A DNA stretch of 43,130 nt. Origin: Thermosediminibacter litoriperuensis (lineage in GTDB: Bacteria > Bacillota > Thermosediminibacteria > Thermosediminibacterales > Thermosediminibacteraceae). A program made the position numbers and the translations under genes. Location of the stretch: assembly GCF_008124715.1 (NCBI RefSeq), contig NZ_VNHO01000018.1:1-43130 (forward strand). Direction: 5' to 3'. The notes under the pieces are model-generated. The model saw only the letters and a list, made by a program, of their open reading frames with translations, did no database searches and was not told the DNA's origin. This document shows positions 1-43,130 of the stretch, piece after piece (the stretch's first letter is position 1; each line of letters begins with the position of its first letter).

Positions 1-1
1 A

Positions 2-262
2 TTCAAGGACCTGGAAGGCTGGATGCGGAGGAGGCTGCGTATGTGCCTCTGGAAGCAGTGGAAGCGGGTACGGACAAGATACCGCGAGCTGCGTGCACTG
101 GGGCTACCAGAGTGGGCAGTAAATGAACTCGCCAACGCTCGTAAAGGGCCGTGGCGGATGGCCCACGGGCCAATGAATAGAGCCCTGGGCAACGCCTACT
201 GGCAAACCCAGGGCCTGCTGAGCTTAACCGAACGCTACCAAACTCTTCGTCAAGCTTGGTGA
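2..262 (+). CDS. ltrA: Group II intron reverse transcriptase/maturase, C-terminal fragment
   Basis: The reading frame is open from base 2 and ends in TGA at 260-262, so this is the last 86 residues of a protein that begins outside the window. The tail matches the end of bacterial group II intron-encoded proteins: a WMRRRLRMCLWKQWK block, then KGPWRMA and a final GLLSLTERYQ segment. This part belongs to the maturase X/thumb and C-terminal region that binds the intron RNA and promotes splicing and retrohoming. The stop codon is directly followed by intron domain V, as in bacterial introns where the ORF lies in domain IV. Whether the full protein and intron are intact cannot be judged here. Confidence 0.88.
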   Translation, partial: FKDLEGWMRRRLRMCLWKQWKRVRTRYRELRALGLPEWAVNELANARKGPWRMAHGPMNRALGNAYWQTQGLLSLTERYQTLRQAW

Positions 263-332
263 ACCGCCGGATGCGGACCCGCATGTCCGGTGGTGTGAGA
301 GGACGGGGGTTAGCCGCCCCCTCCTACTCTAT
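261..332 (+). mobile_element. Group II intron 3' end (domains V and VI)
   Basis: Directly after the maturase stop, bases 261-295 form a short hairpin (ACCGCCGGATG against CATGTCCGGTGGT), as in the catalytic domain V of bacterial group II introns. Bases 296-328 form a second hairpin with arms GGACGGGGG and CCCCCTCC, the position and shape of domain VI. The 3' splice site should lie at about 330-332 (CTACTCTAT). The intron exon junction then leads into about 140 bases without a recognisable gene before gltS. Confidence 0.8.
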
Positions 333-476
333 TTGGTATGAGATTTGCTTTTACTATATGTTAAAGTTTGAATGTAAATTTGTGATGGATGGAGGGGAGG
401 ACAAATGTTATGAACCGGATATATATTTAAAATATTGTTAGGACATGAAAATGCCTGATAAGAAGGGTGAGAGAAC

Positions 477-1721
477 ATGAGTTTTGAGATAGTTGAAGGT
501 CTTCTGACGCTAAAATTAAGTCTGGTGGGTACTCTGGCCGTTGCAGTTCTTTTATTGATTTATGGAAATTGGATCCGAAAGATTTTTCCTTTCTTCACTA
601 GATTCTGCATACCCGCTCCGGTAATAGGAGGTTTTAGTTTTTCGCTACTGGCGTGGCTTTTTAAGGAATTAGATATAATGGCTTTTAATCTGGATACGAC
701 ATTACAGATGCCTTTAATGATAGCGTTTTTTACTACCGTGGGTCTTGGAGGCAGCCTGGGGCTTATAAAAAAAGGCGGGAGATTGCTGCTTGTATATCTG
801 GTGGGATGCTGGGTACTGGCAATAATGCAAAATGTGGTGGGCGCCGCTACAGCGATGCTGACCGGAATCCATCCGGTTCTGGGCGTTATGGCCGGAGCGG
901 TTTCACTGGAAGGCGGCATGGGGGCTGCGTCGGCTTTCGGCCCAACAGCTGAACAGATGGGTGTTCAGGGTGCGTTTGTTGTCGCTGTCGCCTCGGCGAC
1001 TTATGGTTTGATTTCAGGGGGCCTCCTAGGCGGACCGGTGGCGAAATGGCTTATAGAGAAAAATCGCCTGGAGATAAAGACCGATGAAAGAGAAACCCCG
1101 TTATACGAAGAGGTTATTACGCAGGAGACGGGTAAAGAAAGATCCCTTGTCACCAGCAACAGCATGCTTTATATGATGGGATTATTGCTTGTTATCATGG
1201 TCCTCGGAGAATTAATAGCCGGATATATTAAAACCGCCACGGGTTTTGTACTTCCGGGTTATATCACCGCCATGTTTGTAGCGGTCGTATTCAGAAATAT
1301 CAATGATTCGGTTAAATTTGTAAAGGTTCATGACGAATCCGTTAACCTTATCGCGGATGTATCTCTCGGGTTATTTCTATCGATGGCCATGATGTCGTTG
1401 AAGATATGGGAACTGGCTTCTCTGGCATTGCCGCTTATTATTATACTAGTGGTGCAGACCATATTTATATTGGCGTACTCCATTTACTTCATGTTTCCCT
1501 TGCTCGGCAGAGATTACGATGCCGCCGTTATATGTGCCGGTTTAGTAGGTCACGGCCTGGGAGCCACCCCGAATGCCATAGCCAACATGAATGCCGTATC
1601 GGAGAGATACGGGGTGGTTTCGCGAAAGGCGTTTTTGATTGTTCCCCTGTGCGGAGCGGTGCTTATTGACCTTGTGGGAATCCCCAATATTGTGTGGTTT
1701 ATAAATTATTTTATTAAATAG
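477..1721 (+). CDS. gltS: Sodium/glutamate symporter GltS
   Basis: This 414-residue membrane protein imports glutamate with sodium ions. It has about ten to twelve hydrophobic segments and the family's two Gly-rich re-entrant signatures: SLEGGMGAASAFGPTAEQMG near residues 143-162 and LVGHGLGATPNAIANMNAV near 354-372. Length is usual for GltS (about 400). The ATG at 477 follows an AAGGGTGAGAG ribosome binding site. It is followed, 29 bases later, by formiminoglutamate-processing genes whose product is glutamate, so the three genes probably form one glutamate/histidine catabolic operon. No clear promoter was found in 333-476. Confidence 0.93.
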   Translation: MSFEIVEGLLTLKLSLVGTLAVAVLLLIYGNWIRKIFPFFTRFCIPAPVIGGFSFSLLAWLFKELDIMAFNLDTTLQMPLMIAFFTTVGLGGSLGLIKKGGRLLLVYLVGCWVLAIMQNVVGAATAMLTGIHPVLGVMAGAVSLEGGMGAASAFGPTAEQMGVQGAFVVAVASATYGLISGGLLGGPVAKWLIEKNRLEIKTDERETPLYEEVITQETGKERSLVTSNSMLYMMGLLLVIMVLGELIAGYIKTATGFVLPGYITAMFVAVVFRNINDSVKFVKVHDESVNLIADVSLGLFLSMAMMSLKIWELASLALPLIIILVVQTIFILAYSIYFMFPLLGRDYDAAVICAGLVGHGLGATPNAIANMNAVSERYGVVSRKAFLIVPLCGAVLIDLVGIPNIVWFINYFIK

Positions 1722-1750
1722 TTAAAATTTGAAAAAAAGGAGTGTGCAAG

Positions 1751-2641
1751 TTGAAAAAAATAGTCGAGTGTGTTCCGAATATCAGCGAGGGCAGAAGGAC
1801 GGAAGTTATTGAAACGATTGTTGACGAAGTCCGGAAAGTGGAAGGGGTGAAACTTCTGGATGTCAACCCTGATGAAAGCCACAACAGAACGGTCATCACT
1901 TTTGTCGGCGAGCCGGAAGCAGTAAAAAAGGCTGCTTTTGCCCTGTGCGCAAAAGCAGCGGAACTGATAGATATGGAAAAACATAAAGGCGAACATCCGC
2001 GCATCGGCGCTACCGACGTGATACCTTTTATACCCGTTAGCAATGTAACCATGGAAGAATGTGTGGAACTGGCGAACGAACTAGGGCAGGAAATTGCTGA
2101 AAAGCTGGGAATCCCCGTCTATATGTATGAGGAAGCAGCTAAAATTCCCGAGAGGAAAAGCCTGCCGAATATAAGAAAAGGAGAATATGAAGGATTAAAG
2201 CAGGAAATTACGAAACCCGAGAGAAGACCCGACTACGGTCCGCCGCGCATGCACCTTACCGCTGGTGCTACGGTTGTTGGTGCAAGGCAGTTCCTCATAG
2301 CGTATAATATAAATCTCGATACTGATGATGTGAAAATCGCCAAAAAAATTGCCAACAGCATAAGGGAAGCGAAGGGCGGTTATAAATATGTGCGGGCTAT
2401 GGGCGTCATGATCGAAGGAAGGAATGTGGCGCAGGTAACAATAAATATGTTAAACTACACCGGCACGCCACTATTCAGGGTTTTTGAAACGGTAAAATCC
2501 GAAGCCGCGAGATACGGGGTAAACGTAATAGGAAGCGAAATCGTCGGTCTGGTGCCGGTACAGGCTTTGCTGGATGTGGCCGATTTTTACCTGCGGTTGG
2601 AAAACTTTGATAGAAAACAGGTGCTTGAATTAAATATTTAG
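1751..2641 (+). CDS. ftcD: Glutamate formimidoyltransferase
   Basis: Transfers the formimino group of N-formimino-L-glutamate to tetrahydrofolate, giving glutamate and 5-formimino-THF, the last step of one histidine degradation route. The protein begins KKIVECVPNISEGR, the hallmark N-terminus of the formiminotransferase domain, and contains HKGEHPRIGATDVIPF and the GPPRMHLTAGATVVGARQFL block. I place the start at the TTG at 1751, eight bases after AAAGGAG; a GTG at 1742 in the same frame overlaps that binding site. At about 296 residues it covers only the transferase domain of the bifunctional animal enzyme; the cyclodeaminase is the next gene. Confidence 0.92.
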   Translation: MKKIVECVPNISEGRRTEVIETIVDEVRKVEGVKLLDVNPDESHNRTVITFVGEPEAVKKAAFALCAKAAELIDMEKHKGEHPRIGATDVIPFIPVSNVTMEECVELANELGQEIAEKLGIPVYMYEEAAKIPERKSLPNIRKGEYEGLKQEITKPERRPDYGPPRMHLTAGATVVGARQFLIAYNINLDTDDVKIAKKIANSIREAKGGYKYVRAMGVMIEGRNVAQVTINMLNYTGTPLFRVFETVKSEAARYGVNVIGSEIVGLVPVQALLDVADFYLRLENFDRKQVLELNI

Positions 2642-2664
2642 CTTTTAAAAAGGGGCAGATAGAC

Positions 2665-3297
2665 ATGACTTTATCTGAGTTCAACATCAAAGACTTTGTA
2701 TCTATACTGGCATCAAAAGAACCGGCCCCTGGGGGCGGCTCAGCGTCAGCCCTCGTGGGAGCCGTGGGAAGCGCACTTTCTTCCATGGTGGCAAATCTTA
2801 CTCTGGGAAAGGAAAAATATAAAGACAAAGAACCCCTCATGCTGGAAATTTTGAAGGAAGGGAAAGAGCTTCAGGATTCGCTGATTTCGATGATTGATAA
2901 GGATACGGGGGCCTTTAACAGGGTGGCCGAAGTCTTTAAGATGCCGAAAGATACGGAAGAACAAAAAGCAGCAAGAAGTGAAGCCATGCAGAAAGCTTTA
3001 AAAGAGGCCACACTGGTGCCGTTTACAGTAATGGAAATGTGCATGTTTGCCTTAGAGCTTCACAATAAAGCCCTTGGCAACTCAAATACCTCCGCCGTTA
3101 GCGACCTGGGAGTCGGTGCATTATGCCTCAAAACTGCTCTCCAGGGCGCATGGCTCAATGTGAAGATAAACCTTAACGGCATCAAGGACGCCGGATTTGC
3201 GGCCGAAATTGAGGCGAGAGCCCGAAAGATGCTGGAGGAAGGGACAAAGATAGCGGACAATATTTACCGGAAAGTACTGGAGGAATTTATAAGATAA
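2665..3297 (+). CDS. Formiminotetrahydrofolate cyclodeaminase / methenyl-THF cyclohydrolase family
   Basis: A 210-residue, mostly helical protein of the FTCD C-terminal/FchA family. It shows the early signature PAPGGGSASALVGAVGSALSS (residues about 19-39), and the later GNSNTSAVSDLGVGALCL. Directly downstream of the formimidoyltransferase, it most likely converts 5-formimino-THF to 5,10-methenyl-THF with release of ammonia. The same fold also serves as methenyl-THF cyclohydrolase (FchA), so the alternative activity cannot be excluded by sequence; the neighbour favours the cyclodeaminase. ATG at 2665 follows AAAAAGGGGCAG. The gap to ftcD is 23 bases, which fits co-transcription. Confidence 0.88.
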   Translation: MTLSEFNIKDFVSILASKEPAPGGGSASALVGAVGSALSSMVANLTLGKEKYKDKEPLMLEILKEGKELQDSLISMIDKDTGAFNRVAEVFKMPKDTEEQKAARSEAMQKALKEATLVPFTVMEMCMFALELHNKALGNSNTSAVSDLGVGALCLKTALQGAWLNVKINLNGIKDAGFAAEIEARARKMLEEGTKIADNIYRKVLEEFIR

Positions 3298-3356
3298 AAA
3301 AAGAATATATAATAGTATCTCACTTGAAAGGAAATCGGCGAAGAGAGGGGTTAAAT

Positions 3357-3698
3357 ATGGAAAAAAATTGGGCCCAAAAGCTCCCCGTTGCCGTTACCAT
3401 ATGTGACGCAGAGGGGAAAATACTCTACATGAATGAGAAAGCCTGCAAGACGTTCGAAAAAGACGGCGGCGCTGGACTCATCGGCAGGAACGTTCTGGAT
3501 TGCCACCCCGAACCGGCCAGGAGTAAATTAAAATACATGCTTGAAACCCAAACCAAAAACTGCTATACGATCGAAAAAAATGGCATAAAAAAATTAATCT
3601 ATCAAACGCCCTGGTACGATGAAAATAACAATTATGCAGGATTCGTTGAATTTTCCATAGAGATTCCGTTTGAAATGCCGCATTATATAAGAGCATAA
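3357..3698 (+). CDS. Small single PAS-domain protein
   Basis: A 113-residue soluble protein that is essentially one PAS domain: LPVAVTICDAEGKILYMNEKA, then GRNVLDCHPE near residue 50, and the closing strands up to YAGFVEFSIEI. There is no output domain, so it would act as a stand-alone sensor or ligand/heme-binding module. I chose the ATG at 3357 because AGAGAGGGG lies six bases upstream; an upstream TTG at 3324 would add eleven residues. It follows the cyclodeaminase by 59 bases and may be in the same transcript. Substrate or partner unknown. Confidence 0.75.
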   Translation: MEKNWAQKLPVAVTICDAEGKILYMNEKACKTFEKDGGAGLIGRNVLDCHPEPARSKLKYMLETQTKNCYTIEKNGIKKLIYQTPWYDENNNYAGFVEFSIEIPFEMPHYIRA

Positions 3699-3822
3699 TA
3701 AGCGTCCCGCGTTAGGCGAGGGGGATGGGACGTTGCAGGGATAAATATGGCTTTACATTGGGACATCATGTAAGAATCTTTGAATACGGCAGGTAATGGC
3801 CTGTCTTTAGCCATAAGAAATC

Positions 3823-3915
3823 TTACTTCCAGGCCAGCCTTGAGCTATATATAAAGCCTCTGGAATTCCCTATCCGAATCACATCAACCTTAATAACCTC
3901 AAAGATTGATTCAAT
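3823..3915 (-). pseudogene. Possible remnant of an AbrB/MazE-type antitoxin
   Basis: Read on the minus strand from about 3915, one frame gives VIKVDVIRIGNSRGF, which resembles the IGNSRGIRIPK core of AbrB/MazE swapped-hairpin antitoxins. The frame loses the usual IPKALLEQ continuation and hits TAA at 3823-3825. No toxin gene is visible next to it. The resemblance is short, so this is a weak call for decayed DNA in the 563-base gap 3699-4261, whose other contents are the promoter, riboswitch and terminator listed separately. Confidence 0.3.
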
Positions 3916-3942
3916 ATATATTACATATATTATGCAAACCGG

Positions 3943-3971
3943 TTGACACGGGAATCTACATTTGATATAAT
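3943..3971 (+). promoter_or_regulatory. Sigma-A promoter of the riboswitch unit
   Basis: A perfect consensus pair: TTGACA at 3943-3948, a 17-base spacer, and TATAAT at 3966-3971. Transcription should begin near 3978, about 25 bases before the start of the c-di-AMP aptamer. Confidence 0.88.
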
Positions 3972-4004
3972 ATTTTGCACAATAAAAAAGGATGCTATAA
4001 TCTT

Positions 4005-4157
4005 GAACGCTGAGTTCTTTCTATGGCCTACCCCATAGAAAGAAGCGGGGGACCCAACTTTTGGGGTGAATCTCCTTCATAATAGGGAATAAAACCCTAT
4101 TATGAGGAGTAGGGTTACCTCTTCAACCCGAACCCGTCAGCTAACCTCGTAAGCGTG
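4005..4157 (+). promoter_or_regulatory. c-di-AMP riboswitch (ydaO/yuaA type)
   Basis: The leader carries the conserved blocks of the ydaO-yuaA aptamer in order: GCGGGGGACCCA at about 4045-4056, TTTGGGGTGAATC at 4060-4072, AGGGTTACCTC at 4111-4121, and the signature ACCCGTCAGCTAACCTCGTA at 4132-4151. The ends ACGCT and AGCGT (near 4007 and 4152) can close a P1 helix. A variable hairpin with arms CATAATAGGG and CCCTATTATG lies between. This class binds cyclic di-AMP and usually turns genes off through a downstream terminator; one is present at 4200-4230. Known targets deal with potassium, osmolytes and cell wall, so control of the two genes downstream is notable. Confidence 0.93.
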
Positions 4158-4176
4158 GAAAGAGGAGGTTTGTAGC

Positions 4177-4236
4177 ATGAGGGTATTATTTGCCCGATCA
4201 AAGCTATGGTCCTCCATAGCTTTTATTTTGCCTTAA
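4177..4236 (+). CDS. Putative 19-residue leader peptide across the riboswitch terminator
   Basis: An ATG at 4177 lies eight bases after a strong AGGAGG site (4163-4168) and opens a frame of 19 codons ending in TAA at 4234. The peptide would be MRVLFARSKLWSSIAFILP. The frame runs straight through the intrinsic terminator hairpin at 4200-4224, so ribosomes translating it would block hairpin formation. Bases 4164-4170 (GAGGTTT) can also pair with the AACCTC of the aptamer core (4143-4148), which would connect ligand binding to access to this ribosome binding site. No homologue is known to me; expression is inferred only from the site and the placement. Confidence 0.5.
   Translation: MRVLFARSKLWSSIAFILP
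4200..4230 (+). terminator. Riboswitch expression-platform terminator
   Basis: A ten-base perfect stem AAAGCTATGG / CCATAGCTTT with a TCCT loop, followed by TATTTTG. It lies between the c-di-AMP aptamer and the opine-dehydrogenase-like gene and is the likely off-switch. Confidence 0.85.
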
Positions 4237-4261
4237 AAGCCGAAAGAAAGGGGGAATATCG

Positions 4262-5395
4262 ATGATAAAGGGGCCGGAAGAGGTGCGTTACACCGTAATA
4301 GGGGCGGGTAACGGCGGCCTTGCCATGGCAGGATATTTGGGGTTGATGGGCTTTACGGTTAACCTTTACAACAGGTCCGAAGAAAAGATAAAGGACCTGA
4401 TAAAAGACCCGAAAATACATTTGACCGGCGCCGTGGAAGGCGAGGGCAAGCTTTCCATGGTCACTACCGATATAAGAGAAACTATAGAGGGCTCGGATAT
4501 CATAATGGTAACCACTCCCGCCACTGCCCATAGGGAGCTGGCGGAGCAGATGGCGCCTTACATTAAGGACAATCAGATTATCGTGTTAAACCCCGGCCGT
4601 ACCTGCGGAGCGCTGGAAGTTTACGAGACGCTGCGAAAGTCAGGGTGCACGAAAAATGTGATAGTTGCCGAGGCGCAGACTTTCATATACGCCTGCAGGG
4701 CTACGGGTCCCACCAGTGCCAGGATATTCAGCGTGAAGAACGAAGTCAAGCTGGCGGCTATTCCGGCGGAGAAGACGGAGCTGGTCATAAGGCTTTTATC
4801 GGCCGCATATCCGCAGTTCAAACCCGCCAGGGACGTTATGGAGACCAGCCTCAACAATTTCGGTGCGATATTCCACCCTGCTCCTACGCTGCTGAACAGC
4901 GGACATATAGAAAGGGGCCAGACCTTTGAGTATTACCTGGAGGGAATAACCCCCAGTATAGGTCAGATGCTGGAAAGGCTCGATGCCGAAAGAATGAAGG
5001 TAGCAAGAGTTCTGGGTGTAAAGGCGATATCGGCTATGCAGTGGTTGGAGGATTCCTACGGCGCCTGCGGGAACTCCATATACGAAGCCATACAGAACAA
5101 CCCCGCGTACAAGGGCCTTACGGCGCCGAAGGATCTTAAAACCCGGTACATTTACGAAGACGTGCCCTTTAGCCTAGTTCCCATTTCATCACTGGCCAAA
5201 AATCTGGGCATCGAGACCCCGGCTATAGATACGATAATTCGCCTTGCCAATATGATGACCGGAGTGAATTTCTGGGAACAGGGCAGGACCGTCGACAAGC
5301 TCGGGTTGGCGGGCCTGAGCCCGGCGGAAATCCACGAATTTGTCCAAAACGGTTACCTCGAGATTAAGCGTCCTGAAGAGGAGGTGGTGGCGTAA
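4262..5395 (+). CDS. NAD(P)-dependent opine (octopine/nopaline) dehydrogenase family protein
   Basis: A 377-residue oxidoreductase. Residues about 9-40 form a Rossmann nucleotide-binding fold (YTVIGAGNGGLAMAGYLG, then YNRSEEKI at the end of the second strand). The remainder, with FHPAPTLLNSGHIER and YYLEGITPSIGQMLERLDAER, matches the helical octopine-dehydrogenase domain with its characteristic conserved His. Family members join an amino acid to a 2-oxo acid by reduction of the imine, but many bacterial members have unknown substrates. ATG at 4262 follows GAAAGGGGG. The stop overlaps the start of the next gene (TAATG), implying translational coupling. Expression is expected to follow c-di-AMP. 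Role in osmolyte metabolism is an inference only. Confidence 0.82.
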   Translation: MIKGPEEVRYTVIGAGNGGLAMAGYLGLMGFTVNLYNRSEEKIKDLIKDPKIHLTGAVEGEGKLSMVTTDIRETIEGSDIIMVTTPATAHRELAEQMAPYIKDNQIIVLNPGRTCGALEVYETLRKSGCTKNVIVAEAQTFIYACRATGPTSARIFSVKNEVKLAAIPAEKTELVIRLLSAAYPQFKPARDVMETSLNNFGAIFHPAPTLLNSGHIERGQTFEYYLEGITPSIGQMLERLDAERMKVARVLGVKAISAMQWLEDSYGACGNSIYEAIQNNPAYKGLTAPKDLKTRYIYEDVPFSLVPISSLAKNLGIETPAIDTIIRLANMMTGVNFWEQGRTVDKLGLAGLSPAEIHEFVQNGYLEIKRPEEEVVA

Positions 5396-7041
5396 TGAAA
5401 AGGATTCTTGGGGCGACCATCGGCAGCTGCGTACACGTGGCGGGTGTTATGAACTTCCTCTCACTGGCCGAACGGGAAGGATATGAGGTCGAGTTTTTAG
5501 GTGCGGCCGTTTCCATAGATGAATTAATCGCTGCGGTTAAGGAAAGAATGCCCGATTACGTGGGTGTAGGTTACCGGCTTACCCCGGAGCCCCTGAGGGA
5601 AGTGCTGAAGGAACTGAAGGAAAAAATTAAAGCCAATGGTCTTGATTCGGGGATTAAGTGGATTTTCGGAGGCACTGAACCCACAGCGAAGGTTGCGGAA
5701 GAAAGCGGCATTTTCACGAAGATTTTCAACGGCCTGGAGGATATAGACGAGGTTATCGGATTCCTTAAGGGTTACAGGCGTTCCGCCGAGGAGACTTACC
5801 CCGCGGACCTGATATCGCGCATTGAATCCAAGTACCCTTACCCGATCCTGAGACACCACCTGGGCTTGCCTTCATTGGAGGCGACGATAGAGGCCATCGA
5901 AAAGGTCGCGGAGGCAAAAGTACTTGACGTGATTTCCATAGCACCGGACCAGAACGCCCAGGAGTACTTCTTCGAGCAGGACAAAATGGACCGGAGGCTC
6001 GATGGAGCCGGGGGTGTGCCGGTCCGTTCCAGGGAGGACTTCCTTTCGCTTTACCGGGCCTCCCGCCGCGGAAATTACCCGCTGCTTCGCTGCTACAGCG
6101 GTACCAGCCATCTGATAGAGTTCGCCGAAATGCTGCAGGATACCATAAAAAACGCCTGGTGCGCCGTGCCGCTCTGCTGGTACAACGTGCTGGATAAGCG
6201 GGGGCCCAGACCTCTCAGGGATTCAATAAGGGAAAACCAGCAGGTGATGAAGTGGCACGGAGAAAGGGGCATTCCGGTGGAAGTGAACGAATCCCACCAC
6301 TGGAGCCTCAGGGACGCCCACGATACCGTAGGCGTCGCCACCGCCTTTCTGGCAGCATACAATGCCAAAAAGATGGGTGTAAAGCACTACATTGCCCAGT
6401 ACATGTTCAACGTGCCGCCGTCCCTTTCGCCGCGGATGGACCTGGCCAAGATGCTGGCAAAGATCGAGCTGATAGAATCGCTGCAGGATGAAAACTTCAG
6501 GGTTTACCGTCAGGCAAGGGCGGGCCTTGCCAGCTTCCCGGGGGATCTGGCCCAGGCGAAAGGGCAGCTGGCGTCGTCAGCGTATCTTGCTATGGCGATA
6601 AAGCCTCACATATACCACGTAGTTGGTTTCTGCGAGGCCCATCATGCAGCCACCGCCGAAGACATAATCGAGAGCTGCAGGATAGTGCGCGGCGTTATAC
6701 GCAATGCCTTCCTGGGCCTTCCGGACATGGTAAACGATCCGGTGGTTCAGGAGCGCAAAAAGCAGCTCATAGAAGAGGCCATGATCACTCTGGAAGCCAT
6801 AAAACAGCTTAATTCGGGGGTGGAAGATCCCTGGACCGATCCGGATACCATTGCAAGAGCTATCGAATTGGGCATCCTGGACGCACCGCACCTGAAGGGC
6901 AACCCGGCGGCCTGCGGCAAACTGGTCACCAGGCTGGTGGACGGAGCCCTTTACGCCTATGACCCCGAGGAAAACAGGGTACTTACCGAAAAGGAAAGGA
7001 TTGAGAAAATTTTAAAGAGGGTCGAGATGACCGTAAGCTGA
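5395..7041 (+). CDS. B12-binding-like domain plus mutase-type barrel protein, uncharacterised
   Basis: A 548-residue protein. Residues 1-135 look like a cobalamin-binding Rossmann domain: ILGATIGSCVHVAGVMNFL at the position of the DxHxxG loop, then a Gly-rich IFGGTEP strand near residue 91. The lower-ligand His is kept (His14) but the Asp of DxHxxG is Cys12. Residues about 150-480 resemble the TIM barrel of B12-dependent carbon-skeleton mutases such as glutamate mutase E, with LRDAHDTVGVATAFLAAYNA and GVKHYIAQYMFNVPPSL. The reaction is unknown. Start overlaps the preceding stop by one base, so the two proteins are made together. A methyltransferase or a non-B12 barrel enzyme remain alternatives. 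Confidence 0.68.
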   Translation: MKRILGATIGSCVHVAGVMNFLSLAEREGYEVEFLGAAVSIDELIAAVKERMPDYVGVGYRLTPEPLREVLKELKEKIKANGLDSGIKWIFGGTEPTAKVAEESGIFTKIFNGLEDIDEVIGFLKGYRRSAEETYPADLISRIESKYPYPILRHHLGLPSLEATIEAIEKVAEAKVLDVISIAPDQNAQEYFFEQDKMDRRLDGAGGVPVRSREDFLSLYRASRRGNYPLLRCYSGTSHLIEFAEMLQDTIKNAWCAVPLCWYNVLDKRGPRPLRDSIRENQQVMKWHGERGIPVEVNESHHWSLRDAHDTVGVATAFLAAYNAKKMGVKHYIAQYMFNVPPSLSPRMDLAKMLAKIELIESLQDENFRVYRQARAGLASFPGDLAQAKGQLASSAYLAMAIKPHIYHVVGFCEAHHAATAEDIIESCRIVRGVIRNAFLGLPDMVNDPVVQERKKQLIEEAMITLEAIKQLNSGVEDPWTDPDTIARAIELGILDAPHLKGNPAACGKLVTRLVDGALYAYDPEENRVLTEKERIEKILKRVEMTVS

Positions 7042-7043
7042 AT

Positions 7044-7080
7044 TAAAAAACCGGCCTTTAGCGAGGCCGGCTTTTACTTT
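7044..7080. terminator. Bidirectional terminator between convergent genes
   Basis: A hairpin CCGGCCT / AGGCCGG (7051-7057 with 7064-7070) flanked by AAAAAA on the left and CTTTTACTTTT on the right. It ends the riboswitch-controlled operon on the plus strand and can serve the minus-strand sspH unit. Confidence 0.85.
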
Positions 7081-7322
7081 TAGGATTTCTGAGAGTTCGA
7101 AATGGTTACCACCATGGACAGCTCTTTTGCCCGGGTGGAAGCCGTGTCGTAGAGGGTGCGTATACACTCCCATACTTTCTCGGGGGACCCGGTTATATAT
7201 GTGCTTATGGTTCCCACCTGGCAGGTGACGCCCATATCCTTAATGGACGCCAGTGCCTGATTTACGACCTGATCGGAGTTCTGTGTCTCCAGGGGATAAA
7301 TGGATACCTCGCAGCTGATCAA
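7080..7322 (-). CDS. Thiamine-binding (YkoF/MTH1187, DUF77) family protein
   Basis: An 80-residue protein with the compact ferredoxin-like fold pattern of the MTH1187/YkoF family: VSIYPLETQNSD at the start, ALASIKDMGVTCQVGTISTYITG in the middle, and a C-terminal helix-strand ending in MVVTISN. Such proteins bind thiamine or pyrimidine parts and are often near thiamine salvage genes; none is visible here. The start is a TTG at 7320-7322 (minus strand) preceded by GGGAGGTGATATA. It lies 15 bases after sspH and is probably co-transcribed with it. Confidence 0.75.
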   Translation of the reverse strand: MISCEVSIYPLETQNSDQVVNQALASIKDMGVTCQVGTISTYITGSPEKVWECIRTLYDTASTRAKELSMVVTISNSQKS

Positions 7323-7337
7323 TATATCACCTCCCGT

Positions 7338-7526
7338 TTAATGTAAATTCTCGCCTTCTGTCAGCTCCTCCACGGGAACGCTGGTTCGAATTTTTTCGCT
7401 GAGGATTTCTACGTCAGCGGTGTTATCCTCGGGCTTGAGCCCTTTAATCCAGACCAGCTTTCCCTTATAAAAAACCTCGTAAGTATCGGATGAATTCAGG
7501 ATTTCCTGCGCACGCTGAAAATCCAT
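7338..7526 (-). CDS. sspH: H-type small acid-soluble spore protein
   Basis: A 62-residue protein starting MDFQRAQEILNSSDTYEVFY and ending with VPVEELTEGENLH, the typical pattern of SASP-H proteins (MDxxRAQEIxxS ... VPVxxLxE). These proteins are packed in the spore core. I chose the ATG at 7526 because the family begins at MDxQRA and AAAGGGG lies eight bases upstream; an in-frame ATG at 7544 with its own AGGAG would add six residues. Its presence is the best evidence in this window that the organism forms endospores. Confidence 0.85.
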   Translation of the reverse strand: MDFQRAQEILNSSDTYEVFYKGKLVWIKGLKPEDNTADVEILSEKIRTSVPVEELTEGENLH

Positions 7527-7665
7527 AAAAAAAACCCCTTTCATTTTGCTCCTAAAATTAGGATTTGCTCCAGCTTAAATCTATATACAAGAAGACGGTT
7601 TTGGTGATAAAATAAAAATAAACCTGCAGCGCCGCAGGAAAATAAAAGGAGGATAATCTGAAATT

Positions 7666-8445
7666 ATGCTGATCGACGTAAGCCCGTATGCTTTTAAAAT
7701 AGGCTCCATCGCGGTTCACTGGTACGGAATATTCATGGCTGTTTCGTTTCTGGTGGGTTCATATTACCTTTACACTATGGGCAGGAAGCTGCGCCTGGAC
7801 GAGGATTTCCTTCTGAACCTGGCAATGATCGTCATAATATCAGGGGTTATAGGAGCACGCCTTATGTTCGTGCTCACCAATTATCCCGAATGGTTTCTAA
7901 AGGATCCGGTTCAGGTGGTAAAGATATGGGAAGGGGGACTTTCCTGGCACGGCGCCCTTCTCGGCGGGTTTCTCGCAGGATGGCCCTACTGCCGAAGGCA
8001 CGGCGTTAATCCCAACATCATAGCCGACTGGACGGTGCTGGGGCTTTCCTTCGGTTATATAATAGTCAGGATAGGGAATATCTTCAACCAGGAGGTTCTG
8101 GGCCGCATGACCGAATTTTCCTTCGGCAGGTGGCCGGCGCAGCTCATCGGCTCGTTTATCGGCCTGGTGCTTTTAATAAGATTCCTGTACCTCCAGACCA
8201 AAAATTTGCCGCCCGGATACCAGTTCTGGTCCTTTATATGGTACCATCAAATACTCAGAGCTCTCATCGAAGAGACGGTAAGGGACAATCCTCTTTTCCT
8301 GGTCCATTACGTGAACGACCGTTGGGGCATAGGTTTTTTCACCCTAACCCAGCTCATCACGCCCTTCGTGGTGGCTTTCGCCTATTACATGTATAAATCC
8401 ACCGGCGGTTACGGCTACGGTGGATACAGGCGGGGATGGTATTGA
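7666..8445 (+). CDS. lgt: Prolipoprotein diacylglyceryl transferase
   Basis: A 259-residue polytopic membrane enzyme that moves diacylglycerol from phosphatidylglycerol to the lipobox cysteine of prolipoproteins. Seen motifs: VHWYGIFMA near residues 17-25, the WEGGLSWHGALLGG signature (the conserved His-Gly pair) near 88-101, and RIGNIFNQEVLGR near 129-141, the Lgt signature. The C-terminus is extended by a Gly/Tyr-rich tail (GGYGYGGYRRG). ATG at 7666 follows AGGAGG at 7647-7652 with a rather long 13-base spacing. The lipoprotein at 38295 is one likely substrate. Confidence 0.95.
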   Translation: MLIDVSPYAFKIGSIAVHWYGIFMAVSFLVGSYYLYTMGRKLRLDEDFLLNLAMIVIISGVIGARLMFVLTNYPEWFLKDPVQVVKIWEGGLSWHGALLGGFLAGWPYCRRHGVNPNIIADWTVLGLSFGYIIVRIGNIFNQEVLGRMTEFSFGRWPAQLIGSFIGLVLLIRFLYLQTKNLPPGYQFWSFIWYHQILRALIEETVRDNPLFLVHYVNDRWGIGFFTLTQLITPFVVAFAYYMYKSTGGYGYGGYRRGWY

Positions 8446-8452
8446 GCCGCCG

Positions 8453-9103
8453 TTAAAATCCCAGGTCCTCGTTTACCACCAGCACGTGGATGTCGGTGAG
8501 TCTTGGCTTGCGCTCAAGGATGGTGGTGATGCGGCAAATGCGGTCTGGAGAATCGCAGTCCGCGCAAAAGCCGGTCCTGGCGCACGGTGTTTCGCACTGG
8601 AGGCGTTTTGCATTGGTAGGGGCGGCATACATCTTGATGCGCCTCAGTGCTTCCTCCGTGTCGCTGACTAACTTGTTGCGGCCGGCCACAACGATAACCT
8701 TTTTAGGACCGAAAAACATGGAAGCAGCGCGGTTGCCGGTACCATCGGTGTTGACAAGACAACCCGTCAGGGTGAGAGCGTTAGTGCCCGTCAAAAAAAG
8801 GTCGCAGGTAAGCTGCCGGCGCATTACAGCCAGTCTTTCTTCCGGGGAAAGGCCGGGTGCTCCGTGAATGAGTAATTCTTTCCCCATTTCCCTCAAGGTG
8901 TCGGCTATTTTTAAGTCTGTCACCGACATGGAACCGCCGAAACCTATAGTGGAGGCCTCCCCTGCTTCTTTAATTATATAATCGACGGCCTCCTGTTTTG
9001 TCTTGCAGTAGACGGCGGTAAAACCCCTCTTTTTCAGAGATTCCACTGCTTTCTGGCACTTTTGTTCATGAGTCCAGCTCAAAAGATCCTGTGTAAAACT
9101 CAT
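8453..9103 (-). CDS. LUD domain protein (lactate utilization/LutC-like, DUF162)
   Basis: A 216-residue protein with GFGGSMSVTDLKIADTL (residues about 54-70), LTGTNALTLTGCLVNTDGTGNR (104-125) and a C-terminal Cys-rich segment CETPCARTGFCADC, the standard layout of stand-alone LUD proteins of anaerobes. The role is not established; LutC relatives take part in L-lactate oxidation, but no lutA or lutB is nearby. The ATG at 9103 is preceded by GGAGGGGG. The gene is convergent with lgt, separated by only seven bases, with no distinct terminator between them. Confidence 0.85.
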   Translation of the reverse strand: MSFTQDLLSWTHEQKCQKAVESLKKRGFTAVYCKTKQEAVDYIIKEAGEASTIGFGGSMSVTDLKIADTLREMGKELLIHGAPGLSPEERLAVMRRQLTCDLFLTGTNALTLTGCLVNTDGTGNRAASMFFGPKKVIVVAGRNKLVSDTEEALRRIKMYAAPTNAKRLQCETPCARTGFCADCDSPDRICRITTILERKPRLTDIHVLVVNEDLGF

Positions 9104-9177
9104 ATGTAAAACCCCCTCCAGCTCTATTTGTTAAATTAAATCAGAGCGGCTGTAGCCGCCTTCGCTTAAAAAAATAA

Positions 9178-9255
9178 TGGTGCGCCTAGGAGGATTCGAA
9201 CCCCCGCAAAACCCGGCTCCGGAGGCCGGTGCTCTATCCCCTGAGCTATAGGCGC
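9178..9255 (-). tRNA. tRNA-Arg (anticodon CCG)
   Basis: Read on the minus strand, the acceptor arm GCGCCTA pairs with TAGGCGC, the D arm contains GCTCAGGGGATAGAGC, the anticodon arm is CCGGC-CTCCGGA-GCCGG giving anticodon CCG, and the T arm is GGGGG-TTCGAAT-CCTCC. A 3' ACCA is encoded (9178-9181 on the plus strand). All four arms fold without mismatches other than one G-T pair. Confidence 0.96.
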
Positions 9256-9316
9256 ACGCTGAAAGTTTATTTTCGCTTTTTAAGCCACCTCCACTAAAGG
9301 TGACTTCACGCATTTA

Positions 9317-9345
9317 ATTATAACATACGGGGGCGCATAAAACAA
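9317..9345 (-). promoter_or_regulatory. Promoter of the tRNA-Arg gene
   Basis: On the minus strand TTGTTT (9345-9340), a 17-base spacer and a perfect TATAAT (9322-9317) lie about 60 bases before the tRNA 5' end. Good spacing and -10; weaker -35. Confidence 0.7.
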
Positions 9346-9438
9346 TAACGAATATTACATTTTTGTAACAGGGTAGACTGTGGATAACATGTCTGGTATT
9401 ATTTAAGGTGGGAAAGGTTTATCCTCGCGAGGTGAGCT

Positions 9439-10011
9439 ATGGATCTATTGAGAAAATTCAAAGATGCCGAAAAACTCCTGGAATTTGCCCTGAGCTGCGA
9501 GGGCGTCTCTGAAGCCAAACTGATCGCTGTCCGCGATGTGGTGGTGGACGAGCGGGTGAGGTTCCAGTGCAGTCATTCGGGCTGCAGGGAATACGGAAAG
9601 AGATTTATGTGCCCTCCTCATGTACCCGGCGTCGACGAATTCCAAAAAGTGCTTTCGAATTACATTATGGCTCTGCTCCTCCAGGTGCAGGGTTCTGCAG
9701 AAGGGGAAGGTGCGGATCAGGAGGCGACCAGACTTGCCCTGCTTTTACACGATGCCGTGTACCGGACGGAAAAACGAGCTTTTTCGTTAGGGTTTGCCTT
9801 TGCGGCGGGCCTGACAGGAGGCCCCTGCAGGCTGTGTGCGGAATGTTCTATAGTGAAAAATCCCAGCGCTTCCTGCGTGAAAAGAGATAGGGCAAGGCCG
9901 CCCATGGAAGCCATGGGGATAGACGTTTTTAAGACCTGCAAAAACGCCGGTCTGGAGATGGCCTTTACTCCGGGAAAGGTGATCTGGACGGGGATGGTGC
10001 TGTTAGACTGA
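9439..10011 (+). CDS. DUF2284 metal-binding protein
   Basis: A 190-residue Cys-rich protein: VRFQCSHSGCREYGKRFMCP near residues 34-53, then GGPCRLCAECSIVKNPSASC around 127-146, and FKTCKNAGLE near 162. This is the pattern of DUF2284, annotated as a predicted metal-binding (probably Fe-S) protein of anaerobes; function unknown. The ATG at 9439 follows GCGAGGTGAGCT. It is followed at 25 bases by the GH18 gene and may share its transcript, though no functional link is evident. Confidence 0.8.
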   Translation: MDLLRKFKDAEKLLEFALSCEGVSEAKLIAVRDVVVDERVRFQCSHSGCREYGKRFMCPPHVPGVDEFQKVLSNYIMALLLQVQGSAEGEGADQEATRLALLLHDAVYRTEKRAFSLGFAFAAGLTGGPCRLCAECSIVKNPSASCVKRDRARPPMEAMGIDVFKTCKNAGLEMAFTPGKVIWTGMVLLD

Positions 10012-10036
10012 AAAAAGGGGGGTTTACAATAAAGAG

Positions 10037-11449
10037 ATGTTGAAACGCAGGTTTGCCGTATCCGTTTTACTAGTTGCGATCATGTTAACGATTATCACAC
10101 CTTTGCCCGCCAGTGCGGCGGCTTCCATCAGAGTTATGCTGAACGGCCAGGATTTGAAATTCGATGTTACACCCGTCTTGAAGAACAACCGGGTTCTGGT
10201 CCCTTTCAGGCTTTTAAGTGAAAATTTGGGCGCTGGCGTTCACTGGGACGGCAGGACAAAAACGGTCACCGCTCACAGGGGTGAAACCCGGGTGGTCCTC
10301 AGGGTGGGGAGTTCGACCGCTTACGTAAATGAGAAACCCGTTAAGCTGGATGTGCCGGCTATGCTGATACAGGGGCGCACCCTGGTACCGCTCCGGTTTT
10401 ACAGCGAGGCTTTCGGGGCGGCTGTGCACTGGGACGGCAAGCAGAATACGGTGTTTATAAAGACAGCTGACAAGCTGAGCAAATACATACTGGGGTATTA
10501 TTATTCACAGTCCTACGACGACTTCATGAACAATGTGGACAAGCTGTCTTCAATAGCTGCCAAATGGTACACCTTGGACAGCAATTGTAACCTGACAAGC
10601 CGTGACAACTCCCGGTGGATAATGAAACCCGAAGGGTACGACTCCGTCCTCCGGACCGCCAGAGAAAGGGGAGTGAAGGTCCACGCCCTGGTGTTCGAAA
10701 GCGACCGGGCCCGGCTGCAGCAGGCTCTGGCCACTGCAGAAAAAAGGAGTGCGCTGGTCAGCCAGATCATAGCGGAAGTGGAGAAGGAAAATTACGACGG
10801 GGTCAACATTGACTTCGAGTATCTCAGACTGGAGGATAAAGAAAATTACAACGAATTCATAAAGCAGCTTTACACAACCCTAAAATCGAAGAAAAAGACT
10901 CTGAGCCTGTCGTTGCCAGCCAAGACCGAGAAGAAGGACTGGTGGCCGGGCTACGACTACGAGACTCTGGGCAAATACAGCGATTACGTGGTGCTGATGG
11001 CCTACGACAAAAACCCGGCTTCCCCGGGACCCCAGGCAGGGATAGACTGGGTGGAAGAGATCGTGGACTACGCTCTGGCCAGGATACCCGCCGGAAAGAT
11101 AGTGCTGGGGATAGGTTACTACGGTTATGCCTGGTCGGGGAGCGAAAAATACACCGTGCTGGAAGCAAAAAACGGGATGACTTACAGCAAAATATGGTTC
11201 CTGGACGAGCTTACTCAGAAGCACGGCCTGAAGCTGACCATAGATAGTGCTTCCCTGATGGCCTACGGCAGCTTTACCGATGAAAAAGGCAAGACCTATC
11301 AGATATGGATGGAGAGCCGGGAATCCGTAGATGCTAAGTCCAGGCTGGCTATAAAGAAAGGGCTTAAAGGCATAGCCGTATGGAGGCTTGGGTATACCAC
11401 ACCTTCCTTCTGGCAGGCGGTGAACGATAGTTTCATAGCAGCGAAATAA
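10037..11449 (+). CDS. Secreted stalk-domain GH18 family glycoside hydrolase
   Basis: A 470-residue exported protein. Residues 1-27 are a signal peptide (basic MLKRR, hydrophobic core, ASAA). Residues about 30-145 form two copper-amine-oxidase-N type stalk repeats (RVLVPFRLLSENLGAGVHWD and RTLVPLRFYSEAFGAAVHWD). The rest is a GH18 barrel with the catalytic DxxDxDxE motif as DGVNIDFE near residues 254-261, then VLMAYD and a final AVWRLGY strand. Relatives include spore cortex or germination glucosaminidases (YaaH/SleL), so a role in spore or cell-wall peptidoglycan is plausible. ATG at 10037 has a GGGGGGT site 13 bases away. Confidence 0.88.
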   Translation: MLKRRFAVSVLLVAIMLTIITPLPASAAASIRVMLNGQDLKFDVTPVLKNNRVLVPFRLLSENLGAGVHWDGRTKTVTAHRGETRVVLRVGSSTAYVNEKPVKLDVPAMLIQGRTLVPLRFYSEAFGAAVHWDGKQNTVFIKTADKLSKYILGYYYSQSYDDFMNNVDKLSSIAAKWYTLDSNCNLTSRDNSRWIMKPEGYDSVLRTARERGVKVHALVFESDRARLQQALATAEKRSALVSQIIAEVEKENYDGVNIDFEYLRLEDKENYNEFIKQLYTTLKSKKKTLSLSLPAKTEKKDWWPGYDYETLGKYSDYVVLMAYDKNPASPGPQAGIDWVEEIVDYALARIPAGKIVLGIGYYGYAWSGSEKYTVLEAKNGMTYSKIWFLDELTQKHGLKLTIDSASLMAYGSFTDEKGKTYQIWMESRESVDAKSRLAIKKGLKGIAVWRLGYTTPSFWQAVNDSFIAAK

Positions 11450-11464
11450 TCTTTTCCGGAATCG

Positions 11465-11497
11465 ACCCCTGTGAGCATCCGCTCCCGGGGGTTTTTG
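11465..11497 (+). terminator. Terminator after the GH18 gene
   Basis: Stem ACCCCTGTGAGC / GCTCCCGGGGGT with loop ATCC and one internal mismatch, followed by TTTTTGTG. It lies 15 bases after the GH18 stop codon. Confidence 0.75.
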
Positions 11498-11642
11498 TGT
11501 GAATACAAATTATGATAAAAAATTAACAAACTCTGCGAAACTGAAGAAAACTTAAAGAATATTGGTACCATTACATCTTTATAGTCACGTATTGTTATGG
11601 TAGTATAAAACTATGAGCATATTTCGTTCAGGAGTTGATAGT

Positions 11643-12461
11643 TTGAAAGTAATCGCTCTCGTGGGTAAAAGCGGCACCGGCAAAAGCCACAAGGCCCACA
11701 TAGTAGCCAGGCAGTACGGTGCAGAGCTTATAATCGACGACGGGCTTTTGATACACGGCAACCGGGTGGTGGCCGGATTTTCGGCCAAAAGGGAGGAGAC
11801 CATGATCGGTGCAATCCGGCGTGCTATCTTTCAGGATCCGGCCCACGCCAGGGAAGTGAGGGACAAGCTGGCCGAGGTCAATGCCGGTAAGGTCCTGGTA
11901 ATCGGCACTTCGGAAAAAATGGTCCGCGCCATATGCAGGGCTCTGGAACTGCCCGCGCCGGAAACGGTGGTGCACATAGAGGATGTGTCCACCCCGAAGG
12001 AGATAGAAAGAGCCCAGCGGATTAGGAAATTGGATGGCAAACACGTTATCCCTGTACCTACACTGGAAATAAAAAAATATTTTTCGGGTTACCTGCTGGA
12101 TCCGCTTAAGATCTTCTACCGGCGCGGAAAACAGGAGATCATAACGGAAAAGTCGGTAGTCAGGCCCAATTACAGCTATCTGGGACGGTACACCATAGCC
12201 GACACGGTCGTCAGCCAGATAGCCCTTTACTCCGCCCGAAGCGTCGGAGGCGTAGGCCCGGGGGGCAGGGCGATAATCGAAAACCACGGGACGGGCGTGG
12301 CGATCGTGCTGGAGCTTTCGGTGGAGTACGGGGTGCCGCTCGTGCCGCTGCTGGAAAAGGTGCAGGCGGAAGTGGCCAAGCAGGTGGAACACATGACGGC
12401 CCTCAACGTTTTAAGGGTCGACGTTACCGCGAAAAGGCTTTACTTTAAGAAGGAAAAATAG
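11643..12461 (+). CDS. P-loop protein fused to an Asp23/Gls24 domain
   Basis: A 272-residue cytoplasmic protein. The N-terminus is a P-loop NTPase with Walker A GKSGTGKS at residues about 8-15. The C-terminus (about 180-270) matches Asp23/Gls24: YTIADTVVSQIALYSARSVGG, a beta-strand pair VAIVLELSVEYG, and VAKQVEHMTALNVLRVDV. Asp23-type domains occur in envelope stress and fatty-acid/biotin-related proteins. I place the start at TTG 11643, eight bases after AGGAG (11630-11634) and right before the first strand; the ATG at 11613 has no binding site. The function of the fusion is unknown; it stands alone between two long gaps. Confidence 0.75.
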   Translation: MKVIALVGKSGTGKSHKAHIVARQYGAELIIDDGLLIHGNRVVAGFSAKREETMIGAIRRAIFQDPAHAREVRDKLAEVNAGKVLVIGTSEKMVRAICRALELPAPETVVHIEDVSTPKEIERAQRIRKLDGKHVIPVPTLEIKKYFSGYLLDPLKIFYRRGKQEIITEKSVVRPNYSYLGRYTIADTVVSQIALYSARSVGGVGPGGRAIIENHGTGVAIVLELSVEYGVPLVPLLEKVQAEVAKQVEHMTALNVLRVDVTAKRLYFKKEK

Positions 12462-12932
12462 ATTGGTTGTAGAATATGTCAATTCTTTTAAAAATGTTAT
12501 CTAAAAATGGGCCAAAACGTATTTAATTATTGTACGAAAATGTCACTTTGCCCCCAAACCTAATGTTTTAAAGGGGAAAATGGTCCATCCTCCGATAATA
12601 TCCACAAAATTTAAGAATGAATTTATAGAGATTTCCGGAAGATAATGGAGCTCGGGAAGTTATAAGAAAGCACCGTCACCAAGTGAAACAGTTTCATGTA
12701 AACGATTTTGGAATAATCAAGGATGTCGACAGGGAGTTTGATTTATGAATAGAAAAATTAGTAAAAAAATTTGTAGAAAAGAAGCAATAAGATAATATTT
12801 TAAAGAAATTTTTGAATATTACATATTAAAAGGATGGACCACCAGCAATGGAAGGGAGTGAGAGGCTAAGACTAAAGTTTAACGGTTTGCTTTCCGTTGT
12901 TTTTATAATATTACAAGAAAGGGTGTTTTTAT
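12462..12932. other. AT-rich gap with decayed coding traces
   Basis: No intact gene is seen in these 471 bases. One open stretch at 12629-12748 would read REVIRKHRHQVKQFHVNDFG, vaguely like the end of a sugar-phosphate isomerase/epimerase barrel, but it is bounded by stop codons and has no start. An exact 11-base inverted repeat TGGTCCATCCT / AGGATGGACCA lies at 12581-12591 and 12831-12841. A weak -10 like TATAAT at 12904-12909 precedes the alcohol dehydrogenase. Confidence 0.4.
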
Positions 12933-13991
12933 ATGAAGGGGTTTGCAATGCTTAAAATCGGTCATATTGGATGGATAGAAAAAGAGAAACCAAAAGCCGG
13001 CCCTTATGATGCCATCGTAAGGCCGCTGGCAGTAGCGCCATGTACTTCTGATATTCACACTGTGTTCGAAGGAGCTATCGGCGAAAGACATAACATGATT
13101 TTGGGCCATGAAGCCGTAGGTGAAGTGGTGGAAGTGGGCTCCGAGGTCAGGGACTTTAAGCCCGGCGACCGGGTGGTTGTACCGGCTATTACGCCCGACT
13201 GGAGGACCCTAGATGTCCAACGGGGATTCCACCAGCACTCGGGCGGTATGCTTAACGGTTGGAAGTTCTCAAATATAAAAGACGGAGTCTTTGCTGAATA
13301 TTTTCATGTAAACGATGCCGATATGAACCTGGCTCACCTCCCTGAAGAAATACCATTAGAAAAGGCTGTTATGATTCCCGATATGATGACAACCGGATTC
13401 CACGGGGTTGAACTCGCAGAAATTGGGCTCGGCGATACGGTGGCAGTTATAGGTATCGGCCCTGTGGGACTCATGGCAGTAGCCGGGGCAAGGTTACGGG
13501 GTGCAGCTAGGATTATTGCCGTAGGCAGCAGGCCAGCATTGGTCGAAGCTGCCAAGTATTACGGGGCCACGGACATAGTAAATTATAAACACGGCGACAT
13601 TGTAGAGCAAATAATGAAACTCACCGGCAACAAAGGCGTCGATGCAGTCATCATTGCCGGCGCCAAGACCGAAGCCCTCTCACAGGCTGTAAAGATGGTA
13701 AAGCCGGGGGGAACAGTCGCCAACGTGAATTATTTCGGTGAAGGAGAGATATTGCCTGTTGGCAGGCTGGATTGGGGATGCGGAATGGCTCATAAATTTA
13801 TAAAGGGTGGCCTTTGTCCGGGCGGTCGATTGAGAATGGAAAAGCTTATCGACTTAGTAAGATACAACAGAATAGATCCTGGCAAGATGGCAACCCATAT
13901 ATTCCGCGGCTTTGACAATATAGAAAAAGCTCTTTTGATGATGAAAGAAAAACAAAGCGACCTTATAAAACCGGTTGTAATAGTTGAGTAG
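12933..13991 (+). CDS. adh: NADP-dependent zinc secondary alcohol dehydrogenase
   Basis: A 352-residue enzyme, the exact length of the Thermoanaerobacter brockii secondary alcohol dehydrogenase and matching its known sequence along the whole chain. It interconverts secondary alcohols and ketones (and ethanol/acetaldehyde) using NADP(H). Zinc ligands are Cys37 in PCTSDIHTVFEG, His59-Glu60 in ILGHEAVGE, and Asp150 in MIPDMMTTGFHG. The cofactor fold is GIGPVGLMAVAGA (174-186) followed by AVGSRP, where Gly-Ser-Arg selects NADP. ATG at 12933 follows AAGAAAGGGTG. It is flanked by decayed DNA and an IS element, so it may be a transcription unit of its own. Confidence 0.96.
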   Translation: MKGFAMLKIGHIGWIEKEKPKAGPYDAIVRPLAVAPCTSDIHTVFEGAIGERHNMILGHEAVGEVVEVGSEVRDFKPGDRVVVPAITPDWRTLDVQRGFHQHSGGMLNGWKFSNIKDGVFAEYFHVNDADMNLAHLPEEIPLEKAVMIPDMMTTGFHGVELAEIGLGDTVAVIGIGPVGLMAVAGARLRGAARIIAVGSRPALVEAAKYYGATDIVNYKHGDIVEQIMKLTGNKGVDAVIIAGAKTEALSQAVKMVKPGGTVANVNYFGEGEILPVGRLDWGCGMAHKFIKGGLCPGGRLRMEKLIDLVRYNRIDPGKMATHIFRGFDNIEKALLMMKEKQSDLIKPVVIVE

Positions 13992-14110
13992 CTGGAACAA
14001 AGAGGTTTGAATGAGCCCTTTTTATTTAAAATATAGGTTTTCCCCTTCATCTTTAGCTCTTTTTAAAAAGAGGTGGTGCAAATTTCAGAATCAATGGTAA
14101 TATTATATTG

Positions 14111-14184
14111 GGCCATTTCTCATCCCTCCAGTTAGGTTTTTGGGTTTGTTCAATTTAATTCTAACCGGAGGTGTGAGGGTGGCT
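14111..14184 (+). terminator. Long stem-loop downstream of adh, possible terminator
   Basis: Arms 14111-14135 and 14161-14184 pair over about 20 positions (GTTAG/CTAAC, CCTCC/GGAGG, CTCA/TGAG, GCCA/TGGC, with two mismatches and a bulge), and a run of six T follows at 14191. It could end the adh transcript or be the relic of a mobile element end. The rest of 13992-14285 shows nothing recognisable. Confidence 0.45.
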
Positions 14185-14285
14185 CAACCCTTTTTTAAAA
14201 CTCCCTTATCTGTTAAAGTAATTTATAGCAAGAAGGAAGAATCCTTCATGCTATCGTAAATTAAAATTAGAAAACGAATTTTTTT

Positions 14286-14445
14286 TGGGGAAAGACCATA
14301 AACTCCCGGTCAGTTCGACTGCTTTAAAAAGAGTCGTCTTTCCCGAAATAATGCTATGGCCAGTCACGGTAGATAGAGGGGTCGTGCTTCGAGCACCGCT
14401 GTTAGATAAGGCTGACCGCAAGGCTGTAGTCTTAATCTCTAAATC
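14286..14445 (+). ncRNA. Candidate IS110 bridge RNA
   Basis: The non-coding stretch before the IS110 recombinase is strongly structured. A perfect nine-base stem GGGAAAGAC / GTCTTTCCC (14288-14296 with 14336-14344) encloses a small CAGT-TCG-ACTG hairpin and open loop sequence; a further hairpin GTGC-TTCGA-GCAC lies at 14384-14396. IS110 elements are known to encode, between their left end and the recombinase gene, a bridge RNA whose two internal loops pair with target and donor DNA. Position and shape fit; loop-to-target pairing could not be verified because the element ends were not defined. Confidence 0.45.
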
Positions 14446-14460
14446 AAGGAGGCTTTGAAA

Positions 14461-15666
14461 TTGCTTTACGTAGGCATTGATTGGGCTGATACTCAACATC
14501 GCGTATTCATCATTGACTCCCAAGGGTATGAAAAGGCTAATTTCACTATACCTCATACCAGAGAAGGCTTAGAATATCTAAAGAAAAAACTACTTAAATT
14601 AGTTCAAAACCCTCAGTCAATAGCCTGTATCATAGAAACCAAGCATGGACTTCTAATCCAATTCTTGCTGGAAGCCGGGTTTGCCGTATATCCTGTTAAT
14701 CCCAAGGCCTTTGATCGTCGCCGTAAGCCTTCCGGCTCCAAAAGCGACCCCCTGGATGCTCGTATCTTGGCAGAATTGGGCACAACGGATATTAACCGCT
14801 TGCGCAAACTTGAGCCAGACTCCGAGCTGATTCAGGAGCTAAAAGCTTTAACTCGTGACCAGGATACTTTAATTCGGGAATCTACTCGCTTAACCAACCG
14901 CTTGATTTCTTGCTTGAAAGAATATTTCCCCGTAGCCCTCGAGCTTTTTTCCAGGCCAACTTTGCCCGTTGCTCTGGATTTCTTAAAGCTCTACCCTACA
15001 TTGGAAGCAGCACAACAAGCTTCTGTACTGGAATTGGCGGCTTTCTTAAAATCTCATAAACACCCAAAACCTAATCAGACAGCTATAACAATCTATCAAA
15101 AGCTACATTCTCCTCAGCTGAAAGCAAGTCCTGTAGTTACCAGAACTAAAGCCCGCCTGATGCTGGCTATACTTTCTCAGCTCGAACCGCTCCTCGAGCA
15201 AATCAAAGAGTATGACAGGGAGATAGAGCGCCTTTTTAATCTCCACTTCGACAGCAAGTTATTCGCCAGTTTGCCTGGAGCGGGTTCGCGGCTGGCTCCA
15301 AGACTGCTGGCGGAGTGGTGAGACGATAGAGAACGCTTTCTGCATGCTTCTGTAGTCCAAGCAGTGGCTGGAACTTCCCCCGTGCTTTACCAAAGCGGCA
15401 AATACAGCTTCGCTAAACAGCGAAAATCTTGTGTCAAACCTTTCCGCAATGCTATGCACCAATTTGCTTATCAAAAAGTACGGTGGGTTGTTTGGCCTCG
15501 TGAATATTACGATAAAAAGCGTTCCGAAGGCAAGTCTCACCATGAAGCCATCCGGGCTTTAGCTAATATTTGGGTAAGAATTATCTTAGCAATGTGGAAA
15601 AACTTTAAACCTTATGATGAGGCAATTTTTCTTGCAGCCAGGACAAAGCATGGTTTAGCTGCTTGA
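14461..15666 (+). pseudogene. IS110 family recombinase, interrupted by an in-frame TGA
   Basis: The frame encodes a DEDD/RuvC-type N-terminal domain (YVGIDWADTQHRV, IIETKHG, KSDPLDARILAEL) and continues as the Tnp domain. At 15319-15321 the expected Gly codon in EW-G-DDRERF is TGA. After it the same frame runs on, without other defects, through AVAGTSPVLYQSGK, which holds the catalytic serine region, to the stop at 15664. A GGA-to-TGA change explains it. The first part (about 286 residues) lacks the serine and should be inactive. Start is TTG 14461, eight bases after AAGGAGG; another TTG at 14455 is too close to the site. Confidence 0.88.
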
Positions 15667-15784
15667 AAGTTACAGTCTTTTAAAGCATTGCTTTTTAAGT
15701 AAAGAATAAGCTTAGAATGAATTTACCATCATTTACATAAAAAGGTTCATTTTATGTTTTTATCAAAAAAGTTTATATTCTATC

Positions 15785-15867
15785 TTGACATAGAGGGTCT
15801 TTTTACACAATATCATAAAATAACCACACGATTGGTTAAAGATTATTTTTTATGTTGTATATTGTGT
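15785..15867 (+). promoter_or_regulatory. Promoter and inverted repeat before the NuoEF-like operon
   Basis: TTGACA at 15785-15790 and CAATAT at 15808-15813 are 17 bases apart. The -10 overlaps the left arm of an exact nine-base inverted repeat ACACAATAT / ATATTGTGT (15805-15813 and 15859-15867), with A/T-rich partly complementary DNA between. This could be an operator or a leader hairpin. It does not match the usual Rex site. The 247-base gap 15667-15913 holds nothing else recognisable. Confidence 0.5.
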
Positions 15868-15913
15868 TATAATTCTTATAGATCAGTAATTAAAATGAAA
15901 GGGTGAAAATTAG

Positions 15914-16441
15914 ATGTTTTGCTGCATCGGTGAAGAACACGGAATAGAAAAAAATTTTCCCGATGAAGAGGTGGACCTTGCGGTTTTGGAGCCGGTTTTG
16001 AAGGAGTACCGCGGTATTCCCGGCAGCCTGATCACTGTGCTGCAGAAAGCCCAGGATGTATACGGGTATCTGCCCAGAAGGGCCCTATACCATATCGCCA
16101 GGGAAATCGGTGTAAAACCCGCCAAAGTGTTCGGAGTGGCCACCTTTTATGCCCAGTTCAGGTTAAAGCCCGTAGGCAAACACCTCATAATGGTCTGCCA
16201 TGGCACGGCCTGCCACGTTAACGGGGCGGAACTAATAACCAGCGCCCTGTGCGATGAACTGAATATAAAGGATGGGGAGACTACCGCCGACGGGCTTTTT
16301 ACCCTTCAAAACGTAGCGTGCCTGGGTTGCTGCAGTCTGGCCCCGGTCATGATGATCGACGGGGAAGCGTACGGCAAACTCACGCCCGATAAGGCCAGGG
16401 ACGTGATAAGGGATATCTATAGACGAGAGACGGGGAAATAA
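15914..16441 (+). CDS. NuoE-like [2Fe-2S] subunit of an NAD(P)H-linked flavoprotein complex
   Basis: A 175-residue thioredoxin-fold protein of the NuoE/HndA/HydC family. The [2Fe-2S] ligands are seen as VCHGTACHVNGAE (residues about 95-107) and ACLGCCSLAPVMM (about 134-146). An N-terminal helical bundle contains GSLITVLQKAQDVYGYLP, the usual family signature. In bifurcating hydrogenases and formate dehydrogenases this subunit passes electrons next to the NuoF-like flavoprotein. ATG at 15914 follows AAAGGGTGAAAATTAG. It starts a three-gene operon (gaps 18 and 19 bases) whose promoter region carries an inverted repeat. Confidence 0.9.
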   Translation: MFCCIGEEHGIEKNFPDEEVDLAVLEPVLKEYRGIPGSLITVLQKAQDVYGYLPRRALYHIAREIGVKPAKVFGVATFYAQFRLKPVGKHLIMVCHGTACHVNGAELITSALCDELNIKDGETTADGLFTLQNVACLGCCSLAPVMMIDGEAYGKLTPDKARDVIRDIYRRETGK

Positions 16442-16459
16442 AAACTGGAGGTGTAGAAA

Positions 16460-18211
16460 GTGAAAGTAGTCGTTGGCCTTGGAAGCTGCGGAATAGCCGC
16501 AGGGGGAAACAAGGTACTAGAGGCTATCCAGGACGAAGTGAGAAGCAGGGGGATTTCTGTTGATGTACAAAAGGCCGGATGTATTGGGATGTGCTACCTG
16601 GAGCCCATTATCGACGTAGTAGACGACGAGGGCAACAGGACCACTTACGTCAGGGTAACTCCGGAAATTGTAAAGGAAATTTTCGACAATCACATCGAAA
16701 AAGGAAAGGTGCTGAGCGAGTACACAATCGCGGAGGATGACCGGTCTTACATCGACGGCCAGATGAGAATCGCATTGAGGAACTGCGGGGTGATTGACCC
16801 CGAATCGATAGACGAGTACATCGAAAGGGATGGCTACAGAGCCCTGGAAAAAGTGCTTAAGGAGATGACTCCGGAGCAGGTCATCGAAGAAATGAAGATA
16901 TCAGGCCTCCGGGGCAGGGGCGGCGCCGGCTTCCCCACCTGGTTCAAGTGGAACGCTGCCAGGAGCGCCCAGGGGTCTCCCAAGTATGTGGTGTGCAACG
17001 CCGACGAAGGGGACCCGGGAGCCTTCATGGACAGGAGCGTGCTGGAGGGCGACCCCCACTCGGTGCTGGAAGGCATGGCCATCGCCGGCTATGCTATCGG
17101 GGCGGAACAGGGGTTTATCTATGTCAGGGCTGAATACCCGCTCGCCATAAAGAGACTTGAAATAGCCATTGAGCAGGCCCGACAAAAGGGCTTCCTCGGC
17201 AAAGATATAATGGGCGCCGGCTTTTGTTTCGACGTAAAAATAAAGGCCGGGGCGGGGGCCTTCGTGTGCGGCGAGGAAACCGCCCTCATCGCGTCGCTGG
17301 AAGGAGAAAGGGGAATGCCCAGGCTTAAACCGCCGTTCCCCGCCCAGAAGGGGTATATGGGCAAACCCACCAATATCAACAACGTGGAGACCTTCGCCAA
17401 CGTACCGTGGATTATACTGAAGGGCGGCAAAGCCTTTGCGGCCATAGGGACCGAAAAGAGCAAGGGCACGAAGGTGTTTGCCCTGGCGGGCAAGGTGAAA
17501 AAGGGCGGCCTTGTGGAAGTGCCCATGGGCTTATCGCTGAAAGATGTCATCTTCAAGATAGGCGGCGGGATAAAGAACGATAAGAAGATAAAAGCCGTCC
17601 AGCTGGGCGGGCCGTCGGGCGGCTGCATACCCGAGTCCCTGCTGGACACCCCGGTGGACTACGAGTCTATCGTGAAGACCGGAGCCATTATGGGCTCGGG
17701 CGGTATGATAGTTATGGACGAGACCACCTGTATGGTGGATATGGCAAGATTTTTCCTGGATTTCACTCGGAAGGAGTCCTGCGGTAAGTGCACCCACTGC
17801 CGCCTCGGCACCAAGAGGATGCTGGAGATCCTGGAAAGGATTTGCGAGGGCAGGGGTGAGGAGTCGGATCTGGAGCTGCTGGAGGAGCTGGCCGTGAACG
17901 TGAAAGGAGGCTCTCTGTGCGGCCTCGGCCAGACGGCACCTAACCCCGTACTCACCACCCTCAGGTACTTCAGAGACGAGTACGAGGCGCATATAAAGGA
18001 TAAAAAGTGCCCGGCGAAACAGTGTAAGGCCCTCATCGCTTACAGGATAGATGCAGAAAAATGCAGGAGCTGCGGCCTCTGCGCGCGCAAGTGTCCGGTA
18101 AACACTATAAGGGGTTCGAAGGGGCAGCCTTACGAGATCATCCGGGAAAACTGCACCAAGTGCGGTACGTGTCTAGAGGTCTGCCGCTTCGGCGCGGTCG
18201 CAGTAGAATAA
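16460..18211 (+). CDS. NuoF-like NADH-binding flavoprotein with extra Fe-S domains
   Basis: A 583-residue protein of the HydB/HndC layout. Residues 1-90 are a thioredoxin-like [2Fe-2S] domain (GSCGIAAGG, AGCIGMCYLEP). The NuoF core has the FMN/NADH site LRGRGGAGFPTWFKW (150-164), CNADEGDPGAFMDR and GAGAFVCGEETAL, followed by the N3-type cluster ESCGKCTHCRLGT near 436-448. The C-terminus adds two [4Fe-4S] ferredoxin motifs (CRSCGLCARKCP and CTKCGTCLEVC). It would oxidise or reduce NADH and exchange electrons with ferredoxin. GTG at 16460 follows CTGGAGGTG. No hydrogenase subunit lies next to it, so the partner is the downstream fusion. Confidence 0.92.
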   Translation: MKVVVGLGSCGIAAGGNKVLEAIQDEVRSRGISVDVQKAGCIGMCYLEPIIDVVDDEGNRTTYVRVTPEIVKEIFDNHIEKGKVLSEYTIAEDDRSYIDGQMRIALRNCGVIDPESIDEYIERDGYRALEKVLKEMTPEQVIEEMKISGLRGRGGAGFPTWFKWNAARSAQGSPKYVVCNADEGDPGAFMDRSVLEGDPHSVLEGMAIAGYAIGAEQGFIYVRAEYPLAIKRLEIAIEQARQKGFLGKDIMGAGFCFDVKIKAGAGAFVCGEETALIASLEGERGMPRLKPPFPAQKGYMGKPTNINNVETFANVPWIILKGGKAFAAIGTEKSKGTKVFALAGKVKKGGLVEVPMGLSLKDVIFKIGGGIKNDKKIKAVQLGGPSGGCIPESLLDTPVDYESIVKTGAIMGSGGMIVMDETTCMVDMARFFLDFTRKESCGKCTHCRLGTKRMLEILERICEGRGEESDLELLEELAVNVKGGSLCGLGQTAPNPVLTTLRYFRDEYEAHIKDKKCPAKQCKALIAYRIDAEKCRSCGLCARKCPVNTIRGSKGQPYEIIRENCTKCGTCLEVCRFGAVAVE

Positions 18212-18230
18212 AGATAATGGAGGGGGAAAC

Positions 18231-21200
18231 ATGGAGGAAATAAGGCTGAATATAAACGGACGCGAAGTCAGAGGGTTAAAAGGGCAGACCATCCTCGAAG
18301 TTGCCAGGGAAAACGGGATAGACATTCCCACCCTGTGCTACGACGAGAGAGTTAAGATATACGGTTCCTGCGGTCTGTGCCTGGTGGAGGTCGAGGGCGC
18401 TCCCAAGCTGCTCCGGGCCTGCGCCACCGAGATTTCCAACGGTATGGTGGTCTACACCGATACGAAGAAAGTACGGGCATCCAGAAAAGTGGCCCTGGAA
18501 CTCCTGCTGTCCAACCACACCGGCGACTGCCGCCCGCCCTGCCGCCAGGCGTGTCCCGCCCATACCGACTGTCAGGGATACGTGGGGCTCATAGCCAACG
18601 GCCAGTACCGCGAGGCCGTTAAGCTGATTAAGGAACAGCTGCCGCTTCCCGCAAGCATAGGGAGGATCTGTCCACACCCGTGCGAGGATGCCTGCAGGAG
18701 GCGGCTGGTGGAGGAGCCCATCGCCATCGCCTGGCTCAAAAGGTTCGTGGGTGATGTGGACCTGGCGTCGGAATATCCCTATATGCCTGAAATAAAGCCC
18801 CCGACCGGCAAATCCGTGGCGGTGGTCGGCGGCGGCCCGGCAGGGCTGAGCGCCGCGTACTACCTTGCAAAAGAAGGCCACAGGGTTGTGGTCTACGAAG
18901 CTATGGAAAAACCCGGCGGCATGCTGAGATACGGCATACCCCAGTACCGCCTTCCTAAAGAGGTGTTGGACAGGGAAATAGACCTGATCAAGAAAATGGG
19001 CGTCGAGTTTATAACCGGCTGCAGAGTAGGCAGGGACGTGACTTCAGACTACCTGAGGTCCAGCTTTGATGCTGTATTTCTAGCAATCGGCGCGTGGAGG
19101 AGCTCCAGGATAGGCTGTCCCGGCGAGGATCTGGACGGCGTAATGGGAGGCATCGACTTTTTAAGGGCTGTGGCAAAGGGCGAGCCGGTGAATATGGGCC
19201 GCAGGGTCGCGGTGGTGGGCGGCGGCAACACCGCCATGGACGCATGCCGCACTGCGGTTCGCCTGGGGGCCGAAGAAGTGTACGTGCTGTACAGACGCAC
19301 GAGAAACGAGATGCCTGCCAACGAAGTTGAAATAAAAGAGGCCGAGGAAGAGGGCGTGAAGTTTGTCTTCCTCGTGGCCCCGATAGAGATCATGGGCAGG
19401 GACGGCAGGGTTGCCGCTGTGAGGCTGCAGAAGATGAGGCTGGGAGAACCCGACGCCACCGGCAGGAGAAAGCCGGAACCTATCCCCGGCGAGGAGGAGA
19501 TACTGGAGGTTGATACGGTTATAGCTGCAATAGGGCAGGAGGTAAACCCCGAAGGCCTGGAAGGCGTCGACCTCACCAGAAAGAGGACCATTTCCGCCGA
19601 CGAAGGCACGTTTGCCACCAGTATACCGGGGGTATTCGCCGGCGGCGACGCCGTCAACGAAGGCCCCGGGATAGCCATCGAGGCCGTGGCCGACGGCAAG
19701 AAAGCCGCGGAAGTGATTATGAGCCATCTGGAAGGAAACGTCATCCCGTACAGGGAGCCCTATGTAGTGAAGCGCGATGACCTGACCGAAGCCGATTTCG
19801 CCGACAGGGAAAGGATTCCCCGGGCCCCCATGCCTCACATGTCTCCCGAAGAGAGGAAGACCAACTTCAGGGAATTCGTACTGGGCTACAGCGAGGAAGA
19901 CGCAAAGAAAGAAGCCATGCGCTGCCTGGAGTGCGGCTGCAAGGACTTCTTCGAGTGTAAACTCATAAAATACGCCAACGAGTACGGAGTAAACCCCGAA
20001 AAGCTCGAAGGTGAAGTAAACAGGTACGAATACCGGGAAGATCATCCGTTTATCGTAAGAGATCCTAATAAGTGCATCCTGTGCGGGCTGTGCGTGAGGG
20101 TGTGCGACGAGGTCATTGGTATTACCGCCCTGGGATTTGTGAACAGGGGGTTCGACACGGTTATAAGGCCCGAGTTCGAGCTGCCCTTAAAGGACAGTTC
20201 CTGTATATCCTGCGGCCAGTGCGTGGCCGTATGCCCCACGGGAGCACTGCAGGAAAAGCCGCCGGTGGCAAAGCCCGTGCCGGTGGCAACGGAGAAAAAG
20301 CATACGGTATGCTCCTTCTGCGGCGTCGGCTGCAGCATAAAGCTGGATATAAGGGGAGATATGATTCTGAGAGCGCTTCCCGACAGGGAGAGCCCTGTGG
20401 ACGCCGGACACCTGTGCGTGAAGGGTCGCTTCGGGTTCAGCGCGATTACCGCCGGAGAAAGGCTGACATCACCGCTGGTTAGGGAGAACGGGAAATTTGC
20501 TGAGACTGCCTGGGAAGAAGCCCTGCTCTATGCCGGCAGGAAGGCCCAAGGGATCAGGGCTATGAACGGCGGGGAAAGTCTGGCGGTATTCGTATCGCCC
20601 GGGCTCACCAACGAGGAGATTTTTATGGCGGTGGAGTTTGCAAGAAAGGGTCTGGGTACACCCCATGTGGCTTCCTTCGGCAATTCCCCCGGCGGCCTGA
20701 AGGATATCCTGGGCTGCGATGCGTCCACCAATTCGCTGGAAGAGCTGACTTCCACCGATCTGTTGCTGCTGATCGGATGTCGGGTGATGGAGGATTACGC
20801 CGTAGCGGGGTTGAAGATAAGAGAGGCGTTGAAGAGGGGGACTCAACTGGTCGTCATAAACCCCGAACCTTCCATCACCGACGAGTGGGCCCACAGAGTA
20901 GTAAGGCCGGAAAACAGCGTGGACTTCCTTAAAGCCCTGCTGAAGGGTCTTATTGAGGAAGGCTTTACATCCGGTGCGGCAAGAGCCGAGGGGTTCGAGG
21001 AACTGAAGGCCTCCCTGGCCGACACTGCGGTGCCCGACGATATCAGGGAAATAGCGCGCCTCTACGGCCGGGCTAGGAACGCCATGGTTGTTTTCGACCA
21101 CGAGAGGCTTACTCGCGACGCCGAAAGGCTTATAGCTTCCATAGCCGTCGTAACGGGCCACATTGGAAGGCCCCGCAACGGTATCATTATGCTCAGGGCG

Positions 21201-21851
21201 AAGAGCAACGCCCAGGGCCTCGTGGACATGGGAGTGACGGCGGACGCCGGAGAGATTCTGAAGCTCATCGAACAGGGCAGGATAAAAGGAGCGTTTATTT
21301 TCGGTGAAGATCCGGCCGGTTCTGACGCCGCCGTAACCGGCATACTGGAGAAACTGGAATTCCTGGCGGTCCAGGACCTGTTCCTCACCGACACTGCCCG
21401 CCTGGCGGATGTAGTGTTGCCGGCAGCGGCCTTTTCCGAGTCCCGGGGCTCCTACACCAGTGCCGAGCGCAGGGTGCAGTGGTTTGAGAGGGCCCTGCCG
21501 GCCGTTACGGGCCGCGAGAACTGGCAGGTGATACAGGACCTGGCCAGCGCCACCGGATGTGCTTTCAGCTTCAAATCGCCGGAGGAGGCGCTGGATGCGA
21601 TCTCACGGCAGATACCCGAGTACCGGGGAATAAAAAAGCCGGCATTAACGAGGTGCGGCATATTCTGGCCTGCGGGGACGAAAGATGCCTTCGGCACGCC
21701 GGTGCTATACAGGGAAGGTTTTAATTTCGAAGGTGGCAGGGCGAAATTGGCCGTGTCCGCCGGGGGACCCGCGTTCAGGTGCATGGGTCCGACCGATGTC
21801 GTCGAGAGGGCCTTTGCCCGGAAAATGAGGGAGACCGGTATAGCGAGGTAA
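18231..21851 (+). CDS. Fusion: 2Fe-2S + GltD/NfnB-like flavoprotein + ferredoxin + NuoG/FDH-like domain
   Basis: A 1206-residue multidomain redox protein. Residues 1-80: plant-type [2Fe-2S] domain (GSCGLCLVEVEG). About 95-510: GltD/NfnB-like domain with Fe-S Cys (GRICPHPCEDAC), an FAD fold VVGGGPAGLSAAYYLA near 195, an NADPH fold VVGGGNTAMDACRTA near 325 and GVFAGGDAVNEG near 466. About 560-675: cluster motifs CILCGLCVRVC and CISCGQCVAVCP. From 690: molybdopterin-oxidoreductase-like domain with CSFCGVGC...CVKGRFG. Where formate dehydrogenases carry the Mo/W-ligand Cys or Sec followed by His, this protein reads VASFGNSPGGL, so it is probably NuoG-like and not a formate dehydrogenase. NADH (upstream subunit), NADPH and ferredoxin sites in one complex suggest electron confurcation. 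Confidence 0.85.
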   Translation: MEEIRLNINGREVRGLKGQTILEVARENGIDIPTLCYDERVKIYGSCGLCLVEVEGAPKLLRACATEISNGMVVYTDTKKVRASRKVALELLLSNHTGDCRPPCRQACPAHTDCQGYVGLIANGQYREAVKLIKEQLPLPASIGRICPHPCEDACRRRLVEEPIAIAWLKRFVGDVDLASEYPYMPEIKPPTGKSVAVVGGGPAGLSAAYYLAKEGHRVVVYEAMEKPGGMLRYGIPQYRLPKEVLDREIDLIKKMGVEFITGCRVGRDVTSDYLRSSFDAVFLAIGAWRSSRIGCPGEDLDGVMGGIDFLRAVAKGEPVNMGRRVAVVGGGNTAMDACRTAVRLGAEEVYVLYRRTRNEMPANEVEIKEAEEEGVKFVFLVAPIEIMGRDGRVAAVRLQKMRLGEPDATGRRKPEPIPGEEEILEVDTVIAAIGQEVNPEGLEGVDLTRKRTISADEGTFATSIPGVFAGGDAVNEGPGIAIEAVADGKKAAEVIMSHLEGNVIPYREPYVVKRDDLTEADFADRERIPRAPMPHMSPEERKTNFREFVLGYSEEDAKKEAMRCLECGCKDFFECKLIKYANEYGVNPEKLEGEVNRYEYREDHPFIVRDPNKCILCGLCVRVCDEVIGITALGFVNRGFDTVIRPEFELPLKDSSCISCGQCVAVCPTGALQEKPPVAKPVPVATEKKHTVCSFCGVGCSIKLDIRGDMILRALPDRESPVDAGHLCVKGRFGFSAITAGERLTSPLVRENGKFAETAWEEALLYAGRKAQGIRAMNGGESLAVFVSPGLTNEEIFMAVEFARKGLGTPHVASFGNSPGGLKDILGCDASTNSLEELTSTDLLLLIGCRVMEDYAVAGLKIREALKRGTQLVVINPEPSITDEWAHRVVRPENSVDFLKALLKGLIEEGFTSGAARAEGFEELKASLADTAVPDDIREIARLYGRARNAMVVFDHERLTRDAERLIASIAVVTGHIGRPRNGIIMLRAKSNAQGLVDMGVTADAGEILKLIEQGRIKGAFIFGEDPAGSDAAVTGILEKLEFLAVQDLFLTDTARLADVVLPAAAFSESRGSYTSAERRVQWFERALPAVTGRENWQVIQDLASATGCAFSFKSPEEALDAISRQIPEYRGIKKPALTRCGIFWPAGTKDAFGTPVLYREGFNFEGGRAKLAVSAGGPAFRCMGPTDVVERAFARKMRETGIAR

Positions 21852-21865
21852 TATGTAAGATAATT

Positions 21866-21900
21866 GAGAGCCCGCATCTTTAAGATGCGGGCTCTTAATT
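21866..21900 (+). terminator. Terminator of the NuoEF-like operon
   Basis: A 13-base perfect stem GAGCCCGCATCTT / AAGATGCGGGCTC with a very short loop, followed by TTAATTAG, 16 bases after the stop of the fusion gene. Confidence 0.85.
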
Positions 21901-22111
21901 AGCAATTGCAAACCCGGCTGAATATACTATTTTGTGCGAATATCTTCCCGCTCCCGTTAATATTTTATATCAACGGCCGCTATAACTTTTGTAGAAATCA
22001 TTGTTCCACTCATCAATATTTAACAATTGGGCAGAGGATATACCGGAAGGAATTTTCTGCCGGTCGTTGAATTATATATTATTCAATTTTTCATACGAGG
22101 AGAGACCTGAA

Positions 22112-23071
22112 TTGAAAATCGGCATACCGAGAGCCCTGGCCTACTACGCTTACTATCCTTTCGTAAACACTTTTTTTGAAAAACTGGGCCTGGAAGTGGT
22201 CGTCTCGGACCCCACGTCGAAAGAGATAATGGATGCCGGCGTTGAAGACGCCGTGGCGGACGCCTGCGTGCCCATAAAACTTTTTCACGGACACGTCAGG
22301 AATCTGCTGGGTCGGGTGGATTACGTCTTCGTCCCGAGGCTGGTGAGTGTGAACCGGGAAGCCACCTTCTGCCCTAAATTTCTGGGACTGCCCGACATGG
22401 TCGCCTGCTCGATAACAAACCTGAATAATATGCTGGAAGTTAGAATAGATATCGGAAAGAGAAAAAGGGAGCTTTTTTTAACCTGCCTCAGGGTAGGCAG
22501 AAAATTCCGGAAGGGGTTCTTTACGGCTTACAACGCTTACCTAAAAGCCCTCATGAGTTTGAAAAACTACACACACCAGTTCCTGCAGGGAGGTATTCCG
22601 CCCCTGGGCGTACTGACCCAGAAAAAAAGCGCCGATATCAAACTGGGGGTCGTCGGTTACCCGTATATGCTCTATGACCCGTACCTGAGCCTGGACCTTA
22701 TAAAGAAGCTGATAGGCATGGGAACTTATGTGATTACTCCCGAGATGGTGCCGGAAAAGGTAAAGCAGAAATACGCGGGGAAGCTTAAAAAGACGCTTTT
22801 TTGGACCTTCAGCAACAGCGTCTTGCGGACCGCTTTTCATTTCTTGGAGACCGGCTGCGTCGACGGCATCATTCACGTAACCGCTTTCGGCTGCGGCCCT
22901 GACTTTATAGTGGACAAAATAATGGAACTGGAGGCCAGGGACAGGAACATACCCTACCTGACCATCGCCCTCGACGAGCACACCGGGCAGGAAGGCCTTA
23001 ACACCAGGCTGGAAGCCTTTGTAGATATGTTGAGGAGAAAAAGAAAGGTAAAAGAGGCGGCTATGTTATGA
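22112..23071 (+). CDS. Acyl-CoA dehydratase activase-related protein (DUF2229/COG3580-type)
   Basis: A 319-residue protein starting LKIGIPRALAYYAYYPF, the opening of the DUF2229 domain found with CoA-substrate-specific enzyme activases. Other family features: CVPIKLFHGHV, VTAFGCGPDFIVDKI near the end and LTIALDEHTGQEGLNTRLEAF. The Cys residues in these segments probably bind an Fe-S cluster. Start is TTG 22112, seven bases after CGAGGAGAG; an upstream in-frame TTG at 22001 lacks homology and a binding site. The stop overlaps the next ATG by four bases. In many genomes these pieces form one protein of about 1400 residues; here they are three genes. Confidence 0.82.
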   Translation: MKIGIPRALAYYAYYPFVNTFFEKLGLEVVVSDPTSKEIMDAGVEDAVADACVPIKLFHGHVRNLLGRVDYVFVPRLVSVNREATFCPKFLGLPDMVACSITNLNNMLEVRIDIGKRKRELFLTCLRVGRKFRKGFFTAYNAYLKALMSLKNYTHQFLQGGIPPLGVLTQKKSADIKLGVVGYPYMLYDPYLSLDLIKKLIGMGTYVITPEMVPEKVKQKYAGKLKKTLFWTFSNSVLRTAFHFLETGCVDGIIHVTAFGCGPDFIVDKIMELEARDRNIPYLTIALDEHTGQEGLNTRLEAFVDMLRRKRKVKEAAML

Positions 23072-24189
23072 GAAAAGTGTCCTTTCCTTACGTAGGGAAT
23101 GCCACTATAACCTTTCAAAAGCTCATGAAGGCACTGGGCAACGATGTGGTGCTGCCCAAACGGCCTACTGAGGAAACGCTGAGCCTGGGCACCAAATATG
23201 CACCGGAGTTCGCGTGCCTGCCCTTCAAGATAGTACTGGGCACCTATATCGAGGCCCTGGAAGCAGGAGCCGACACCCTGGTTTCCACCGGAGGTGTGGG
23301 GCCCTGCAGGGCAGGACTCTACACTACCCTTCACGAGAAGATATTGAAGAGCCTGGGCTACGAATTCGAGATGATAACCCTGGAACCTCCCGGCAGGCAT
23401 CTGAGGGACCTGGTCGCCAGTATAAAAAAACTGGTAAACCGGAAGCTGTCCATCGCCGATTACTTCAGGCTGGGCCGCTTTGTATGGAAAGAGCTTCAGC
23501 TGCTGGATAAGGCGGAAAAACTCTCTCATAAGATAAGACCTTTAGAAGTTAAAAAAGGGGAAACCACCAGGACGTATAAAAAGTGCGCTGAACTGATAGC
23601 AAAGGCGCAGAATTACCGCGATCTTGTGGAAATCGAAAGGGAGATCGAGCTTCTCTATGAAAAAATCGAAAAAAAAGACGTAGATCCCATAAAAATAGGC
23701 ATCGTAGGGGAAATATACGTGGTCATCGAACCGGCGGCCAACCTGGAAATAGAAGAGATGCTGGGAGATCTGGGGGTTTATGCGGAAAGATCCATGTTTC
23801 TGGCATCTTACACTTTCTACAACGCCGTTATGGACCTTTTTAGAATGCCAGGTGAAAGGGATGTGAAAAAACTGGCTGCTCCATACTTCAAGGAAATGTG
23901 CGGCGGCCACGGGCGGGAATCGGTGGGAAACGCCATACTCTTTGCAAAAAGGGGATTTGACGGGGTGATACAACTTTCGCCTTTTACCTGCATCCCCGAA
24001 ATCGTGGCCAAGAGCATACTGCCCAAGGTCTGCGCCGAATACGATATAGGGTTTCTGCCGGTAACCCTGGACGAGCAGACGGGCAAGGAAGGATTGAGGA
24101 CCCGCGTGGAAGCCTTTGTAGACCTACTGGCAGCCAAGCGAAAGAAGAGAAAAGGAGATGTAGTATATGGCACATTACCTGGGTATTGA
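23068..24189 (+). CDS. Acyl-CoA dehydratase activase-related protein (COG3581-type)
   Basis: A 373-residue paralogue-like partner of the preceding gene: VSFPYVGNATITFQKLM at the start, PEFACLPFKIVLGTYIEAL with TGGVGPCRAGLY around residues 50-90, and CGGHGRESVGNAI, IQLSPFTCIPEIVAKSI and LPVTLDEQTGKEGLRTRVEAF toward the end. The ends of this and the preceding protein match each other (LDE.TG.EGL.TR.EAFVD), so the two domains appear to be ancient duplicates. It overlaps the upstream stop by four bases and the downstream activase by 23 bases, indicating tight translational coupling. Confidence 0.82.
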   Translation: MRKVSFPYVGNATITFQKLMKALGNDVVLPKRPTEETLSLGTKYAPEFACLPFKIVLGTYIEALEAGADTLVSTGGVGPCRAGLYTTLHEKILKSLGYEFEMITLEPPGRHLRDLVASIKKLVNRKLSIADYFRLGRFVWKELQLLDKAEKLSHKIRPLEVKKGETTRTYKKCAELIAKAQNYRDLVEIEREIELLYEKIEKKDVDPIKIGIVGEIYVVIEPAANLEIEEMLGDLGVYAERSMFLASYTFYNAVMDLFRMPGERDVKKLAAPYFKEMCGGHGRESVGNAILFAKRGFDGVIQLSPFTCIPEIVAKSILPKVCAEYDIGFLPVTLDEQTGKEGLRTRVEAFVDLLAAKRKKRKGDVVYGTLPGY

Positions 24190-25132
24190 CGTGGGATCCG
24201 TCAGCACAAACCTGATCATTCTTGACGAAAATGGTGACGTGGAGGATGCGGTTTACATCCGCACCCAGGGCCAGCCCATAAAGGCGGTCCAGGAAGGGCT
24301 GCGGTTGCTTAATTCCAGAAGTAATGGAAAGTGGGATATTAGAGGTGTAGGCACCACCGGCAGCGGCCGACAGCTGGCAGCGGTGATAGCGGGCGCCGAC
24401 ATTGTAAAAAACGAGATAACCGCCCATGCGATCGCCGCCCAGAAGGAAGTTCCCGACGTGCGAACGGTGATAGAGATAGGCGGCCAGGATTCAAAAATAA
24501 TAATTCTGAGGGACGGCGTCGTAACCGACTTTGCCATGAACACCGTCTGCGCCGCCGGTACTGGGTCGTTCCTGGACCAGCAGGCCAACAGGCTGGGGAT
24601 ACCCATTGAAGAATTCGGCGCATACGCCCTCAGGTCGAAAAATCCGGTGCGCATTGCGGGGAGATGTGCGGTATTTGCTGAATCAGACATGATCCATAAG
24701 CAGCAGCTGGGTTACAAAATTGAGGATATAATAAGGGGGCTGTGTCAGGCCCTGGTCAGGAACTATCTGAACAACGTGGGCAAAGGCAAGGAAATACTGC
24801 CCCGGGTAGTATTCCAGGGCGGGGTGGCGGCGAATATCGGCATGAAGGCCGCCTTCGAGGAAGCGCTGGGGATGGAGGTATACGTCCCCAAATACCATCA
24901 CGTCATGGGGGCCCTCGGCGCCGCCTTGCTGGCCAGAGATGCGGGGGTGAAAAACACGAAATTCAGGGGCTTTCAGGCCAGCGATATAGAGTTCACCGCG
25001 GACAGTTTCGAATGTCAGGGCTGTTCCAACCACTGCGAGGTGGTAAACATAAAAATGGAAGGGAAGGTAATTGCGCGCTGGGGAGACAGGTGCAACAGGT
25101 GGAAGACTATAGAGGATTTTGACGTGGCTTGA
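24167..25132 (+). CDS. 2-Hydroxyacyl-CoA dehydratase activase (BadF/HgdC family ATPase)
   Basis: A 321-residue ASKHA-fold ATPase. It shows YLGIDVGSVSTNLI (phosphate 1), TTGSGRQL, EIGGQDSKII (phosphate 2 region) and, in the helix-cluster-helix part, NTVCAAGTGSFLDQQA and AGRCAVFAESDMI, whose two Cys hold the dimer-bridging [4Fe-4S] cluster in HgdC. Such activases drive ATP-dependent one-electron reduction of 2-hydroxyacyl-CoA dehydratases. A C-terminal Cys-rich segment (CQGCSNHC...CNRW) is typical of activases joined to DUF2229 domains. No dehydratase subunit is in the window, so the client is unknown. The 3' end overlaps the convergent phosphatase by 26 bases. Confidence 0.88.
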   Translation: MAHYLGIDVGSVSTNLIILDENGDVEDAVYIRTQGQPIKAVQEGLRLLNSRSNGKWDIRGVGTTGSGRQLAAVIAGADIVKNEITAHAIAAQKEVPDVRTVIEIGGQDSKIIILRDGVVTDFAMNTVCAAGTGSFLDQQANRLGIPIEEFGAYALRSKNPVRIAGRCAVFAESDMIHKQQLGYKIEDIIRGLCQALVRNYLNNVGKGKEILPRVVFQGGVAANIGMKAAFEEALGMEVYVPKYHHVMGALGAALLARDAGVKNTKFRGFQASDIEFTADSFECQGCSNHCEVVNIKMEGKVIARWGDRCNRWKTIEDFDVA

Positions 25133-25778
25133 CAGGGCTGTCGGCGGAGCGGGCCCAGTCTACTATATCGGAAAAATCTTTATAAGCGATGGCGGGGATG
25201 TCATTTTTGCGGCAGTGGGAAAGCAGAACCCCTTTTGCAAAAATGACATCCGCTTTTTTTGCCGCACATACATCCGAATAGCCGTCGCCTATATAAACCG
25301 AAATCCCGTCTCTCGGCTTTAATTTGTCGATGAGTTCGGCCTTGCAGGTGCCGCACTGCGGGCACCACCCGGAAGAGTGCTGGCATTCAATATCGAATTT
25401 CCGGCCGTCGATTATGAGTTTGTTGGAAAAATAAGGAATATCCTTGATCCCGTATTTTTTTAATATTGTTTTTATATTAAAATCGTACCCGTCGCTTAGT
25501 ATGTAAATGTCATGTCCCCTTTTCCGGCAGAATTCTAAAAAAGGTATGAAGTAATCATCAACCTCCATGTTTTCAATCAAAAAATTCCTGAGATCTTCTT
25601 CGCTTGCGTCAAAAAGTTTAAACGTTTCCCTGGCGCACTCTTCGGTGGAAATTTCCCCCCTCTGCCACCGGAGCTCTATCTCTTCCCAGTTACCCCTGGC
25701 GAAGGCCTGAGTCATCGCTACGCATGTGTCCTTTTTGGTTATAGTCCCGTCGAAGTCTATAAAAAAGGTGATCTTCAT
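25107..25778 (-). CDS. HAD-IB phosphatase, MtnX-like
   Basis: A 223-residue HAD hydrolase with motif I FFIDFDGTITKKD at the N-terminus, motif II as LSDGYD (near residue 95) and motif III IGDGYSDVCAAKKADVIFA. The insert with CQHSSGWCPQCGTCKAELI is typical of MtnX-like proteins, which dephosphorylate 2-hydroxy-3-keto-5-methylthiopentenyl-1-phosphate in methionine salvage; no other salvage gene is near, so another phosphate ester is possible. I chose the ATG at 25778 (minus strand) because AAGGAGA lies seven bases before it and the family starts there. It runs against the activase operon and overlaps it at the 3' end. Confidence 0.85.
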   Translation of the reverse strand: MKITFFIDFDGTITKKDTCVAMTQAFARGNWEEIELRWQRGEISTEECARETFKLFDASEEDLRNFLIENMEVDDYFIPFLEFCRKRGHDIYILSDGYDFNIKTILKKYGIKDIPYFSNKLIIDGRKFDIECQHSSGWCPQCGTCKAELIDKLKPRDGISVYIGDGYSDVCAAKKADVIFAKGVLLSHCRKNDIPAIAYKDFSDIVDWARSADSPVKPRQNPL

Positions 25779-25896
25779 AGGTATTCTCCTTTTTATGGAA
25801 GCTAACAGTTCGGGCGGTATCTTGCCGGCTGCTGTGCCGTAAATAATGCCGGCCCGCATAAAAATCGTTATCAGAATTATACCACATACCTAGAAT

Positions 25897-25981
25897 CAAA
25901 AAAAGCCTGCCGACGGCTAACTATCGATACCCATTGGGATACGGTACCTCGCTAACCATCGGCAGGTATTCTTATTTTTTC
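25897..25981. terminator. Large bidirectional stem-loop
   Basis: Sixteen-position stem between 25906-25921 (CCTGCCGACGGCTAAC) and 25951-25966 (GCTAACCATCGGCAGG), two mismatched positions being G-U pairs on the minus strand. A second small hairpin (GATACCCA/TGGGATAC) sits in the loop. T runs follow on both strands (25967-25980 on plus; 25904-25898 on minus). It lies between the start of the phosphatase gene and the start of ku, so it can only end antisense transcription coming through the phosphatase, or a short leader/ncRNA on the minus strand. Confidence 0.65.
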
Positions 25982-26075
25982 CCGAAAAACATGCGATATT
26001 ACTATATGTTACTGGAAGGATTTCCAGGGATAATCAATTTCTAAATGAGAGATATTAGTACAGGAGGTGATGCCG

Positions 26076-26900
26076 GTGCGCGCTCTGTGGAGGGGCTCCA
26101 TCAGCTTCGGCCTGGTAAACGTGCCGGTAAAGATGTACGCCGCTACCGAGCGAAAGAACGTGAGCTTCCGGCAGATCCATAGAGAATGCGGCACTCCTAT
26201 ACGCTACGAAAAGGTATGCCCGGCGTGCAACCGGAAAGTCGAGGATGATGAGATAGCCCGGGGTTACGAATACGAAAAGGGAAGGTTCGTGATAATCGAA
26301 GACAAAGACCTGGAGGCCATACCCGACGAGACAACCCGTACTATAGACATCATAGATTTTGTAGACCTGTCGGAAATAGATCCCATTTATTTTGACCACT
26401 CCTACTTTCTTGGACCCGAAGAAACCGGGCAGAAGGCTTACCTGCTGCTTTTAAAAGCCTTGAAGGAAACCGGGAAAATCGCCATAGCAAAAGTGATGAT
26501 AAGGGCGAAACAGAGCCTGGCGTGCCTCAGACCTTACGGCGAAAACCGCCTGGTGATGGAGACCATGTTCTACCCCGACGAGGTGAGGGATGCCGGGGAA
26601 ATACCGGTCTCGCCGGACATAAAGCTCCACGAGAACGAGATTAAAATGGCGGTGCAGCTCATAAACTCCCTGGCCGCCGAATTCAAGCCCGAAAAATACA
26701 CCGACGAGTACAGGAAGGCCCTGCTCGACATAATAAGGGCCAAGGTCGAAGGCCAGGAGATCAGGATTCCCGCTCCCAGGGAGGAGAAGGTGGTGGACCT
26801 CATGGAAGCCCTCAAGGCGAGCCTCGCCATGGTGGAAAAGGAAAAGGAGGGCAAGAAGGAAGCTACCGGCCGCGGCAGAAGAAAGAGGGCCACCTCATGA
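26076..26900 (+). CDS. ku: Bacterial Ku protein (NHEJ)
   Basis: A 274-residue Ku homologue: RALWRGSISFGLVNVPVKMYAAT at the start, CPACNRKV, a central block DIIDFVDLSEIDPIYFDHSYFLGP, and LLDIIRAKVEGQEI near residue 230. The last 20 residues are rich in Lys/Arg, as in bacterial Ku tails that bind DNA and recruit the ligase. It forms a ring on broken DNA ends. I chose GTG 26076, eight bases after AGGAGG (26062-26067); the ATG at 26070 lies too close to the site. The 3' end overlaps the opposing ligase gene by six bases. Confidence 0.94.
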   Translation: MRALWRGSISFGLVNVPVKMYAATERKNVSFRQIHRECGTPIRYEKVCPACNRKVEDDEIARGYEYEKGRFVIIEDKDLEAIPDETTRTIDIIDFVDLSEIDPIYFDHSYFLGPEETGQKAYLLLLKALKETGKIAIAKVMIRAKQSLACLRPYGENRLVMETMFYPDEVRDAGEIPVSPDIKLHENEIKMAVQLINSLAAEFKPEKYTDEYRKALLDIIRAKVEGQEIRIPAPREEKVVDLMEALKASLAMVEKEKEGKKEATGRGRRKRATS

Positions 26901-27821
26901 TCCCAATTCCACCCGCCTTATGACCGGATGCCTGAGGCAGCCCTCTTCGGTGTAATCGGAGAATTCCACTTCCACAGCGACGGAAGGCCGGACCCATACG
27001 GGCTTTTCCCTCCTTCCGATGTGCGGCGGGTTGGCAAAGGGGCATGACTCCTTTGCTGATTTTGAAAGAAAATCGTACAGAACCCTGCTCGTGCCGGCAT
27101 CAAGACCGCTGGATGCCCTGCCGACATAAATGAGGTCACCCTCGACGAGCTGGCCCAGAAACAGGGAGCGCACGTGTTTCCCTTCGGCCAGAAAGCCGCC
27201 CACCAGGGCGGTTATCACGCGGCGGTTTTTGATTTTAAGCCATTTGTCGCTCTTTTTTCCGATTTCGTAAACGCTGTCCAGCTTTTTGGCTACTATACCT
27301 TCAAGGCCCCTCTCCCTGGCGATCTCAAAAAGGGCGATTCCCCGGCCTGGGAATGTATCGGTTACCACCACCGGGTCCGAGGACCTCAGGGTGGACTTTA
27401 ATATGTCGTACCGCCGGGAAAAGGGCAGGTCGATGATGCTCTTTCCCTTCAAGTAAAGGATATCGAAAACCACGTAGGTGACCGGTATCCTTGAGGCCAG
27501 GTAGTTTATGGTGCCCGTGTCGGTGGCCCAGTCCCGCCTCATCAACTGTTGGAAGTTGGGCTTTCCGCCGATCAAAGTTATCATCTCTCCATCCAGTACC
27601 GCTTCGGTGCCCCCGAGGGCATCCGATAGCGCGCCGGCCACCTCCGGGTACTGGACGGTGCGCCTTTTCATTTTCCTGTTGAAAAGCTCAACGCCGCCGC
27701 TTAAGTGGGCTACTATCCTGGTGCCGTCCCACTTTATCTGGAAGCCGTATTTTTCGTCGTCGAAGGGCTTCGGGTGAGGCAGCGGCTCCATGGGTATGAA
27801 GGGTATCCCGGGCTTTATCAT
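26895..27821 (-). CDS. ligD: ATP-dependent DNA ligase (LigD ligase domain type)
   Basis: A 308-residue stand-alone ligase. The adenylation lysine is in FQIKWDGTR (motif I KxDG, residues about 27-35). Later motifs: AVLDGEMITL (III), VTYVVFDILYLKG (IIIa), GLEGIVAKKLDSVYEIGKKS (IV) and SDKWLKIKNR (V), followed by an OB-fold with GRASSGLD. It lacks the polymerase and phosphoesterase domains found in fused LigD proteins. It would seal ends held by Ku. It is convergent with ku and divergent from the polymerase gene, about 107 bases apart. Confidence 0.92.
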   Translation of the reverse strand: MIKPGIPFIPMEPLPHPKPFDDEKYGFQIKWDGTRIVAHLSGGVELFNRKMKRRTVQYPEVAGALSDALGGTEAVLDGEMITLIGGKPNFQQLMRRDWATDTGTINYLASRIPVTYVVFDILYLKGKSIIDLPFSRRYDILKSTLRSSDPVVVTDTFPGRGIALFEIARERGLEGIVAKKLDSVYEIGKKSDKWLKIKNRRVITALVGGFLAEGKHVRSLFLGQLVEGDLIYVGRASSGLDAGTSRVLYDFLSKSAKESCPFANPPHIGRREKPVWVRPSVAVEVEFSDYTEEGCLRHPVIRRVELGS

Positions 27822-27928
27822 TTTACATCACCGTACATATTCTGCCCGTTTAAAAAATATTTTTTCATTGGAGGAAAATTCAGGATAAGAGCTGAATATA
27901 ATAATATAATCGGGTAGGTGTGGCATTC

Positions 27929-28822
27929 TTGCCTGTTGTCATAGTAGAAAACGAAAAACTTGCGCTGACCAACCTTTCAAAAGTGATGTGGCCCGAGGAC
28001 AATATAACAAAGGCTAATTTCATAGATTACTATGTCCGCATAGCTCCCTACGTGCTGCCCCACCTCAAGGATCGCCCCATGGTTTTCACCCGGTACCCCG
28101 ACGGCATATACGGCAAGGCTTTTTACCAGAAAAATATTCCCGATTACGCTCCCGAGTGGCTCAGGACCTACGACGAGGAAAGTTTTGCCGGAGGCAGGAG
28201 GAAGGTTGTGCGCTACGCACTTATCGACGATATGAAAAGCCTGCTCTGGGCCGCGAATCAAGCAAGTCTTGAGATGCACCCCTGGCTTTCCAGAGTGGGG
28301 ACCATAGAATACCCGGACTTCGTGGTGTTCGACCTGGACCCTATGGAAAACACCGATTTCGAAGATGCCCGGCAACTGGCGCTGGCGTTGAAAAAACTGC
28401 TGGAGATTGAGGGGCTTACGGGATTCCCCAAAACTTCCGGCGCCACCGGCATTCAGGTATACGTACCGATAGAGCCTAGGTACACCTACCGGGAGGTCAG
28501 GGTTTTTGCCGAATTCTTCTGCAGGGTCCTGGAAAGGACTTTTCCGGAGAAAGCCACTACCGAGAGAAGCATAAAAAAGCGCAGGGGCAAGGTGTACCTC
28601 GACTACCTGCAAAACATAAAGGGCAAAACGCTGATCGCGCCTTACAGCCCCAGGCCTATAGCGGGAGCGCCCGTTTCGGCGCCGGTTACATGGGATGAAC
28701 TTGAAGGCGGGGTCAGGCCTTCTATGTTCAACATCAAGAACATGCCCGGCAGGCTGGAAAAGATGGGAGACCTGTTTAAAGACGTCCTGGAAGTGAAACA
28801 GCGTATTGACAGGTGGCTGTAG
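27929..28822 (+). CDS. LigD-type polymerase/primase domain protein (NHEJ)
   Basis: A protein of about 297 residues equal to the LigD polymerase domain of the archaeo-eukaryotic primase fold: LTNLSKVMWPEDNITKANFI at the start, KDRPMVFTRYPDGIYGKAFY, the catalytic Asp pair in FVVFDLDPM, KTSGATGIQVYVPI, and DYLQNIKGKTLIAPYSPRP near the end. It fills gaps and adds (ribo)nucleotides at broken ends. The start is uncertain: TTG 27929 lies eight bases after TAGGTG, while a GTG at 27920 overlaps that site. It is divergent from the ligase, so the spacer 27822-27928 probably holds promoters for both. Confidence 0.9.
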   Translation: MPVVIVENEKLALTNLSKVMWPEDNITKANFIDYYVRIAPYVLPHLKDRPMVFTRYPDGIYGKAFYQKNIPDYAPEWLRTYDEESFAGGRRKVVRYALIDDMKSLLWAANQASLEMHPWLSRVGTIEYPDFVVFDLDPMENTDFEDARQLALALKKLLEIEGLTGFPKTSGATGIQVYVPIEPRYTYREVRVFAEFFCRVLERTFPEKATTERSIKKRRGKVYLDYLQNIKGKTLIAPYSPRPIAGAPVSAPVTWDELEGGVRPSMFNIKNMPGRLEKMGDLFKDVLEVKQRIDRWL

Positions 28823-28867
28823 GAGGGACCTTTGTGAACATCACCTTGATGTAAAGGTGGGATAGCG

Positions 28868-29935
28868 TTGGCAAGGGTTCTGGTGATAGGAGGGGGCCCC
28901 GGCGGCCTTACAGCGGCTGCTGAGGCCGCATCCATGGGCCATGACGTAAGGCTCCTCGAGAAGGGCCGGATAGGCGAAGATATCCGGTGCGCCGAAGGTT
29001 TCTTTGACGTGCTGAAAAAATTGGGAAAGCCCGGCGCGGGCGTGAGATTCAAGGTAGAGAAGCTCATTGTGAGAGCAGTGGCCACCTACGAAATCGACGT
29101 CGAAGATCTGAACCTGTGGATGATTGACAGGAGGGAATGGCAGGAAGACCTGGCCCGCATTGCCAGGGAAAAGGGTGTGGTCATTGAGGAAAACAGCCCG
29201 GTTTCTCCGAAAGATCTGGATGGGCTGAGGATGGATTACGACTACGTAATAGACGCCAGCGGCGCGCCTCCGGTTACTTCCAGGGCTTACGGATTTGCTG
29301 ACTTTTACAAGCAAAACTGCGGCAGGACCGTGCAGTACGTCCTGGAGGGGGATTTTTCCTACCTGGGGAATAACCTGAAAGTGGGTCTGCTGCCGGGGCT
29401 CTACGGATATTACTGGATATTTCCCAAAGGCAGGCAGACGGCCAACGTCGGGGTGGGCAGCTTTGGCGGAGAGCCCTTGCCGCTGTGGAAGCGGCTGCGC
29501 GAGGTGCTGGAAAGGGAAGGACTTTCGGCATACGGTATAACCAGAGAACTGGGAGGCATCTGCCCGATCAGGATGGCCCCGCGGCTGGTCTACGACAATA
29601 TATTGCTGGTAGGTGATGCCGCCGGTCTCACTTCCCCTCTGCACGGCGGCGGTATCGACATGGCTGTGCTCAGCGGCATGGAAGCCGCCAGGAGCCTTTC
29701 TTCCGGCGGGGCGGACTACGAGAAAAATCTCCGCCGGCTGCTGTCTCCAAGGCTCACGATTGAAGCTATGGCGGCGGGCGTATGGAAAAAGCACAGTTTT
29801 GAAGAGATGGACGGACTAATAGCTACACTGGTAAAAACGGGGCTTTACAGGCCGTTTCTTAACCCGAACCTATTCAATACCTTTACGGCCGTGCTGATTG
29901 CCAAAATCCTCAAGGTGGAAAATCCTGCGGTGTAA
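28868..29935 (+). CDS. Geranylgeranyl-reductase-like FAD-dependent oxidoreductase
   Basis: A 355-residue flavoprotein. FAD-binding fold at the N-terminus (VLVIGGGPGGLTAAAEAASMG, then EKG), substrate-domain segment WIFPKGRQTANVGVG near residue 190, and the second FAD motif LLVGDAAGLTSPLHGGGIDMA near 245-265. This is the pattern of the geranylgeranyl reductase/digeranylgeranyl-glycerophospholipid reductase branch of the PHBH-like family. In bacteria the substrate is usually unknown; quinone or isoprenoid side-chain reduction are guesses. Start is TTG 28868 after AAAGGTGGGA. It follows the NHEJ polymerase by 45 bases and may be co-transcribed, without evident functional link. Confidence 0.8.
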   Translation: MARVLVIGGGPGGLTAAAEAASMGHDVRLLEKGRIGEDIRCAEGFFDVLKKLGKPGAGVRFKVEKLIVRAVATYEIDVEDLNLWMIDRREWQEDLARIAREKGVVIEENSPVSPKDLDGLRMDYDYVIDASGAPPVTSRAYGFADFYKQNCGRTVQYVLEGDFSYLGNNLKVGLLPGLYGYYWIFPKGRQTANVGVGSFGGEPLPLWKRLREVLEREGLSAYGITRELGGICPIRMAPRLVYDNILLVGDAAGLTSPLHGGGIDMAVLSGMEAARSLSSGGADYEKNLRRLLSPRLTIEAMAAGVWKKHSFEEMDGLIATLVKTGLYRPFLNPNLFNTFTAVLIAKILKVENPAV

Positions 29936-29950
29936 CCGCGGGGTTTTTTT
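29924..29950 (+). terminator. Terminator overlapping the flavoprotein stop codon
   Basis: Stem CCTGCGGT / ACCGCGGG (29924-29931 with 29935-29942), three-base loop, then GTTTTTTT. The stop codon lies inside the hairpin. Confidence 0.8.
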
Positions 29951-30022
29951 ATGCTGTTATTTTTATCCACATGAGATTGCCCGCTTTTCAATTGTGTTAT
30001 AATATACTAGAGGTGGTTTTTA

Positions 30023-30457
30023 GTGTATGAGCTACTGGCTCAAATTTTGAAATTTCTATTAATCGGGCTAATATATTATTTTTTATATAATTTTTTAAAG
30101 TTGATGGTGCTTGACTTGAGTGAAGAAAAAAATACGTCAGGGGATACCGGTTATTACCTCAGAAGCGACGATGGCAGGGAATATCCCCTCCGGCCTGTAA
30201 CTACAATAGGTCGTGCCGGGGATTCCGACATAGTGATAAACGACCCTTATCTTTCCAGCAAGCACGCCATGATCTTTAAAAAGGGCAGAAGGATGGTTAT
30301 ACAGGATCTTAAAAGCACCAACGGCACATTTTTAAACGGAAAGCGTATAAAAAGGGCGGTGGCTTTAAGAGAAAAGGACGTTATAACGATGGGCGGCAGG
30401 AACTTCACCTTTTTAAGGAGGGAGGCCCGTGGACTCGAAAGTGGAAGCGACTTATAA
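30023..30457 (+). CDS. Membrane-anchored FHA domain protein
   Basis: A 144-residue protein with one N-terminal membrane segment (residues about 8-32, LLIGLIYYFLYNFL) and a cytoplasmic FHA domain: TTIGRAGDSDIVINDPYLSSKH (phosphothreonine-binding Gly-Arg and Ser-x-x-His) and DLKSTNGTFLNGKRI. FHA domains bind phosphothreonine peptides, so it should respond to a Ser/Thr kinase. It overlaps the FtsW/RodA gene by 29 bases. The order FHA, FtsW/RodA, PBP matches the fhaB-rodA-pbpA cluster known from Actinobacteria. Start is GTG 30023, six bases after AGGTGGT. Confidence 0.88.
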   Translation: MYELLAQILKFLLIGLIYYFLYNFLKLMVLDLSEEKNTSGDTGYYLRSDDGREYPLRPVTTIGRAGDSDIVINDPYLSSKHAMIFKKGRRMVIQDLKSTNGTFLNGKRIKRAVALREKDVITMGGRNFTFLRREARGLESGSDL

Positions 30458-31661
30458 CAGGGCGCTGAGCGCGATGGCTCTGGTGGGTTTTATATCTTTT
30501 TTACTCCTCTCCATCTACAGAAAGCCCCTATCGCCGGTGCCCTTTTACGGTGCCGTAACATTTTTAAGCATAGTATTCATCGGTTATTTTTTCACCGGCT
30601 GGATTTTCCCCAGTTCGGACAAATTTCTGTTCATTCTGGCGGGATTTCTGGTGGAGCTGGGCCTCATAATGCTCTGCAGGATCAACATAGAACTTTTTAA
30701 AAGACAGGTCGCCTTTTTCGCCCTTGGCGTCGGATTTTTTATTTTGAGCAGCATTCTTACAAGGTATTTCGTCAGGCTCGAACTGAACCCCGTTTACTTA
30801 TGGGGCATTACTACAGCGCTGCTTTTACTACCCCTTTTGTTCGGAGTGGAAAAGGGGGGAGCCAGGAACTGGCTGGCTTTCGGCGGCTTTACTTTTCAGC
30901 CCTCGGAACTTGCAAAGATCACCTTCGTGTTTTATCTGGCCGGTGTTGTGAAACAAAACAAAATAAATCATTTCCCCAGGCTCGCGGCCGAAATCCTGGC
31001 TGCTGTCGGTCTTCTGGTTTTATCCAGGGACCTGGGCGGGGCGATGCTTTTTTACTTAACGGCCCTGGCCGTGATTTTCGCCGCTACTTCCAGGCTGGAT
31101 GTGACGGCGGCCGGGCTGTTTGCCGCCGGAATCATGGGTGTTCTGAGCTACAACCTTTTCGACCACGTCAGGGTCAGGATTGAAGCCTGGTTAAACCCGT
31201 GGCAGGATGTTCCGGGCAGGGGTTATCAGATCGCCCAGTCCCTTTTTGCCATAGCGGAAGGCGGCTATTTCGGCACCGGGCTGGGCCTGGGGCGGCCGGA
31301 CTTCATCCCGGCGGTGGCGACGGACTTTATCTTTTCCGCCTTTACGGAGGAGTTTGGATTTCTCGGGGCCGCCGCCGTCATCCTCATGTATTTCCTTTTG
31401 GTGTACAGGGGCATAAGGATAGCCCTCAGGTTGAAAGATAGCTACCCGGCTCTGATAGCCCTGGGGCACACGGTAATGTTCGGGATGCAGATATTTACCA
31501 TAATAGGCGGTGTTATAAAGCTGATACCGGTAACCGGTGTTACATTGCCTTTTATGAGCTACGGGGGGAGTTCTATGGTTATGAGCTTTACATCCCTGGG
31601 CATTCTGAACGGTCTGTGGCTTCAGGCAAGGGAAGGAGAGACCGATGGAGAAACTGCATAG
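30429..31661 (+). CDS. FtsW/RodA/SpoVE-type peptidoglycan glycosyltransferase
   Basis: A 410-residue SEDS-family integral membrane protein with about ten to twelve transmembrane segments. Seen are GGARNWLAFGGFTFQPSELAK (the SEDS signature near residues 140-160), DLGGAMLF (catalytic-Asp loop region), the extracellular GRGYQIAQSLFAIAEGGYFG with GLGLGRPDFIP, and VTGVTLPFMSYGGSSM near the end. It polymerises lipid II into glycan strands together with the class B PBP encoded next. GTG 30429 follows AAGGAGGGA inside the FHA gene, and it overlaps the PBP gene by 17 bases. Division, elongation and sporulation variants cannot be told apart here. Confidence 0.9.
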   Translation: MDSKVEATYNRALSAMALVGFISFLLLSIYRKPLSPVPFYGAVTFLSIVFIGYFFTGWIFPSSDKFLFILAGFLVELGLIMLCRINIELFKRQVAFFALGVGFFILSSILTRYFVRLELNPVYLWGITTALLLLPLLFGVEKGGARNWLAFGGFTFQPSELAKITFVFYLAGVVKQNKINHFPRLAAEILAAVGLLVLSRDLGGAMLFYLTALAVIFAATSRLDVTAAGLFAAGIMGVLSYNLFDHVRVRIEAWLNPWQDVPGRGYQIAQSLFAIAEGGYFGTGLGLGRPDFIPAVATDFIFSAFTEEFGFLGAAAVILMYFLLVYRGIRIALRLKDSYPALIALGHTVMFGMQIFTIIGGVIKLIPVTGVTLPFMSYGGSSMVMSFTSLGILNGLWLQAREGETDGETA

Positions 31662-33054
31662 AAACATCAAGCTGATATTTGCGGTGTTCTGCGGGCTCTT
31701 CCTGTGCCTTTTAGGATACCTCACCTATTTCCAGGTTTACGAGCGGCAAAAGCTCATAGAAAGCTCTTATAACCGGAGGCTCTGGGAACAGGAGGAGAGC
31801 ATCACCAGGGGCACCGTGTATGACATTAAGGGAAGAGTCCTCGCCGCTACGGTTGAGGAAAATGGTGTGAAAAGGCGGGTTTACCCCCAGGGCCCGGCTT
31901 TCGGTCCGCTGCTCGGGTATTCCAGCAGAAAGCTGGGGAGGGCCGGGCTGGAAGAAGTGCTGAACGGGGAACTTTTAGGAATTTCCCAGCAGGACCCCAT
32001 GCTGGTGTTGCGCCAGAAGGTTCTGGGAGTTTCAAAGGGCAACGACGTTTACCTGACAATAGACTCCGACCTTCAGAAAAAGGCGTACGAGCTTTTCCGG
32101 GGAAGGCGGGGGGCTCTGGTGGCCCTGGACCCGAATACTGGCGCGGTTCTGGCCATGGTGAGCTCGCCGGGTTACAATCCCGGTCTTGCCGAACAGCAGT
32201 GGGAAGCATTGTCTAAGGACGAGGCAAGCCCCCTGCTCAACAGGGCCATCCAGGGATTGTATCCTCCCGGTTCGTCCTTTAAAATAGTGACCCTGGCCGC
32301 GGCCCTGGAAGGCATACCGGATATAGAGAAAAAGACTTACGAGACGCCGGGATACGTGAAGGTCAACGGCAGAGTCATAAGGGATTACGAAGGTATGGAA
32401 CCGGGCAATTACGACGTTAAGAAGGCCTTCAGGCACTCCAGCAACTCGGTTTTCGTGAAAATAGGACTTGAACTGGGAAAAGAAAGGCTTTTTGCCAAAG
32501 CCCAGGAGTTCGGGTTCAATTCAAGAATTCCCTTTGAGCTGCCGGTCACCGTGAGCAGATTCCCCGGGTTTTCACTTATGAGCGACGATGTAGAGCTGGC
32601 CGAGGATTCCATAGGCCAGGGCCGCCTCCTGGCGACCCCGCTTCAGATGGCCCTGGTAACTTCCACGGTGGCCAACGGCGGCAAGATGGTACAGCCGTAT
32701 ATCGTCCATAAGGCTGTTACTCCTCTAGGGTACGTAAAAAATTTTCAAAAGACGGGCTTTACGAAACAGGTAATCGACGGGGTAACGGCGAATAAAATAA
32801 GGGAATATATGGTAGATGTGGTGGAAAACGGGACGGGTACCCCTGCGAAAATTCAGGGCATACCGGTAGCCGGTAAGACCGGCAGTGCCGAAAACCCTCA
32901 CGGCAAACCCCATGCCTGGTTCGTAGGGTTTGCTCCGGCGCACGACCCGAAGATAGCAGTGGCGGTTGTGGTGGAAAACGCGGGTTCCGGCGGCAGGAAC
33001 GCCGGCCCTATTGCCAGAGACATAATTCTGCAGTACCTGAAAGGTCTGCGGTAG
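31645..33054 (+). CDS. pbpA: Class B penicillin-binding protein (transpeptidase)
   Basis: A 469-residue PBP with one membrane anchor (residues about 9-28), a reduced N-terminal pedestal (RGTVYDIKGRVLA), and a transpeptidase domain. Active-site motifs: SSFK (Ser nucleophile in PPGSSFKI, near residue 210), SSN in RHSSNSVF near 268, and KTG in AGKTGSAEN near 411. It is short, like the mycobacterial PbpA/B. minicola-type single-pedestal PBPs, and would crosslink the glycan made by the SEDS protein encoded before it. ATG at 31645 follows AGGGAAGGAGAG. Probably regulated with the FHA protein through Ser/Thr phosphorylation. Confidence 0.92.
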   Translation: MEKLHRNIKLIFAVFCGLFLCLLGYLTYFQVYERQKLIESSYNRRLWEQEESITRGTVYDIKGRVLAATVEENGVKRRVYPQGPAFGPLLGYSSRKLGRAGLEEVLNGELLGISQQDPMLVLRQKVLGVSKGNDVYLTIDSDLQKKAYELFRGRRGALVALDPNTGAVLAMVSSPGYNPGLAEQQWEALSKDEASPLLNRAIQGLYPPGSSFKIVTLAAALEGIPDIEKKTYETPGYVKVNGRVIRDYEGMEPGNYDVKKAFRHSSNSVFVKIGLELGKERLFAKAQEFGFNSRIPFELPVTVSRFPGFSLMSDDVELAEDSIGQGRLLATPLQMALVTSTVANGGKMVQPYIVHKAVTPLGYVKNFQKTGFTKQVIDGVTANKIREYMVDVVENGTGTPAKIQGIPVAGKTGSAENPHGKPHAWFVGFAPAHDPKIAVAVVVENAGSGGRNAGPIARDIILQYLKGLR

Positions 33055-33098
33055 ATGCATATAAAAAGAAGTGTCAGGATACCGGGGGGTAGCAAAAA

Positions 33099-33980
33099 AT
33101 GAGGATCAAAAAGAGCCTTCTGGCGGACGGGGCTCTGCTCCTGACTGCCATGGCCTGGGGGCTCAACTTTGTCGTAATGAAAAACGCCCTTGAGAGGATA
33201 ACGCCTTTCATGTACCTTGCCGTGAGGTTTTTGCTGGCTTTTCTCGTCCTTGCAGCTGTCTTCAACGAAAATATAAAAAAAGTGGATAATAGGGATATAA
33301 TCGGAGGGAGTATCATAGGACTTTTCCTCTTTCTCGGCTTTGCAACCCAGATGGTGGGGTTGATATATACCACCCCGGCCAAGTCCGGCTTCATAACGGG
33401 AAGCAATGTAGTAATGGTCCCGTTTCTGGCGTACTTTGTAAATAAAAAGTTCCCCGGCTGGTACCAGGTGCTGGGGGCCGCCGTCACTTTTGCCGGGCTG
33501 GGTGTCATTTCTCTGGAAGGCGGGTTCAGGATAAATATAGGGGATTTTCTTACGCTGCTCTGCGCCTTGTTTTTTGCCATGCAGATAGTGGCCATCGAAT
33601 ACTACGCCAGACAGGGCAATCCAATTAACCTTGCAATCCTCGAGACGGGTATAACCGGAATCCTGTCGCTCCTTGTAGGCGCCGTTACCGAGCCCATGCC
33701 CGTAACGCTGGATTTATCAATGTGGATTGCGATACTCTATGCCGTTATATGCTGCACCGCAGGCGCTTTTCTCGTCCAAAACGTTGCGCAGAAATACACC
33801 ACCTCGACCCACGCGGCGGTCATCATGTGCCAGGAGGCGGTATTTGCCGCTGTGTTTTCCTTCCTCTTCTGGGGTGAACCCGTAACGTTCAGGGCCCTGG
33901 CCGGCTTTGCGCTTATACTGGCAGGGGTACTGATAACCGAACTTACACCTGCTTACGGAGTTAAAACGGAATCCCTTTGA
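33099..33980 (+). CDS. EamA/DMT-superfamily transporter
   Basis: A 293-residue protein of ten hydrophobic segments in two EamA repeats: LLTAMAWGLNFVVMKNAL at the start of the first and FAMQIVAIEYYARQ and MCQEAVFAAVFSFLFWGEP in the second. DMT transporters export amino acids, drugs or metabolites; the substrate cannot be told. ATG at 33099 lies after ATACCGGGGGGT, 44 bases behind pbpA. Confidence 0.9.
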   Translation: MRIKKSLLADGALLLTAMAWGLNFVVMKNALERITPFMYLAVRFLLAFLVLAAVFNENIKKVDNRDIIGGSIIGLFLFLGFATQMVGLIYTTPAKSGFITGSNVVMVPFLAYFVNKKFPGWYQVLGAAVTFAGLGVISLEGGFRINIGDFLTLLCALFFAMQIVAIEYYARQGNPINLAILETGITGILSLLVGAVTEPMPVTLDLSMWIAILYAVICCTAGAFLVQNVAQKYTTSTHAAVIMCQEAVFAAVFSFLFWGEPVTFRALAGFALILAGVLITELTPAYGVKTESL

Positions 33981-34054
33981 GGGTCTGTCGATAATACCCC
34001 TGGGGAACCGTTACAGGGAGGTAAAATAAAACGTTTAAACGGAGGGGGAGGAGG

Positions 34055-34279
34055 ATGCTCAAAGTATGCAACATTACCAAAACTTATAAGAATCCGCCCG
34101 TTACGGCTCTCGCCGGTGTCTCCCTGGAGGTGATGGAAGGTGAGGTGGTGGGGCTTTTAGGGCCTAACGGGTCCGGCAAAACCACTCTGATAAAGATCAT
34201 CAACGGCATCACCCTTCAGGACTCCGGGGAAATTTTCATCGGCGGCCGGCCGGTTAAAAACTGGTCGCACTGCTGCTGA
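34055..34279 (+). pseudogene. ABC transporter ATP-binding protein, 5' remnant
   Basis: The first 68 or so codons of a CcmA-type ABC ATPase: MLKVCNITKTYKNPPVTAL, Walker A GLLGPNGSGKTTLIKIINGI, and DSGEIFIGGRPV. After about codon 68 the frame changes abruptly into sequence of an ABC permease and stops at 34277-34279. The Q-loop, signature motif and Walker B are missing, so it cannot be active. ATG 34055 has a strong GGAGGGGGAGG site. The deletion joined it to the permease remnant at 34258. Confidence 0.85.
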
Positions 34280-34623
34280 CCCTCGTCGGGATGTACGGGC
34301 TCGGCTACATATTTGCGGGATTTGCCCTTTACGTCAAGAGGGTTAACAGAGCTGTGACCGTATTCCAGACCCTGATATTCTTCATTTCGGGAATGCTGTA
34401 TCCTCCGGAAGCAATACCGGAAATCCTGGGCTGGATTTCCCGAAGCCTTCCCATTACCCAGGGCATGCATATCGCGAGGTTGAGCATGGTGGGGCTATCC
34501 GTACCCTCAGAGCTGTGGTTCATGCTGGCTTTTACATCTTTGGTTTACCTTACAGCCGGCCTTCTGGTGTTCTCGTATTTTGCAAGGCTCGTCCGGAAAA
34601 ATGGCCTGCTCGGCAGCCATTGA
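34258..34623 (+). pseudogene. ABC-2 type permease, 3' remnant
   Basis: In the frame that includes 34261 onward, the DNA encodes LVALLLTLVGMYGLGYIFAG, three hydrophobic segments, and ISGMLYPPEAIPEILGWISR, the conserved loop of ABC-2 permeases, ending [12 protein letters not shown] and TGA at 34621. It lacks the first half of the protein and any start signal. Together with the preceding remnant it marks one deletion removing the ATPase C-terminus and the permease N-terminus, probably close to 1 kb by comparison with usual gene lengths. Confidence 0.82.
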
Positions 34624-34651
34624 TGAACTTCCAAAAAAGGAGGGGGATTTT

Positions 34652-35674
34652 ATGTCCAGACTTTTTTCCAAAATAAAAATAAAAGACATGGAAGTGAGAA
34701 ACAGGATCGTCATGCCGCCGATGTGCATGTACAGCTCCGATGATAGGGGCTTTCCAAACTCCTGGCATTTGATTCACTACGCCACCAGGGCCATCGGCGG
34801 GGTCGGCTTGATCATCATGGAGGCCACCGCCGTTGAAAGAAGAGGAAGGATATCCGCAAGGGATCTCGGCATATGGAACGACTCGCATATAGAAGGGCTC
34901 GCGAAGATAGCGGCCGAAGTTAAAAAATACGGAGCAAAGATAGGCATACAGCTTGCTCATGCCGGAAGAAAGTGCAGCGCGCCGGGCGAAGATCTGATAG
35001 CCCCGAGCCCCATAGCCTTTGACGAAACCTACGGCGTGCCCCGGGAGATGACTGAAGAGGACATAAAAGAGGTGGTAAGTGCATTTAAAGCCGCCGCCCT
35101 GAGGGCGTACAGAGCCGGGTTCGATCTCATAGAGATTCACGGGGCCCACGGCTATCTTATAAGTGAATATCTCTCCCCGCTTACCAACAGGCGAACCGAC
35201 GAATACGGAGGAAGCATTGAAAACAGGGCAAGATTTCTCAAAGAAGTTATAAAAGCGGTAAGGGAAGTGTGGCCCGAGGAAAAACCGCTTATGGTGAGGG
35301 TTTCCGCCGAGGACTATGCGGAGGGCGGGAATCATGATATAGATTTAGCGGACATCATAAACCTGGTAAAGGGTGAAGGAGTGGATATAATCGATGTCAG
35401 CTCCGGGGCGGTGGTACCGGCGAAAATAAACGCCTACCCCGGATACCAGGTAAGGTTTGCGGAGACCATAAGAAAAGTGACAGGACTCCCCGTAATAGCC
35501 GGCGGGCTCATTACGGTGGCCGAAATGGCCGAAGAAATTCTTCAAAACGAGAGGGCTGACATGGTATACCTGGGCAGGGAGCTTCTTAGAAACCCCTACT
35601 GGCCTTTAAACGCTGCAAAACAGCTAGGCGACGATATCGAGTGGCCCGAGCAGTATGAAAGGAGTAAAAAATGA
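34652..35674 (+). CDS. namA: NADPH dehydrogenase, Old Yellow Enzyme family (YqjM-like)
   Basis: A 340-residue FMN enzyme reducing activated C=C bonds with NADPH. Family features: [20 protein letters not shown] (Cys of the YqjM class), [18 protein letters not shown] with the substrate-binding His pattern, and [20 protein letters not shown] followed by [10 protein letters not shown]. Length equals YqjM/NamA (338-340). I chose ATG 34652, six bases after AAGGAGGGGG; the frame also opens at 34580 but that part overlaps the permease remnant. Four-base overlap with the DNA glycosylase gene. Confidence 0.93.
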
Positions 35675-36327
35675 TTCCACACAAAAAGATTTTAAGATTC
35701 AAAAAGGATGACCCGGCTTTAAAAGCCCTTTCGAAAGCCGACGAAAAAATGGCTTATCTTGTGCAGTTGATCGGTGATTATTCACTGGAACTTGAAGAAG
35801 AATATTTCCAGTCGCTGGTCCAGTCCATAGTAGGGCAGCAGCTTTCCATGAAGGCCGCGGATACTATCTGGAGAAGGCTGCAGGAACTGTGCGGCGAGGT
35901 GACGCCCGGCAGAATTCTGAGTTTAAAAGAAGATGAACTGAGGAGTGCCGGATTGTCGAAGAAAAAAATAGAATATATTAAAGACCTGTCGGAAAAGGTT
36001 TTATCCGGGATTCTGGATCTTAATAAAATTGACTCCATGACCGATGAAAAGGTGATCGACGCCCTGGTTCGGGTAAAGGGGATCGGGCGGTGGACCGCCG
36101 AAATGTTTCTTATATTTTCCCTGGGAAGGCCCGATGTTTTTTCGGTTGCGGACCTGGGGCTTCAGAAGGCCGTGAAATGGCTTTATGGGCTTTCCGATTG
36201 GCCCGATAAAAAATTTCTCATCGAATGCAGCCAGCGGTGGAAGCCCTACAGGACGGCGGCGTCGCTGTACCTCTGGGAAGCCATAAACAGGGGGATTGTG
36301 GATGGAAAAGATGGGGTAAGAGAATAA
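35671..36327 (+). CDS. alkA: DNA-3-methyladenine glycosylase (AlkA type, HhH-GPD)
   Basis: A 218-residue base-excision enzyme of the HhH-GPD superfamily. It contains [21 protein letters not shown] near residues 48-68, the helix-hairpin-helix [15 protein letters not shown] near 130-144, and the catalytic Asp in [12 protein letters not shown]. Unlike MutY/Nth there is no C-terminal Fe-S cluster. It removes alkylated purines. ATG 35671 overlaps the namA stop (ATGA), which indicates coupling. The length fits bacterial AlkA cores lacking the N-terminal domain. Confidence 0.9.
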
Positions 36328-36420
36328 AGTAGTGGTGGCTTTATATGGATGCACTTGTATAATATGTCTTTCCGATGTAAAATAAATAAAAATACGCATT
36401 GGATGGGATGGGAAGTAAAG

Positions 36421-37449
36421 ATGAGCGGTAAAAAGAGAATTTTCAGCGGTGCCCAGCCTTCCGGTTCCGTTACCCTGGGAAACTTTTTGGGAGCGATAAA
36501 AAACTGGGTGGAGTTTCAGGATAAATACGACTGTATATACTGTATCGTGGACCTTCACGCGCTGACCGTAAGGCAAGACCCGCAGGTATTCCGGGAAAGG
36601 GGTTATTCTTTCCTGGCCCAGTACCTGGCCTGCGGCCTGGACCCCGAAAAAAACGTGGTGTACTTTCAATCCCACGTCAGCGCCCACGCGGAACTTGCAT
36701 GGATTCTGAACTGTTACACCTATATGGGCGAACTGAGCAGGATGACCCAGTTTAAGGAAAAGGCTAAAAAACACCGGGACAATATAAATGCCGGCCTTTT
36801 TACCTACCCGGTGCTCATGGCCGCCGACATACTGCTTTTCCAGACGGACCTGGTGCCTGTGGGCGAAGACCAGAAACAGCACGTAGAACTGACCAGAGAT
36901 ATAGCAATCAGGTTCAACAATTTATACGGAGAAATTTTTAAAATACCCGAGGCCTATATCCCCAAAGTCGGCGCCAGGATAATGAGCCTCCAGGAACCCA
37001 CCAAAAAGATGTCCAAAAGCGATGAAAACGAGAACAGCTATATTCTGGTGCTGGACCCTCCCGATGTGATAATGAAAAAGTTCAAGAGGGCCGTCACCGA
37101 CTCGGAAGCCGAGGTAAGATACGATGTAGAGAGAAAACCCGGTATAAGCAACCTCATGAACATATACGCCGCCGTGACCAGCAGGTCTTTTAAAGAAATC
37201 GAGAGGGAGTTTGAGGGAAAGGGTTACGGCTACTTTAAAAAAGCTGTGGCGGAAGCGGTGATCGACAGGCTCAGGCCTATACGGGAGAAATACGACGAGC
37301 TGATGGCCAATAAAGACTACATGGAAAAAGTCATGAAAAATGGAGCATCCAGAGCCAACGAACTCGCCCAGGAGACCTTGAAAAACGTATACGATAAAAT
37401 AGGCCTAGTTCCTTGCCCAAATACCGGCCCTAAAGGTTCTGGTCTTTAG
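36421..37449 (+). CDS. trpS: Tryptophanyl-tRNA synthetase
   Basis: A 342-residue class I synthetase. Motifs: FSGAQPSGSVTLGNFLGAI (HIGH equivalent, TLGN) at the N-terminus, YPVLMAADILLFQTDLVPVGEDQKQH, and KKMSKSDEN (KMSKS) near residue 200. I chose ATG 36421, after a GGGAAG site; the frame is also open from 36349 but without homology. A TATAAT at 36357-36362 upstream may be its -10 box. No T-box leader is present in the 93 bases before it. Confidence 0.95.
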   Translation: MSGKKRIFSGAQPSGSVTLGNFLGAIKNWVEFQDKYDCIYCIVDLHALTVRQDPQVFRERGYSFLAQYLACGLDPEKNVVYFQSHVSAHAELAWILNCYTYMGELSRMTQFKEKAKKHRDNINAGLFTYPVLMAADILLFQTDLVPVGEDQKQHVELTRDIAIRFNNLYGEIFKIPEAYIPKVGARIMSLQEPTKKMSKSDENENSYILVLDPPDVIMKKFKRAVTDSEAEVRYDVERKPGISNLMNIYAAVTSRSFKEIEREFEGKGYGYFKKAVAEAVIDRLRPIREKYDELMANKDYMEKVMKNGASRANELAQETLKNVYDKIGLVPCPNTGPKGSGL

Positions 37450-37544
37450 GCTGTTAGAAATATCTGTCAAAATGATGTAAGATTAAAAAGTGAGGACTAT
37501 CTATCCTGACGTGAGGGAAAACCTGAAGCGAAGGGGGAATTTTT

Positions 37545-38039
37545 ATGAAATTCGACACTAAATTTTTAACCAGGACGGCTCTTCTGCTGGCGGTGACTCT
37601 TATGGTGCAGTACCTCAAGATGCCGCAGCTCATAACCGGCTCGCTGGTGAACGCCATGCTGGTGATCGCATCCGGTGCCGTGGGCGTGTTTTCGGGTATA
37701 ACCATAGGTCTTTTGACTCCCGTTATCGCGCTTTTAGTGGGCATACTGAAGTTCCCGCCCATGGTTCCCTTCATAATGGCGGGCAACGCCCTATACGTCT
37801 GGCTTTATTCTTCCCAAAAGAACGCCATGATAGGGGTACCGCTGGCCGCCGTGGCGAAATACGCGTGGCTTTCGATTTCGGTTGTATACATCCTTAATTG
37901 GTTCGGCATCAGGGTGCCCGCGCCGGTCGTTCAGGCGTTTACGCTCCCCCAGCTTTTCACAGCCCTGCTGGGAGGGGCGATCGGTTTGACGGTAATCTTT
38001 TTGCTCCAACGTAGTTTTGCGAAGGAAAAAGAAATGTAA
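37545..38039 (+). CDS. Probable ECF transporter S component
   Basis: A 164-residue hydrophobic protein with five to six membrane segments, beginning FLTRTALLLAVTLMVQYLKMP and containing GAVGVFSGITIGLLTPVIALLVGILKFPPMVPFI and GNALYVWLY. This resembles substrate-binding S components of energy-coupling-factor vitamin transporters, which use shared EcfA/EcfT modules encoded elsewhere. Substrate unknown; no known riboswitch was seen in the 95 bases before it. ATG 37545 follows GCGAAGGGGG. Confidence 0.65.
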   Translation: MKFDTKFLTRTALLLAVTLMVQYLKMPQLITGSLVNAMLVIASGAVGVFSGITIGLLTPVIALLVGILKFPPMVPFIMAGNALYVWLYSSQKNAMIGVPLAAVAKYAWLSISVVYILNWFGIRVPAPVVQAFTLPQLFTALLGGAIGLTVIFLLQRSFAKEKEM

Positions 38040-38047
38040 ATTTATAC

Positions 38048-38070
38048 AGAGCCCGCAAGGGCTCTTTTTG
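38048..38070 (+). terminator. Terminator after the ECF S-like gene
   Basis: Perfect stem AGAGCCC / GGGCTCT with GCAA loop, followed by TTTTGTGT, eight bases after the stop codon. Confidence 0.88.
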
Positions 38071-38106
38071 TGTACAAAATACATTTAGCAGAAAATTGAC
38101 ATTTCG

Positions 38107-38135
38107 TTGACTGTAAGGGGCGATGCATTTATAAT
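38107..38135 (+). promoter_or_regulatory. Promoter of the liv operon
   Basis: TTGACT at 38107-38112, 17-base spacer, TATAAT at 38130-38135; a second TTGACA sits at 38096. The transcript would have a leader of about 150 bases before the GTG at 38295; I see no known riboswitch in it. Confidence 0.8.
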
Positions 38136-38294
38136 ATATTAGTAACGCACCTTTAACGGAATCAAACAGAAACATAAATATTAATATTTATTTATATTTA
38201 TACAAAGGCGATTAATTGCCGGAACGAAGGAGGGGGAAGACGGGGTATAAATATAAATTTTTTAACATTTAACAATATTATTGGAGGTGCGACA

Positions 38295-39461
38295 GTGCAG
38301 AAAAGGTTAATAATTTTTCTTGTACTTCTCCTGACAGCAACCGTATTTGCCGCCGGGTGCAGTAACCAGGGCCAGGGGCCGGCCGGAGGTGATGTGGTGA
38401 AGATCGGATGGATCGGTTCACTCACCGGTGACACGGCTGTATGGGGTCAGAGCGAGCTCAATACCCTGGAGTTGCTCGCAGGGGAGCTTAACGCTTCCGG
38501 CGGTCTGCTCGGTAAAAAAATCCATATAGTGGGTTATGACACCCGCGGCGACGCTACGGAAGCCGTAAATGCGGTAAAAAGGCTGGTCTCGCAGGATAAG
38601 GTTGTAGCTATCATAGGTCCCAATGCCAGCAGTTCAGCTATGGCCATATCGGGAACCCTTGAAGAGATGAAGGTACCCGACATAGCCACGGTTGCCACCA
38701 ACCCGAAGGTAACCGTTATGGACGGGAAGGTCAAACCCTTCAATTTCCGGGTATGCTTTATAGATCCCTACCAGGGCGCCGTGGCAGCAGGCTACGCTTT
38801 TGACGTGCTGGGATTCCGGAAAGCGGCCGTACTGTATGATGTAGCTGACGAGTACTCCCAGGGTCTTGCCGAGTTCTTCATAAAGACTTTCGAGGAAAAG
38901 GGCGGCCAGATAGTCGCCAAAGAAGCCTTCAAAAGCGGGGATACCGATTTCAGGCCGCAGCTTGCCAAGATAAAGGCCACGAACCCCGAAGTCATTTTCA
39001 TGCCCTATTACTTCAAGGAAGCAGCTCTCAGTGCAAAGCAGGCCAGGGACCTCGGCATAAAGAGCGTGCTGATGGGCGGCGACGGCTGGCCTTCGGATAC
39101 TCTGCTGGAGATGGCCGGCGATGCGGTTGAGGGCAGCTATTTCGTAAATCACCTGGATTTCGACGACCCCGAGGTCCAGGACTTCAAGCAAAGGTATAAC
39201 GCTAAGTACGGCAAGATGCCGGAGCTGAACGGGTATCTCGCCCATGACGCTTTCATGGTGCTGGTCGACGCTGTAAAACGCGCCAACAGCTTCGATCCGG
39301 TAGCCATAAGGGATGCCCTGGAGACCGTCGATATAGAGGGCATTACCGGTAAGATTAAAATAGGTAAGGATACCCACAATCCTGAAGGTAAGGAAGCAGC
39401 CATTATTAAGATCGAAGGCGGCAAGTACAAGTTCCAGCAGAAGTACGCCGTGACGGATTAA
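38295..39461 (+). CDS. livK: Branched-chain amino acid ABC transporter, substrate-binding lipoprotein
   Basis: A 388-residue periplasmic-binding-type lipoprotein. The signal peptide has a lipobox FAAGC (Cys about residue 22), the target of Lgt encoded at 7666. The mature part starts KIGWIGSLTGDTAVWGQSELN, typical of the Leu/Ile/Val-binding (type I) family, and continues with VIAIIGPNASSSAMA and AVLYDVADEYSQGLAEFF. GTG start at 38295 follows TTGGAGGTGCGACA. It is the first gene of a complete five-gene liv operon; a strong stem-loop after it should keep its mRNA in excess. Confidence 0.93.
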   Translation: MQKRLIIFLVLLLTATVFAAGCSNQGQGPAGGDVVKIGWIGSLTGDTAVWGQSELNTLELLAGELNASGGLLGKKIHIVGYDTRGDATEAVNAVKRLVSQDKVVAIIGPNASSSAMAISGTLEEMKVPDIATVATNPKVTVMDGKVKPFNFRVCFIDPYQGAVAAGYAFDVLGFRKAAVLYDVADEYSQGLAEFFIKTFEEKGGQIVAKEAFKSGDTDFRPQLAKIKATNPEVIFMPYYFKEAALSAKQARDLGIKSVLMGGDGWPSDTLLEMAGDAVEGSYFVNHLDFDDPEVQDFKQRYNAKYGKMPELNGYLAHDAFMVLVDAVKRANSFDPVAIRDALETVDIEGITGKIKIGKDTHNPEGKEAAIIKIEGGKYKFQQKYAVTD

Positions 39462-39473
39462 AGACTCAAATCC

Positions 39474-39502
39474 GGGTTCTGCGCTTAAAATGCGCAGAAC
39501 CC
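39474..39502 (+). promoter_or_regulatory. Intercistronic stem-loop between livK and livH
   Basis: Perfect 11-base stem GGGTTCTGCGC / GCGCAGAACCC with a TTAAAAT loop and no T run. It sits between the binding-protein gene and the permease genes and most likely protects the upstream mRNA and lets more binding protein be made. Confidence 0.75.
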
Positions 39503-39524
39503 TCCATTAATAAGGGGAGATTTT

Positions 39525-40403
39525 ATGAACCAGATTCTGCAGCAGCTGATTAACGGCTTTTCTATTGGGAGCGTATACGCCCTCATGGCTGTGGGCTATT
39601 CCCTGGTCTACAGTATAATGAACTTCAGCAATTTCGCCCACGGGGGCGTCATAATGCTGGGGGCGTATTTCGGCTTTTTCTTCATAACCCTATTTAAAAT
39701 GCCGTTCTGGGTGGCGTTCATTGGGGCTGGAATATGTTCCATGCTCGTTGCCGTGCTCGTGGAACGGATGGCTTACAAGCCCTTGAGGGCGAGAAACGCT
39801 CCGTTTTTGTACTTCATGATTTCCGCTATGGGAGCTTCCATGTTTATAGAGAACTTCGTTATTGCCACCATCGGCCCCACTTTCAGAACCTACCCGCAGA
39901 TCTTTCCGGCGGAACCCTTCAGCCTGGGCGGGATTTACGTGGGCCGGCTCGATATGATGATGTTCCTCATTTCTGCCGTTAGCCTTATAGCCCTGGTTTA
40001 TTTTATAGAGTGTACCAAACTGGGCAAGGCAATCCAGGCCACGGCCTTCAACCCCAGGGCCAGCGCCCTTATGGGCATAAATACGGATTCAGTTATTCTC
40101 ACGGTCTTCGGACTCGGCGGATTCCTGGCGGGTATTGCCGGCGTGCTCTTCGGTATGAAGTACACGGTGTACCCCCAGATCGGATTTATAACGATAAAAT
40201 CCTTTATCGCGGCCGTTTTCGGAGGCCTGGGCAGCCTTCCCGGAGCGGTTATAGGTTCCTTCATCCTGGGGATAGTGGAGACGATGGTGTCGGGTTACAT
40301 CATGTCCCAGTACAGGGACCTGATATCCTTCAGCCTGCTCATACTGATCCTGGTGTTCAAACCCATGGGCCTCATGGGTAAATCCGTCGAGGACAAGGCA
40401 TAA
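39525..40403 (+). CDS. livH: Branched-chain amino acid ABC transporter permease LivH
   Basis: A 292-residue permease with about eight membrane segments. It starts NQILQQLINGFSIGSVYALMAVGYSLVY, the LivH hallmark, and contains FAHGGVIMLGAYFGF, AFNPRASALMGI, and FIAAVFGGLGSLPGAVIGSF, the conserved loop contacting the ATPases. It forms the channel with LivM. ATG 39525 follows TAAGGGGAG, 63 bases after livK; livM follows in 12 bases. Confidence 0.93.
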   Translation: MNQILQQLINGFSIGSVYALMAVGYSLVYSIMNFSNFAHGGVIMLGAYFGFFFITLFKMPFWVAFIGAGICSMLVAVLVERMAYKPLRARNAPFLYFMISAMGASMFIENFVIATIGPTFRTYPQIFPAEPFSLGGIYVGRLDMMMFLISAVSLIALVYFIECTKLGKAIQATAFNPRASALMGINTDSVILTVFGLGGFLAGIAGVLFGMKYTVYPQIGFITIKSFIAAVFGGLGSLPGAVIGSFILGIVETMVSGYIMSQYRDLISFSLLILILVFKPMGLMGKSVEDKA

Positions 40404-40415
40404 GGAGGGATAGCA

Positions 40416-41303
40416 TTGAACTGGTTTTATATAGAAGGTGTACTGATCCTTGCCGGAATAAACATCATCGCCGTCCTGGGTCTTTCCCTCCTTACCGGAT
40501 TTACAGGACTGTTTTCCTTCGGACACGCGGGCTTTATGGCGATCGGTGCCTACTCCGCCGTATATTTCGGCGAAAGGATGGGTCTCCCCTTTGCAGTTTC
40601 CGTAGTTGCAGGTGGCCTGGTCGCCGGCCTGGTGAGCCTTTTCATAGGCAGGCTGACTCTGAAACTGAAGGGCGACTATTTCTGCATCGCTACTCTGGGA
40701 TTCGGGGAGGCCATACGCCTTGTGCTGGACAACGTGCAGGTCTTCGGAGGTGCCAGGGGCTGGCCGGGGATACCGCTGAAGGTGGACCTGGTGACGGTAA
40801 CAATATTTAACATCGTCGGAATATTATTTTTAATGTTTTTAATAAATTCCAGGCACGGGCGCTCGATGATAGCCGTCAGGGAAGAGGAGCTGGCGGCGAA
40901 GGTCATCGGAATAGACACTTACAGGTATAAGGTTATTTCCCTTTTTATCAGTGCCGTATACGCGGGGATTGCCGGAGGGCTTCTGGGGTATTACCTCACC
41001 TTCCTTCAGCCCAAGCTGTTCGGCCTTCAGAAGTCCACCGAGTACACCATAATGGTCATCTTCGGGGGCATCGGCAGCATTTCCGGAAGCGTACTGGCGG
41101 CCTTTATTTTAACGGTGCTGCCCGAAATGCTGAGGTCCTTTGCGGTATGGAGGTTCGTGATTTACGGCGCCGCCGTTATATTTATCATGATAGCGAGGCC
41201 CCAGGGCCTGATGGGCGGTAAGGAGATAACACTAAAAGGCATAGCCGGAATTTTAGGAATACCGGGCAGAAATCGAAAGACCGCCCGAAGCGGGGAGGTA
41301 TAA
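40416..41303 (+). CDS. livM: Branched-chain amino acid ABC transporter permease LivM
   Basis: A 295-residue permease with features GLSLLTGFTGLFSFGHAGFMAIGAYSA, GDYFCIATLGFGEAIRLVLDN, AREE region near SMIAVREEELAAKVIGID, and VIFGGIGSISGSVLAAF. It pairs with LivH. The start is TTG 40416, seven bases after AAGGAGG. It ends with a basic cytoplasmic tail. One base separates it from livG. Confidence 0.93.
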   Translation: MNWFYIEGVLILAGINIIAVLGLSLLTGFTGLFSFGHAGFMAIGAYSAVYFGERMGLPFAVSVVAGGLVAGLVSLFIGRLTLKLKGDYFCIATLGFGEAIRLVLDNVQVFGGARGWPGIPLKVDLVTVTIFNIVGILFLMFLINSRHGRSMIAVREEELAAKVIGIDTYRYKVISLFISAVYAGIAGGLLGYYLTFLQPKLFGLQKSTEYTIMVIFGGIGSISGSVLAAFILTVLPEMLRSFAVWRFVIYGAAVIFIMIARPQGLMGGKEITLKGIAGILGIPGRNRKTARSGEV

Positions 41304-41304
41304 G

Positions 41305-42081
41305 ATGGAGCTCTTGAGGCTTGAAAACCTAACCAAGACTTTCGGTGGCCTTACCGCCGTGAAAGATGTGAATTTTACCGTCAACGAAGGCTCAATATCG
41401 GGACTTATAGGGCCCAACGGGGCCGGGAAGACAACTATATTCAACCTCATAACGGGAATTTACAAGGTCACGAGAGGCGCCATATATTTTCAAAATGTCC
41501 CGATCCATGACAAAGAGCCCCACGTAATAGCCGGAATGGGAATAACCAGGACCTTCCAGAACATAAGGCTCTTTAAAAACCTTACGGTTTACCAAAACGT
41601 GCTGACCGCCTGCCATCACAACGCCGACTACGGCATATTTGACGCGGCTCTGAGGCTGAAAAAATTCAGGCGGCAGGAGAGGGAGCTAAAAGAATTCGCC
41701 GGCCGGCTCCTGGAGCTTATGGAGCTCTCCGGGTGGAAGGATAAGGTGGCCAATTCTCTCCCCTACGGGCTCCAGCGGAGGCTGGAAATCGCCAGAGCCC
41801 TGGCGCTGAAGCCTAAACTCCTTTTGCTCGACGAGCCCGCCGCGGGCATGAACCCCGATGAGACGCGGCAGCTGATGAATTTAATCCGCCGGATAAGGGA
41901 TGAGTTCGGATGCACCATACTCGTCATAGAGCACCACATGGACCTGATAATGGGCATCTGTGATAACATAATTGTGCTGAATTTCGGCAAAAAACTGGCC
42001 GAAGGGCCTCCCGAAAAGATTCAGCAGGATCCGTTGGTCATTGAGGCGTATCTGGGCGAAGGGGGGATGCCGGGTGCTTGA
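41305..42081 (+). CDS. livG: Branched-chain amino acid ABC transporter ATPase LivG
   Basis: A 258-residue ATPase: Walker A GPNGAGKTTIFNLITG (residues about 37-52), GITRTFQNIRLFKNLTVYQNV after the Q-loop, signature NSLPYGLQRRLEIARAL, where LPYG replaces the usual LSGG as is typical of LivG proteins, Walker B LLLLDEPAAGMNPDE and switch His in VIEHHMD. It energises LivHM together with LivF. ATG 41305 has a CGGGGAGGTATAAG site. Overlaps livF by eight bases. Confidence 0.94.
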   Translation: MELLRLENLTKTFGGLTAVKDVNFTVNEGSISGLIGPNGAGKTTIFNLITGIYKVTRGAIYFQNVPIHDKEPHVIAGMGITRTFQNIRLFKNLTVYQNVLTACHHNADYGIFDAALRLKKFRRQERELKEFAGRLLELMELSGWKDKVANSLPYGLQRRLEIARALALKPKLLLLDEPAAGMNPDETRQLMNLIRRIRDEFGCTILVIEHHMDLIMGICDNIIVLNFGKKLAEGPPEKIQQDPLVIEAYLGEGGMPGA

Positions 42082-42793
42082 AATCAAGAACCTTCACGCT
42101 TATTACGGCGGCATACACGCCCTTAAAGGCGTCGGCATATCGGTGAGCGAAGGGGAAATAGTTACGATAATAGGCGCCAACGGCGCGGGCAAATCCACGC
42201 TTTTAAACGCCGTTTCGGGAATCGTGAGGTACAGGGAAGGAAGCATATTTTTCAAGGGAAAACCGCTGCCCAGGTTGCCACACCTCATCGTCAAGAGGGG
42301 CATAGTGCAGGTTCCCGAGGGAAGACTGATCTTCGCGAACCTTACGGTGAAGGACAACCTTATGTTGGGAGCCTACCTGAGGAGTGATAAAGAAGGGATA
42401 AAGCGTGACCTGGAAAAGGTGTACGAACTCTTCCCGCGCCTGAAGGAAAGGGAAAAGCAGATGGCGGGGACCCTTTCCGGCGGAGAGCAGCAGATGCTGG
42501 CCATAGGCAGGGGGCTGATGAGCAACCCCGAGCTGATCCTCCTCGACGAGCCTTCGCTGGGCCTGGCGCCCATAATGGTGGAGACCATATTTCGGGTGAT
42601 CAAAGATATAAAGAACCTGGGCAAGACCATCCTGCTGGTGGAGCAGAACGCTTACAAAGCCCTTTCCACCGCCGACTCAGCATATATGCTGGAACAGGGC
42701 AGGGTAGTGAAAAGCGGCAGAGCTGCCGACCTCATCAACGACCCGGGTGTAAAGGAATCCTACCTTGGAGTGAAAGTGAATAACCGCAGTTAA
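42074..42793 (+). CDS. livF: Branched-chain amino acid ABC transporter ATPase LivF
   Basis: A 239-residue ATPase: VLEIKNLHAYYGGIHALKGV, Walker A GANGAGKSTLLNAVSG, VPEGRLIFANLTVKDNLMLGA, signature TLSGGEQQMLAIGRGLM, Walker B LILLDEPSLGLAP. I chose GTG 42074, about eight bases after GGGGGG; the frame opens upstream at 42041 but family homology starts at VLEI. It ends the operon; a hairpin follows five bases after its stop codon. Confidence 0.94.
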   Translation: MLEIKNLHAYYGGIHALKGVGISVSEGEIVTIIGANGAGKSTLLNAVSGIVRYREGSIFFKGKPLPRLPHLIVKRGIVQVPEGRLIFANLTVKDNLMLGAYLRSDKEGIKRDLEKVYELFPRLKEREKQMAGTLSGGEQQMLAIGRGLMSNPELILLDEPSLGLAPIMVETIFRVIKDIKNLGKTILLVEQNAYKALSTADSAYMLEQGRVVKSGRAADLINDPGVKESYLGVKVNNRS

Positions 42794-42797
42794 AACT

Positions 42798-42820
42798 AAA
42801 GCCCTCCTTTGAGGGCTTTA
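42798..42820 (+). terminator. Hairpin ending the liv operon
   Basis: Stem AAAGCCCTC / GAGGGCTTT with a short loop; the T run is poor, so the stronger hairpin at 42833-42874 may also be used. Confidence 0.65.
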
Positions 42821-42832
42821 CAGCTTGTAGAC

Positions 42833-42874
42833 AAAGCCGCTTTTAGGTTATGCATCCTAAAAGCGGCTTTTTGT
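42833..42874. terminator. Strong bidirectional hairpin at the insertion-sequence edge
   Basis: A 15-base perfect stem AAAGCCGCTTTTAGG / CCTAAAAGCGGCTTT (42833-42847 with 42856-42870), followed by TTTGTTG on plus and preceded by ACAAA... on minus. It overlaps the 3' end of the minus-strand transposase frame and likely blocks transcription across the element border. Confidence 0.75.
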
Positions 42875-43130
42875 TGAAGGCGAAGAAAATTTTTAAGAAA
42901 AACGAATGTAAAGCGGGGACTGTTGGCGGAAACGTTCCCCGTCTTTTCTTCCATAAAGCCAGCTTTTTTAAATTCATGCATGCGAAAAGAAGCGTGAGGT
43001 AATGTCCGACTTTCCTCAAGCCTCGTAGATTTGTATAGCGCATGCCATGCTTTTCCTTCGCATCGGCAAATACCCGCTCGATGGTCTGGCCGCGCATTTT
43101 GTATAGTTCTTTACCCCATTGGGTGTGTCT
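42843..43130 (-). CDS. IS1182-type DDE transposase, C-terminal part
   Basis: The minus-strand frame is open from the window edge (43130) to a stop at 42843-42845, 95 residues. It reads KMRGQTIERVFADAKEKHGMRY, the E-containing third motif of IS1182/IS5-like DDE transposases, then GLRKVGHYLTLLFACMNLKKLAL, their usual end. The last 25 residues run into the hairpin at the element's border. The N-terminal part and both ends of the element lie outside, so intactness cannot be judged. Confidence 0.85.
   Translation of the reverse strand, partial: RHTQWGKELYKMRGQTIERVFADAKEKHGMRYTNLRGLRKVGHYLTLLFACMNLKKLALWKKRRGTFPPTVPALHSFFLKIFFAFNKKPLLGCIT

Follow-up and report, generated by a model that had tools for sequence, protein, structure and literature searches.

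c-di-AMP is an essential messenger for potassium and osmotic stress, and the known targets of its riboswitches are mostly transporters and cell-wall hydrolases. These riboswitches are OFF switches, and in Bacillales and Clostridia transporters of ions, osmoprotectants or amino acids account for more than half of the genes located behind them (PMC9960051). The window analyzed here, a stretch of 43,130 nucleotides from Thermosediminibacter litoriperuensis, harbors a riboswitch that shares aptamer sequence, aptamer structure and a terminator-based expression platform with the ydaO/yuaA (kimA) riboswitch (RF00379), but its target is a two-enzyme metabolic operon instead of a transporter or wall hydrolase. 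An initial annotation had already singled out this target as unusual. All features described below are located on the forward strand. Gene 1 (4262–5395, 377 aa) encodes an NAD(P)-dependent, CENDH-like opine dehydrogenase and gene 2 (5395–7041, 548 aa) a B12-dependent mutase that has the glutamate-mutase fold in a single chain. As annotated initially, the genes overlap by one base in a TAATG motif. They form a closed two-gene operon, with a terminator at 7051–7078 consisting of a hairpin directly after gene 2 (7051–7070, 8-bp stem with six G-C pairs) and a T-rich tail. A literature search found no link of opine dehydrogenase or octopine to c-di-AMP, nor of opine or nopaline dehydrogenase to glutamate mutase or methylaspartate mutase; the target lists published in 2010 and 2013 lay outside its scope, and an earlier mention in a supplement is possible.

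The leader contains all elements expected from the initial annotation, which had proposed a perfect promoter, a conserved ydaO-type aptamer at 4005–4157 and an intrinsic terminator before the genes. The sigma-70 type promoter (3943–3971, TTGACA-17-TATAAT) agrees with the consensus in 12 of 12 positions and is the best promoter match in the region, with a 17-nt spacer and an extended -10 element in which TG precedes the hexamer. The proposed aptamer falls inside a full-length covariance-model match to RF00379 at 3998–4169 (model positions 1–134 of 134, E 3.3e-23), which scores 101.8 bits where the gathering score is 38 bits. Binding of c-di-AMP is predicted, and the identification as a genuine c-di-AMP aptamer is well supported by the model match. 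A diadenylate cyclase is encoded in the T. litoriperuensis genome. The aptamer is followed by an intrinsic terminator at 4200–4231, formed by the hairpin AAAGCUAUGG-UCCU-CCAUAGCUUU (4200–4223) and the T-rich tail UAUUUU, and terminator-like hairpins are also found downstream of most of the verified related aptamers. The downstream part of the 3' P1 strand (UUGUAGC, 4170–4177) can pair with the 5' arm of this terminator (GCUAUGG) by seven contiguous pairs and is a putative antiterminator, as judged from sequence. By inspection, as opposed to formal covariation statistics, the leaders of relatives keep corresponding pairings with changed letters (ATAGC/GCTAT, GTAGTT/AACTAT and CGTGGC/GCTATG). 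Given this alternative pairing and its counterparts in relatives, the computed expression platform is consistent with a transcriptional OFF switch controlled by P1.

Gene 1 is homologous over its full length to N-(1-D-carboxyethyl)-L-norvaline dehydrogenase (CENDH, 1bg6), its best solved relative (E 1.4e-84), and to octopine dehydrogenase. It matches the Octopine_DH family (PF02317) with 169 bits. The catalytic residues are retained, with His205 present in 42 of 42 relatives and Asp300 in 41 of 42. The combination of a Rossmann domain and an Octopine_DH helical domain with catalytic His and Asp indicates that gene 1 belongs to the opine dehydrogenase family. The protein differs from CENDH and octopine dehydrogenase in being paired with a B12 mutase under predicted c-di-AMP control.

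The initial annotation described gene 2 as a B12-like barrel protein. Both the B12-binding domain (aa 1 to about 125; PF02310, 47 bits) and a TIM barrel (aa about 134–538, structural match) are present, and the description can be refined to a probable single-chain, adenosylcobalamin (AdoCbl)-dependent relative of glutamate mutase whose substrate pocket differs. The best PDB match of the AlphaFold model (pLDDT 90.6) is glutamate mutase E (1cb7_B; Z 36.3, rmsd 2.9, 376 aa). His14, Gly17 and Glu414 are each conserved in 44 of 44 relatives. A B12 domain with the His ligand and a mutase TIM barrel place gene 2 in the wider superfamily of AdoCbl carbon-skeleton mutases and aminomutases; use of AdoCbl itself is predicted from sequence. 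The mutase assignment is fairly well supported, although the fold alone is no proof of mutase chemistry. In comparison with glutamate mutase (GlmES), which shares the fold and domain types, gene 2 combines both domains in one chain that begins with the B12 domain and stays below the PF06368 (MutE/GlmE) cut-off (20.9 versus 26.6 bits). The arginine claw of glutamate mutase (Arg66, Arg100 and Arg149) and its Glu171 correspond to His155, Gln189, Tyr234 and Pro259 in gene 2, according to an alignment with canonical GlmE and a profile-profile alignment. Since this alignment is weak (51% probability), the mapping, and with it the apparent lack of the claw and of Glu171, is provisional. The differences at the claw positions indicate that gene 2 encodes something other than a glutamate mutase, and some relatives possess a true GlmE separately from the gene 2 homologue.

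One scan of GTDB genome contigs recovered 549 relatives of gene 2, which is present in 24 of 26 genomes of the class and in 87 of 398 genomes of the phylum. In the 80 loci with the best of these 549 relatives in named genomes, a dehydrogenase gene adjoins gene 2 in 74, and the two are separated by -15 to +40 nt in 68 of the 74 paired loci. This conserved and nearly constant adjacency agrees with the earlier proposal that both proteins act in one pathway. RF00379 riboswitches were found before the operon in 41 of the 80 loci, a count that leaves out L092, L120 and L124, whose aptamers lie on other contigs; among the 20 nearest relatives scanned, an aptamer precedes the pair in 17. About half of the 80 loci, including those of Halanaerobiales, lack the riboswitch. 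In one locus two tandem aptamers precede the pair. Thermoanaerobacterium saccharolyticum and Thermoanaerobacter wiegelii are among the species that possess the switch together with the pair. Both riboswitch control and gene pairing are well supported by these comparisons. The initial annotation had named two outcomes that would speak against it, a low covariance score of the aptamer and a lack of any c-di-AMP control of homologous pairs, and both checks turned out in favor of it. A 989-aa frame in another locus resembled a dehydrogenase-mutase fusion, but dehydrogenase sequence is absent from its N-terminal half, which has the appearance of a spurious extension.

The operons of relatives repeatedly harbor further genes, encoding ATP-grasp ligases similar to D-Ala-D-Ala ligase (Ddl), amidotransferases that resemble asparagine synthase, and the ATPase GlmL, which reactivates the mutase. 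The recurrence of these genes in the same operon refines the two-gene picture of the initial annotation, although the pair operon of T. litoriperuensis contains neither ligase nor amidotransferase. In five operons that start with the ligase gene, the aptamer precedes the ligase. Dispersed genes may also carry an aptamer of their own, as found for a Ddl-like ligase in Fervidicola and Thermovorax, for the dehydrogenase in three loci and for the asparagine synthase in L070. Some of the asparagine-synthase-like partners, those of L070 and L120, exceed the NCBIfam cut-off for ordinary AsnB and might therefore only make asparagine. Five Tepidanaerobacter loci have a divergent Ddl near the pair; it forms a separate clade, is probably a housekeeping Ddl and was left out of the partner count. 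GlmL lies inside the pair operon in three loci. The idea that all members of the gene 2 family depend on it found no confirmation, as a single-contig genome with gene 2 lacks GlmL.

These data lead us to favor, with slightly more than even confidence, the view that the operon encodes a dedicated biosynthetic pathway under the control of a c-di-AMP OFF riboswitch, and that the product would most likely be an amino-acid-derived compatible solute or K+ counter-ion. The aptamer, terminator, operon, pair conservation, mutase fold and partner genes on which this view builds are computationally supported. At high c-di-AMP, P1 of the aptamer would close, the terminator would form and the operon would be silenced, whereas at falling c-di-AMP the 3' P1 strand would pair with the 5' arm of the terminator and the operon would be transcribed. 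The dehydrogenase would then reductively join an amino acid and a 2-oxo acid, if the direction suggested by the sequence data is correct, and the mutase would act on the same metabolite before or after this step. In other lineages, the Ddl-like ligase or the asparagine-synthase-like enzyme may use an amino acid or ammonia to cap a carboxylate. The presence of the pair in hundreds of genomes, often with the switch and a ligase or amidating enzyme, suggests that these bacteria probably make a small molecule, which may be an osmolyte. What the enzymes act on, what they produce and whether it serves as an osmolyte are conjecture, and the initial interpretation is partly supported. Synthesis of the osmolyte N-acetylglutaminylglutamine amide (NAGGN) likewise uses an ATP-dependent ligase or asparagine-synthase-like amidotransferase to build an amino-acid-derived solute, but it is not known to involve a dehydrogenase or a B12 mutase. 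In a search for the TIGR03104 amidotransferase and its partner synthetase, the amidotransferases of related loci scored no higher than 358 bits, below the cut-off of 570, or had no entry among the matches, and the operon in the window encodes no amidotransferase. It is conceivable, though somewhat doubtful, that the pathway is a previously undescribed osmolyte route in several Firmicute lineages, one that combines an opine dehydrogenase, an AdoCbl radical mutase acting on a new substrate, ligase or amidotransferase capping and c-di-AMP control. A widespread and conserved pair of enzymes behind this switch would provide c-di-AMP with a metabolic output, a biosynthetic route to a solute via B12 radical chemistry. 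The analysis also singles out a family of B12 mutases that numbers hundreds of members, and its concrete partner enzymes allow guesses at the product that can be tested in tractable thermophiles, for instance Thermoanaerobacter and Thermoanaerobacterium.

The main alternative is a cell-wall pathway, in which the two enzymes supply peptidoglycan with an unusual amino acid or opine-like residue that is attached by the Ddl-like enzyme or amidated by the AsnB-like enzyme, under repression by c-di-AMP like wall hydrolases. The Ddl-like ligases within the operon fit this reading, as do frequent aptamer targets in the same genomes, among them NlpC/P60 proteins, lytic transglycosylases and further wall hydrolases; moreover, AsnB enzymes amidate peptidoglycan in some Firmicutes. 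However, wall genes, those for MurF and D-amino-acid racemase included, do not recur among the profiled neighbors, and the linked ligases fall into several clades distinct from the Ddl near the Tepidanaerobacter pair. The pair also occurs on an archaeal contig with archaeal-looking neighbors, where murein is absent, yet in only one of 197 genomes of that phylum. A wall function is considered rather unlikely. A catabolic role, in which the dehydrogenase splits an opine oxidatively, the mutase channels the amino acid into fermentation and c-di-AMP lowers uptake and use of amino acids together, appears similarly improbable. Glutamate mutase and the ornithine/lysine aminomutases, the nearest folds to gene 2, are fermentation enzymes. 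In the window, genes for a Na+/glutamate symporter and for FtcD are found upstream, where Tissierellia have a 2-oxoacid:ferredoxin oxidoreductase operon. These upstream genes are not common to different lineages, however, and the recurring ATP-consuming ligases and amidotransferases point to synthesis. The other aptamer targets in the same genomes, which besides the wall hydrolases include OpuA-type betaine transport, TrkH, a Na+/H+ exchanger and an amino acid permease, are transport and wall genes instead of catabolic ones.

That gene 2 encodes, in place of a mutase, a B12-binding sensor or methyltransfer-type protein using its barrel for other chemistry is improbable, even though its B12 domain profiles score best against methyltransferase-type corrinoid proteins, the Asp of the DxHxxG motif is replaced by Cys in 42 of 44 relatives, and His155, Gln189 and Tyr234 occupy the claw columns. 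Against this, the match of the barrel to glutamate mutase clearly exceeds those to lysine/ornithine aminomutases (Z about 30) and acyl-CoA mutases (about 24), and the Glu aligned to the coenzyme-contacting Glu330 of glutamate mutase is invariant. The association with GlmL also argues for a mutase, as in addition to its presence in operons of homologues, one diverged mutase is fused to GlmL and a protein of similar size occurs in a further locus, with the dehydrogenase upstream in both.

The riboswitch operon of the window begins with a perfect sigma-70 promoter (3943-3971), a c-di-AMP aptamer (3998-4169; 101.8 bits against Rfam RF00379) and an intrinsic terminator (4200-4223). The opine dehydrogenase gene (gene 1, 4262-5395) overlaps by one base with the gene for a B12-binding protein with a mutase barrel (gene 2, 5395-7041), which is followed by a second terminator (7051-7070). 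Beyond this promoter, aptamer, two genes and two terminators the operon showed no further element. The downstream portion of the aptamer's 3' P1 strand (UUGUAGC) is able to pair with GCUAUGG in the 5' arm of the terminator. Strand comparison showed that this pairing is kept in relatives despite changed letters, as ATAGC/GCTAT (P1 strand/terminator arm) in Thermoanaerobacter, CGTGGC/GCTATG in Tepidanaerobacter and GTAGTT/AACTAT in loci L066 and L086. A hairpin with a T-rich tail was present in 40 of 44 leaders, three of the 44 being wrong loci, and among the remaining leaders a few reported hairpins are no clean terminator. The known mechanism of c-di-AMP riboswitches is OFF (PMC9960051), and the computed alternative pairing together with the terminators fits this mechanism.

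Gene 2 is found in 24 of the 26 class genomes, in 87 of the 398 phylum genomes and at 549 loci in GTDB genome contigs. The 80 loci fetched were those most closely related to the query, so that the riboswitch fraction among them gives no estimate for the whole family, and locus counts are phylogenetically non-independent. They are mainly from Bacillota, with others labelled Chloroflexi, Aminicenantes, Bacteroidales, Ignavibacteria and one archaeon. The dehydrogenase gene accompanies gene 2 in 74 of the 80, with a gap of -15 to +40 nt in 68. The initial annotation proposed to check whether the riboswitch also precedes this pair in other genomes; at 41 of these 80 loci it lies immediately 5' of the operon. 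These operons belong to Thermosediminibacteraceae, Tepidanaerobacteraceae, Tissierellia (Anaerosalibacter, Schnuerera, Tissierella), Thermoanaerobacter, Caldanaerobacter, Thermoanaerobacterium, an Alkaliphilus MAG, Fermentithermobacillaceae and two unclassified MAGs (L101, L116). The pair may already stand in earlier lists of c-di-AMP riboswitch targets without having been studied. In a Thermoanaerobacteraceae MAG (L113), tandem aptamers (6503-6626 and 6766-6892) lie upstream of the pair. In L097, from a MAG labelled Methanomicrobia archaeon, the pair (2552-5324) has archaeal-looking neighbours on its contig; no other genome among the 197 of this phylum has gene 2.

The product of gene 1 is homologous over its full length to N-(1-D-carboxyethyl)-L-norvaline dehydrogenase (E 1.4e-84); its catalytic His is shared by all 42 aligned proteins and its catalytic Asp by 41. 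Gene 2 encodes a B12-binding domain at the N-terminus, in which His14 and Gly17 are invariant; the Asp position of the DxHxxG motif is Cys in 42 of 44 family members and Asp in two. Its AlphaFold model (pLDDT 90.6) matched glutamate mutase E (GlmE) best in structure comparison (Z 36.3, 376 residues); lysine and ornithine aminomutases (Z about 30) and acyl-CoA mutases (Z about 24) scored lower. Profile-profile alignment with canonical GlmE of related genomes was weak (probability 51%), running in the same direction along the chain. In this weak alignment invariant His155, Gln189 and Tyr234 fall at the positions of the GlmE arginine claw, and invariant Glu414 at that of the Glu in contact with the coenzyme ribose. 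The coenzyme side thus looks retained, whereas the substrate side looks altered, and the protein probably works like glutamate mutase without being one. Among diverged relatives, L228 encodes a mutase (about 40% identity) as a single chain of about 1,220 residues (1739-5383) comprising a B12 domain, a barrel related to gene 2 and a C-terminal ATPase of the mutase-reactivating MutL/GlmL type. A like-sized protein is encoded in L229 (806-4507), and in both loci the dehydrogenase gene lies directly upstream. An even more distant pair in L231 has an intact DxHxxG.

Operon partners were assigned by clustering the sequences from a simple ORF caller, with profiles run on cluster representatives only. 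Among the recurrent partners, a D-Ala-D-Ala ligase (Ddl)-type ATP-grasp ligase is encoded immediately 5' of the dehydrogenase in ten loci (L073, L084, L089, L090, L091, L098, L103, L109, L122, L123) and 3' of gene 2 in L101 and L116. An asparagine-synthase-like enzyme is encoded downstream of gene 2 in nine (L067, L071, L072, L074, L094, L095, L111, L120, L121), while in L070 its gene lies upstream and has an aptamer to itself; GlmL is a partner in L092, L108 and L124. Ligase and amidotransferase were not seen together in any of these loci. As in L070, scattered pathway genes can have their own aptamers: the dehydrogenase does in L146, L173 and L174, and a stand-alone Ddl-like ligase in Fervidicola and Thermovorax (L129 and L130; L218 and L219). 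The orthologous ligase of the window's genome (L217, contig C14) is without an aptamer.

This genome (2.34 Mb, 98.9% complete, the window being contig C18) encodes diadenylate cyclase and has one further full aptamer, on contig C51 upstream of a lytic-transglycosylase-like gene. A sub-threshold RF00379 match on contig C9 (15733-15916, 25.3 bits) is possibly a decayed or variant aptamer. Other aptamers in the same genomes precede genes for betaine transport, K+ and Na+ transport, amino acid permeases and wall hydrolases, and the pair is therefore assigned to an osmotic-balance and cell-wall regulon. The partner ligases and amidotransferases spend ATP, which points to synthesis rather than breakdown, and they suggest a product with a capped carboxylate, by analogy with the osmolyte N-acetylglutaminylglutamine amide. 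Based on this regulon and these partners, we put first an amino-acid-derived compatible solute as the putative product. The main rival is a cell-wall residue, which would agree with the Ddl-like nature of the ligases and with the ability of AsnB enzymes to amidate peptidoglycan. However, the occurrence among archaeal-looking genes in L097 weakens the wall reading, although this is a single MAG.

Upstream of the operon, genes for GltS (Na+/glutamate symporter), FtcD (glutamate formimidoyltransferase), a cyclodeaminase-family protein and a small PAS-domain protein lie on the same strand (477-3698); this block was no recurrent neighbour in the fetched relatives. Positions 1-332 hold the 3' end of a group II intron, with an RF00029 match (262-332) 3' of a truncated reading frame that enters from the left edge and, judged by eye, resembles the C-terminal portion of an intron maturase.
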